Shown here: positions 1 to 43,810 of the stretch, one piece after another | How the letters are laid out: each line of letters starts with the position of its first letter | How positions within the stretch are numbered: position 1 is the first letter of the stretch | Source of the DNA: Psychrobacter pasteurii | GTDB taxonomy: Bacteria; Pseudomonadota; Gammaproteobacteria; Pseudomonadales; Moraxellaceae | Length of the DNA stretch: 43,810 nt | Assembly: GCF_900162815.1 (NCBI RefSeq) | Contig: NZ_FUGD01000116.1 | Coordinates: 1 to 43,810, forward strand | Direction of reading: 5' to 3' | Notes under the pieces: generated by a model | What the model saw: the letters and a program-made list of their open reading frames with translations, nothing else | Told to the model about the DNA's origin: nothing | Database searches by the model: none | Position numbers and translations under genes: made by a program

Positions 1-235
1 TGAGAACTTAACGAAAGATGAGTTCTTTGAGAAATGCCAAAGTGTGAATGATTTGGTATTCCAAACGGTGCAAAAATACGGCGGCTCGGTATCAGCAGAG
101 CACGGTGTGGGCATGACCAAAAAGCCTTATCTAAACTACAGCCGTAGTGAGACTGAGATTGAGTATCTGAAAGAACTTAAAAAGGTGTTTGATCCTAATG
201 GGATTATGAACCGGGGTAAGATTTTTGATGTGTAA
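1..235 (+). CDS. FAD-linked 2-hydroxyacid oxidase/dehydrogenase, C-terminal end (5' partial)
   Basis: The frame is open from the first base, so only about 78 C-terminal residues are present; the internal GTG at 44 is not a credible start. The motif SAEHGVGMTKKPYL followed by KKVFDPNGIMNRGKIF is the signature end of the FAD-oxidase C domain of the GlcD / D-lactate dehydrogenase / D-2-hydroxyglutarate dehydrogenase group. These flavoproteins oxidise a 2-hydroxyacid to a 2-oxoacid and pass electrons to quinone or another acceptor. The FAD-binding N-terminus lies outside the window, so the substrate cannot be named. A strong terminator follows. The downstream carboxylate transporters and GntR regulator make a shared role in organic-acid catabolism plausible, but that is inference. 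Confidence 0.85.
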   Translation, partial: ENLTKDEFFEKCQSVNDLVFQTVQKYGGSVSAEHGVGMTKKPYLNYSRSETEIEYLKELKKVFDPNGIMNRGKIFDV

Positions 236-260
236 TTCGCTCTTGATAGGCGTTTAAAAC

Positions 261-289
261 AAAAAAGCCAAGCAATGCTTGGCTTTTTT
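261..289. terminator. Bidirectional intrinsic terminator
   Basis: An AGCCAAGC / GCTTGGCT stem with a 3-nt loop is flanked by six A on the left and six T on the right, 25 bp after the oxidase stop codon. It can stop transcription from either side; the gntR gene also points towards it. Confidence 0.85.
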
Positions 290-435
290 ATCTGATAGTA
301 GGTCTTTGATGCCTTACAGGAGTGATAGGATTGGTAGAGTATCGAGTCTCTGATAATCATTAATAGGGAGGCTATCGCAGAAAACTATCATAAAAGGGCT
401 TAGTTTTTGAAAATTAAGCCCCTTCTTTTTGAGCT

Positions 436-1161
436 TTAGTTAATGTTAATTTCATAACTAAATTTATCTGCTAGTCCGTATGATTCCCTGTATTCAATAG
501 GTTCGCCCTCTAAGTTTTTAGCAATGCGGCACACCTTAACTAAATTTTCATTTTTGGTATTACCTAAATAAGGATCTACATAGTCAGTTATGAAAAATAG
601 AGTTTCTACTGCTGATGAAACAAATTGGCCACATTGTTTATAATAAAAAGGGTAAAGAAGATTTTCGAAGTCTTTGGGCTCTAATGTTGCAAATATCTCA
701 TAACGACTCTTGGGCAGCCATATTTTCTCACTAAGTAGAACCTTATCACCAACCATGCGTGTGCGTTCTATATGAATTAGTGCTTGGGCTCTTTCTAAAT
801 TCAGCTTTGAGTTGATATCATCGTTGCCGTCTACAATAGTAATACTTTTGACAATGCCTTCTGGAGTTACATAGCAGGCATCTTTATCACGGAACTTAAA
901 AAATCTTAATAAAGAACTATCAAAGTTTGGTTGTTTTAAAAAAGTACCTCTACCTTGTTTTTTTATTAAAATACCTTCTTCCACTAGTTTTTCGACGGCT
1001 TTGCGCACAGTTCCTACGGATACTTGATATCTATCTGCAAACTCTTGTTCGGTAGGCAAGGGAGTTTTTTCATCCCAGTTGCTATTTGTCAGTAACTTTT
1101 GAATATGTAATCGTACCTGCTCATATCTAGGTATTTTAAGGTTGCTGAAGTTTTCTATCAT
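436..1161 (-). CDS. GntR-family transcriptional regulator (HutC/UTRA type)
   Basis: This 241-residue protein has an N-terminal winged helix-turn-helix (about residues 10-75) with the family pattern PTEQEFADRYQVSVGTVRKA and the wing KKQGRGTFL. A UTRA-type ligand-binding domain follows (about 95-235). UTRA regulators usually repress catabolic or transport genes and are released by a small-molecule effector. The ATG has a good ribosome binding site (GGTGA, 5 nt away). The gene is divergent from the MatC-like permease, 124 bp apart, and lies close to the tct genes, so it probably controls carboxylate uptake. The effector is unknown. A possible operator is noted in front of tctC. Confidence 0.88.
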   Translation of the reverse strand: MIENFSNLKIPRYEQVRLHIQKLLTNSNWDEKTPLPTEQEFADRYQVSVGTVRKAVEKLVEEGILIKKQGRGTFLKQPNFDSSLLRFFKFRDKDACYVTPEGIVKSITIVDGNDDINSKLNLERAQALIHIERTRMVGDKVLLSEKIWLPKSRYEIFATLEPKDFENLLYPFYYKQCGQFVSSAVETLFFITDYVDPYLGNTKNENLVKVCRIAKNLEGEPIEYRESYGLADKFSYEININ

Positions 1162-1231
1162 TTTGTCACCATAATGGAAATATTTTTATAAACTTGCTTA
1201 TGCATCTTGAGTATTATTATTTCTCGAAAAG

Positions 1232-1259
1232 TTAACATGTGTGGGTGTTCTTCTACAAT
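1232..1259 (+). promoter_or_regulatory. Candidate sigma70 promoter of the MatC-like permease gene
   Basis: TTAACA (1232-1237, 5/6 to consensus) and TACAAT (1254-1259, 5/6) are separated by 16 nt. The start codon lies 27 nt after the -10 box. The site sits in the divergent gntR/permease gap, where the regulator could act on both genes. Confidence 0.55.
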
Positions 1260-1285
1260 TAAAGCCATTAAAGTAAGGAAGGTTT

Positions 1286-2578
1286 GTGACGCTTTATATC
1301 CTAGCTGCCATCGTTGTATGTATTATTTTGGGTTATGTCACTAAAATTAATATCGGCTTATTTGCTATTGCCTTTTCCTATCTCATTGGTTGTTTTGGTA
1401 TGGGGATGCAGGCCAATGAGGTGATAGAGTTATGGCCGCTTAAAATTTTCTTTGTCATTTTTGCGGTAACACTTTTTTATAATTTCCCGCTAGCTAATGG
1501 CGCTCTAGAAAAGCTTACAAGTCATTTAATATACAAGTGCCGTCATTTTCCCAGCTTACTGCCTCTAGTTATCTATTTGGTATCCACTATTATTTCTGGA
1601 CTAGGAGCTGGCTATTACACGGTCATAGCGACAATGGCTCCCATGGTTTTGTCATTGTGTAAAAGGACTCACCTAAGCATTGTTATAGCCACCTTATCGA
1701 TTAATTACGGTGCTTTAGCAGGTGCTAATTTTGTTACCTCTCAAAGTGGTGTTATTTTTAGGGAACTCATGCGTGGATCAGGGGTGGCGAATGATAATAC
1801 TTTTACTTATGCTTTAGGAGTCTTTGTAGTTACCTTTCTGATGCCTGTTGTCTTGCTAGGTATCTATAGTTTTGTTAATACTAATGAAATTAATACGCAA
1901 GATCAGGTTGTTACTAAGCCAGAGCCCTTAGATACACAGCAAAGACAGTCCATTACACTCATTTTTATCATGGTAGCTGTTATTTTAGTCTTTCCTATTT
2001 TAAATTTACTAATGCCAGAGACCCCCGCACTTCAGTTTCTAAATCATCGTATTGATATAGGTTTTATTGCTACTATCTTTGTTCTGATTAGCTTAGTCTT
2101 AAAGCTAGGTGATGAGAGAGCCGTCATTGCTTTAATACCTTGGAACACACTTATTATGATTTGTGGTATGGGTATGTTGATTAGTCTTGGTGTCGAAATA
2201 GGGGTGGTTTATCAGTTAACTGAGTGGTTAAGTACAAATGTCCCTATTTGGATAATACCCATTTTAATCTTTGTCATTAGTGCCATTATGTCGATATTTG
2301 CAAGTACACTTGGCGTTGTGGCACCTACTTTATTTCCGATAGTCCCCCCTCTAGCTATTGCTTCAGGCTGGAGTCCTTTATTGTTATTTATTTGTATTGT
2401 TCTGGGCGCCCAAAGCTCATCACTTTCTCCTTTCTCTTCCGGGGGGAGTTTAATATTGGGAGCCTCTCAAGTAGCTGTAGATACAAAAAAGCTGTTTAAT
2501 ACACTATTATTGCAAGCAGTTCCTATAGGAGTAGGGGCTGGGATAATAGCTGTTATTGCTATTCAGCTTATATTATAA
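1286..2578 (+). CDS. MatC/SLC13-like dicarboxylate (anion) permease
   Basis: This 430-residue, very hydrophobic protein has about 11-12 membrane segments. The N-terminus (INIGLFAIAFSYLIG, then GMQANEVIELWP) resembles the MatC N-terminal domain. The segments SGLGAGYYTVIATMAPMVL and NYGALAGANFVTSQSG look like the paired substrate-binding loops of SLC13/CitM-type carriers, and a second repeat has SIFASTLGVVAPTLFP. The likely role is secondary uptake of malonate or another dicarboxylate across the inner membrane. The start is GTG with a strong AAGGAAGG site 3 nt upstream. It is divergent from gntR and precedes the TTT operon, giving two unrelated carboxylate uptake systems side by side. The exact substrate cannot be read from sequence. 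Confidence 0.75.
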   Translation: MTLYILAAIVVCIILGYVTKINIGLFAIAFSYLIGCFGMGMQANEVIELWPLKIFFVIFAVTLFYNFPLANGALEKLTSHLIYKCRHFPSLLPLVIYLVSTIISGLGAGYYTVIATMAPMVLSLCKRTHLSIVIATLSINYGALAGANFVTSQSGVIFRELMRGSGVANDNTFTYALGVFVVTFLMPVVLLGIYSFVNTNEINTQDQVVTKPEPLDTQQRQSITLIFIMVAVILVFPILNLLMPETPALQFLNHRIDIGFIATIFVLISLVLKLGDERAVIALIPWNTLIMICGMGMLISLGVEIGVVYQLTEWLSTNVPIWIIPILIFVISAIMSIFASTLGVVAPTLFPIVPPLAIASGWSPLLLFICIVLGAQSSSLSPFSSGGSLILGASQVAVDTKKLFNTLLLQAVPIGVGAGIIAVIAIQLIL

Positions 2579-2597
2579 GCATATAATATTGTATATT

Positions 2598-2683
2598 CAT
2601 ATATACATACATATGTTTCTTGTTATTTATAAAATATTCTGTTAATTTACAAATAACAGAACTGTTACTTCAATGTATATATG
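2598..2683. repeat. Nested inverted repeats upstream of tctC
   Basis: An outer perfect 11-bp dyad CATATATACAT / ATGTATATATG (2598-2608 and 2673-2683) encloses a 13-bp dyad with one mismatch (2621-2633 and 2646-2658, TGTTATTTATAAA / TTTACAAATAACA). It lies between the permease stop and tctC. There is no T-run, so it is more likely a regulator-binding region or mRNA structure than a terminator. AT-rich DNA makes chance dyads commoner. Confidence 0.5.
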
Positions 2684-2760
2684 TAAGTCCTTAATATCTG
2701 AGCTTTACTATTCTGTAAGCCTCAGGTTTTTGAAATCGTAGTTATTCATTAATTTTTATT

Positions 2761-2772
2761 GTGTAAATACAC
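2761..2772. promoter_or_regulatory. Candidate GntR (HutC-type) operator next to the tctC ribosome binding site
   Basis: The 5-2-5 dyad GTGTA-AA-TACAC contains TGTA-N2-TACA, the half-site arrangement I recall for HutC-type GntR regulators. It ends 2 nt before the AAGGAG ribosome binding site of tctC (2775-2780). It is the only such match I saw at this locus. Regulator assignment is inference. Confidence 0.35.
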
Positions 2773-2786
2773 ACAAGGAGTGTCGT

Positions 2787-3806
2787 GTGACAAAACTATC
2801 TTATTTGGCTCTTGGTCTATCCGTTATTTCTTTAACTGCCTGTAATAATTCAAGTCAAACTGCTGCAAATGAGTCAGCTGAATATACATCACCTTCGCGT
2901 CCCGAGTGTATTGCACCAGCAAAACCGGGTGGTGGATTTGATTTAACCTGTAAGCTTGCACAAGCTGGCTTAAAAGAAACAGGTATTTTAGAAGAGCCTA
3001 TGCGTGTGACGTATATGCCAGGTGGCGTCGGTGCAGTTGCTTATAACAAGATTGTGGCTAATGATCGTGCTAATGATGATGCCATCATCGCATTTTCAAC
3101 GGGTTCTATCCTGAACTTATCACAAGGTAAATTTGGTAAGTTTACTGAAAAAGATGTGAAGTGGTTAGCGGCTGTTGGTACAGATTATGGTGCTATTGCT
3201 GTTAATGCTGACTCACCTCTTAAAAATTTAGACGACTTAGTCGCTAAGCTAAAGTCAGATCCAAAATCAGTCAGCTTTGGCGCTGGTGGTAGTGTTGGTG
3301 GTCAAGACTGGATGCAAACTGCGATGTTAGCTAAAGCAGCTGGTGTGAATCCAAATGATATGACTTATGTCGCTATGGAAGGGGGCGGTGAAGCTATTAC
3401 TGGAGTATTGGGTAATCACATTACTGTCGTTAGTGCGGGTATTGCTGAGATTATGCCGCAAGCCAGTGCAGGTAAACTACGTGTTTTAGCTGTATTCTCT
3501 GATGAGAGATTAGGTGGAACAATGGCAGATATTCCAACAGCTGTAGAGCAAGGATATGATGTAATTTGGCCGGTGGTTCGTGGTTACTATATGGGACCAG
3601 ATGTAAGTCCTAACGCTTATAGCTGGTGGAAGGAGTCTTTTGATAAAGTACTTGCTGATCCAAAATTTGCTGAGATTCGTGAGCAGCAAGAGCTACTTCC
3701 ATTCTCTATGACAGGTGAAGAACTACAAGAGTATGTGTATAAGCGTACTGGTGAGCTACGCGAGCTTTCTGCTGAGTATGGTCTTGTTGAAACTGAAGCC
3801 CAGTAA
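2787..3806 (+). CDS. Tripartite tricarboxylate transporter substrate-binding lipoprotein, TctC family
   Basis: This 339-residue protein has an N-terminal signal ending in a lipobox (LTAC, Cys19), so it is probably membrane-anchored; most family members are soluble periplasmic proteins. The mature part has Bug/TctC family features: CIAPAKPGGGFDLTCKLA, YMPGGVGAVAYN, VSFGAGGSVGGQDWM and an AITGVLGNHITVV segment. It captures an organic acid and delivers it to the TctA/TctB membrane pair. The start is GTG with AAGGAG 6 nt upstream. tctB and tctA follow after a terminator-like hairpin, which would favour excess binding protein over membrane parts. The substrate is unknown. Confidence 0.88.
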   Translation: MTKLSYLALGLSVISLTACNNSSQTAANESAEYTSPSRPECIAPAKPGGGFDLTCKLAQAGLKETGILEEPMRVTYMPGGVGAVAYNKIVANDRANDDAIIAFSTGSILNLSQGKFGKFTEKDVKWLAAVGTDYGAIAVNADSPLKNLDDLVAKLKSDPKSVSFGAGGSVGGQDWMQTAMLAKAAGVNPNDMTYVAMEGGGEAITGVLGNHITVVSAGIAEIMPQASAGKLRVLAVFSDERLGGTMADIPTAVEQGYDVIWPVVRGYYMGPDVSPNAYSWWKESFDKVLADPKFAEIREQQELLPFSMTGEELQEYVYKRTGELRELSAEYGLVETEAQ

Positions 3807-3848
3807 CTCTGAATTAAATATCAAATCTAAGTAGTTATACTACTTTTT

Positions 3849-3883
3849 AAAGGCTGAAAAACACTCTATTTTTCAGCCTTTTT
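3849..3883 (+). terminator. Intergenic terminator/attenuator between tctC and tctBA
   Basis: A perfect 13-bp stem (3849-3861 with 3869-3881), loop CACTCTA, is followed by a run of T. It sits inside the apparent operon, 43 bp after tctC and 27 bp before tctB. Partial readthrough would set a high tctC to tctBA ratio. A separate promoter for tctB was not seen. Confidence 0.75.
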
Positions 3884-3909
3884 ATCTGATAACTCAAGGA
3901 GTGTTCCTT

Positions 3910-4365
3910 ATGACGATGGAACGTGTGTTTTCTGGGTTAATGGCGCTGTTTAGCTTGTTTTTAGTTTATTTAGCTATGAGTTATGTGGCTCCTATTGCTT
4001 ATGACCCAATAGGTCCGAGACCTTATCCTATCTTAATCTTTTCTTTGTTAGCATTTTTGACTTTGATTATTGCATTTCGCCCAGCGCGATTTACTAAAGT
4101 AATTAATTTGGGGTATGACAATACAGTAATTAGAAACTTGGTTTTATGTGTTATTGCCTTAACTGTGTATAGCTTAATATTTGAGCCTCTAGGTTTCATT
4201 GTTTCTACCACGCTAATGTGCTTTGCTGTTGGCTTGCTATTTGCTGGTAGCCCTATTAAAAGCCTTATTTTTTCAATTGTGATCAGTATTGTCTTATATG
4301 TCTTATTTGACATGTTACTAGATGTCATACTGCCACTTGGGTTGTTATCAGGGATAATGGGATAG
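3910..4365 (+). CDS. Tripartite tricarboxylate transporter small membrane subunit, TctB family
   Basis: This small membrane protein of about 151 residues has four predicted helices. The YDPIGPRPYPILI segment after helix 1 matches the TctB pattern in which a short re-entrant Pro-rich loop precedes helix 2. It partners with the large TctA permease in secondary, ion-driven uptake of carboxylates. I chose the ATG at 3910 because AAGGAG (3896-3901) lies 8 nt upstream; the earlier in-frame GTG at 3901 overlaps that ribosome binding site. tctA begins 5 nt after the stop codon, so the two are co-translated. Family assignment rests on size, topology and position more than on residues. Confidence 0.85.
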   Translation: MTMERVFSGLMALFSLFLVYLAMSYVAPIAYDPIGPRPYPILIFSLLAFLTLIIAFRPARFTKVINLGYDNTVIRNLVLCVIALTVYSLIFEPLGFIVSTTLMCFAVGLLFAGSPIKSLIFSIVISIVLYVLFDMLLDVILPLGLLSGIMG

Positions 4366-4370
4366 TAATT

Positions 4371-5876
4371 ATGGAAACCTTAAATTTTTTGATGCATGGT
4401 TTTACGGTTGCATCCACACCTGAAAACCTGATGATAGCTTTGGTCGGTGCTTTTATTGGTACTGTAGTAGGCATGTTGCCAGGGCTAGGTCCGATTAATG
4501 GTGTAGCGATATTATTGCCCTTTGCTTTTGCGCTAGGCTTACCACCAGAGAGCGCTCTAATTCTATTATCAGCCGTTTATCTTGGTTGTGAGTATGGAGG
4601 ACGTATCTCAGCGATTTTGCTTAACGTCCCAGGGTCTGCAGCAGCAGTCATGACCTCACTCGATGGTAACCCTCTAGCTTTACAGGGAAAAGCAGGTATT
4701 GCACTATCAATATCGGCAGTGGCTTCATTCGTTGGCGCTACTATTGCAACTATTGGTGTCGTTCTATTTGCTCCTCTACTGGCTAATTGGGCAGTCTCTT
4801 TTGGTCCAGCTGAGTATTTCGTACTCATGGTATTTGCGATTACTTGCTTAAGTGGATTGGTTGGTGATCAACCTATTAAAACTGCTGTATCAGCCCTGAT
4901 CGGATTGGGTCTTGCTACAGTAGGTGTTGATGCGGTTACTGGGGTTTATCGTTTTACCTTTGACTCGGTTAACCTGTCTGACGGTATCCAGTTTACAACG
5001 ATTGTTATCGGCTTTTTTAGTGTTAGTGAGATTCTAATTCTGCTTGAAAGAACAACTACTGGTCAAAAAGTTGTCGAGCAAGGTAAGCGTAGCTTATTTA
5101 ATCTTAAAGAACTTCTATTTAGCTTAGGAGCTATGATTCGTAGTGGCTTAATGGGCTTTGTGGTTGGTATTTTACCAGGAGCTGGGGCAACCATCGCTAG
5201 TGCTATGACTTATACGAGTGAGCGTAAAATTGCAGGTGACTCTGGAAAGTTTGGTGAAGGTGACCTTCGAGGTCTAGCTTCTCCAGAAGCTGCTAATAAT
5301 GCTTCAGCCTGTGGTTCTTTCGTACCTATGTTGACTTTAGGTGTGCCTGGATCAGGGACAACGGCGGTTATGATGGGCGCTTTGACTTTATACAACATTA
5401 CGCCAGGCCCACAATTATTTACTGAGCAGCCTGATATCGTATGGGGTCTGATTGCTTCTCTATTTATTTGTAACGTCATTCTGTTGGTAATGAACATTCC
5501 TTTGGTTCGCTTCTTTGCTAAATTACTTGATGTTCCAAACTATATATTGATTCCTTCTATCGCTGCTGTTAGCTTCATTGGTGTTTACTCAATTAATAGC
5601 ACAACATTTGACTTAATATTTATGGTTGGTCTTGGGGTATTTGGCTATTTCTTGCGTAAGACTAACTTTCCATTATCAGCACTTATTCTAGGCTATGTAC
5701 TTGGTGAACTGATGGAGGATAACTTAAGACGTGCTTTGTCTATTTCTCAAGGTGAGTTGAGCATTTTGTGGAGTAGTAATATCTCAATGGTATTGTGGTG
5801 CTTAGCAATAATGATGATATTCATGCCAATTATCCGTAGCATCTATCGTAAGCGCTATAAGAAACCTAGTGCATAA
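4371..5876 (+). CDS. Tripartite tricarboxylate transporter large permease, TctA family
   Basis: This 501-residue integral membrane protein has about 11-12 helices and the two TctA glycine/proline-rich signatures: GTVVGMLPGLGPINGVAILL near residue 30, and its counterpart GFVVGILPGAGATIASAM near residue 263. It also has NVPGSAAAVMTSLDGNPLA and LGVPGSGTTAVMMGAL. It is the transport channel of the TTT system, taking substrate from the TctC lipoprotein. It follows tctB by 5 nt. The C-terminus ends in a basic cytoplasmic tail (YRKRYKKPSA). Full length for the family. A weak hairpin follows. Confidence 0.95.
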   Translation: METLNFLMHGFTVASTPENLMIALVGAFIGTVVGMLPGLGPINGVAILLPFAFALGLPPESALILLSAVYLGCEYGGRISAILLNVPGSAAAVMTSLDGNPLALQGKAGIALSISAVASFVGATIATIGVVLFAPLLANWAVSFGPAEYFVLMVFAITCLSGLVGDQPIKTAVSALIGLGLATVGVDAVTGVYRFTFDSVNLSDGIQFTTIVIGFFSVSEILILLERTTTGQKVVEQGKRSLFNLKELLFSLGAMIRSGLMGFVVGILPGAGATIASAMTYTSERKIAGDSGKFGEGDLRGLASPEAANNASACGSFVPMLTLGVPGSGTTAVMMGALTLYNITPGPQLFTEQPDIVWGLIASLFICNVILLVMNIPLVRFFAKLLDVPNYILIPSIAAVSFIGVYSINSTTFDLIFMVGLGVFGYFLRKTNFPLSALILGYVLGELMEDNLRRALSISQGELSILWSSNISMVLWCLAIMMIFMPIIRSIYRKRYKKPSA

Positions 5877-5893
5877 TCTTAATTCTTAAATTC

Positions 5894-5935
5894 AATAACG
5901 GTGATTGGAAGAGTTTTCAGTCACCGTTATTATTT
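5894..5935 (+). terminator. Probable terminator after tctA
   Basis: An 11-bp perfect stem AATAACGGTGA / TCACCGTTATT (5894-5904 and 5921-5931) stands 17 bp after tctA. The following T-run is poor, so it may be inefficient or mainly protect the mRNA end. Confidence 0.6.
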
Positions 5936-6030
5936 AGTTTTCAAAAAACTCTATAAAGTTTGGATAGATAAAATTATTCGTATACTATCTTATACGTTTC
6001 TACTTTTAAATTTAGTTTTACAACTGTATT

Positions 6031-6663
6031 TTAAGCTCGCCTCCTCATCAACACATTAAACCACTCAACATCCCGTCCACCTTGTTGATCAGCAGTAATC
6101 CAAGTTACATATTCAAGAGGGTGTGTCGTGGATATCTGCTGCAAGACCTCCAGGAAACGATCTTCATTCATATCACAGAAGAAGCGCTCTCCATCGTATC
6201 TTTCAGCGTTACCATGTTTAAAAGAGGCATACATAACACCACCTGATACCAGTGTGTCCAATAAGCTCGCGATCATATTTGGTAGCTCATTAAATGGTAC
6301 ATGGAGTAGGGATGCGCAGGCCCAAATTCCAGTAAACTGATTTTCCCAACCTTGATGTCTAATATCTTCGAACTTTAGATGCTGCCAGTTAATACTGCTT
6401 GCAGCATAGTATGCCTGATTTCGTTTAATCAGCTCTGAGCTTCCATCGATCGCCGTAACCTTCACTCCAAGCTCGTTAGAAAACCAGAAGCTATCCCTGC
6501 CAGAACCACATCCGAGATCCAAGATATGCTGAGAAACCCCAGAAGGACTAGGTAATTGGCTAGTAAACCTCTTGTATAAAACATGCATTTTAACGTTTCT
6601 TGTTTGCTTTATATAACTGTCAGCATGCTGGTTGTAGAAGTCTAAAGTAGGGCTGTCTGTCAT
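6031..6663 (-). CDS. Class I SAM-dependent methyltransferase (TehB/UbiE-like fold)
   Basis: About 210 residues. Motif I is HILDLGCGSGRDSFWFS, the acidic end of strand 2 is VTAIDGS, and the motif IV region is WACASLLHVP; this is the layout of small-molecule methyltransferases. DNA-methylase (D/N)PP(Y/F) signatures are absent. An upstream in-frame start exists (6744), but it would overlap the HNH gene by 68 bp. The ATG at 6663 begins 13 bp after the HNH stop and gives the usual family start (TDSPTLDFYNQHADSYI). It is the third gene of a leftward operon with an ACR3-like permease and an HNH nuclease. The substrate is unknown; metalloid, metabolite or tRNA targets are all possible. Confidence 0.8.
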   Translation of the reverse strand: MTDSPTLDFYNQHADSYIKQTRNVKMHVLYKRFTSQLPSPSGVSQHILDLGCGSGRDSFWFSNELGVKVTAIDGSSELIKRNQAYYAASSINWQHLKFEDIRHQGWENQFTGIWACASLLHVPFNELPNMIASLLDTLVSGGVMYASFKHGNAERYDGERFFCDMNEDRFLEVLQQISTTHPLEYVTWITADQQGGRDVEWFNVLMRRRA

Positions 6664-6676
6664 GCTTATTTGCCTA

Positions 6677-7750
6677 TTAAAAAGTACTGTCACCTTGCTT
6701 GGATGGTTGCCAGACATGGATGAGTCTTTGTTTAGAGAAGTCATAAGACTTTTGCAAAAATTGCTTACGCTGACTTTTTGTTCTACCAGTCTGAAGGATT
6801 AACGTTTCTCTAAGGGGATGATGGCTCTCAATTAAATACTCGTTACGCGTATTTAGTCTATCTAGCAACAGCGTAGAGGGGACTTGAGCAAACTTACCGT
6901 CATGGCCGCGATTACAATCTTGGCAAGCAAGAACGAGGTTCCATACACCATCCACATTTACTGGTTGGCAGCAGCCTGCTTCGGCAACTTGAGGTTTCAG
7001 GGTGTGCGGAAAGAAGTGGTCTACATCAGCCAGTTGAGTGTCTTGAGAAGCGATACTGATCTCTTTGAAACAATAAAAGCAGCGACCCTTCTGATAACCA
7101 TTTAGAGCACCACGTGAGCTGGTAATCCCAACACGGCGATGACTTGGGTCATGAGAGAATAATTGCTTTGTTTCTTGGTCAAATTCAACGGCGACTAAGT
7201 TCTTGTTTAGATTTAACTCCCACGCTTTTTCAACTAAATTCCATCTTGATTCAGTTTCTTGATTCAAGTTTTCTGCTGAGTGGTCAAAGACGTAAAACAG
7301 CTTAAATAAGTTATCAGTTAAGCGAATGCCTTTATTGAACTTACGCTCATCGATAAAGAGCTCTTCATCAATCACATCATAAAACCGTTCTTGTACTGCT
7401 TTAGTATTAACGACATGAAATGCATCTAGTACGTATTTAAAGCCCTCTTTGGTGGTGATATCAATGAGCTGAGTCTCAGTAATAGTCCCTTGGTTAAAGT
7501 CCATGCAAGCCTGAATAAACTTACTGCTTCTTGCGGTACTTTGTTTAGGGCTATGCTTCAAGTGCTCGCATAGATGCATGGCATAGGGCAGAGCTAAATC
7601 ATCAAGAGTAATTAAATCTGACTTGCTGTTTAAGCTCACATCGATGAGGCTTTTTGCTAAAGCAAACTTATAGGAAGCAGTATTGCGGCCGAATAGAATA
7701 ATGGCTCGCCAGTAGTTTTCTAGGGTAGGCTCGACATCGACGAAATTCAT
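6677..7750 (-). CDS. HNH endonuclease-domain protein
   Basis: About 357 residues. The first 220 form an alpha-helical region I do not recognise. The C-terminal third has an HNH nuclease core: a CFYC knuckle, the ADVDHFFPH catalytic His region, then WNLVLACQDCNRGHDGK with the conserved Asn and a second Cys pair. These Cys pairs probably hold a structural zinc. I chose the ATG at 7750 because it overlaps the permease stop (TAATG), with AAGGAG 5 nt upstream; a GTG 6 nt earlier would sit on that site. The coupling shows the gene is co-expressed with the permease. The role could be defence, DNA repair or mobile-element related; nothing in the sequence decides this. Confidence 0.85.
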   Translation of the reverse strand: MNFVDVEPTLENYWRAIILFGRNTASYKFALAKSLIDVSLNSKSDLITLDDLALPYAMHLCEHLKHSPKQSTARSSKFIQACMDFNQGTITETQLIDITTKEGFKYVLDAFHVVNTKAVQERFYDVIDEELFIDERKFNKGIRLTDNLFKLFYVFDHSAENLNQETESRWNLVEKAWELNLNKNLVAVEFDQETKQLFSHDPSHRRVGITSSRGALNGYQKGRCFYCFKEISIASQDTQLADVDHFFPHTLKPQVAEAGCCQPVNVDGVWNLVLACQDCNRGHDGKFAQVPSTLLLDRLNTRNEYLIESHHPLRETLILQTGRTKSQRKQFLQKSYDFSKQRLIHVWQPSKQGDSTF

Positions 7751-8721
7751 TACCACTCCTTGGGTATCTTGGTTATGAGTTTAGGTATTATCTTTATATA
7801 AACCAACTGGCTAATCAACTCAATAAGCGTTTGAGTGATAATAATAACTGGTATGACAGAGTTATAGCCTGGGATAGCTAATGCTAGCGGGAGTATAACC
7901 AGTGAGTTTCGGGTACTGCTGCTAAACACTAAAGCACGATTAGCAGGGATATTAAGTTGAAATAAGCGGCCTATAATCCATCCTATCACTGGGGCAAGTA
8001 TGGCAAATGCAATATAGATAGGAATAACTTGCAGGACAATCACTGTTTGGCCTTTGAGGCTTGGAATCACAGAAGCAATAATTATGAACAACACAAGAGC
8101 AGTAGCAGGTACAGGAAGTAAAGATAGGCTATTAGTTATTTGTTTGCCGCTATTTGAGCGCGCTGCCCACAACTGCAGGATAGCTGCTAATATAAAAGGG
8201 ATAACAATTAGCTGCATAAAAGCGTGAATAAATGTGTTTACTTGAATCAGCTCTACAAATGAGTTTCCGAGAAATAGCTTGAGATATATTGGCAAAAGTA
8301 GAGTTTGTACTATTAGTAGAATAGGGGTGGAGGAAAGCAGTAAGCGAGAATCCGCCTGACCTAAGTGTGAAAAAGTTATCACATAGTCAATGCACGGACA
8401 CAGAAGCACCAATAGCACAGCTAACAAAATAAATGGATTAGGCGGTAATAAAGGAAGCAAGGCTGCAATTAATAAGGGAATGGCAATGAAGTTTGCTATG
8501 AGTAAAGCTGTAAGGAACTTTAAGTCACTTAAGCCCTTTTTAAGTTCGGTAACAGGAACTTGTAAAAAAGTGACAAACAGCATCAAGGCTAAAGCAGGGT
8601 TTATAGCCCACTGAAAATCAGCAATCTGCGGAACCATTATCCCTCCAAGCAAGGCTAAAACAGTAGCGACGAAGTAAATGCTAATTTGTCGAGTTTCTAA
8701 TAAAGTACGTAGGTTATCCAT
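7750..8721 (-). CDS. ACR3/bile-acid:sodium symporter-like permease (arsenic-resistance-like)
   Basis: This 323-residue membrane protein has about 10 helices. LLCPCIDYVITFSHLGQAD corresponds to the conserved Cys-containing helix of ACR3 arsenite carriers. ALVFSSSTRNSLVILPLALA matches the second-half signature of the BASS/ACR3 superfamily. It probably exports arsenite-like metalloid or transports an organic anion. It leads a three-gene operon; its stop overlaps the HNH start. No arsR, arsC or arsH gene is nearby, so arsenic is not confirmed by context. The ATG is preceded by AAGAG about 6 nt away, and a TATAAT-like -10 (8784-8779, minus strand) lies 58 nt upstream. Confidence 0.8.
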   Translation of the reverse strand: MDNLRTLLETRQISIYFVATVLALLGGIMVPQIADFQWAINPALALMLFVTFLQVPVTELKKGLSDLKFLTALLIANFIAIPLLIAALLPLLPPNPFILLAVLLVLLCPCIDYVITFSHLGQADSRLLLSSTPILLIVQTLLLPIYLKLFLGNSFVELIQVNTFIHAFMQLIVIPFILAAILQLWAARSNSGKQITNSLSLLPVPATALVLFIIIASVIPSLKGQTVIVLQVIPIYIAFAILAPVIGWIIGRLFQLNIPANRALVFSSSTRNSLVILPLALAIPGYNSVIPVIIITQTLIELISQLVYIKIIPKLITKIPKEW

Positions 8722-8842
8722 GCTTTGCTCTTAGTGCTCTAAAATATAGGGTTACAATAGAAGATAGGTGGAGGTAAATTATAGGCTACGAGCAGAACAA
8801 TTGTGTTAAGTCTTAACTTTAAATATTTGTAGAAATAAAGGC

Positions 8843-8870
8843 TTGCAAAAGCTAGAAAACTTGCTAAAAT
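8843..8870 (+). promoter_or_regulatory. Promoter of tRNA-Val(GAC)
   Basis: TTGCAA (8843-8848) and TAAAAT (8865-8870) are spaced by 16 nt and end 13 nt before the tRNA. Both hexamers are close to sigma70 consensus. Confidence 0.7.
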
Positions 8871-8883
8871 ACATCACCTCAAT

Positions 8884-8960
<77 letters not shown>

Positions 8961-8966
8961 AATTCG

Positions 8967-8999
8967 AAAGCCCCAATCTTTATGATTGGGGCTTTTTTT
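8967..8999 (+). terminator. Terminator of tRNA-Val(GAC)
   Basis: AAAGCCCCAATC / GATTGGGGCTTT is a 12-bp perfect stem with loop TTTAT, followed by T7. Confidence 0.93.
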
Positions 9000-9116
9000 G
9001 TGCAGCCAATTTTAAATACTAAGAGAAGCTATTAACCTATAAGACAGTTACTCTCCTTAAAACTAGCAATAAGAATAAGAAAAGCCCAACAACTAAAAGG
9101 TACTAAAAAATCACAA

Positions 9117-9148
9117 AAAAAGAGAGCCTCAAATGAGGCTCTCTTTTT
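9117..9148 (-). terminator. Terminator of proS
   Basis: Stem AAAAAGAGAGCCTC / GAGGCTCTCTTTTT with loop AAAT lies 56 bp past the proS stop. A-runs on the left give T-runs on the minus strand; it can also act on rightward transcripts. Confidence 0.9.
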
Positions 9149-9203
9149 AACAGTCATGGCTTTAGTGGCTTAATTCTAATAGCTTTAAAATTAGCCAGCT
9201 AAA

Positions 9204-10934
9204 TTACTGACTAACTTTTGCCAGAACCTCTTCACGGCTAAGCAATTGTTTTTCCCCTTCACGGCGATCAACATACTCGTATTTATCTTCAGCTAAGTTG
9301 CGGTCTGATACCACGATACGGTGCGGGATACCAATAAGCTCAAGGTCAGCAAACTTCACGCCAGGACGCTCGTTACGGTCATCTAAGATAACGTTTAAGC
9401 CTTTGGCTTTTAGCTCTTCATATAAAGCTTCAGCGGTTTGCATAACCGTATCTTCTTTTGATTTCATTGGCACAATGGCGATGTCAAAAGGAGCGATTGA
9501 GTCTTTGATATCTGGTGTTTTGGCCCAGATGATACCGTTGTCATCGTGGTTTTGTTCAATGGCAGCAGCGATGATACGGCTAACCCCGATACCATAACAG
9601 CCCATCATTAGAGTCACTGGCTTACCATCTTCACCCATAACCGTACAGTTTAGCGCTTTTGAATATTTATCGCCCAACTGGAAGATATGGCCCACTTCGA
9701 TACCACGTTTGATGCTTAGCGTGCCTTTACCGTCTGGTGAGGCGTCGCCTTCGACCACGTCACGAATATCGACCACTTCAGTGATCTGAGCATCACGCTC
9801 CCAGTTCATGCCTGTGGTGTGCATGTCATACTCATTGGCACCTGACACAAAGTCGCTCATGGCAGCTGCCGCACGGTCAACATAAACAGGGATGTCTAAG
9901 TCTACACCGATGAAGCCTTTTTTCAGACCAGCGGCTTTCATCTCTTCTTCAGTAGCGAAAGTAAGCGGTGTGGCTACTTCAGCGATTTTCTCAGCTTTGA
10001 CCTCATTTAAGGTATGGTCGCCACGAACTACTAAGGCTACCAATTGTTCTTCGCCTTCAGAGCCATCTTCATTGATGTGATGACCTTTAACCACTAAAGT
10101 TTTTACTGTGGTTTCTAAAGGAATGCCTAGGAACTTAGCCAAATCTTCATTGGTTTGAATCTTTGGTGTTGCTACATCTTGTCTTTCTTGAGTAGGAGCG
10201 GCGCGCTCATCGGTGCAGACTGCTTCTGCAAGCTCAACGTTAGCTGCGTAGTCTGAACCGTCAGAGAAAGCGATGGCATCTTCACCACTGCCAGCCAATA
10301 CATGGAACTCATGAGAAGCTGAGCCACCGATTGAGCCAGTATCGGCCAATACAGCACGGAAGTTTAAGCCAAGACGTTGAAAAATGCGGGTGTAGGCATC
10401 ATACATCTGTTGATAGGTTACTTCCAATGACTCTTGATCTACGTGGAAAGAGTACGCATCTTTCATAGTGAATTCGCGGGCACGCATGATACCAAAGCGA
10501 GGGCGAATCTCATCGCGGAACTTACCTTGAATTTGGAAGAAAGTAACAGGCAGCTGTTTGTAGCTACGTAATTCACCACGGGCCAAATCAGTGATGACCT
10601 CTTCGTGAGTGGGGCCTAGTACGAAGTCACGATTGTGACGGTCGGTGAAACGTAGAAGTTCAGGACCATAATCTTCAAAGCGTCCTGACTCTTGCCATAA
10701 CTCAGCAGGCTGAGTCATTGGCATGAGGACTTCTTGTGCGCCGATATTTTCCATCTCTTCACGCACAATTCTTTCAACTTTTTGCAGGACCTTAAGACCC
10801 ATCGGTAACCAGACATATAGGCCTGACGCTAGCTTACGAATAAGACCGGCTCTTACCATAAGTTGGCTTGAGACGATATCGGCATCGCTTGGGGTTTCTT
10901 TTAAGGTAGCAAATAAAAACTGGCTGGCTCTCAT
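9204..10934 (-). CDS. proS: Prolyl-tRNA synthetase
   Basis: About 576 residues, full length for the bacterial-type enzyme that charges tRNA-Pro. It begins with the typical [20 protein letters not shown]; the ATG at 10934 fits this family start better than the in-frame TTG at 10955. Class II motifs are visible: motif 2 near [22 protein letters not shown] and motif 3 in [14 protein letters not shown] YbaK-like editing insertion (about residues 215-390) separates them. The C-terminal anticodon-binding domain ends in the [21 protein letters not shown] region. Single gene with its own terminator. No unusual features. Confidence 0.98.
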
Positions 10935-11315
10935 AACTGACTCGACTTTACTCAATGTAGTTAAAGGGTGGTTAACGATAAAATTAACTTTAAAAAACTC
11001 ACTGAAACAATAAAAGCACCGTCAATAAGGCCCGTCTTAAATGTGCTGCTAATCAGTATTCAGACGGTTATTACGGTGTTAAATGATAATAGTAAGAAAA
11101 AATAATAGTGGTAACCTGACTATGTTAGGTAAAGTCGGCCTTTGACGCAATCCTTTTTTGACTTCTTACTGGATTTAGGCCCAATTTAATACCAATTTTA
11201 AGCCATATAGAATCAGATTGACTAAATTTTGATTTATTACCCCTTGAATCCAACAGACAACTTCTAGTTTATTGGCTATATTAAACCCAAAATAATAATC
11301 ACATGAGGGTGAACC
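10935..11315. other. Intergenic region between proS and the DUF4230 gene
   Basis: 381 bp between divergent genes. I see no ORF or RNA gene. A possible promoter for the rightward gene lies at its right end (CAGACA 11254-11259, 17 nt, TATATT 11277-11282). No clear proS promoter was recognised. Confidence 0.5.
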
Positions 11316-12068
11316 ATGAATAATATGAAGCAAGCTGGGCCAACCCCCGGCAACAACTCGAATTCCACCGCCAAAAGCAGTGGTGTGTTACTCAAGCTGG
11401 TGTTTTTACTGGTTTTGATTCTGCTTAGTGTTTTGCTGTGGCAGCAGTTTAATCAAGACAATTCACCGCAAATTCAAACCGTTAGCCGAGAAGGCGTGGT
11501 CAGTAAAATTCAGCAACTGAATCGCTTAGAAACCGTGGCTTATAATGTCGATACGGTGATTACCAGTGAGCAGCCAGGCAGTTGGCAGCGTTTATGGCAA
11601 GATGAACAAAAAGGCTTGTTTATTGCTCGTGGTCGAGTAGTCGCTGGGGTAGACTTAAGTGAGCTAAGTCCAGAGATGGTTCAGGTCACAGACCCCACCG
11701 AGGAACAAATCGCGACAGCAAAGGCCAATGCTGAAGCACAAGGCAATGAAGATATGCCGATAACTTTAATGCCAAATATTATGGTTACTTTGCCACCTGC
11801 GCAGATTTTCACTGTGTATTTGCAGGATATTGATGTTTATGACTGGCAGTCTGGCGGCTTGTTTGGCATGAAAAAAGTCGAGCCTGAGATTTTAGCGCAA
11901 GCTCAAGCCAGTGCTAAAGAGGAAGTGCTTAAGCGTGCCTGTGCTGACGGGGTGATGCAGCAAGCAGAAGACAATGCCAAAAAAGAAATGCAGCAGTTAT
12001 TTGCCATGACTGGGGCGGAAGTTAGCGTAACCACTCAAGGGGCAGGGGCATGTCAGCCTGTTGACTAG
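11316..12068 (+). CDS. DUF4230-family membrane-anchored protein
   Basis: This 250-residue protein has a disordered 25-residue N-terminus, one membrane segment (about 25-43) and a long extracytoplasmic part. The IQQLNRLETVAYNVDTVI, ARGRVVAGVDLSELSPEM and DVYDWQSGGLFGMKKVEPE segments match what I know of DUF4230 proteins. These are single-pass envelope proteins of unknown function with a C-terminal helical region. The ATG has a good AGGGTGA site. The gene stands alone, convergent with the photolyase gene 31 bp away. The C-terminal region is helical and Ala-rich with two Cys. Function unknown. Confidence 0.7.
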   Translation: MNNMKQAGPTPGNNSNSTAKSSGVLLKLVFLLVLILLSVLLWQQFNQDNSPQIQTVSREGVVSKIQQLNRLETVAYNVDTVITSEQPGSWQRLWQDEQKGLFIARGRVVAGVDLSELSPEMVQVTDPTEEQIATAKANAEAQGNEDMPITLMPNIMVTLPPAQIFTVYLQDIDVYDWQSGGLFGMKKVEPEILAQAQASAKEEVLKRACADGVMQQAEDNAKKEMQQLFAMTGAEVSVTTQGAGACQPVD

Positions 12069-12099
12069 CACATTATTAGGTGTCTTAGCCAATATATAG

Positions 12100-13686
12100 C
12101 TATCCCTTAAACTGCTCAATGGCATAAAGGCGGGCTTGCTTATGTTCTACCATAGATTGTGGGTAGTCAACATCAGCAAACCTGCCTTTTTTGCTTAGGG
12201 CCTGTCTTAGTTTGGCCTCGTCGTGTAAGACACTAGTGGGAATATCTTTTAGCTCAGGTAGCCAAGTTTTAATAAAAACAGTCTCTTTATCATGGGTCTT
12301 GGCTTGACTAAAGGGATTCATAATACGAAAGTAGGGCGCGGCATCGGTGCCGGTAGAAGCACTCCATTGCCAGCCGCCGTTATTAGACGCAAAATCCCCA
12401 TCAATTAGATTTTGCATAAAGTAGCGCTCTCCCAAGCGCCAATCAATAAACAAGTCTTTGGTCAAAAACATCGCCGTTACCATACGCAGTCGATTGTGCA
12501 TAAAGCCGGTTTGATTCAGGCAGCGCATCGCAGCATCTACCAAAGGTACACCGGTTAGTCCTTTGCACCATTTCTCAAAGTCTGATAAATCATAGGACCA
12601 AGTTACCTTTTGGTCAGCCACTTCATTAAAAGCGGCTCCTTTGACGATATCGGGGCGATCCACCATAACGTGGCGATAAAAGTCTCGCCAGGCCAGCTCA
12701 CTAATCCAGCGCTGGATGTCTTGCTCAGCTCCTAAATCTGCATCAATTTTACTTAAGTTATGCTCATTTGCCTCATAAATAGCTTGAGCCGTTTGTTTGG
12801 CTTGCAGATAACATAAGCGCGGGCTGATAGCGCCTATGGACAGATAGGCTGAAAGCTGACTGGTGGCCTCTAACGCCGGTTGATCACGGGCAATATCGTA
12901 CTGCTGCACATCCTCTGCTAAGAACTGCTGTAACTGCTTATAAGCTTCATTTTCGCCGGCAGGGTAGGTTTGATGGGCTGTTTGTAACAGTAGTTCCGTA
13001 TTTTTATCTTGATTAGCCGGACTTTCTAAAAATAGCCTAAGCGTCTGCTGATACAAGTTATCAATAGTGGCTAATATTTGAGTCAAAATATCTGGATTTA
13101 GCTTGTTGTTATTTACCGGCTCAAGTGGATGAATATTGACCAAGCCTGTGTCTAAAATACTTTGCCATTTTCTATAAAAAGGGGTAAACACTTTATACAT
13201 AGTGTCTTCATTGGTTGTGACGGACTTTGGCGGTAAGATGCATTGGTCGTGATAACGATTAAAGACGATGCCTTTTTGGCCTAACTGTTTTTCAAGTGCC
13301 GCATCGCGCGCCAGCTCATTAACCTCATACTCATAGTTACTGGCGATATGGCTAATATTCTGCTGCTGACAAAAGCTATCAATGGCGTCGATACACTGGT
13401 GATAATCAGACGTTTGCAGTACGTGTAACTCGATGTTTAGCTGATTAAATAAAGATTCTGCTAGTGTTTTTAAGCTGCGAAATATAAAGTCCATTTGCAC
13501 CAAAGACATGGCCTGCTCAAGCCACTGCTCAGGGGTCACCACAAATAAGGCTTTTATATCAGGCTTGGATGAGGCCTGTTTTGCTATTTCTGTTAACTCA
13601 GAGAATGCCGTATTATCTTTAAGGCGCAGGTCTCGTCGAAACCACATAAGATAGGAGGCTTGGGGAGTGGGTGAAGTGGCGGTCAT
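12100..13686 (-). CDS. phrB: Deoxyribodipyrimidine photolyase (class I CPD photolyase/cryptochrome family)
   Basis: 528 residues. The N-terminal antenna domain begins MWFRRDLRLKDNTAF. The C-terminal FAD domain has WISELAWRDFYRHV, MRCLNQTGFMHNRLRMVTA and GDFASNNGGWQWSASTGTDAAPYFR, the flavin- and lesion-binding signatures. It uses blue light to reverse cyclobutane pyrimidine dimers. It is somewhat longer than E. coli PhrB (about 470 residues); the excess lies in the linker around residues 190-270. It is divergent from trpF and convergent with the DUF4230 gene. Function of the core is secure; the antenna cofactor cannot be read here. Confidence 0.95.
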   Translation of the reverse strand: MTATSPTPQASYLMWFRRDLRLKDNTAFSELTEIAKQASSKPDIKALFVVTPEQWLEQAMSLVQMDFIFRSLKTLAESLFNQLNIELHVLQTSDYHQCIDAIDSFCQQQNISHIASNYEYEVNELARDAALEKQLGQKGIVFNRYHDQCILPPKSVTTNEDTMYKVFTPFYRKWQSILDTGLVNIHPLEPVNNNKLNPDILTQILATIDNLYQQTLRLFLESPANQDKNTELLLQTAHQTYPAGENEAYKQLQQFLAEDVQQYDIARDQPALEATSQLSAYLSIGAISPRLCYLQAKQTAQAIYEANEHNLSKIDADLGAEQDIQRWISELAWRDFYRHVMVDRPDIVKGAAFNEVADQKVTWSYDLSDFEKWCKGLTGVPLVDAAMRCLNQTGFMHNRLRMVTAMFLTKDLFIDWRLGERYFMQNLIDGDFASNNGGWQWSASTGTDAAPYFRIMNPFSQAKTHDKETVFIKTWLPELKDIPTSVLHDEAKLRQALSKKGRFADVDYPQSMVEHKQARLYAIEQFKG

Positions 13687-13846
13687 GGTGCTTCCTTTAT
13701 GAGCTTATATTTTTATAGCTATTAATATTGAAGGATATCGACTTTAAATGGGGTAAGTTAGTGTAAGCACTGCTAAATTTGATAAAAAGTATGCTAGGAT
13801 AAGTTTGATTTGGCAGTTTGAGTTTGGTAAAGGGGTTGCAAGGGCA

Positions 13847-14497
13847 ATGCAGGTTAAATTTTGTGGGTTCACCCAAGCCAGTGATGTACAGCAAGCGATT
13901 GAGCTAGGTGCTGATGCACTCGGCTTTGTGTTTTATCCTCCTAGCCCTCGTGCAGTTACTGCTGAGCAAGCTCAAAGTCTGGTGCGGCAAGTGCCGGCCT
14001 TTATTAGTGTCGTAGCCTTGGTGGTTAATATGCCGCAATCAGAGCTTGTGGCACTGGCCAATACTGTGGACTTTGATGTGATTCAATTTCATGGCGATGA
14101 GTCGGCCGAGCAGTGTCAGCAGCTGGCTAAAAGTGTAAATAAACGCTGGGTGAAAGCGCTTCGGATCAATAAAGACACCCATGACTTACAAAGCATTCAA
14201 TCACAAATTAAAGATTATGCGCAGGCGGGGGCAAGCAGTATATTACTAGACGCTTATCATAAAGACGCTTATGGCGGTACTGGAGAGCGCTTCGACTGGT
14301 CATTAATCCCCAAAGACAGTGCATTGCCTATTATCTTGGCAGGGGGACTAACGCCTGACAATATTAGCGATACCTTAATGCTGCCTATTCAAGCAGTCGA
14401 TGTCAGCGGCGGTATTGAGTCTGCCAAAGGAATAAAAGATGCTGGTAAGATGGCCGCCTTTATCCGCTCCGTAAAAAGCACACGATGGCCAAGCTAA
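13847..14497 (+). CDS. trpF: Phosphoribosylanthranilate isomerase
   Basis: About 216 residues of a TIM barrel. It starts MQVKFCGFTQASDVQQAIELG, with the conserved catalytic Cys in strand 1 (usual pattern KICG). Further on come ALGFVFYPPSPRAVT, FDVIQFHGDE, LLDAYHKDAYGGTGERFDW (catalytic Asp region) and ILAGGLTPDNI. It converts N-(5-phosphoribosyl)anthranilate to CdRP in tryptophan synthesis. The ATG at 13847 fits the family; the upstream in-frame ATG at 13805 adds 14 unconserved residues. trpB follows after 95 bp. The next genes are trpA, accD and folC. Confidence 0.96.
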   Translation: MQVKFCGFTQASDVQQAIELGADALGFVFYPPSPRAVTAEQAQSLVRQVPAFISVVALVVNMPQSELVALANTVDFDVIQFHGDESAEQCQQLAKSVNKRWVKALRINKDTHDLQSIQSQIKDYAQAGASSILLDAYHKDAYGGTGERFDWSLIPKDSALPIILAGGLTPDNISDTLMLPIQAVDVSGGIESAKGIKDAGKMAAFIRSVKSTRWPS

Positions 14498-14592
14498 ATC
14501 TACTCCCGATTCTATAAATACTGCAAAATAAGCAGTGAAAAATAAGTCATTAAAAAGACAGCTCATTACTATTAAGTAGGGTAAAACCAAAT

Positions 14593-15840
14593 ATGAAAAC
14601 CTTTGATAACGTACCACACAATGATGAAGTAGAAAATATTGCTGACTTCAATCAGTATCCTGACCCCAGTGGTCACTTCGGTATTCACGGCGGACGCTTC
14701 GTCTCTGAAACCCTGATGGCCGCTTTAGAAGAGTTAGAGACTTTATATTATAAAGTTAAGCAAGACCCTAAGTTTTGGGAAGAGTATCACAATGATTTGG
14801 TGAACTATGTGGGTCGTCCAACCCCGCTTTATCATGCCAAGCGTTTGAGTGATGAGATTGGCGGCGCACAGATTTACTTTAAGCGTGAAGATCTAAACCA
14901 CACTGGGGCGCACAAAGTAAACAACACCATTGGTCAGGCGCTATTGGCGAAGATGAGTGGTAAAAAACGTATTATTGCGGAAACAGGCGCTGGTCAACAT
15001 GGTGTAGCGACCGCCACCATTGCTGCGCGTTTGGGCCTTGAATGTATTATTTACATGGGTGCAGACGATGTAGAGCGTCAAAAGATGAACGTCTATCGTA
15101 TGCGTTTGCTGGGTGCCAAAGTGGTGGCCGTTGAGTCTGGCTCACGTACTTTAAAAGATGCGATGAACGAAGCGATGCGTGACTGGGTTACTAACGTAGA
15201 TACCACCTACTATATTATTGGTACTGTTGCGGGCCCACACCCTTATCCCTTATTGGTTCGTGATTTCCAGGCCATTATTGGTAAAGAGGCCCGTATTCAG
15301 CACCTAGAAAAAACCGGCAAGCTACCAGATGCGCTAGTGGCGTGTGTGGGTGGTGGTTCTAATGCCATCGGCCTGTTCTATGAATTCTTAAATGACAAAG
15401 ACGTAAAAATCTATGGTGTGGAAGCCACAGGTGATGGCTTAGAAACAGGGCGTCACTCAGCACCTTTGGCCAAAGGTCGCGTTGGAGTGCTACACGGCAA
15501 CCGTACTTATTTGATGGCTGATGATGAGGGTCAAATCTTAGAGACACACTCAATTTCTGCTGGTCTAGACTATCCCGGCGTGGGTCCTGAGCACAGCTTC
15601 TTGAAAGATGTGAAACGCGTAGAATACGTAGGTTGTACAGACAAAGAAGCCCTACATGGCTTCCACGAAGTGACTCGTAAAGAAGGCATTATCCCAGCTT
15701 TAGAGTCTTCGCATGCCGTGGCGTATGCCTTAAAGCTTGCCAAGACCATGACACCTGACCAAACCATTATTGTTAATATGTCAGGACGTGGGGATAAGGA
15801 CTTGCATTCTGTAATGAAAGCTGAAGGTATTGAGCTTTAA
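14593..15840 (+). CDS. trpB: Tryptophan synthase beta subunit
   Basis: 415 residues, full length. The PLP lysine lies in [15 protein letters not shown] (about residue 105) and the phosphate-binding loop is VGGGSNAIG. It condenses indole with L-serine to tryptophan, with indole channelled from TrpA. It sits between trpF and trpA. The ATG follows a run of purines (AGTAGGG, 9 nt upstream). Fully ordinary. Confidence 0.98.
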
Positions 15841-15956
15841 GCTTTATTTATTATAAGTCATCAGTAGCAGTTTTTAGGACGCTAAAGGTTTTAAAAACTG
15901 TTAACCCACCTTCAGTTTTACTGAGTATCGACCAGATTATTTATTAAGGGAATATC

Positions 15957-16781
15957 ATGACTCGAATTGAAACCGCATTTGAAAGTCTAAAACAACAAAA
16001 TAAAAAAGCCCTTATTCCATATGTTATGGCAGGAGATCCTTCGCCAGATAGCTTTGTGGGCCTAATGCACGACCTAGTGAATCACGGCGCCAACATGATT
16101 GAAGTGGGTCTGCCATTTTCAGATCCAATGGCTGATGGTCCTACAGTGGCTTTGGCCGGCGAGCGTGCTCTAGCAGGGGGCACAAGTACCCATCAAGCGC
16201 TACAAATGGTTAAGAAGTTCCGCGAAACGGACAGTACTACACCGGTAATTTTAATGGGTTATTTAAACCCGATTGAAATCATTGGCTATGATGAGTTCAT
16301 TAGATTGTGTGATGACTCTGGTGTAGATGGGGTGTTGGTGGTTGACTTACCGCCTGCCGAATCTGGCGATTTTGTACAGCGTCTGGCAGAGCATAATATG
16401 AATAAGATTTTCTTATTATCACCCACAACTTTGCCTGAGCGTCGTAAGCAGGTTATGACTCATTGTGGTGGCTATATTTATTATGTTTCGCTAAAAGGGG
16501 TGACGGGCTCTGCCAGTCTAGATACGGCGGCTGTAGGAGAGCAGGTTCAGGCCATTAAAAAAGAAACCGATCTGCCTATTTGTGTGGGTTTTGGTATTCG
16601 TGATGGGCAATCAGCGGCTGCTATTGGACAGTATGCCGATGGGGTTATCGTGGGTAGTGAGCTGGTGAAGAACTTTACCGGTCTAGACAGCAACTCTAGT
16701 CAAGAAGAGATTGCTGCTGCTCAAGCTAAAATCATGGAAAAAATGGATGAGCTGCGCCAGGCTTTAGATCAATTGGCCTAG
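15957..16781 (+). CDS. trpA: Tryptophan synthase alpha subunit
   Basis: 274 residues. The catalytic Glu lies in MIEVGLPFSDPMADGPT and the catalytic Asp in GVLVVDLPPAES; the phosphate-binding end is ICVGFGIRDGQSA. It cleaves indole-3-glycerol phosphate and passes indole to TrpB. It begins 116 bp after trpB; the ATG is preceded by AAGGGA. The C-terminus carries a slightly extended helical tail. Confidence 0.98.
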   Translation: MTRIETAFESLKQQNKKALIPYVMAGDPSPDSFVGLMHDLVNHGANMIEVGLPFSDPMADGPTVALAGERALAGGTSTHQALQMVKKFRETDSTTPVILMGYLNPIEIIGYDEFIRLCDDSGVDGVLVVDLPPAESGDFVQRLAEHNMNKIFLLSPTTLPERRKQVMTHCGGYIYYVSLKGVTGSASLDTAAVGEQVQAIKKETDLPICVGFGIRDGQSAAAIGQYADGVIVGSELVKNFTGLDSNSSQEEIAAAQAKIMEKMDELRQALDQLA

Positions 16782-16832
16782 TTTAAGAGCTTGCTCTAAA
16801 TACTTTTTTATTAATATTAATTTGATGTACTT

Positions 16833-17795
16833 ATGACTAATAATAGTAATCTGCCCAAAACCCAGCCTAACAAAAATAGGGGCGAAGCTGCCATGGATTC
16901 TGGACTTCAAAGCGACCAAAAGACAGCGACCACAGAGCGCAAGTGTGAGACTTGGCTATCGCGTCCTGTGCCTCGAGTGAAGCGTCACAGTTTGCCGCAA
17001 TTGACAGCGGTAGAGACCGAGCCGTCAACTCAGTGCCCACAGTGTCATTCTATGACCACCAATACGGCTTTGATTTTTAACAGCTATGTGTGTCCTCACT
17101 GTGACCACCATTTGGCTATGACGGCTCGAGAACGTTTGGCTGACTTTTTGGATCAGGTCGAGCAAGAGCTGGGTCAGCAGTTTCATGCCGGCGACCCGTT
17201 AACCTTCGTAGACAGTAAGCCTTATCCGCAGCGTATGCAGCAGATGCAAGAAAAAACGGGTGAGAGTGAGGCCCTGATTGTATTCAAAGGGAAGCTGGGT
17301 AAGATGGATGTGGTGGCCTGCGCCTTTGACTTCCGTTTTATGGGAGGTTCAATGGGCTCAGTAGTAGGAGATCGTTTTGTTCAGGCAGCTGAAGTCGCCC
17401 TTGAGCAAAAGATACCGTTAATCTGCTTTGCTGCTTCTGGCGGGGCCCGTATGCAAGAAGGGGTATTATCCTTGATGCAAATGGCACGAACGGCAGCCGC
17501 TATTGAGCGACTACGTTTGGCCGGCGTTCCTTATATTGTGGTACTGACCAATCCTGTTTATGGTGGAGTGACGGCCTCACTGGCTATGCTTGGTGATATC
17601 CATATCGCAGAGCCTAAGGCTATGATTGGCTTTGCTGGCAAGCGAGTCATTGAGCAGACGGTTAGACAGACCTTAGAGGAGCCGTTCCAGCGAGCAGAGT
17701 ATTTATTAGAGCATGGAATGATTGACCAAGTGGTTCACCGTCATCAGCTAAATGATACCGTACATCGCTTATTGGCCAAACTTATGCCTAGCTAA
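16833..17795 (+). CDS. accD: Acetyl-CoA carboxylase carboxyltransferase beta subunit
   Basis: 320 residues. A zinc ribbon (CPQCHSM ... CPHCDHH) is followed by the carboxyltransferase crotonase-like core (MGGSMGSVVGDRFVQAAE, FAASGGARMQEGVLSLMQM, YGGVTASLAMLGDIHIAEP). With AccA it transfers CO2 from carboxybiotin to acetyl-CoA in fatty-acid synthesis. An N-terminal extension of about 50 polar residues precedes the usual start region (ETWLSRPVPRVKRHS). A start at the internal ATG, MDSGLQSD (16893), is possible. Its place between trpA and folC is the common gamma-proteobacterial order. Confidence 0.97.
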   Translation: MTNNSNLPKTQPNKNRGEAAMDSGLQSDQKTATTERKCETWLSRPVPRVKRHSLPQLTAVETEPSTQCPQCHSMTTNTALIFNSYVCPHCDHHLAMTARERLADFLDQVEQELGQQFHAGDPLTFVDSKPYPQRMQQMQEKTGESEALIVFKGKLGKMDVVACAFDFRFMGGSMGSVVGDRFVQAAEVALEQKIPLICFAASGGARMQEGVLSLMQMARTAAAIERLRLAGVPYIVVLTNPVYGGVTASLAMLGDIHIAEPKAMIGFAGKRVIEQTVRQTLEEPFQRAEYLLEHGMIDQVVHRHQLNDTVHRLLAKLMPS

Positions 17796-17875
17796 CCTAA
17801 ACAGCTAACCTAAATGGGCTTGGCTGTTTTTATAAACAGATTAATTGGTTTTTATTTTATTTGCTGAGAGGTATC

Positions 17876-19219
17876 GTGATTAATACTCCTTCAACTTCCC
17901 AAACACTGGCCAATACTACGCCAAACCAATCCAGTCCTTTATCAGACTGGATTTATTACATGCAGCAAATACACGTATCTGCGATAGACATGGGTTTGTC
18001 TCGAGTACTGCCTGTGGCCAACCATTTAGGCTTAATACAGTCGGCCAAAGATGACGCTTATGTGTTCACCGTTGCTGGTACCAATGGCAAAGGCTCTACC
18101 ACAGCAGTTATTAGTGAAATATGCCAACAAGCCGGCTATAAGACCGCTCTTTATCAGTCGCCACACTTGATAGACTTCAATGAAAGAGTGCGCATCAATG
18201 GTCAGCCTGTGGGTGACCAAGTGCTGATTGATGCCTTCTACCAAGTGGAGCAGGCAAGGTTAGCTTGTGACTTAACGCTATCCTTCTTTGAAATGACCAC
18301 GTTAGCGGCCATGCTTATTTTTGCCCAAGCAGACTGTGATGTTTGGGTGTTAGAAGTAGGGCTAGGGGGCCGACTGGATGTGGTTAATATTATCAATCCA
18401 GATTTGGCGGTGATCACCAATATTGGCATCGATCATGTTGACTGGCTTGGGGATACTCGAGAAAAGATTGGCTATGAAAAAGCAGGCATTTTACGAGAAG
18501 GCATACCGCTAGTATACGGTGAGACAGATATGCCGCAGTCTGTGTTAGATAAGATACAACAGCTAGACTGTCCTTACTATCAAGTGGGTAAGGATTATGA
18601 CTTTACCGAGCAAGCAGAGACTTGGCAATTTAGCAGTGCCAGTATTAGCTTACAGTTACCGAAGCCTAAGCTGTCTTTAATTAATAGTAATAATGCCGTA
18701 GCGGCCGTGCTGGCAAGTAAGTTAACCATTACTCCTGAGCACATTAAATCCGGGTTAACTGCAGTCAAATTAGCAGGGCGCTTTGATGCTAGAGAGATTG
18801 CACAGCGTCATTGGTTATTTGATGTGGCACATAATGAGCGGGGAATGACTTTCTTATTGAGTCAGTTTCAGCCCATGTGGCAGCAGCACAAAGCCGACCA
18901 TCCAGCAGCTGAACTGCATATCTTGTTCTCTATGCTAGCGGATAAAGACATCAATCATGTGGTTGAGCTATTGGTAAGCTCAAAGCTGCCTATTAAGACT
19001 TGGCATGTGGCAACGATTGACCATCCTAGAGCCGCAGAGGCGGAGCAGTTGATTGAAATACTACAAAAAAACAATCAACAAGATATTGTTAGCTACGAGA
19101 ATTTAGCCAGCGTTGGTGAGAGCTTGATAGCGGCTACTGATACTGAAGATTTAATTTTGGTTTGTGGTTCATTTCATACCATTGGTGAAGTACTAGAGCC
19201 TCTTACTAAACTTTATTAA
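17876..19219 (+). CDS. folC: Bifunctional dihydrofolate synthase / folylpolyglutamate synthase
   Basis: About 447 residues. The Mur-ligase-like ATP site is VAGTNGKGSTTAVI, followed by YQSPHLIDFNERVRINGQ, LEVGLGGRLDVVN and TNIGIDHVDWLG. The C-terminal domain includes LFDVAHNERGM. It adds glutamate to dihydropteroate and then to folates. I chose GTG at 17876 because GAGAGG lies just upstream; TTG at 17861 is the alternative. It follows accD by 80 bp. Confidence 0.96.
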   Translation: MINTPSTSQTLANTTPNQSSPLSDWIYYMQQIHVSAIDMGLSRVLPVANHLGLIQSAKDDAYVFTVAGTNGKGSTTAVISEICQQAGYKTALYQSPHLIDFNERVRINGQPVGDQVLIDAFYQVEQARLACDLTLSFFEMTTLAAMLIFAQADCDVWVLEVGLGGRLDVVNIINPDLAVITNIGIDHVDWLGDTREKIGYEKAGILREGIPLVYGETDMPQSVLDKIQQLDCPYYQVGKDYDFTEQAETWQFSSASISLQLPKPKLSLINSNNAVAAVLASKLTITPEHIKSGLTAVKLAGRFDAREIAQRHWLFDVAHNERGMTFLLSQFQPMWQQHKADHPAAELHILFSMLADKDINHVVELLVSSKLPIKTWHVATIDHPRAAEAEQLIEILQKNNQQDIVSYENLASVGESLIAATDTEDLILVCGSFHTIGEVLEPLTKLY

Positions 19220-19597
19220 TTAATTTAGGGGGTTAAGACTGAGGTATTTTTTAATGCTGAAGTTTTTTTAATTTAACTACTCAATGGTTATAAAGGCAAG
19301 GACTTATCGGTCTCTTGCCTTTTTTATTTTTTTTATCCTAATTAGTGCGTCACTGTGCGCTTAGCAAGAAAGTTAGTTGTGTTATTTATTAAAAATATTA
19401 TATTTAATGTTAGATTTAATTGTTACTCAAGATTGAATATTAATCGATATATGTGGTAAGAATGTAGTATTATTGCAATATAATCCCTTATAATAATAGT
19501 GATTTTAATGCCAATGGATTGGTGTTAAGCCTATATAACATATGATACCTGGGTGCCTTTGCAGCGCTTTATCCTTCATAGAATAAGTAATCAAATT
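19220..19597. other. Intergenic region between folC and the type I secretion operon
   Basis: 378 bp, AT-rich. It holds the folC terminator (19292-19330) and, further right, two TATAAT-like hexamers near 19480-19500 that may be the promoter of the secretion genes. No ORF or RNA gene recognised. Confidence 0.5.
19292..19330 (+). terminator. Terminator of folC
   Basis: AAAGGCAAG / CTTGCCTTT stem (19292-19300 and 19314-19322) with an inner GAC/GTC extension, followed by a long T-rich run. Confidence 0.9.
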
Positions 19598-21148
19598 ATG
19601 ATGTTTAGCCCTAATAAAAATAAGATGCTACTGGTTTTGTCCTTAATGGTAGGTTTTAGCTTACCAAGTCAGGCCAATACCGTGGTCACTGACGTCCAGA
19701 TTAATTCTTTAATCTCGCAGGCGATCGAAACTCATCCCATGGTTGGCTCAGCAAGAGCCGAACAGCAAGCCACGACAGAAGGAATCAATGCGGCTAAGCT
19801 GAATTTATTGCCAACTCCTAGCATTTCAACAAGATATGGCAATAATGATGACCTCGTATCTGAGGTGGGCATTCGTCAGCCTTTATGGACAGGCGGTAGG
19901 CTTACTGCGAACGTCAACCAAGCCATATTTGATGACAAAGCTGCCACTGAAAATATCTATGCACAACAAAACCAGGTGGCCAAAACTACCATCGAAGCGT
20001 GGCAGACCTATATCAATGCGGTGGCTCAGCAGCGTGTTTATTTAGAGACCATCTCGCAGTTACGTGAATTTGAAGCCATGATGCAGCGCCGAGTCAATCA
20101 AGGGGTTTCAGCCCGTATTGAACTGGACTTGGTCACCAACCGTATTTTGCAAGAAACCAATGCTTATGAAGCCGCCAAAGAGCAGCAACACATTGCAGAG
20201 GCTCGACTTCAACAAATTACGGGGCGAGCATTACCTCGAGGCAGTGAGCACAATATTCCGCAGCTGCATACCTTGGTCGAGCAGGTAAAAAGAGCTTCTA
20301 TGGGCTTTGAAAAAATGGCCTTTAATGAGGCCAGCTTCTACAACCCAACTGTAGTAAAAGAAGCCTTCCAAATTGAATCGGCTAAACAAGAAGTTAAAGC
20401 CCAAAGTGCTAGTAAATATCCTGTGGTTTTTGCTGAATACAGGCACGAATATGATCACGACACCAAGGAAGATGATGGTCAGTTTTTTGTGGGCTTAGAC
20501 TATCAACCAGGAGCTGGATTCTCAAATATGGCGTTAACCCGAGCCTCTGAAGCTCGCGTAAACAGCTTAATTCAAAATAAAGAAGCGGCTCAGCGTCAGG
20601 TTATGGAAAATATCCAAATTCAGTATCAGCAGTTTGCTAGTGCCAAGAGTCGAGAGCTGTCTTTAGTGTCTGCGGTAGCTGGGGCACAAATTGTACTGGA
20701 CTCTTATCAGCGTCAGTTCATCGCTGGCCGTAAGTCCTGGTTAGAAGTGCTAAACGCGGTGCGTGAGTTAAGTGACTATCAAGTGAACCTGGTACAGACT
20801 CGCTCAGATATTTTAGGGTCTTTTTATAAGCTGCAAGTCGACTTTAGCTTAATGCCTTGGCAAGTTTATGCCCATAACCGTCAGCCTGTAAAAATGTTTA
20901 GTGTGCAAGACCCTGTAAAAGAGTGGGTTAATAATCAGCAGAGTAGAGCACAGAGCAAACAGTTTGGCTATGGACAACAGTCGAAGGCGCAGGATGAATA
21001 CATCCAAGTGAATTTGCCAGCCCATATCGAGCAGCAACTCGATCAAGGGGCTTATATTATGCTTGATGAGCAAGGCAATCCTACTAACGTTACGGTAGAA
21101 AAACCTGAGCTTAATAATATGAATGACAGCCAAGCTGATACTGAGTAA
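19598..21148 (+). CDS. TolC-family outer membrane channel of a type I secretion system (LapE/AggA-like)
   Basis: About 516 residues. A Sec signal peptide (MLLVLSLMVGFSLPSQA) is followed by two TolC-type coiled-coil repeats (about 40-240 and 270-450). The family motif VGIRQPLWTGGRLTANVNQA lies in the first repeat, and AGRKSWLEVLNAVRELSDYQVNLVQTRSDILGSFYKL in form is the matching end of the second (read as two adjacent blocks). It forms the outer-membrane exit duct. The C-terminal 100 residues, after the channel domain, are polar and Gln-rich. The start is uncertain: ATG at 19598, 19601 or 19625, none with a strong ribosome binding site. It leads an operon with the exporter and adaptor genes downstream. 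Confidence 0.88.
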   Translation: MMFSPNKNKMLLVLSLMVGFSLPSQANTVVTDVQINSLISQAIETHPMVGSARAEQQATTEGINAAKLNLLPTPSISTRYGNNDDLVSEVGIRQPLWTGGRLTANVNQAIFDDKAATENIYAQQNQVAKTTIEAWQTYINAVAQQRVYLETISQLREFEAMMQRRVNQGVSARIELDLVTNRILQETNAYEAAKEQQHIAEARLQQITGRALPRGSEHNIPQLHTLVEQVKRASMGFEKMAFNEASFYNPTVVKEAFQIESAKQEVKAQSASKYPVVFAEYRHEYDHDTKEDDGQFFVGLDYQPGAGFSNMALTRASEARVNSLIQNKEAAQRQVMENIQIQYQQFASAKSRELSLVSAVAGAQIVLDSYQRQFIAGRKSWLEVLNAVRELSDYQVNLVQTRSDILGSFYKLQVDFSLMPWQVYAHNRQPVKMFSVQDPVKEWVNNQQSRAQSKQFGYGQQSKAQDEYIQVNLPAHIEQQLDQGAYIMLDEQGNPTNVTVEKPELNNMNDSQADTE

Positions 21149-21223
21149 ATAAAAAAATAAATCAGCGTAAAAGTTATCCAGTCTGCTGTCTGCGAATATA
21201 AAAACATTTAATAAGTGATAATT

Positions 21224-23851
21224 ATGAGTACTAACCAACATCAATCAGATAATTTAGAGACAGGCAACACAGGGTCACACCATGAGTTGGTGACCAGTTC
21301 TCCTGAATTATCAACCGCTCAAACTCTAGCTGATGCCTTGCGTCACCTGCTAAGTCAGCAAGGGTATCCGGTAGATAATATTCGCTTGCAGGATGTGATT
21401 AGAAAGCATGACAATCCAAAAGCTGAAGAGCAAGGCCGAGGCATCAATACCTTAGGTGGATTTATCGGGGTATTAAGAGGATTAGGGATTGAAGAGTCGC
21501 CAGAGATTCTTCAACAGCCAGATGCTGCATTTTTACCGTTACTTGGCTATCACGCCCGTTATGGTTGGGGGGTAATCGATGGTAAGAACCCACAAGGGGC
21601 TTGGAATTTACGTCAAGAAACACAGACACGCCCAGTTACTTTAGATGAATTAAAGCTGGTCATGCGACTGCGCTTAAAAGAAGACCATATCAAAAAGAAA
21701 AACGCCTCATTTACAGAGCTATTAAAAAAAGATCTGTTCAACTATAAAGGGGTGGTGGTAGAAGCGGTAATTGCCTCCTTCTTAATTAACTTCTTAGCCT
21801 TAGCGGTCTCTTTATTCTCGATGCAGGTATATGACCGAGTCATTCCCACTCGCAGTGAATATACGCTAATTATTCTAGCCAGTGGTGTGGCCTTAATCAT
21901 CATCTTCGAAGCTTTTATGAAGTTTGCTCGCTCCAAGATTATGGATAAGGTGGTAGTAGGGCTAGATCAGTATTTATCTCGTGAAGTATTTCAGCGTCTA
22001 TTAAAGGTTCGTATTGACCAAATGCCAGGGTCGGTAGGCTCTATGGCTGCTCAGTTAAGAGGTTATGAGCAGGTACGTAGTTTCTTTACCGCCAGTACGC
22101 TTTTTGGTCTGGTCGACTTACCGATGACCATTATCTTTATTACGCTGATTGCTTATATTGCCTCGCCTTTGGTAGCGTTGGTGCCGATTATCGCAGCGAT
22201 TATTGCCATCACTATGGGTTTAAGCGCTCGTAAAAAGATTGATGCTATTGCTGCAGAAGGCGCTTCGGCTTCTTATTATAAGACAGGGTTATTGGTAGAA
22301 ACCGTAGAAGGGGTTGAGACCATTAAAGCCGGCGCAGGCAGCTGGAAGTTTTTATCACGCTGGCTAGATGTGATGAATGTCACCATCAAAAATGACTTAG
22401 ATATGAAGCATGCTAATGATAACTTAAGTTATTTTTCGCAAATGCTACAGCAGGCCAGTTATGTGGGTATTGTGATTACCGGCTCATTCGTGGTGATGAG
22501 AGGTGATATGACCATGGGTGGCCTGATTGCCTCTTCTATTTTGGGCGGACGAGTGCTGGCACCGGTGATGTCTATTCCAAACTTATTGGTACAGTACTCT
22601 CATGCCAAAGCAGCTAAGAGTATGATTGAGGCTATCTTTGCTCTTGAGCAAGATAACCATGGCGTAAACTATCCTTTATCACCAACCAAAATTAAAGGTC
22701 ATTATCAAGTTGATGATATGGTGTTTAACTATGCAGGCAATGACCGTCCTGCCGTCACCATCAAGAAGCTGGTCATTCAGCCGGGTGAGCGAATTGCCAT
22801 TTTAGGCCCTATTGGTTCTGGTAAATCGACCTTATTAAAACTACTTTCTGGACTATATGCTCCGACCTCTGGCCGTATCTTAGTAGATGGGCTAGACATT
22901 CAGCAGATTAGTCGTGAGTCGTTAAGTGAGCAAATAGGGTACTTACAGCAAGATCACCGCTTGTTCCAAGGGACCTTGCGTGAAAACTTACTTATCGGTA
23001 TGCCAGCGCCCAATGATGATGTGCTACATGATGCGCTACAAAAAACAGGACTTATTAATCTGGTATCCAATCACTCAAGTGGTCTAGATTTACCGATTAG
23101 TGAAGGCGGACGCGGATTATCAGGAGGCCAAAAACAATTGGTGGCCTTTACTCGATTGCTGTTAACCAAGCCTTCAGTCTTCTTGATAGATGAGCCTACC
23201 GCTTCCATGGATAACCGTCAGGAGCAGCGCTGTATTCAAGTTCTGCGTAATGAGCTACAACAAGGTCAGACCTTAGTGGTGTCAACGCACAAGACGGCTT
23301 TATTAGACTTGGTGGACCGCATTATCATTATGGATAACCATCAAATTGTCATGGATGGTGCCAAAGAAGCGGTTCTAAAACAGCTGATGCAAAACGAGCA
23401 AGCCAAACGACAAGGCAATGCAGGTAGAGTGACTCAGCAGGACGCTCCAAGAGCAGCCATTAATGCCAAGCCACAATCGCCTAATCCTCAAGACCCTCAA
23501 AGTCCGCAAGCACCTAGTGGTAAACCTGGTACAGGAGCTGGAGAGGGGCAAAATAAGTTGAACCCTAAGGGGCAGCCGCAGTCGTCTGGTAAGAACCAAA
23601 ATGATAAGCCGCATAGCCCAGCCCAAGACCGTGACCCAAACGAGTCTACAAGTAGTGCAAAATCTAAGATAGTCATTAAGCCTGCTTCGGAAAGTAGCAG
23701 CACTGCCTCTCAGGCAACTGACTCTATCGATAATAAGGGCGCAACAGTGTCTAAGACCACTGCAGAGGATACTGGAGCTTCTAAACCTAAGCCTTCAGTT
23801 GAGGCTAAGCACAATACCATTATTATTAACCCCACATCTGAAGAGAAATAG
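21224..23851 (+). CDS. Type I secretion ABC transporter (LapB/LssB-like) with long C-terminal tail
   Basis: About 875 residues. The N-terminus (25-150) resembles a C39-like domain without any Cys, so it is a docking, not a protease, domain. The membrane domain follows (about 165-470), then the ATPase: Walker A GPIGSGKSTLLKLLSG, Q-loop YLQQDHRLF, signature LSGGQKQLVAF, Walker B SVFLIDEPTASMD, His in VVSTHKTALL. This fits exporters of large RTX adhesins. Unusually, about 155 Pro/Gln/Ser/Lys-rich residues follow the ATPase. The tail carries two similar motifs, KIVIKPASE and NTIIINPTSEEK, the latter at the very end. The adaptor gene starts 2 nt after the stop. No adhesin gene is in the window. 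Confidence 0.92.
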   Translation: MSTNQHQSDNLETGNTGSHHELVTSSPELSTAQTLADALRHLLSQQGYPVDNIRLQDVIRKHDNPKAEEQGRGINTLGGFIGVLRGLGIEESPEILQQPDAAFLPLLGYHARYGWGVIDGKNPQGAWNLRQETQTRPVTLDELKLVMRLRLKEDHIKKKNASFTELLKKDLFNYKGVVVEAVIASFLINFLALAVSLFSMQVYDRVIPTRSEYTLIILASGVALIIIFEAFMKFARSKIMDKVVVGLDQYLSREVFQRLLKVRIDQMPGSVGSMAAQLRGYEQVRSFFTASTLFGLVDLPMTIIFITLIAYIASPLVALVPIIAAIIAITMGLSARKKIDAIAAEGASASYYKTGLLVETVEGVETIKAGAGSWKFLSRWLDVMNVTIKNDLDMKHANDNLSYFSQMLQQASYVGIVITGSFVVMRGDMTMGGLIASSILGGRVLAPVMSIPNLLVQYSHAKAAKSMIEAIFALEQDNHGVNYPLSPTKIKGHYQVDDMVFNYAGNDRPAVTIKKLVIQPGERIAILGPIGSGKSTLLKLLSGLYAPTSGRILVDGLDIQQISRESLSEQIGYLQQDHRLFQGTLRENLLIGMPAPNDDVLHDALQKTGLINLVSNHSSGLDLPISEGGRGLSGGQKQLVAFTRLLLTKPSVFLIDEPTASMDNRQEQRCIQVLRNELQQGQTLVVSTHKTALLDLVDRIIIMDNHQIVMDGAKEAVLKQLMQNEQAKRQGNAGRVTQQDAPRAAINAKPQSPNPQDPQSPQAPSGKPGTGAGEGQNKLNPKGQPQSSGKNQNDKPHSPAQDRDPNESTSSAKSKIVIKPASESSSTASQATDSIDNKGATVSKTTAEDTGASKPKPSVEAKHNTIIINPTSEEK

Positions 23852-23853
23852 GC

Positions 23854-25023
23854 ATGTCTGAATATCAATATACCCCCACAAAGCCAAAAATTGGCCGTGC
23901 TCGTCTCACTATCTGGATTGCCCTTGTGGGTATTACGATACTACTGGTATGGGCCTACTTTGCTGAGATTGACCAAGTTACCCGTGCTAAAGCAACGGTA
24001 ATTGCTAGTGCCCGAACTCAGCAGATTCAAGCTTCAGAGGGTGGCATCCTAACAGAAATCTTAGTTTCAGAAGGGGACGAGGTAACCAAAGGTCAGCTGT
24101 TAGTGGTGCTGGAAGAAGAGCGTGCAAAAGCAGCTTATGACAGCTCAGCGACTAAATCAGCGGCATTGCAGGCTCAGTTAGCTCGATTGAATGCTGAAAT
24201 CTTTGATCGTCCTTTAACCTTCCCAGAGAGTGTGCGTCAGTATCCTGAATATGTAGAAAACCAAACTCAGCTTTATAACCGTCGTAGACAGGCCATTAAT
24301 GAAGAGGTCTCCTCGCTAGAACAAATGCTAGTTCTGGCAAAAAGAGAGCTGGATATGAATGAGCCATTATTGCAGTACGGTGATGTGAGTCAGGCAGATG
24401 TGATTAAACTACGTCGCCAAGTGGCTGAGATTGAGGCGCAGATTAATAACAAGCGTAATAAGTACTTCGAAGAAGCTCAGGCTGAAATGACCAAAGCTCA
24501 AGAAGAGTTAGACAGCGAGCTTGAGCAGCTGCGCGATCGAACTCAGGTACTTGAAGAAAAACGCTTATTGTCTCCTCAAGATGGTAAAGTGAATAATATC
24601 AATATCACAACAATCGGCGGTGTGGTGAAGCCTGGTGAAGTGATTATGGAATTACTACCTACCAGTAGTGATCTTATCGTAGAGGCCAAGGTAAGTCCTG
24701 GTGATATTGCTTATGTAAAAGAAGGTCAAACGGCCTCTGTTAAGTTAGATGCTTATGATTTCTCTATCTTTGGGGCGATGAATGGCACAGTGACCTATAT
24801 CAGTCCAGACACGTTGATGGAGCAAACGCCAAAAGGGGAAGAGCCTTATTACCGCGTTCTTATTAAAATTGGTGAGGCAGAATTTGCAGGCCGAGCGGAT
24901 GAGATTGTTATCAAGCCTGGTATGACGGCTAGTGTTGATATTAAAGCTATGGAGCGTACTGTCTTGTCTTACTTAACCAAACCGATTACTAAGACCTTAT
25001 CTGAAGGCCTAGGTGAGCGTTAA
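23854..25023 (+). CDS. HlyD-family type I secretion periplasmic adaptor (LapC-like)
   Basis: 389 residues. A short cytoplasmic N-terminus is followed by one membrane helix (about 18-36), a barrel-sandwich half (VIASARTQQIQASEGGILTE), a long coiled-coil hairpin (about 95-240), the returning half (LLSPQDGKVNNINITTIGG) and a beta-barrel region ending near residue 370. It links the inner-membrane exporter to the TolC-like channel. The start is 2 nt after the exporter stop with GAAGAG upstream, so translation is coupled. No clear terminator follows before the tRNA promoter. Confidence 0.95.
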   Translation: MSEYQYTPTKPKIGRARLTIWIALVGITILLVWAYFAEIDQVTRAKATVIASARTQQIQASEGGILTEILVSEGDEVTKGQLLVVLEEERAKAAYDSSATKSAALQAQLARLNAEIFDRPLTFPESVRQYPEYVENQTQLYNRRRQAINEEVSSLEQMLVLAKRELDMNEPLLQYGDVSQADVIKLRRQVAEIEAQINNKRNKYFEEAQAEMTKAQEELDSELEQLRDRTQVLEEKRLLSPQDGKVNNINITTIGGVVKPGEVIMELLPTSSDLIVEAKVSPGDIAYVKEGQTASVKLDAYDFSIFGAMNGTVTYISPDTLMEQTPKGEEPYYRVLIKIGEAEFAGRADEIVIKPGMTASVDIKAMERTVLSYLTKPITKTLSEGLGER

Positions 25024-25156
25024 TTGAGGGTTGATAACAGACCGTCAACTTAGCCCTATAAATAAGGTTTAACTGGGAGTTATTTAAGATAAAAGGGTGT
25101 CAGACCTAATATTGCGGAAGTTTTTGAAATAAATTCAATTTTTTGCAAAAAAAGGT

Positions 25157-25184
25157 TTGACACACAGTATTAAATCTATATAAT
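25157..25184 (+). promoter_or_regulatory. Sigma70 promoter of the tRNA-Val/tRNA-Asp pair
   Basis: Exact consensus hexamers TTGACA (25157-25162) and TATAAT (25179-25184) with a 16-nt spacer, 24 nt before the first tRNA. Confidence 0.92.
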
Positions 25185-25208
25185 ACACACCCACAGAGCG
25201 AGAGCTCA

Positions 25209-25284
25209 GGGTGATTAGCTCAGTTGGTAGAGCGTCTGCCTTACACGCAGAATGTCGGCAGTTCGAGCCTGTCATCACCCACCA
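25209..25284 (+). tRNA. tRNA-Val (anticodon TAC)
   Basis: 76 nt. Acceptor GGGTGAT/ATCACCC, D-arm GCTC...GAGC, anticodon stem TCTGC/GCAGA with loop CTTACAC, T-loop TTCGAGC, encoded CCA. Reads GUA/GUG valine codons and complements the GAC isoacceptor at 8884. Confidence 0.96.
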
Positions 25285-25324
25285 CTATTTTTAGAAAGTG
25301 GTTAAATATTCTAAAGCGACCTAA

Positions 25325-25401
25325 GCAGCGGTAGTTCAGTTGGTTAGAATACCGGCCTGTCACGCCGGGGGTCGCGGGTTCGAGTCCCGTCCGCTGCGCC
25401 A
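25325..25401 (+). tRNA. tRNA-Asp (anticodon GTC)
   Basis: 77 nt. Acceptor GCAGCGG/CCGCTGC, anticodon stem CCGGC/GCCGG with loop CTGTCAC, T-arm GCGGG/CCCGT, encoded CCA. It is 40 nt after tRNA-Val, probably one transcript from the promoter at 25157. Confidence 0.96.
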
Positions 25402-25708
25402 TATTTTAAAACTTCAATAAGCTTATATTAGCTTAACAGTTTCAACCTCAGGTATTTATATCTGAGGTTTTTTTGTGTCTATTGATCCTGCCAATGCGAA
25501 TACAAATCCTAGTTATTCTACCCAGCTCACCCTAAACATCTCTTATAAAATCAACAACAAAAAACAATAGTATCCAAGCAGCCCATTATCTATCCTATGG
25601 ACTCTACTTTAGTAAAAAAACCAATTAAGACATCTAATCAACCAATCAATAAACAAATAAAGCATCTAAGAAACTATCTAATAAAACAAACAAAACAATA
25701 GGTGAACT
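25402..25708. other. Intergenic region and G-poor leader of the aldehyde dehydrogenase gene
   Basis: 307 bp. The tRNA operon terminator lies at the left. The rest (about 25530-25695) is rich in A and C and very poor in G on the coding strand, with repeated CAA/AAT runs, which would give an unstructured mRNA leader. An AACAACAA sequence (25553-25560) resembles an Hfq/Crc CA motif, but it is far from the start codon. The start is served by AGGTGA. Confidence 0.4.
25444..25474 (+). terminator. Terminator of the tRNA-Val/tRNA-Asp operon
   Basis: AACCTCAG / CTGAGGTT stem (25444-25451 and 25462-25469), 10-nt loop, then T5-T7. Confidence 0.88.
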
Positions 25709-27136
25709 ATGCAGCATTTTTATCCTTTATATTTAGCCAATAAAGCCCATGAAGGCACGGATGAGGCTCTTGAAGTAGTCAATAAATACAATCAGGAAAC
25801 TGTCGCAGAAGTGGCGCGAGCAGATGCCGAGCTTTTAGAGCAAGCCATTGAAGCGGGAGTGAAAGCCATTCCAGCGATGCAAGCATTAAAGCCTTATCAA
25901 AAGCAGCGTATTTTGCTCGACTGTGTGGCCAAGTTTAATGAAAGATTTGATGAGTTTACTGAAGCGTTAATCGCAGAAGGGGGCAAACCCGAAGGTGCTG
26001 CTAAGGCTGAAGTAAAACGCTTAATTGCTACTTTTCAGTTTGCAGCTGACGCGGTAACTACTATGCCTGAAGGGGAAGTCATTCCTTTGGATGTCACCGA
26101 AGCCAGTGCAGGCTATCGCGGATTTAGTAAAAGAGTGCCTATTGGGCTGTGTAGCTTTATCTCTCCATTTAACTTTCCGCTAAACTTAGTCGCCCATAAA
26201 ATAGCCCCAGCCATTGCTGCAGGCTGTCCCTTTATCCTAAAGCCAGCCAGTTATACGCCTATTGGCGCGCTATTAATTGCTGACGTATTAGCAGAAACAG
26301 ATCTGCCTGAGGGTGCCTTTTCTATCCTGCCTATGTCTTCAAAGGTTGCTGATAAACTGGTAACTGATGAGCGTATTAAGCTATTGTCTTTCACCGGCTC
26401 GGATAAAGTGGGCTGGGATATGAAAGCCCGTGCGGGTAAGAAAAAAGTGGTTCTGGAGCTAGGCGGTAATGCAGCGGTGATGATTGAGCCCGATGCCGAC
26501 TTAGAAACAGCGCTTCCTAGAGTAATTACTGGCGGCTATAGCCAAGCCGGTCAGGTGTGTATTAGTGTGCAGCGTGTACTCATCCATAAAGATATTTATT
26601 CTAAGGTCAAAGATAAGCTTGTGGCCTTAGCCCAGGAGGTCAAAGCAGGCAATCCTAGCAATGCTGATGTGGTTATTGGTCCTATGATTGATAAAGGCGA
26701 GTTAGAGCGCATTGAGCAGTGGATTCAAGAAGCGGTACAAGAAGGGGCTGAGCTATTGTGTGGGGGCAAAGCTGACGGCCTAGTTATGAATGCTACCATT
26801 CTTGAAAATGTGAGCCATGAGTCTAAATTATATAAAGATGAAGCCTTCGGTCCGGTCATGATTTTAGAGGCTTATGATGACTTTGATAAAGGCATAGAGC
26901 TTGCCAATGACAGCCGCTTTGGCCTGCAAGTAGGGGTTTATAGCTCTAGTATTAACAAGGCCATGCAGGCTTGGGATAGCATTGAAGCAGGCGGCGTAAT
27001 TATTAACGATGTGCCGACCTTCCGTGTTGATAACATGCCGTATGGCGGCATAAAAGACTCAGGCTTTGGCCGTGAAGGGGTCAAATATGCCATTGAAGAT
27101 ATGACTGAAGTACGCTTGATGGTTGTAAAGGATTAA
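25709..27136 (+). CDS. NAD(P)-dependent aldehyde dehydrogenase (ALDH superfamily)
   Basis: 475 residues, normal size. The cofactor and active-site motifs are present: ISPFNFPLNLVAHKIAPAI with the Asn, ILKPASYTPIG, LSFTGSDKVGW, LELGGNAAVMIE (general-base Glu, about residue 249) and GYSQAGQVCISVQRVLI (nucleophilic Cys, about 283). It oxidises an aldehyde to a carboxylic acid. It resembles the lactaldehyde / phosphonoacetaldehyde / succinate-semialdehyde branch, but the substrate cannot be fixed. It stands alone between tRNA genes and nsrR, with its own terminator and a G-poor leader. The ATG has AGGTGA 5 nt upstream. Confidence 0.93.
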   Translation: MQHFYPLYLANKAHEGTDEALEVVNKYNQETVAEVARADAELLEQAIEAGVKAIPAMQALKPYQKQRILLDCVAKFNERFDEFTEALIAEGGKPEGAAKAEVKRLIATFQFAADAVTTMPEGEVIPLDVTEASAGYRGFSKRVPIGLCSFISPFNFPLNLVAHKIAPAIAAGCPFILKPASYTPIGALLIADVLAETDLPEGAFSILPMSSKVADKLVTDERIKLLSFTGSDKVGWDMKARAGKKKVVLELGGNAAVMIEPDADLETALPRVITGGYSQAGQVCISVQRVLIHKDIYSKVKDKLVALAQEVKAGNPSNADVVIGPMIDKGELERIEQWIQEAVQEGAELLCGGKADGLVMNATILENVSHESKLYKDEAFGPVMILEAYDDFDKGIELANDSRFGLQVGVYSSSINKAMQAWDSIEAGGVIINDVPTFRVDNMPYGGIKDSGFGREGVKYAIEDMTEVRLMVVKD

Positions 27137-27184
27137 ATCTAGCTCATTTATCCAATACTCAAAAAGTAAACGCTGTGAGTAGAT

Positions 27185-27222
27185 AAAAAGCAGCCCTATC
27201 CATTGATGGGGCTGCTTTTTTA
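27185..27222. terminator. Bidirectional terminator between the aldehyde dehydrogenase and nsrR genes
   Basis: AAAAAGCAGCCC / GGGCTGCTTTTT stem with a loop of about 11 nt and T-runs on both strands, between convergent genes. Confidence 0.9.
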
Positions 27223-27261
27223 TTAAAGGATTTTGTTTTACTCTTAATTTACTAAAGGGCT

Positions 27262-27774
27262 TTAATCTGAAGCCTTATGAAATTTCAGAATCTGCCATAA
27301 TTCTTCTTCATTGGCGACAATATCGGCAAGGGTATAGCTATCCATGACCTGCAAAAAGGCTTGAGTTGCCTGATAAAATACCGACTTTAACTTACACACG
27401 GGTGTAATTTCACATATCTCAGCAGGCTTCTTAGGTGGCTTAGTGGTGGCGGTCTCACTGTTTTTATCGTGTGCTGCTACATTAACTCGAGCAAAGCAGG
27501 GGACCAGCTGAAAGTCTGGCTCAGTCTGACGAATCACTTCTCCTAAAATGATATCTTTGGCAGGCTTTGCCAAACGAATGCCGCCATTTTTGCCCCGAAT
27601 ACTGTCAATATAGCCAATCTGTGCCAGTTGATGAATAATTTTAGTGAGGTGGCTACGAGAGATTTGATAGCTATTGGCAATATCAGTGATGGTGGCTAAT
27701 GTTTCACTCTCTGGCATGACAGCCAGATACATTAATGTGCGGAGTGCATAGTCGCTATAGTTGGTAAGGCGCAT
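27262..27774 (-). CDS. nsrR: Rrf2-family NO-responsive repressor, NsrR-like, with an insertion in the cluster loop
   Basis: 170 residues. The N-terminus MRLTNYSDYALRTLMYLA and the winged HTH (SYQISRSHLTKIIHQLAQIG ... RGKNGGIRLAK) are typical NsrR. Three Cys sit at 93, 121 and 127. The last two keep the NsrR form CEITPVCKLK, but the first pair is 28 apart, where E. coli NsrR (from memory C91, C96, C102) has 5. About 23 polar residues are therefore inserted inside the iron-sulphur loop. NsrR proteins bind an Fe-S cluster and lose repression when NO attacks it. Neighbouring nnrS supports the NO role. It is divergent from the CopD-like gene. Confidence 0.88.
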   Translation of the reverse strand: MRLTNYSDYALRTLMYLAVMPESETLATITDIANSYQISRSHLTKIIHQLAQIGYIDSIRGKNGGIRLAKPAKDIILGEVIRQTEPDFQLVPCFARVNVAAHDKNSETATTKPPKKPAEICEITPVCKLKSVFYQATQAFLQVMDSYTLADIVANEEELWQILKFHKASD

Positions 27775-27922
27775 ATATTTTACCCCTTAGATAAAATGAT
27801 GAAATAGAATAAAAATTAAAATTAGTAACTGCTTTATTTATCTTAGCTTTGGCCGATACTGGTATAATTACAGTCAGTAAGCTTTATGCGCTATACATAT
27901 ACAATGGTAGGTAGTGATCGTT

Positions 27923-28363
27923 ATGATAAATTATATATTGATAGCTCATTTACTGGGAGCAACAATTTGGACAGGTGGTCATTTAATATTGTCTTTGGTT
28001 GTGCTGCCAAAAGCTTTAAAAACTGAACAGTTAGCGGGCCTAATGGCTTTTGAAGAGCAGTTTGAAAAAATAGGGATGCCTGCCTTAATTTTGCAGATAA
28101 TCACAGGATTATGGATGGTGTATAGGCTGTTTCCTGAAGTTAGTCTGTGGTTTGGCTTTGACAACGATTTAAGCACGCTCATTACGTTGAAAATAACCCT
28201 ACTGGCCCTTACCGTGTTAGTTGCTTTACATGCTCGCTTTAGAGTGATTCCTACGTTATCTGCCGCCAGATTGGGCTTCTTTGCACTACATATCGTGGCA
28301 GTCACGCTATTGTCCGTAAGCTTCGTTATTGTCGGCTCCTTATTTAGAACTGGGCTAAGTTAA
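27923..28363 (+). CDS. CopD-like four-helix membrane protein, probably heme-binding
   Basis: About 146 residues with four membrane helices. Conserved-looking His lie in helix 1 (AHLLGATIWTGGHLIL), in LHARFRVIP and in FALHIVAV, the arrangement seen in CopD-domain and related heme-containing membrane proteins. The ATG at 27923 fits the protein start; the GTG at 27914 is the alternative. It lies divergent from nsrR and convergent with nnrS, so it probably belongs to the NO-response group. Its function is not established. Confidence 0.65.
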   Translation: MINYILIAHLLGATIWTGGHLILSLVVLPKALKTEQLAGLMAFEEQFEKIGMPALILQIITGLWMVYRLFPEVSLWFGFDNDLSTLITLKITLLALTVLVALHARFRVIPTLSAARLGFFALHIVAVTLLSVSFVIVGSLFRTGLS

Positions 28364-28399
28364 TTATAACAAATTGACTTAAGTGTTTATAATTAACTT
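28357..28399. repeat. 13-bp inverted repeat between convergent genes
   Basis: AAGTTAATTATAA (28357-28369) and TTATAATTAACTT (28387-28399) are perfect complements with a 17-nt spacer. The left arm covers the stop codon of the CopD-like gene, and nnrS ends 15 bp to the right. It may act as an mRNA end for both, although the T-run is poor. Confidence 0.6.
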
Positions 28400-28414
28400 G
28401 CCCTCTAAATCAAG

Positions 28415-29647
28415 TTAACCAAATAAACCATCGCCTCTGGGTTTGGCAAGAATAGACAAATAACTAAAGCAAAATAAGACAAAACTGCCTATCCAAGCAC
28501 TTTGAGCCAACATAATCCACATCAAGTAAGCGTTAGGGGCGACCAGAGGTAGTATCACTCTAAACACAAAAGCTAGCACCATTAAAGCAAATATAAAGTT
28601 GACTGTTTTTGGGGGAGAGTGAATGCTGCGACCTGTGTGGCCTAAAGACACTCTAGCCATCATAGCCACAGTCATCATGCCTATTCCTGACAATGCTAAA
28701 GCGTGCACAGCAATGCTATGACTAAAGGCAAGCCAAGGCTGAAGGGCGAACAATAAGAAGCTGATACACATGCCTAAGAAAGCAACAAACAGCGACCACA
28801 GCAAAGGCTTTTGCCACAATCTAGGGTGATACCAACCTATTAGGCGTATGCTATTCATAAGCGCCACTATAAAGGCACTGGCACTGACCAAATAAGGGTT
28901 GGGATAAAAGACATCGGCAATCATAAATACCAAAAATGAGCCGAGACTAAGGGCATCTAAAGTTTTATTGTTTTTAACGCTAATTTCTTCCTCACTATCG
29001 AAGCTAAGTCCCCGTTCAAGAAAGAAGGGCACCACTCGGCGACCTATGGTGAGCACGATTCCCATGACCAGATATAAGCCCAAATAGACCCCAATGCGTA
29101 GATAATCTTGATCTGCGGTAAAAATTCCCCAGTAGCACAAGCCATTACCTATCGTGAGCAGCACAAGCTTAGAGATAATCCCCATCTGCTTATATTGCTT
29201 AACGGCCATCACAGCTTTAATAATGAACCAAGCCGTAAGCCCCATAAACAATAAATCAAATATCATAGCCATGGCTAACCAGATAGGCATGGCACTCAAG
29301 CCTAACCCTAATGCTGCCCAAGCAAGACGAGCCAGCAGCCAACACCCAAAGATAGCTCCTAAGCGATAACCATAAGGCATCATGATGCCAGTCCATGTTT
29401 TGACTGCGGTTAATAAAAACCCGGCAATAATGGCCATGGCGTAACCATAAAGCATTTCGTGAGCATGCCAATAAAAAGGATTAACCTGAGTGGCATTAAT
29501 CTGGGTGTGGCCTAAGAAGACAAACATCCACAGCGCCATGATAAAGATGGCAAAAATAGCACCCCCACTAAAAAATATGCGAAAGCCTAGATTTAAAATA
29601 GGGTGAGGAGAATAAGGAGGTTTGTTTGGGGGCTGAATTTGTAACAT
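28415..29647 (-). CDS. nnrS: NnrS-family heme/copper membrane protein
   Basis: 410 residues with about 12 helices. The family landmarks are HPILNLGFRIFFSGGAIFA at the N-terminus, YWHAHEMLYGYAMAIIAGFLLTA, GRRVVPFFLERGL, and AVHALALSGIGMMTVAMMARVSLGHTGR near the C-terminus. Conserved His in these segments are thought to bind heme and copper. NnrS proteins protect against NO-derived stress and are often in NsrR or NnrR regulons. It is convergent with the CopD-like gene. The upstream region holds an NsrR-box-like sequence inside a large dyad. Confidence 0.93.
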   Translation of the reverse strand: MLQIQPPNKPPYSPHPILNLGFRIFFSGGAIFAIFIMALWMFVFLGHTQINATQVNPFYWHAHEMLYGYAMAIIAGFLLTAVKTWTGIMMPYGYRLGAIFGCWLLARLAWAALGLGLSAMPIWLAMAMIFDLLFMGLTAWFIIKAVMAVKQYKQMGIISKLVLLTIGNGLCYWGIFTADQDYLRIGVYLGLYLVMGIVLTIGRRVVPFFLERGLSFDSEEEISVKNNKTLDALSLGSFLVFMIADVFYPNPYLVSASAFIVALMNSIRLIGWYHPRLWQKPLLWSLFVAFLGMCISFLLFALQPWLAFSHSIAVHALALSGIGMMTVAMMARVSLGHTGRSIHSPPKTVNFIFALMVLAFVFRVILPLVAPNAYLMWIMLAQSAWIGSFVLFCFSYLSILAKPRGDGLFG

Positions 29648-29714
29648 ATAGCGCCTCTAATAGGGGAAGGTGGGAACACGCTAAAATCAAATAGGAAATT
29701 ATAGGTATGTATAG

Positions 29715-29763
29715 TGAGTATAATATAAACATGTATATAAAATGAATGTTTATATTATACTCA
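29715..29763. promoter_or_regulatory. 18-bp inverted repeat enclosing an NsrR-box-like sequence, upstream of nnrS
   Basis: A perfect 18-bp dyad (29715-29732 and 29746-29763; arm ends AATATAAACAT / ATGTTTATATT) has a 13-nt spacer. The centre, 29731-29747, reads ATGTATATAAAATGAAT and matches 14 of 16 informative positions of the core of the E. coli NsrR consensus as I recall it (ATGYATTTNAAATRCAT). The arms also contain TATAAT on each strand. The dyad is about 70-115 bp from the nnrS start. Confidence 0.6.
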
Positions 29764-29810
29764 TTTAAGAGACAGATTAATAGAGGGAGTGCATGGCTTG
29801 TTATGACAAT

Positions 29811-29844
29811 AAAAAACCCCTAATTGACCTTAGCCAAATAGGGG
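29811..29844 (-). terminator. Leftward intrinsic terminator in the nnrS-thiF gap
   Basis: On the minus strand CCCCTA ... TAGGGG (29844-29839 and 29822-29817), with further pairs inside the 16-nt loop, is followed by T6. No annotated gene feeds it from the right, so it implies a leftward transcript starting in the gap. Confidence 0.7.
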
Positions 29845-29964
29845 GTGGAGAAAGCGATAGTACTGTTTTGCTTATTATTGTTATTAGACAGAGTCAAAGC
29901 TTATAGTTTACAAGTTAATCTTTATAAATCAAAAGCTTATAGCAATGATTGATAATAACTAACT
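29811..29964 (-). ncRNA. Candidate Fur-regulated small RNA
   Basis: The predicted transcript is about 154 nt, from a promoter (TTTACT 30000-29995, 17 nt, TATAAT 29977-29972) to the terminator ending at 29811. A Fur-box-like site directly abuts the -35. The body has no open frame longer than a few codons. It contains an AATAACAATAATAA stretch, an A/R-N pattern suited to Hfq, and a CTCCACCCCC run just before the terminator that could pair with ribosome binding sites. Iron-responsive small RNAs of this design (RyhB, PrrF) are known elsewhere. I see no clear sequence match to them. Ends are predicted, not mapped. Confidence 0.5.
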
Positions 29965-29971
29965 GACAGCC

Positions 29972-30000
29972 ATTATAGGATAAAATGCCCATAAAGTAAA
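29972..30000 (-). promoter_or_regulatory. Leftward sigma70 promoter of the candidate small RNA
   Basis: On the minus strand TTTACT (30000-29995, 4/6) and exact TATAAT (29977-29972) have the ideal 17-nt spacer. The -35 starts at the base next to the Fur-box-like site. Confidence 0.6.
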
Positions 30001-30015
30001 TGATAGTAATTATCA
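30001..30015. promoter_or_regulatory. Fur-box-like operator
   Basis: TGATAGTAATTATCA matches 14 of 15 positions of the 7-1-7 Fur box model (TGATAAT-N-ATTATCA). Adjacent bases continue the pattern (AATGATA ... TATCATTATT). It is 108 bp from the thiF-like start and abuts the leftward promoter. Confidence 0.65.
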
Positions 30016-30123
30016 TTATTGGCTGTATTAAGCTGATTTTACTCATCTATTTCTTGTGAGCAATTTGTTATTATGACTAAGGTATAATTGATATAAAAAA
30101 GCGTTTTATAAAAGGATAAGTCT

Positions 30124-30936
30124 GTGTCAAACCAAGGGTACGATGTCACTTTAAGCGATGATGAATTGATGCGTTATTCGCGTCAAATACTGCTACCTAG
30201 CTGGGATATCCCAGCTCAAGAGAGATTAAAAGCCAGTACAGTAGTTATATTGGGGGCAGGAGGACTGGGCTGTCCGGTTTCAGAAACTTTGGCTCGCGCA
30301 GGAATTGGAGCCATTCATCTTATTGATGATGATGTCATTGAGCCCAGTAACTTACAGCGTCAAACCTTATTTAATATAGAGGATGTGGGTCAAGGCAAAG
30401 CAGAAACAGCGTGTAAGGTGCTATCAAATATTAATTCATTTGTACAGGTAAGCTATTGCGCTCAGCGTTTAACGGTCAAAAACGCTTCTTCATTATTATT
30501 GGTAGATAAAGCCAAAGCGAGCAAGAATCCTTTTTTACTGTTAGATTGTACCGATAACTTTGCTGCCCGAGAGATACTGAATCAAGTCAGTGTGGCGAAC
30601 AATATTCCCTTACTGTCGGCCTCAGCAATTGGTATGTCAGGTCAGTTAGCTTTATATGAGCCAAGTAAACAAAGTGGCTGCTATCACTGTGTCTTTGGTG
30701 AGGCGCTAGATTCGGAGGCGACAGAAGAAAGCCAGGCTCAGACTTGTGCTAACTCGGGGGTGTTGGCAAGTACCACCACAATCATGGGTAACCTTCAGGC
30801 CAATGCGGCTTTACAGTACTTGGGCCGAGGACACAATCCGCTGCCAGGTCAGTTACTGATTTGGGATGGCAATGCCATGACCCAGCACAAGCTGCGCTAT
30901 AGACAAGATAAAAAATGCCGAGTCTGTGCAAGCTAG
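30124..30936 (+). CDS. HesA/MoeB/ThiF-family adenylyltransferase (E1-like)
   Basis: 270 residues. The order is LMRYSRQILLPSWDI, the ATP loop VVILGAGGLGCPVSETLARAGIG, the Asp/Arg region LIDDDVIEPSNLQRQTLF, LLDCTDNFAAR, and zinc Cys pairs CYHC and CRVC. The Cys in QTCANSGVLAST is at the usual catalytic position. Such enzymes adenylate the C-terminus of a small sulphur carrier (MoaD or ThiS) for molybdopterin or thiamine synthesis. With no moa or thi genes nearby, the partner cannot be chosen. The start is GTG with AAAGGA upstream. Confidence 0.92.
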   Translation: MSNQGYDVTLSDDELMRYSRQILLPSWDIPAQERLKASTVVILGAGGLGCPVSETLARAGIGAIHLIDDDVIEPSNLQRQTLFNIEDVGQGKAETACKVLSNINSFVQVSYCAQRLTVKNASSLLLVDKAKASKNPFLLLDCTDNFAAREILNQVSVANNIPLLSASAIGMSGQLALYEPSKQSGCYHCVFGEALDSEATEESQAQTCANSGVLASTTTIMGNLQANAALQYLGRGHNPLPGQLLIWDGNAMTQHKLRYRQDKKCRVCAS

Positions 30937-30977
30937 TTTATTGTACAGGCTAGTTTACTGTGCTAAATGCTTTCGGC

Positions 30978-32276
30978 TTAAAACTCAATATAGTGTTTGA
31001 CCAGTGGGCTAAGGTCAATCTCGACTCCTAAATTAACTAGGTTCCAGTATTGTCCTGATACGGTGCGATCTACCATCATAGTTGAGGCGGAGGGCTGAAA
31101 TTGCTTAAAGTATTTTAGCCCTTGCTTGGCTTGGCCTATCGCATCATGGTGAATATTACTGTTGCCAAAATCAAAAGCTCCGGTATGGTACGGAGGAATG
31201 GATAAAGGCTTTAGTCCTATCTGTAACCAATTTTCATAAAAACTACCAGGGATCAACACCTCATCTTCTCGGCGGATGCCTAAGGTCACTAGATCCTGCT
31301 CTAATGCGGTAACATCTCCTTTTAAAGCATGCTTGGCAAAGCGTCTAAACAGCTGGATTTCTGAGTTACTGTACGTTCGGATACCCCCGAAGTCATAGGC
31401 GATGACGCTGCCATCTGGGCGAAAAGCAAAGTTACCTGGATGTGGGTCACAATGCATGCGATATAACTCAAACAGCTGGCCGGCGCTAAAGTGAAAGAGG
31501 CGGGTAGCAATTTTTTGTTTGATGTCATTATCCCAAGTGGCTGCTACGCTTAGTGGCTCACCCAACTCCTCAGTAAGGGTTAGAATACGCTTGGTGGAGT
31601 GGCTTTTGATAACTTTAGGAATGATTAATCCTGGGTCATCAGCATGAAAGGCACCAAATATAGCTAAGTTTTGAGCCTCTTTAATGTAGTCCAGCTCATC
31701 TTTTAAGCTGTCGCGTATCTCATTAAAAATCTGATCTTGCAGCTCTTTGCCCATGCTCAATACGCCGGTCATCTTTAGCGCCATTCGCACTTGTTTTAAG
31801 TCGCTATCACAGTTTTTATCGACATCTGGGTACTGAACTTTCACCACTACCGCTTGACCGCTAGGCAGTACCGCTTTGTGCACTTGTCCAATAGAAGCTG
31901 CTGCAAAAGGCTGTTCCTCAAATTCAAGATAGGCCTCCTCGATAGGCAAACCTAGCTCACGCTCTACTTGAGATTTAATTTGAGAGTAGGGCATAGGGGG
32001 AGCATTGTTTTGTAGCTTTTCTAAAGCAGCAGCAACCTCGGGTGGGAATACCTCTTTATATTGAGAAGCAATTTGACCCACTTTCATGACGGCCCCTTTC
32101 ATCTCGCCTAAAGTTTCAGCGATTTGAACGCCCACATCTTGTAGCATTTGTGAGCGAGCTTCTGCCCGTTTGTTTTCATCAACTGAGAAGCTTTTTAAAG
32201 AGTTTTTTGCCGCTTTACCTGCGATACTTGCCGTCATGCCGGCGAGTTTCATAAAACGTTTGCTTGAGGATGCCAT
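30978..32276 (-). CDS. ABC1/AarF-family atypical kinase
   Basis: 432 residues. The family signatures are GAVMKVGQIASQY (KxGQ), PFAAASIGQVHKAVLPSG (Ala-rich loop), VVVKVQYPDVD, MHCDPHPGNFAFRPDG and IAYDFGGIR. ABC1 proteins are kinase-like ATPases; UbiB supports ubiquinone synthesis. This protein is shorter than UbiB (about 540 residues) and lacks its C-terminal membrane helices, so it is more like the soluble ABC1 group and its target is unknown. aroQ lies upstream in the same direction, 144 bp away; the ThiF-like gene is convergent. Confidence 0.9.
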   Translation of the reverse strand: MASSSKRFMKLAGMTASIAGKAAKNSLKSFSVDENKRAEARSQMLQDVGVQIAETLGEMKGAVMKVGQIASQYKEVFPPEVAAALEKLQNNAPPMPYSQIKSQVERELGLPIEEAYLEFEEQPFAAASIGQVHKAVLPSGQAVVVKVQYPDVDKNCDSDLKQVRMALKMTGVLSMGKELQDQIFNEIRDSLKDELDYIKEAQNLAIFGAFHADDPGLIIPKVIKSHSTKRILTLTEELGEPLSVAATWDNDIKQKIATRLFHFSAGQLFELYRMHCDPHPGNFAFRPDGSVIAYDFGGIRTYSNSEIQLFRRFAKHALKGDVTALEQDLVTLGIRREDEVLIPGSFYENWLQIGLKPLSIPPYHTGAFDFGNSNIHHDAIGQAKQGLKYFKQFQPSASTMMVDRTVSGQYWNLVNLGVEIDLSPLVKHYIEF

Positions 32277-32420
32277 AGTAAGTTGCCTTAACCCTTAATC
32301 GGGGTCTTAAAAGGGGGACAAGTGTTCAAAAAGTGTCAAAACAAGAGTCATTAGTATAGGTCATTTGCTGGCCTATATCGTTAGTATAGCGTTGGCGAGT
32401 TATTACCTTTATAGCAGTAG

Positions 32421-32906
32421 CTATGCGCTGTATAAGCTTTGAATACAATATGTTAAAGCCATATCGTAGCCTAAATGACCTAAGCCGCATATCACACCGA
32501 CCGCTTTGTCACTAAAATAAGAGTGCTCTCTAAAAGGTTCACGGCTGTGAATGTTGGATAAGTGCACCTCTATAAAAGGCTTATTAATGGCCAATAAAGC
32601 ATCTCGTAACGCCACTGAAGTGTGGGTGAAGGCTGCAGGATTAATAATAACAGCGTCAATTTTATTTTCGCTATCAGCTAGCAGGCCATGATGTTGCACC
32701 GCATCCACCAGCTCACCCTCATGGTTAGACTGGATGCTGATGAGTTCAATATTATGCTTTTTGGCAGTTTTACTTAGGCGCTGCTCGATATCTTGTAGGG
32801 TGGTGTGCCCATAAATTTCAGGCTCGCGTAATCCCAATAGATTTAAATTAGGGCCATTAATCAATAAAATTCTACGATGAACTTGCTGTGAAGAAGGCTG
32901 GGTCAT
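32421..32906 (-). CDS. aroQ: Type II 3-dehydroquinate dehydratase
   Basis: 161 residues. [21 protein letters not shown] (strand 1 and catalytic Tyr loop, given in part), [30 protein letters not shown] and [17 protein letters not shown] are all present. It catalyses the third step of the shikimate pathway. Full length apart from a short N-terminal polar extension. It is divergent from the csp gene. Confidence 0.97.
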
Positions 32907-33374
32907 AATAAACTCGATAAAAGTAACAGGGATAAAATCAAATTTTATATCTTATTTTAAGTTTTGGGCTGTAAAATAATTATAATACTATACCGAGTTT
33001 TATAGCATTAATATTGACTAAGTGCAGATATTTAAAGGTGTTAATCAATAAGATTTTAAAAAAAAGGTTAAAAAAGTAGCAAGATAGTGTGAAAGTTATG
33101 TTAAAACACTTTGTGTTGATAAAATGGCGTGCTATGATTAGTTTTAGATAACAAACATGTCTGTAATGTTACAGAAGTAGAAATATGCTGTTTTAATAGT
33201 TTTTAAGATAGCAACTGACTCTTAAGTTGTGAGCATTATAAGGTCTATGTTGGTTACTAGTGGCCAATAGCCACTTCTTATACCCAGTATAGGCATTTTA
33301 GGTTTTTAAGCCTACATGCTTTATTAATTGGGGTTTAATTGAAGTTTTGTTAATTAAGTTTTAGGAAGTAGATT
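32907..33374. other. Divergent region aroQ-csp with a long csp leader
   Basis: 468 bp without a gene. The csp promoter lies near 33111-33138, leaving a leader of about 230 nt. The leader contains TCTGTAA-TG-TTACAGA (33160-33175), a GTGGC/GCCAC hairpin near 33258-33272 and a TAGGC ... GCCTA pair near 33290-33315. Long structured leaders are typical of cold-induced csp mRNAs. Confidence 0.5.
33111..33138 (+). promoter_or_regulatory. Candidate promoter of the cold-shock gene
   Basis: TTGTGT (33111-33116) and an extended -10, TGC-TATGAT (33133-33138), are 16 nt apart. An extended -10 can make up for the weak -35. Confidence 0.5.
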
Positions 33375-33590
33375 ATGTCAGCTCGTGAGCAAGGTACTGT
33401 TAAGTGGTTTAATGATGCAAAAGGATTTGGCTTTATTCAACGTGAAAGCGGTGAGGATATCTTCGTTCATTTCCGCGCTATTCAAGGTGACGGCTATCGT
33501 TCACTTCAGGACGGCCAAAAAGTAGAGTTTGTGGTTACTGAAGGTGACAAAGGCTTACAAGCTGAAGAAGTTACTAAAGTAGACGCTTAA
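33375..33590 (+). CDS. Cold-shock domain protein (CspA family)
   Basis: 71 residues, a single cold-shock domain. RNP1 is KGFGFIQ and RNP2 is DIFVHFRAI; the start is [11 protein letters not shown]. It binds single-stranded RNA and DNA and melts mRNA structure. The long leader suggests temperature control, but CspA-type paralogues can be constitutive. The ATG is preceded by AGGAAG. A strong terminator follows. An RhlB-like helicase gene lies next, a fitting neighbour for RNA unwinding in the cold. Confidence 0.96.
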
Positions 33591-33926
33591 TTTAAATTCA
33601 ATACGCTAAAGGTTAATGCTCTATATTAACCTAAGTGTTTATTGATCAAAGAAGTCAATGTGTCAAATCCTAATAGCATTCGTGCTAAATTGGATTTGAT
33701 ATGTTGGCTTTTTTTATTGGCCTGTCATAATTAACCTTATCTAACTTGGGCATTGGTGACGGCAATGACCTATAATAGCCTAAAAATAGACAATAGCTAA
33801 AAATAGAGAGTATCTAAAACAGATTCCCTTATCTAAAGGCGGTAAAGCGTTTTACCTATAGGGTCTGAGCACTCACCAACGTAGCGTACTAATAATCATA
33901 AATGACGTAAAAGCTAAGGAAGTTTA
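33591..33926. other. Intergenic region csp-rhlB
   Basis: 336 bp. It holds the csp terminator (33654-33716) and, further right, a TATAAT (33771-33776) that may be the helicase promoter (with TTGGGC 33746-33751, a long 19-nt spacer). No ORF or RNA gene recognised in the rest. Confidence 0.45.
33654..33716 (+). terminator. Terminator of the csp gene
   Basis: A perfect TCAAATCC / GGATTTGA stem extends outward with G-U pairs to about 17 bp (33654-33670 and 33692-33708). An AGCA-TTCG-TGCT hairpin is stacked in the loop and T7 follows. Confidence 0.85.
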
Positions 33927-35078
33927 ATGGATGACTTTATTAAATTTAACGATTTGGACTTAACTGACAGTGTCCTGAAGTCTGTAGAAGATTTGGGTTT
34001 TACTCACTTGACTCCGATTCAAGCCCAGATTTTACCGCACACGTTAGCGGGGCAAGATGCCATTGGTCAAGCCCAAACCGGTACCGGAAAAACAGCCACT
34101 TTTCTTATTACCATAATAGAAGCTTTATTAAAGCGTCCGTTTCAAGCCGATGAAAAGCGATATCTGGGTGAGCCTAGGGCCTTAATTTTGGCACCAACTC
34201 GTGAACTGGCCAATCAAATCTTTGAAGACGCCATTGCTTTGACCAAGCATACACAGCTGCATAGCGTCTGTGTGATGGGTGGGGTAGATTATGAGCAGCA
34301 GACAGCAGCGTTAGATCAAGGATTCACTGATATCTTGATTGCAACGCCAGGTCGTTTGATTGATTTGATACATAGAGGTCATGTTTTCTTAGACCGTATC
34401 GAAGCTTTTGTGTTAGATGAAGCAGACCGTATGTTAGATATGGGCTTTATCCCTGATATTAAGCGACTGATGCGCTACATGCCGGCCAATACCGATAGAC
34501 AAAGCTTATTGTTCTCAGCGACTTTTAACCAAGATGTGATGAACTTGGCTTATAAATGGCTACTTAATCCCGTCTTTGTTGAGATTGAGCCTGAGCATAA
34601 GACCAGTGATTTGGTCGAGCAGCACTTCTACTTATTAACAGAAGCTGATAAGTATGAGGCATTGACCCGTATTTTGGCCTCAGACAAAGCAGATAAAGTC
34701 ATCGTTTTTGCTAACAGAAAAGATCAAGTTAAGCGCTTGTATAACCGACTAGGAGCAGAGCATAACGTGGTCATGCTCTCCGGTGACGTGGATCAAAGTA
34801 AGCGTGAGCGTTATCTAGATAAGTTCAAAAATGGCAATGCCAAGGTGCTGGTAGCGACCGATGTGGCAGGCCGTGGTATTCACGTCGATGATGTCAGCCA
34901 TGTGGTGAACTATACGTTGCCAGATCAGCCTGATGATTACGTGCACCGTATAGGACGTACAGGTCGTGCCGGTCAAAAAGGAGTGAGCATCAGCTTCGTG
35001 AGTGAAGATGATGCCTTTAACTTACCGGCTATCGAAGCTCACTTAGACACCAAACTTAAGCTTGAGCAGTTCGACTAG
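33927..35078 (+). CDS. rhlB: DEAD-box RNA helicase, RhlB-like
   Basis: 383 residues, just the helicase core. Q motif LTPIQAQILP, motif I AQTGTGKTA, Ia PTRELA, II DEAD in VLDEADRMLDMGF, III SAT, V ATDVAGRGIH, VI HRIGRTGRAG. The EIEPEHKTSDLVEQHFY segment and the end SEDDAFNLPAIEAHL resemble E. coli RhlB more than RhlE, as I recall them. RhlB unwinds RNA in the degradosome. It follows the csp gene. The short C-terminus has no basic tail. RhlE or another close paralogue cannot be excluded. Confidence 0.88.
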   Translation: MDDFIKFNDLDLTDSVLKSVEDLGFTHLTPIQAQILPHTLAGQDAIGQAQTGTGKTATFLITIIEALLKRPFQADEKRYLGEPRALILAPTRELANQIFEDAIALTKHTQLHSVCVMGGVDYEQQTAALDQGFTDILIATPGRLIDLIHRGHVFLDRIEAFVLDEADRMLDMGFIPDIKRLMRYMPANTDRQSLLFSATFNQDVMNLAYKWLLNPVFVEIEPEHKTSDLVEQHFYLLTEADKYEALTRILASDKADKVIVFANRKDQVKRLYNRLGAEHNVVMLSGDVDQSKRERYLDKFKNGNAKVLVATDVAGRGIHVDDVSHVVNYTLPDQPDDYVHRIGRTGRAGQKGVSISFVSEDDAFNLPAIEAHLDTKLKLEQFD

Positions 35079-35105
35079 TTTACTAGGCTAATTTTCTAGT
35101 GAGCT

Positions 35106-35137
35106 AAAAGGGCTACTGAATTTCAGTAGCCCTTTTT
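35106..35137. terminator. Bidirectional terminator between rhlB and the TauE/SafE-like gene
   Basis: AAAAGGGCTACTG / CAGTAGCCCTTTT stem with loop AATTT, T5 to the right and A4 to the left, between convergent genes. Confidence 0.92.
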
Positions 35138-35167
35138 ATTGGCGTAGGGATAATATTTTCGCGAGTT

Positions 35168-36031
35168 TTAGTTATTAGAGTGATGCTGCATCGGCATCTC
35201 ATCTGCTGAGTGCATGTGATCATTCATAGGTTGGTGCTGCAGTGCATGACCGCCCATATTCTCATCAGCCATATGCTGCATATTATGAGTACCGTGCTCG
35301 GCAGGAGCAGAAATTGAGCTGTCGTGCATTTGATGCCCGCCGTGCGACCCATGACCGCCCATGTGTTTCATGGCCATAGGTAGGGCAATTACTGCCAGTC
35401 CTGACAAGATCATTACGACGCCATTTAATTGACGTAATTTATAGCGGCCAATTTGTTTGTGTAGCCAGCCCACAGTCTCTTGGGTGGCGACCAACATGGG
35501 AACCGTGCCTAAGCCGAAGACAAACATTAATAAAGCGCCAGTTGCGATGTCATTGCCGACTACTGCCATCAGTAGAGCGCCATAGACCAAGCCACAAGGC
35601 AAAAAGCCCCATAATAAACCCGCTGCTAAAGCCCTTGGGAAGGTAGTTATTGGGAAAACTTTTTGACGCAAAGGGGAGAGCTTTTTCCAAACGCTCATGC
35701 CCACTTTTTCAAGCTTATTTAAAAAAGGCATGCCCAGCATAGATAGGCCAATGAATACCAATACCAGACCCAGTAAAATACGCGGGGTTGAGTTGCCCAT
35801 TAATAGTGGGGCTAAGACCGTGGTGCCCACAATACCTGCAATAACCCCTAGAATTGAGTAACTAACCAGGCGACCAAAGTGATAAGTAGCAATAAGCCCT
35901 CTTTTCTTTAGTGGGCTTACTTCCTGCATAGATAGGCCAAAAGCGGTAACTAAGCCACCACACATACCCAAACAATGTGGTGAACCAAAAAAGCCCATAG
36001 CAAATGCTGCTAATAATAAAGGAGTTGTCAT
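35168..36031 (-). CDS. TauE/SafE (UreH-like) membrane protein with His/Met-rich tail
   Basis: 287 residues. About six membrane helices carry the family signature FGSPHCLGMCGGLVTAFGL near the N-terminus, with its Cys pair, and a second-half helix LWGFLPCGLVYGALLMA. The last 65 residues hold 14 His and 9 Met (for example HMGGHGSHGGHQMH), a strong metal-binding character typical of copper handling. ccoS lies 57 bp upstream in the same direction, which suggests a role in copper supply to cbb3 oxidase. Whether the tail is periplasmic depends on topology. Confidence 0.85.
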   Translation of the reverse strand: MTTPLLLAAFAMGFFGSPHCLGMCGGLVTAFGLSMQEVSPLKKRGLIATYHFGRLVSYSILGVIAGIVGTTVLAPLLMGNSTPRILLGLVLVFIGLSMLGMPFLNKLEKVGMSVWKKLSPLRQKVFPITTFPRALAAGLLWGFLPCGLVYGALLMAVVGNDIATGALLMFVFGLGTVPMLVATQETVGWLHKQIGRYKLRQLNGVVMILSGLAVIALPMAMKHMGGHGSHGGHQMHDSSISAPAEHGTHNMQHMADENMGGHALQHQPMNDHMHSADEMPMQHHSNN

Positions 36032-36087
36032 AACAAATTATCCATAAGGTTTGTTTTTGGGGCAAATATAAGGTTCACAGTTGACAA

Positions 36088-36363
36088 CTATTCGCCATCA
36101 CCTGAATCATCTTTATTGTTAGCGTGAGAAGTGTTGCTGGTCTTCGGATGGTTGTCAGGTTTTTTGGATGGAGTATCAGCCTTAGGCATAGCAGGAGTGC
36201 CGCCAAGGGCTTGTCTGCGCTCTTGACGGTCATCTAAGATAACGCGCTGCGACTCATTATCTAAATCTTCAAATTGATTGGATCTCACCGCATAACGAAC
36301 CGCCCAAATGCCAATCACAAATAGCATAAGGCTTAACGGAATAAGTAAATACATACTGACCAT
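36088..36363 (-). CDS. ccoS: cbb3-type cytochrome oxidase assembly protein CcoS
   Basis: About 91 residues. One membrane helix (MYLLIPLSLMLFVIGIWAV) is followed by the CcoS cytoplasmic segment FEDLDNESQRVILDDR. CcoS is needed for cofactor insertion into cbb3 oxidase. I chose the ATG at 36363 because the family usually begins MxSLYLLIPLS; ATG at 36372 adds three residues. The last 40 residues are a polar tail rich in Lys, Asn and Asp. The downstream TauE/SafE-like gene supports the assignment. No ccoNOPQ genes are in the window. Confidence 0.9.
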   Translation of the reverse strand: MVSMYLLIPLSLMLFVIGIWAVRYAVRSNQFEDLDNESQRVILDDRQERRQALGGTPAMPKADTPSKKPDNHPKTSNTSHANNKDDSGDGE

Positions 36364-36539
36364 ATCAGGCATCCATTTTTAAAGCGTAAGGTGAATTGAA
36401 TAAAAATATCAGCGAAGAATAAGAGGCCACAATCATCAATAGTCATCAACTTTAAGAATATAATATACCTTAAAATATATTATAATACTTTATATTGAAA
36501 AACACTAAAAAAAATGTGGATTTAATTCTAAAAAGGGCT

Positions 36540-37493
36540 TTAGAACGTCTTCACATCTTCCGGTTTTCGACTGCGTAATAAGGTCTCAAAACTGACCTCA
36601 CTGGCTTGACGACAATTGTCTTGAGGCACAAACACATCACGAGCATAAGCGGCTAACTCATATAAAGTACGACGAGAATGCTGAGCATTGTTTTTGGGTT
36701 CAAGCCAACCTTTTTCCATAGGTAGAGGGGCAGGAATGGGTAAGGCATGAATACCATTTAAGGCAAATTGTCGGCGGGCACGTGTCATGTGATAGGCGTC
36801 AGTAACTAAATACACATCTTGCAAATGCAGGCGCTTGGCAGTGAATCTGGCATTTTCACAAGTGTTCATACTGGCGTTTTCAGTGATGACATTCTTAATA
36901 TTGTAATTATACAACCAATCTTGCATCCAGGGGGCATCCACTCCGGTTAATATTATGGGTAAGGGGTTATTGCGTTGATACTGCATGACCGTCTGCATAC
37001 GTTTTAGCGTATAGTCGTTAAGCACAATATCTGGTTTATGCAAAGAAGAGGCTGGAGTCTGTTGGGCAGGCTTATTAGTTTTTTGCTTGACCTGATAGCC
37101 TGCTGAAATGCTCGACTTTATTTGCCGAGCGTTCTCAGTTTGCTTACTTTTAGCACTGTCCTGTTTGTCATGATAGGTATCAGCCTCAGTAAGACCCCCT
37201 CCCAACACAACATAAGCTGTGGGCTCATGATTAAAGGGTAAGCTGAAAGACAAAGGCGGGTTAGGCTGATTAACGTCGAGCGTTTTGTTGGCCTCAGAAG
37301 AGGGCGCTAGCACCTGATTGGGTTGCTGAGCTACCTGAGGAATCGGTAAATGATTAAGTACCCACAATCCCACAGTAGAAAACACTGGGGTATAAAACCC
37401 AACCAAGGTCATTAATCCCAGTAATAAAAATACCAAAGAGGCTTTTATTACGATATTGACCATGGGGGCCATTGGTGTGAGTGACTTAGTCAT
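36540..37493 (-). CDS. YdcF-like DUF218 membrane protein
   Basis: About 317 residues. One or two membrane helices (about 10-55) precede the DUF218 domain: YVVLGGGLTEAD, then LKRMQTVMQYQR, LPIILTG, ENASMNTCENARFTA and VYLVTDAYHMTRARRQFAL. DUF218 proteins are linked to envelope metabolism (YdcF, SanA, ElyC). Oddly, the domain is split after its first strand by about 55 polar Lys/Ser/Gln-rich residues. The gene follows murB closely, with start choices at 37505 (GTG) or 37493 (ATG). Function unknown in detail. Confidence 0.82.
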   Translation of the reverse strand: MTKSLTPMAPMVNIVIKASLVFLLLGLMTLVGFYTPVFSTVGLWVLNHLPIPQVAQQPNQVLAPSSEANKTLDVNQPNPPLSFSLPFNHEPTAYVVLGGGLTEADTYHDKQDSAKSKQTENARQIKSSISAGYQVKQKTNKPAQQTPASSLHKPDIVLNDYTLKRMQTVMQYQRNNPLPIILTGVDAPWMQDWLYNYNIKNVITENASMNTCENARFTAKRLHLQDVYLVTDAYHMTRARRQFALNGIHALPIPAPLPMEKGWLEPKNNAQHSRRTLYELAAYARDVFVPQDNCRQASEVSFETLLRSRKPEDVKTF

Positions 37494-37514
37494 CAAAGGG
37501 AGCACCCAGGAATA

Positions 37515-38666
37515 TTAATGACGGGCTTCATTATTTACCCACACAGGCTCACGCTCCAAAGCAACACCAAACTGATCTTGAATGGTCTGCTGGATAAGCT
37601 GCTGTGTGGCTAAAATATCGTGCTGTGAGGCCGGTGTACTGCTATCAGCGGTACTGTGATTGACCAGCACCAAAGCTTGTTTTTTATGGGTCAAAATGGG
37701 AGCAATGCCTTTACCTTTTAGCCCAGCGTTGTCAATTAACCAACCTGCGGCCACTTTGGTATGCTCATTGCCCACAGGATAGCCCACGATGTTGGGGTAT
37801 TTAGCAGATAAAGTCGTAAACTGGCCGTTATCTATAATGGGGTTTTTAAAGAAGCTGCCACAGTTAGGTAGCTGCTTGGGATCAGGTAGCTTAGATTGAC
37901 GAATTTCGATAATCGCCTGCATCACATCTTTGGCTGAAATCGCGGAGCGTTTTTCTGCTTGCGCTTTAGCCAAGGCTAAGCTAGAGACGTCCCCATAGTT
38001 GGCATTTACTTTAAGCGCGTCTTTGTGCAGCTTAAAGCCTACTCGGGTGATGAGCCATTGTCCAGCTTGTTGTTTAAAGATACTGTCCCGATAGCTAAAC
38101 TGGCAGTCAGCTTTATCAAAGTTATGCCAAGTCTGGGTCGGTAAATGAAAGGCCTTTACATGAGTCATGTAATCTTCTAGTTGAACTCCGTAGGCTCCGA
38201 TATTCTGTACCGGAGAGGCCCCAACCAGACCTGGGATTAGTGCTAGGTTTTCTAAACCGTACCAGCCTTGGTTGACCGTATAAACCACCAGTTCATGCCA
38301 GTTTTCACCGCCCATCACCTCTAAGGTAATGCTATTGGCATCTTCAGCTAAAACCTCAATGCCTTTATAAGCCGGATGCAGCACGCTGGCGTGTAGGGCT
38401 TCTGGCAGAATGACGTTACTGCCCCCTGAAAGCACAAAAACTGGAGCCCCAAGCTTATCAAGCTCGGCCACAGCAGGCTCAATGTCAGACTCTTGGGTAA
38501 GCGTAATGAGCCTATCTGCCTGACAAGCCAGATGCATGGTGTTGTACTCAATTAAATCAGCAGCCACCGTGGTTAGTGTACTTAGAATAAAGCTTTCAGC
38601 ACGAGTCGTTGCTGCCGCAGTCGAATCGTTAGCTTGGGTGCTGTGGGTCTGAGGTAAGGGGCTCAT
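37515..38666 (-). CDS. murB: UDP-N-acetylenolpyruvoylglucosamine reductase
   Basis: 383 residues. The FAD domain has VLSGGSNVILPE and VMGGENWHELV. The substrate half has PGLVGASPVQNIGAYGVQ, FSYRDSIFK and LPNCGSFFKNPI, with the catalytic Ser-containing loop GSFFKNP; this is the type I MurB form. It reduces the enolpyruvyl group to make UDP-MurNAc. About 40 Thr/Ala-rich residues precede the usual family start (IEYNTMHLA), with no better start codon in frame. The YdcF-like gene follows by about 10-20 bp. Confidence 0.96.
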   Translation of the reverse strand: MSPLPQTHSTQANDSTAAATTRAESFILSTLTTVAADLIEYNTMHLACQADRLITLTQESDIEPAVAELDKLGAPVFVLSGGSNVILPEALHASVLHPAYKGIEVLAEDANSITLEVMGGENWHELVVYTVNQGWYGLENLALIPGLVGASPVQNIGAYGVQLEDYMTHVKAFHLPTQTWHNFDKADCQFSYRDSIFKQQAGQWLITRVGFKLHKDALKVNANYGDVSSLALAKAQAEKRSAISAKDVMQAIIEIRQSKLPDPKQLPNCGSFFKNPIIDNGQFTTLSAKYPNIVGYPVGNEHTKVAAGWLIDNAGLKGKGIAPILTHKKQALVLVNHSTADSSTPASQHDILATQQLIQQTIQDQFGVALEREPVWVNNEARH

Positions 38667-38774
38667 AGGCAGTTGGGGCTCAATTAAATAGGCTTAATAT
38701 TATATCAACCACCCTGCCAAATAAATATGACAGGGTTATAAATTTAGGAAAAATAAGGGTAGGCTAATTTCAGC

Positions 38775-39278
38775 TTATTGTGGCTGCCAAGTTTCAATCC
38801 AGGCATCCACTGAAGACTCAAGTCTTTTAATAACCTCTTCAAAGCCATCTTCACCGCCATAGTAAGGATCAGGCACATCCTGGTTTAGATAACTAATATC
38901 AACCTCACTCATCAAGGCTAAGCGAGCAAGCTTATCAGCCGCGGCACTTTGTGCAGCCACTTCTCGAATCTGCTGCAGATCCTTTAGGTTTTGAGAGTCC
39001 ATGGCCAAAACAAGGTCAAAGTCCAAGAAGTCTTGTGGGCTGACTTGACGAGCGACCAGTTTGCTTATGTTGTAACCGTGCTGTTTAGCATGGCTTTGGG
39101 CACGAGGGTCAGGGTTTTTACCGATGTGCCAGTCACCTGTACCTGCTGAGTCAATTTTCAGAGTTAACCCGGCAATGGCGGTACGCTGTCTCATGATGCC
39201 CTCTGCTGTGGGAGAACGGCAAATATTGCCAAGACAAACCAGTAGAACCGACTTAGGTGTCGTATCTGACATAGGCAT
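38775..39278 (-). CDS. Low-molecular-weight protein-tyrosine phosphatase
   Basis: 167 residues. The P-loop CLGNICRSPTAEG near the start and the acid loop DVPDPYYGGEDGFEEV near the end are diagnostic. SAGTGDWHIGKNPDPRA lies between them. It dephosphorylates phosphotyrosine in proteins, often those of capsule export kinases. No such kinase is nearby, so the target is unknown. The ATG has AAGG 7 nt upstream. It is upstream of murB in the same direction, 108 bp away. Confidence 0.94.
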   Translation of the reverse strand: MPMSDTTPKSVLLVCLGNICRSPTAEGIMRQRTAIAGLTLKIDSAGTGDWHIGKNPDPRAQSHAKQHGYNISKLVARQVSPQDFLDFDLVLAMDSQNLKDLQQIREVAAQSAAADKLARLALMSEVDISYLNQDVPDPYYGGEDGFEEVIKRLESSVDAWIETWQPQ

Positions 39279-39510
39279 AAGATAACCTTTAATAATTATT
39301 TTAATGAAAAAGTAAGAGGGGGATTGTAACTACTTGATTTAAAAAAGTTGCCGGCAAACTAAAGCCCGCCACTTCAATAAAAAATAGCCCTCTAAAAGTG
39401 AAGGCTATTCTAACAAGGTTAGGGGGCAAACGATAGTATAAGACTGCTACGTGGGGGTCAGCGTTTGTCCTGAAATCATGTCTATAAACTGTCAATAACT
39501 AAGATTATAA

Positions 39511-39544
39511 GACGGTTATTAATCTTGGACGGTTATTAGTCTTA
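39511..39544. repeat. Tandem 17-bp direct repeat
   Basis: GACGGTTATTAATCTTG (39511-39527) is followed at once by GACGGTTATTAGTCTTA (39528-39544), 15 of 17 bases identical. It lies just after the Hsp15 gene. No function seen. Confidence 0.6.
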
Positions 39545-39564
39545 AATGAAAGAGTCGCCCCGCT

Positions 39565-39999
39565 TTAATCGGTTTGGTATTTAAAACGCTGCAAATCTCT
39601 ACGCTGCTTTTTATTAGGCTTGGTGTCTGGGCGAGCCAGGTTAGCAAGCTTTCTTTGTTCAGCAAAGTACTCGCGTCTTTTGATGCTCTCTTCTGTTTCT
39701 TCATACAAGGTCTGAGCCACAGTGGCATTGCCGCGTTGAACCGATAAGTCTTTAACCACGACCGTTTTTTCGGTCATGGCAGTGGCAGATCCTTGACGAA
39801 TAGTCAGCTCATCGCCCACGCTAATCTCTTTACTGGTCTTCACTCGACTTCCAGCAAAGTGCACCTTACCGCCTTCAATAGCTTGCTTAGCTAGGCTACG
39901 GGTACGATAGAATCGGGCTGCCCATAGCCATTTATCCAAGCGAACTTTTTGTAGCGAGTTGCCATTTTTATTGTTATCAGTGTGTTTTGATTTTGCCAT
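39565..39999 (-). CDS. hslR: Ribosome-associated heat-shock protein Hsp15 (S4 domain)
   Basis: About 144 residues. The S4 RNA-binding domain (VRLDKWLWAARFYRTRSLA ... GGKVHFAGSRVKTSKEISVG) is followed by a basic helical tail ending KKQRRDLQRFKYQTD. Hsp15 binds free 50S subunits carrying a nascent chain, helping recycle stalled ribosomes. The ATG at 39999 has AAGG nearby; the ORF could begin at 40023. It is downstream of ilvA in the same direction, 91 bp apart. Confidence 0.9.
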   Translation of the reverse strand: MAKSKHTDNNKNGNSLQKVRLDKWLWAARFYRTRSLAKQAIEGGKVHFAGSRVKTSKEISVGDELTIRQGSATAMTEKTVVVKDLSVQRGNATVAQTLYEETEESIKRREYFAEQRKLANLARPDTKPNKKQRRDLQRFKYQTD

Positions 40000-40090
40000 A
40001 ATTGCCTTATAAATATTAACCATCTAAGTGGCTGTTTTTTTATGAGTCCCTTCTATATTTATGGGGCATAAATTAGCAAATTCAATTGAT

Positions 40091-41644
40091 CTACTTTAAG
40101 AACAACTGATAGCCCACATTGTCAGTGACCGGAGTACAGTCATAGCCAATCTCTTGTAGCATGTCTTGTACGGCCAGTGAACTGGTGGTTGTGGCCTGAA
40201 TACCCACCAATACTCGGCCATCGGCAGCCCCATGGTTTCGATAGTGGAATAAGGTAATGTTGTAATCTGTGCCCAGTCTTTCTAAGAAATTAAGTAAAGC
40301 GCCCGGACGCTCAGGGAAGCTAACTTTAAAGAGCTGCTCATCTGTCAGTCCTGCATGACCACCGATTAAGTAGCGGATATGAGATTTTGCAATATCATCA
40401 TCAGTTAAATCATGAGCATCGTATCCCGCTCCTTGTAAGGAGTTTGCGATAGTATGGCGCTCTTTATCTCCTTCTTTTAAAGCAATACCCACAAAAATAC
40501 TGGCAGGCTCTAAAGAATCAGGAGAGGTACGACTGCGCGCACGGTAGTTAAACTCAGTGATGTTACGGCCTTTTAGGTCACGGCAGAACTCTAAGAAAGC
40601 ACCGGTACGCTCAGGAATAGTGACTGCAAATACCGCCTCTTTTTTCTCACCAATCTCAGTACGCTCTGCGATATAACGCAAGCGGTCAAAGTTCATGTTA
40701 GCACCAGAGATGATGGCCACACAGTTTTTGCCAGTAATATTGTTGTTGCTTAAGTATTTTTTCATACCTGCTAGGGCTAAAGCGCCTGAAGGCTCTACGA
40801 TGCTTCGTCTTTCTTCAAACACATCTTTTACTGCGGCACAGACCTCATCGTTAGTACAGGTGATGACACCTTGTTCAATAAGTTTGCCTGAGTGATCACT
40901 TTTTTGTAAGTTGAAGACTTCATAGGGTAGCTCGCCAATTTGTGCCACTGCCGTACCATCAGCAAATAAGCTAACTTGAGGCAGTTTGACTCGAGAGCCT
41001 GCTTCAATGGCTGCTTTTAAGCTAGCGGCTCCTTCAGGCTCAACGGCAATGACTTTAACATGAGGCGCTACGTCACCTAAGAAGGCTGCCACACCGGCTA
41101 ATAGACCGCCGCCACCTACGGGAACGAACACATAGTCCACATCTCGCCACTGCTGATTAATCTCCAAAGCCACGGTGCCTTGGCCAGCAATAACCAGCTC
41201 ATCATCATAAGGAGGAATATAAGTTAACCCTTCTTTGATAGAGCGTTCAATGGCGTACTGATTTGAGACATCAAAGCTATCTCCATACAGATCCACATTA
41301 CCGCCCAAAGCTTTTACAGCTTTGACTTTAATATCTGGGGTAGTGGTGGGCATGACAATAATATTCTTTAGGCCTAATTTATCAGCAGAGAACGCCACGC
41401 CTTGAGCATGGTTACCAGCAGAGGCACAAATCACGCCTCGAGCTTTTTGTTCTTCTGTTAGCTGACTAATTCGGTTATAGGCACCTCGTAACTTAAATGA
41501 AAAGACAGGCTGTAGGTCTTCGCGCTTTAAACGAATGTCATTGTTAAAACGAGCAGACAGTTTTGGTGCAAAATCTAAAGGCGTCTGAATGGCGACGTCA
41601 TATACGGTAGCCTGGAGAATGTTACGAACCCATTTTGATAGCAT
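40091..41644 (-). CDS. ilvA: Threonine ammonia-lyase, biosynthetic
   Basis: 517 residues. The PLP lysine lies in PVFSFKLRGAYNRI (about residue 51), the Gly loop is VPVGGGGLLAGV, and SAGNHAQGVAFSA is conserved. Two C-terminal ACT-like domains (about 335-420 and 430-515; each starts FAVTIPERTGAFLEF or FKVSFPERPGALLNF) give feedback control by isoleucine. It deaminates threonine to 2-oxobutyrate, the first step to isoleucine. Full length. It is divergent from rpiA. Confidence 0.97.
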   Translation of the reverse strand: MLSKWVRNILQATVYDVAIQTPLDFAPKLSARFNNDIRLKREDLQPVFSFKLRGAYNRISQLTEEQKARGVICASAGNHAQGVAFSADKLGLKNIIVMPTTTPDIKVKAVKALGGNVDLYGDSFDVSNQYAIERSIKEGLTYIPPYDDELVIAGQGTVALEINQQWRDVDYVFVPVGGGGLLAGVAAFLGDVAPHVKVIAVEPEGAASLKAAIEAGSRVKLPQVSLFADGTAVAQIGELPYEVFNLQKSDHSGKLIEQGVITCTNDEVCAAVKDVFEERRSIVEPSGALALAGMKKYLSNNNITGKNCVAIISGANMNFDRLRYIAERTEIGEKKEAVFAVTIPERTGAFLEFCRDLKGRNITEFNYRARSRTSPDSLEPASIFVGIALKEGDKERHTIANSLQGAGYDAHDLTDDDIAKSHIRYLIGGHAGLTDEQLFKVSFPERPGALLNFLERLGTDYNITLFHYRNHGAADGRVLVGIQATTTSSLAVQDMLQEIGYDCTPVTDNVGYQLFLK

Positions 41645-41991
41645 AGATAGTCCTAAGAATTTATTTTTAACCGATGACTTGGTTAATGATTTTTGCCTAT
41701 AAACAGTAACTCACAATTGGTCAAGGAGTCGATATAGTTGTTTTTGTAACTGTTAAGCCTATGCTGTTTTTTTTAATCGTGCAAGTTTTAGCGGCGAAAT
41801 TATTGATGATATTAGGTTATTTGATAAATAACTTTTTTTAAGTGATTAAAAATGGGTCTTTTAAGTGTAAAAGTGGCGAAAAATAAGGGCAGATTTGATA
41901 TTATGGCCCCTGCATAATTAACGACTAATGTTGGTTATTTTAATTACTCCTATATTTCACCTTCTTAATTGCATACATGAAAAGGGCAGCT

Positions 41992-42651
41992 ATGAGCCAA
42001 CAACTAAAGCTTAAACAAGAAGTCGCAAAAGCCGCATTGGCCTCAATTGACGACGGAATGATCCTGGGTGTGGGCACAGGCAGTACTGTGAACTGCTTGA
42101 TTGATTTATTGCCACAAGTGAACCTAAAAGGGGCAGTGGCTAGCTCCAAAGTAACCCAAGATAAGTTAGAAGCTTTGGGAATTGAGGTTATGGACTTAAA
42201 CTATGTGGGTGAATTAGACCTATATATTGATGGGGCAGATGAAGTAAACCCTAACTTACAGCTGATTAAGGGCGGCGGTGGTGCTTTAACGCGTGAGAAG
42301 ATTGTGGCTGCTGCCTCTAAGCAGTTTTTGTGTCTAGTCGATGAAAGCAAGTGGGTAACCCAGTTGGGTCGTGAGTTCCCAGTACCGATCGAAGTATTGC
42401 CGCAAGCCCGCTCTTATGTGGCTCGTCAGTTGGTGAAACTAGGCGGTGAGCCTGTGTACCGTGAAGGCTTCGTAACAGATTATGGCAATCTAATTTTAGA
42501 TACCTATAATCTTGAAATCACCAGTGCTAGCGAAATGGAGCAAACTTTAAATAACATCGTTGGGGTGGTGTGTAACGGTATTTTTGCTGCCAACCAAGCA
42601 GACAAGCTATTAATTGCTAAGTCTACCGGCGTTGAGCTGTTACAGCGTTAA
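41992..42651 (+). CDS. rpiA: Ribose-5-phosphate isomerase A
   Basis: About 219 residues. [50 protein letters not shown] (catalytic Asp and Glu region) and ALTREKIVA are diagnostic. It interconverts ribose-5-phosphate and ribulose-5-phosphate in the pentose phosphate pathway. ATG at 41992 has AAGGGC upstream, so it is preferred over the ATG at 41977. The adjacent divergent ilvA-rpiA arrangement is common in gamma-proteobacteria. Confidence 0.97.
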
Positions 42652-42756
42652 TATAAAATAGTTCTCTACTCCTATCGGGTTTATGGTTAAATAAACCAAA
42701 GGCTTTGTGCTTTTGGTAAACTGTTTATTTAATTGAATGACAAGGACGTCAAACCC

Positions 42757-43599
42757 ATGCCCACTCTCTCTATTAATGGCGCGCAGATTTATTACGAAGA
42801 CAGCGCTCCCAATCAAGATAACTTACCCCAAGACCAACAAAAACCTGTGCTGCTTTTTGCTCATGGGCTGCTATGGGGCACCCATCTGTATGACAAGCAG
42901 GTAGAGCATTTCAAACCAAACTATCGCTGTATTGCCTTTGACTTTCGAGGACAAGGTAAATCTGAAGTCACTAAGTCTGGTTATGACATGGACAGCTTAG
43001 CAGAAGATGCCATAGCTTTATTAGAGGCCTTAGAGATTAGTAAATGCCATTTGGTAGGTTTATCTATGGGTGGCTATGTTGCCCAGCGCGTGGCTTTAAA
43101 GCGCCCTGATTTATTGCACTCTTTGATTTTGTTAGATACCGGAGCCGAAGCGGAGAACCCAGAGAAAAAAGCAGATTATAAAAAAATGCTAAGGGCGATT
43201 CATTGGTTAGGGATTAAGCGAATCAGTAAAAAGGTTATGCCAATCATGTTTGGTGAGACTTTTTTAAATGATAAGTCCCGTAAACAAGAGTATAAAACGT
43301 GGCTTGAGCACTTAAGGCAAAACAATAAGAAAGGGGCCATGAGGGCCACTGCCGGAGTGATAGAGCGAGATGGGGTGTTAAGCCGACTGCCTGAAATTAA
43401 CTTGCCGATCCTGATTGTGGTAGGGGATGAGGATAAGCCCACCCCTTATGAAGAAGCCCAAAAAATGCACTTTGCTATTAAAGGGTCGAAGCTGGCAGTT
43501 ATTAAGCAAGCAGGGCACAGTACTCCGGTAGAGCAGCCGGAGCAGTTAAATCAAGTGATGAGTACTTTCTTAAAGCTGGTTAATACTCAATCTAATTAA
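42757..43599 (+). CDS. Alpha/beta-fold hydrolase
   Basis: About 280 residues. LLFAHGLLWGTHLYDKQ (oxyanion HG), CIAFDFRGQGKS, the nucleophile elbow VGLSMGGYVAQ, the acid region IVVGDEDKPTPYEEAQ and the His in IKQAGHSTPVEQPEQ make a complete Ser-Asp-His triad. The substrate is unknown; it resembles 3-oxoadipate enol-lactonase and haloperoxidase-like esterases. I chose ATG at 42757; the TTG at 42733 is an alternative. It follows rpiA by 105 bp. The stop codon overlaps the first unit of a short tandem repeat. Confidence 0.9.
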   Translation: MPTLSINGAQIYYEDSAPNQDNLPQDQQKPVLLFAHGLLWGTHLYDKQVEHFKPNYRCIAFDFRGQGKSEVTKSGYDMDSLAEDAIALLEALEISKCHLVGLSMGGYVAQRVALKRPDLLHSLILLDTGAEAENPEKKADYKKMLRAIHWLGIKRISKKVMPIMFGETFLNDKSRKQEYKTWLEHLRQNNKKGAMRATAGVIERDGVLSRLPEINLPILIVVGDEDKPTPYEEAQKMHFAIKGSKLAVIKQAGHSTPVEQPEQLNQVMSTFLKLVNTQSN

Positions 43600-43629
43600 C
43601 ACTTAGCTAATTAATACTTAACTAATTAA
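43584..43629. repeat. Short imperfect tandem repeat after the hydrolase gene
   Basis: Three units of about 15 bp: TACTCAATCTAATTAA (43584-43599), CACTTAGCTAATTAA (43600-43614), TACTTAACTAATTAA (43615-43629). The first holds the hydrolase stop codon. Confidence 0.6.
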
Positions 43630-43712
43630 AGCTGAATCTGGCTGATTATAAAAGCTAGGCACTGCTTTCAATTAGCTACTATTAGATGCAATAAAAAAGG
43701 CTAAGCCATTTA

Positions 43713-43810
43713 TGAACTGACCCCCAAATGTTGGACGGTTTAGTTTAGATCAAGGACTGAGTTCTGTATTGCACAGGACTCAGTCCTTTTAGTTTAAGTT
43801 GAATACGTTC
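43713..43810 (-). mobile_element. IS3-family insertion sequence, one end (truncated by the window)
   Basis: The terminal sequence TGAACTGACCCCCAAATG starts at 43713 and resembles IS3-group (IS150-like) ends. It is followed by the 3' end of a transposase frame read leftwards. The rest of the element continues beyond the window, so its completeness, target duplication and exact name cannot be judged. Confidence 0.85.
43745..43810 (-). CDS. IS3-family transposase, C-terminal end (partial)
   Basis: Only the last 21 residues are present (ERIQLKLKGLSPVQYRTQSLI, in part). This matches the usual C-terminus of IS3/IS150-type DDE transposases (N-x-ERIQxKLKGLSPxxYR). The stop is 32 bp inside the element end. 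The coding DNA is itself palindromic: 43752-43762 pairs with 43778-43788, extended by CTGT/ACAG inside, a stem of about 16 bp. Confidence 0.88.
   Translation of the reverse strand, partial: ERIQLKLKGLSPVQYRTQSLI

Follow-up and report, generated by a model that had tools for sequence, protein, structure and literature searches.

A conserved, very probably Fur-controlled small RNA gene beside nnrS in one Psychrobacter clade, and its link to the 3′ end of exbD

The DNA analysed here is a 43,810-nt stretch of Psychrobacter pasteurii (contig NZ_FUGD01000116.1, positions 1 to 43,810; hereafter, the window). Between nnrS and a divergent thiF/moeB-like gene it carries a gap in which, along the minus strand, a Fur-like palindrome, TTTACT, a 17-nt spacer, TATAAT, ~155 nt predicted to be transcribed and an intrinsic terminator follow one another (Table 1). 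By sequence, these are the parts of a short non-coding RNA with its own promoter and intrinsic terminator. An earlier note on this gap had taken it for a candidate iron-regulated small RNA (sRNA) gene, and the −35 touching the Fur site, the 17-nt spacer and the exact TATAAT that it described can all be read there. The Fur-box-like site is present too, although the 14/15 credited to it counts the free centre of the 7-1-7 model of Fur sites used for scoring, and the scored positions give 13/14.

Table 1. Features of the nnrS–thiF gap and its two neighbours (window coordinates).
Feature	Position	Strand	Description	Basis
Predicted sRNA	29811..29965	-	~155 nt	Promoter and terminator positions; 5′ end inferred, ~29965
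nnrS	28415..29647	-	Downstream neighbour, outside the RNA	Pfam NnrS, E 1.4e-98
thiF/moeB-like gene	30124..30936	+	Divergent neighbour, outside the RNA	Pfam ThiF, E 4.2e-66
Fur-box-like operator	30001..30015	-	TGATAATTACTATCA, palindromic, written for the minus strand	13/14 scored positions, 7-1-7 model
−35 element	29995..30000	-	TTTACT, abuts the Fur site	Invariant in 7/7 aligned promoters
−10 element	29972..29977	-	TATAAT, 17-nt spacer	Invariant in 7/7 aligned promoters
A-rich (ARN)-type stretch	29865..29885	-	Likely Hfq site (predicted)	A-rich upstream of the seed in 7/7
Proposed pairing seed	29841..29853	-	TTTCTCCACCCCC / UUUCUCCACCCCC	UUUCUCC identical in 7/7, unpaired in 7/7 folds
Intrinsic terminator	29811..29844	-	11-pair stem, one internal mismatch, then T6	Fold −16.5 kcal/mol, z −3.21

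The operator TGATAATTACTATCA is the only site in the window that scores at least 13/14 (mean of 0.0 in 20 shuffles of the window) and one of two such sites in 421,990 bases of the same genome. The promoter and terminator statistics from this single genome are weak: five sigma-70-like sites were observed in the surrounding 801 bases for 3.0 ± 1.7 expected, which is not clearly above chance, and a simple terminator scan of the 801 bases around the site listed none, presumably because of the internal mismatch in the stem (arms 29844–29839/29837–29833 with 29828–29824/29822–29817; T6 at 29816–29811). The case therefore rests on conservation. The terminator with T6 noticed earlier is present, with its fold kept in relatives, and the whole predicted RNA of the window folds with a z of −2.97.

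The thiF–sRNA–nnrS arrangement was found in seven of 105 Psychrobacter genomes, thiF preceding and nnrS following the sRNA in all seven; three of the six carriers other than that of the window are judged to be P. piechaudii, P. phenylpyruvicus and P. lutiphocae. For the 3′ end, the covariance model R1 was built on alignment A4 and the rows were then realigned by the model (in the MAFFT alignment, two of the seven sequences were misplaced by one column at their 3′ ends, and a five-row alignment was worse). R1 gave seven strong matches of 67–82 bits, with the next best at 44.5, scores that are high by construction since all seven carriers, window included, trained the model; the evidence independent of R1 is the Fur site, the promoter and the gene order. 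No comparable R1 match was found in the other 98 genomes, in a search whose filters are stricter above 40 genomes, so that weak matches can be lost. A plain nucleotide search gave some match in 14 of the 105 genomes; five rows (L001–L005) correspond to the gene, those of G055 and G032 being missed, and the nine short rows L006–L014, checked with a pattern search only, showed no such gene. A tree built from ThiF of 30 genomes unites the seven carriers with G073 in a single group (support 95/89), next to which stand G097 and then G074 (midpoint root only). G073, a long-branched metagenome bin inside this clade (L020, L048), keeps the gene order and lacks the sRNA, and has no exbD match either.

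Across the seven promoters, that of the window among them, the Fur site matches 11 to 14 of the 14 positions, and it starts 15 bases ahead of the −35 in all seven genomes; as far as sequence alone goes, the operator touches the sRNA promoter, a trait of Fur-regulated iron-sparing sRNAs. The counterparts in the six other genomes are 152–228 nt long. Identity to the window is 62–95% for the Fur site (21 nt) and 61–88% from seed to terminator, compared with 50–65% in the upstream flank (towards thiF) and 53–67% in the downstream flank. Among the four more distant members, the 5′ body is 40–49% identical to that of the window, no better than the flanks, and the Fur site and 3′ end are 61–81% identical, although the Fur site of G055 is, at 62%, barely above the flank (60%). 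The 5′ body has diverged while the Fur site, −35/−10 elements, A-rich stretch, unpaired UUUCUCC and terminator have been retained. The comparison across relatives that the earlier note had called for was borne out for promoter, body end and terminator in these seven genomes, but not genus-wide as a stand-alone gene. These data also bear on whether the Fur site instead belongs to the divergent thiF, with the leftward terminator an unrelated leftover or insulator. Fur sites are palindromic and this one lies ~110 bases upstream of thiF, but it touches leftward −35 and −10 elements that are invariant in all seven genomes, and the poorly kept bases are those towards thiF, which makes this alternative very unlikely.

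A coding function appears even less plausible. The only ORF of at least eight codons inside the window RNA has 25 codons and starts from TTG, so the earlier description of ~150 nt without an ORF holds for conserved ORFs only. Individual members offer frames of up to 25–30 codons, as an mRNA for a small protein would need, but the seven members share no frame, start or peptide, and one lacks any 8-codon ORF; we regard such an mRNA as extremely unlikely.

Another alternative is that the RNA is an iron-controlled nnrS leader; in its favour, nnrS lies downstream on the same strand in 7/7. A long transcript would then run from the Fur promoter into nnrS, and the hairpin would act as an attenuator or leaky terminator. 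In the six relatives and in the window, however, ~150 to 340 bases separate the T-run from nnrS and contain a ACATTCAT-type element; several nnrS genes at loci without the sRNA have a like element upstream; and the 3′ module also ends exbD and desaturase genes that, at the loci examined, have no nnrS behind them. A leader thus seems unlikely to us, and a stand-alone gene is the preferred reading. Upstream of nnrS in the window there is a palindrome, AACATTCATTTTATATACATGTTT (29727–29750, minus strand), that we take to be NsrR-like, and the ORF at 27262–27774 putatively encodes an Rrf2-type regulator. Pfam upholds the earlier names nnrS and thiF-like for the neighbours; the suggested connection of the sRNA with nnrS is one of neighbourhood only.

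Within the predicted RNA, no part is better kept than the C-rich run singled out in the earlier note; its UUUCUCC, which formed part of the pattern used to locate the carriers, is unpaired in all seven folds. The stretch described there as Hfq-friendly is likewise found upstream of the seed throughout and is a likely Hfq site; Hfq is encoded in all seven carrier genomes, and an ARN stretch, a U-run and a genomic Hfq, the sequence marks of an Hfq-dependent sRNA, thus occur together. The terminator stem appears to covary modestly. The counts come from only seven sequences, which were aligned to the structure of the model itself. Four of the ten modelled pairs changed on both sides; seven cells did so, a number reached by 4 of 500 shuffles, while the number of pairs altered on both sides is less striking, as 63 of 500 shuffles equalled it. 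Sliding the partner along the stem lowered pairing from 82% to 34–57%.

Most of the next-best R1 matches across the genus lie directly behind exbD, the last gene of tonB–exbB–exbD (identified by the Pfam names at L160), and an exbD match was obtained in 102 of 105 Psychrobacter genomes. Because R1 gives credit to A-rich ends in general if a terminator follows (the plain exbD end of G038, which has no CUCC, still reaches 27 bits), the count did not rely on bit scores alone. The module of A-rich stretch, CUCC and terminator follows exbD in 84 of the 95 exbD-bearing genomes that lack the stand-alone gene, a count that includes a borderline case (G072) and two added by eye (G068 and G029) and that uses a final rule (CTCC at most 14 nt before or at most 5 nt into the stem) chosen after the data and prompted by the near misses UACCUCC and UCUCUCC; the first pattern had fitted 69 of 100 readable ends. 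The module is absent in the other 11 (G001, G005, G018, G026, G069, G071, G074, G077, G078, G087 and G096). By either rule it is found in none of the seven stand-alone-gene genomes, where exbD ends in a plain terminator instead; in G055 a CUCC lies 239 bases past exbD, beyond its terminator. Fisher's test of 84/95 versus 0/7 yields 1.7e-6, a value that treats kin genomes as independent and is no fair probability, because the seven carriers are one group. The exbD modules comprise 57 distinct sequences among 82 aligned rows. As background, of 156 terminators that follow ORFs in 421,990 bases of the genome to which the window belongs, three have CUCC at the stem, one of them a desaturase end; in loci of exbD-type genomes the count is 1 of 38, this one being the desaturase end L134, retrieved as a model match. 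At two loci an insert was recognized by eye: after exbD in G011 (L198), with the module surviving ~1 kb further on, and between exbD and the 3′ module in G018 (L222), with CUCC lost.

A Fur-like site (15/19) occurs ~70 bases ahead of the tonB frame in G020 and G015, both exbD-type genomes examined there; sites upstream of tonB in the stand-alone clade score 13–14 of 19 (G032, G000 and G046), and the best Fur match in G055 is apparently not upstream of tonB. Given the Fur-like site before tonB, the exbD 3′ end should also be made in iron starvation. As for its history, the module is present in G097 and absent in G074, and in other genera of the family none of 12 exbD ends carries it (9 with the stop located, 2 read from the match end and 1 re-read). 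An order in which the exbD module came first and was lost where the stand-alone gene arose would fit, with the one clade counting as one event and G097 being a long branch. The reverse order could also have occurred, and a later gain of the module at exbD would fit the 12 module-free ends.

The 12-nt seed TTTCTCCACCCC has nine copies with zero mismatches in five stand-alone genomes, for a chance expectation of ~0.35 per genome (even base composition): five in this RNA and four behind a fatty-acid desaturase gene (G000, G038, G044 and G046; absent in G039). Desaturase ends with an A-rich stretch, UUUCUCC and a terminator were seen at L155 (G000:C40:49037–49110, minus strand), L156, L158, L416, L134, L258, L260 and L261, and three genomes of genus g10 of the same family, probably Moraxella, have UUUUCUCCACACCC behind the same desaturase gene. 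It is possible that the desaturase end is a separate 3′ UTR-derived sRNA, common to another genus of the family. Between the desaturase gene and a weaker match of 35.7 bits, P. lutiphocae (G032) has a frame that by eye resembles a transposase.

In four of the five genomes TTTCTCCACCCC is present exactly twice, once in this RNA and once downstream of the desaturase gene. This would suit a sponge or decoy that mimics the desaturase 3′ end through its seed and competes with it for a common partner, with no direct silencing of mRNAs. Equal seeds fit equally well two RNAs with common targets, however, and a dedicated starvation promoter and an Hfq-type 3′ end would better suit a silencer, so we consider a sponge quite unlikely and retain the silencing sRNA as our reading.

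Similar ends also turn up elsewhere. L157 (G055:C1:2849523–2849597, minus strand; 41 bits) is an A-rich, CCCUUUCUCC, terminator end behind a 247-residue frame. In G284 of genus g15, probably Acinetobacter, CUCUUUCUCC, an A-rich stretch and a terminator lie ~114 bases after a 229-residue frame (L255), an unrelated place where this end possibly arose independently. Family-wide, R1 matches, Acinetobacter-like ones included, were mostly ends of unrelated genes (21 places viewed).

Target prediction from the C-rich run, suggested in the earlier note, gave no signal and named no target. TGGAGAAA before ATG was found 115 times in the seven genomes versus 127 for the reversed control, the complement of the 12-nt seed with at most one mismatch 42 times versus 94 for the control in five genomes, and by duplex energy sodB ranked 198 among the 341 genes scored. 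Paired TGGAGAAA sites present in all seven listings, corresponding to nusG and rplL in the window's genome (named by eye from the protein starts), were considered and rejected. UUUCUCC resembles a general anti-Shine-Dalgarno sequence, which leaves specificity unexplained.

At gathering score, Rfam had no family match in the window gap or in the loci of 11 relatives. Up to an E of 10, the window stretch drew nine chance-level names, with RyhB, PrrF and NrrF not among them; the best, NsiR1, was discarded at 20 bits versus the 39 needed. The RNA thus falls outside the RyhB, PrrF and NrrF covariance models, and the lack of likeness to RyhB and PrrF reported in the earlier note holds as far as Rfam tells. 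RyhB of enterics, PrrF of Pseudomonas and NrrF of Neisseria are stand-alone genes with a Fur operator at the promoter, an intrinsic terminator and an Hfq-type 3′ end. The window RNA resembles them in each of these respects and differs in having a UUUCUCC seed beside the terminator.

Fur control and a C-rich seed are also features of two sRNAs of another phylum. According to the available text of PMC9410917, FsrA of Bacillus is Fur-controlled and binds Shine-Dalgarno sequences through a C-rich motif, and IsrR of Staphylococcus is a Fur-controlled sRNA with C-rich single-stranded stretches. FsrA differs in using FbpABC, and IsrR in having three C-rich regions within or beside hairpins, where the window RNA has one, beside the terminator; the lack of an Rfam match to either here is informative only if Rfam models them. 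Aar of Acinetobacter, of the same family Moraxellaceae, is raised by iron limitation and blocks ribosome-binding sites with a CUCC seed (available text of PMC11472050; seed restated in that of PMC12802169). The window RNA shares the CUCC and is set apart from Aar by description: its CUCC lies ~37 nt before the 3′ end, unlike that of Aar, an RNA of 103 nt with CUCC at positions 29–32, far from the terminator, for which the same portion of PMC11472050 makes no mention of Fur regulation. HemZ of A. baumannii is an example of a 3′ UTR-derived sRNA (PMC12802169, in the text available); the exbD and desaturase modules would be of this kind, whereas the window RNA has its own promoter. Among the titles and abstract openings searched, we found no iron-responsive Psychrobacter sRNA and no Fur/Hfq sRNA like this one; nor did we find a paper on exbD with a UTR-derived sRNA or on an exbD 3′ UTR sRNA and Fur.

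The anatomy of the gene, its conservation in one clade, the constancy of an unpaired seed and the Hfq of all seven genomes were computed here; from these we infer that the gene is transcribed, that Fur represses it, and that its RNA binds Hfq and pairs with whatever targets it has. Our preferred explanation, to which we assign a probability of roughly 0.78, is a stand-alone gene for a trans-acting sRNA that would be Fur-repressed, use Hfq and pair through UUUCUCC with ribosome-binding sites. Iron-loaded Fur would cover the operator touching the −35 and keep the gene off; as iron falls, Fur would leave and an RNA of ~155 nt, ending at its own terminator, would be made. Its A-rich stretch and U-run would recruit Hfq, and the single-stranded UUUCUCC beside the terminator would pair with mRNAs at purine-rich ribosome-binding sites, reducing their translation and most likely sparing or redirecting iron, which is often limiting in Psychrobacter habitats. 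The iron-regulated sRNA proposed in the earlier note is thereby supported by the seven-genome arrangement and the stem changes on both sides, the iron response and the pairing being predictions. In our best reading, the sRNA would work like RyhB or FsrA while being unrelated to them by sequence, and the locus is very probably a real, conserved sRNA gene under Fur control that represents a new sequence family.

Such an sRNA is ordinary in kind; its link to the exbD 3′ end is unusual. More tentatively, and with somewhat less than an even chance in our estimation, one seed may have three carriers: in most Psychrobacter the iron-starvation sRNA would be the 3′ end of tonB–exbB–exbD, one clade with a plain exbD terminator would have placed the same function on a free-standing Fur-controlled gene, and the desaturase copy would tie the targets to membrane lipid control. 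The exbD module, absent where the stand-alone gene is present, would then illustrate, in nature, the passage of an sRNA between an mRNA 3′ end and control by a promoter of its own.
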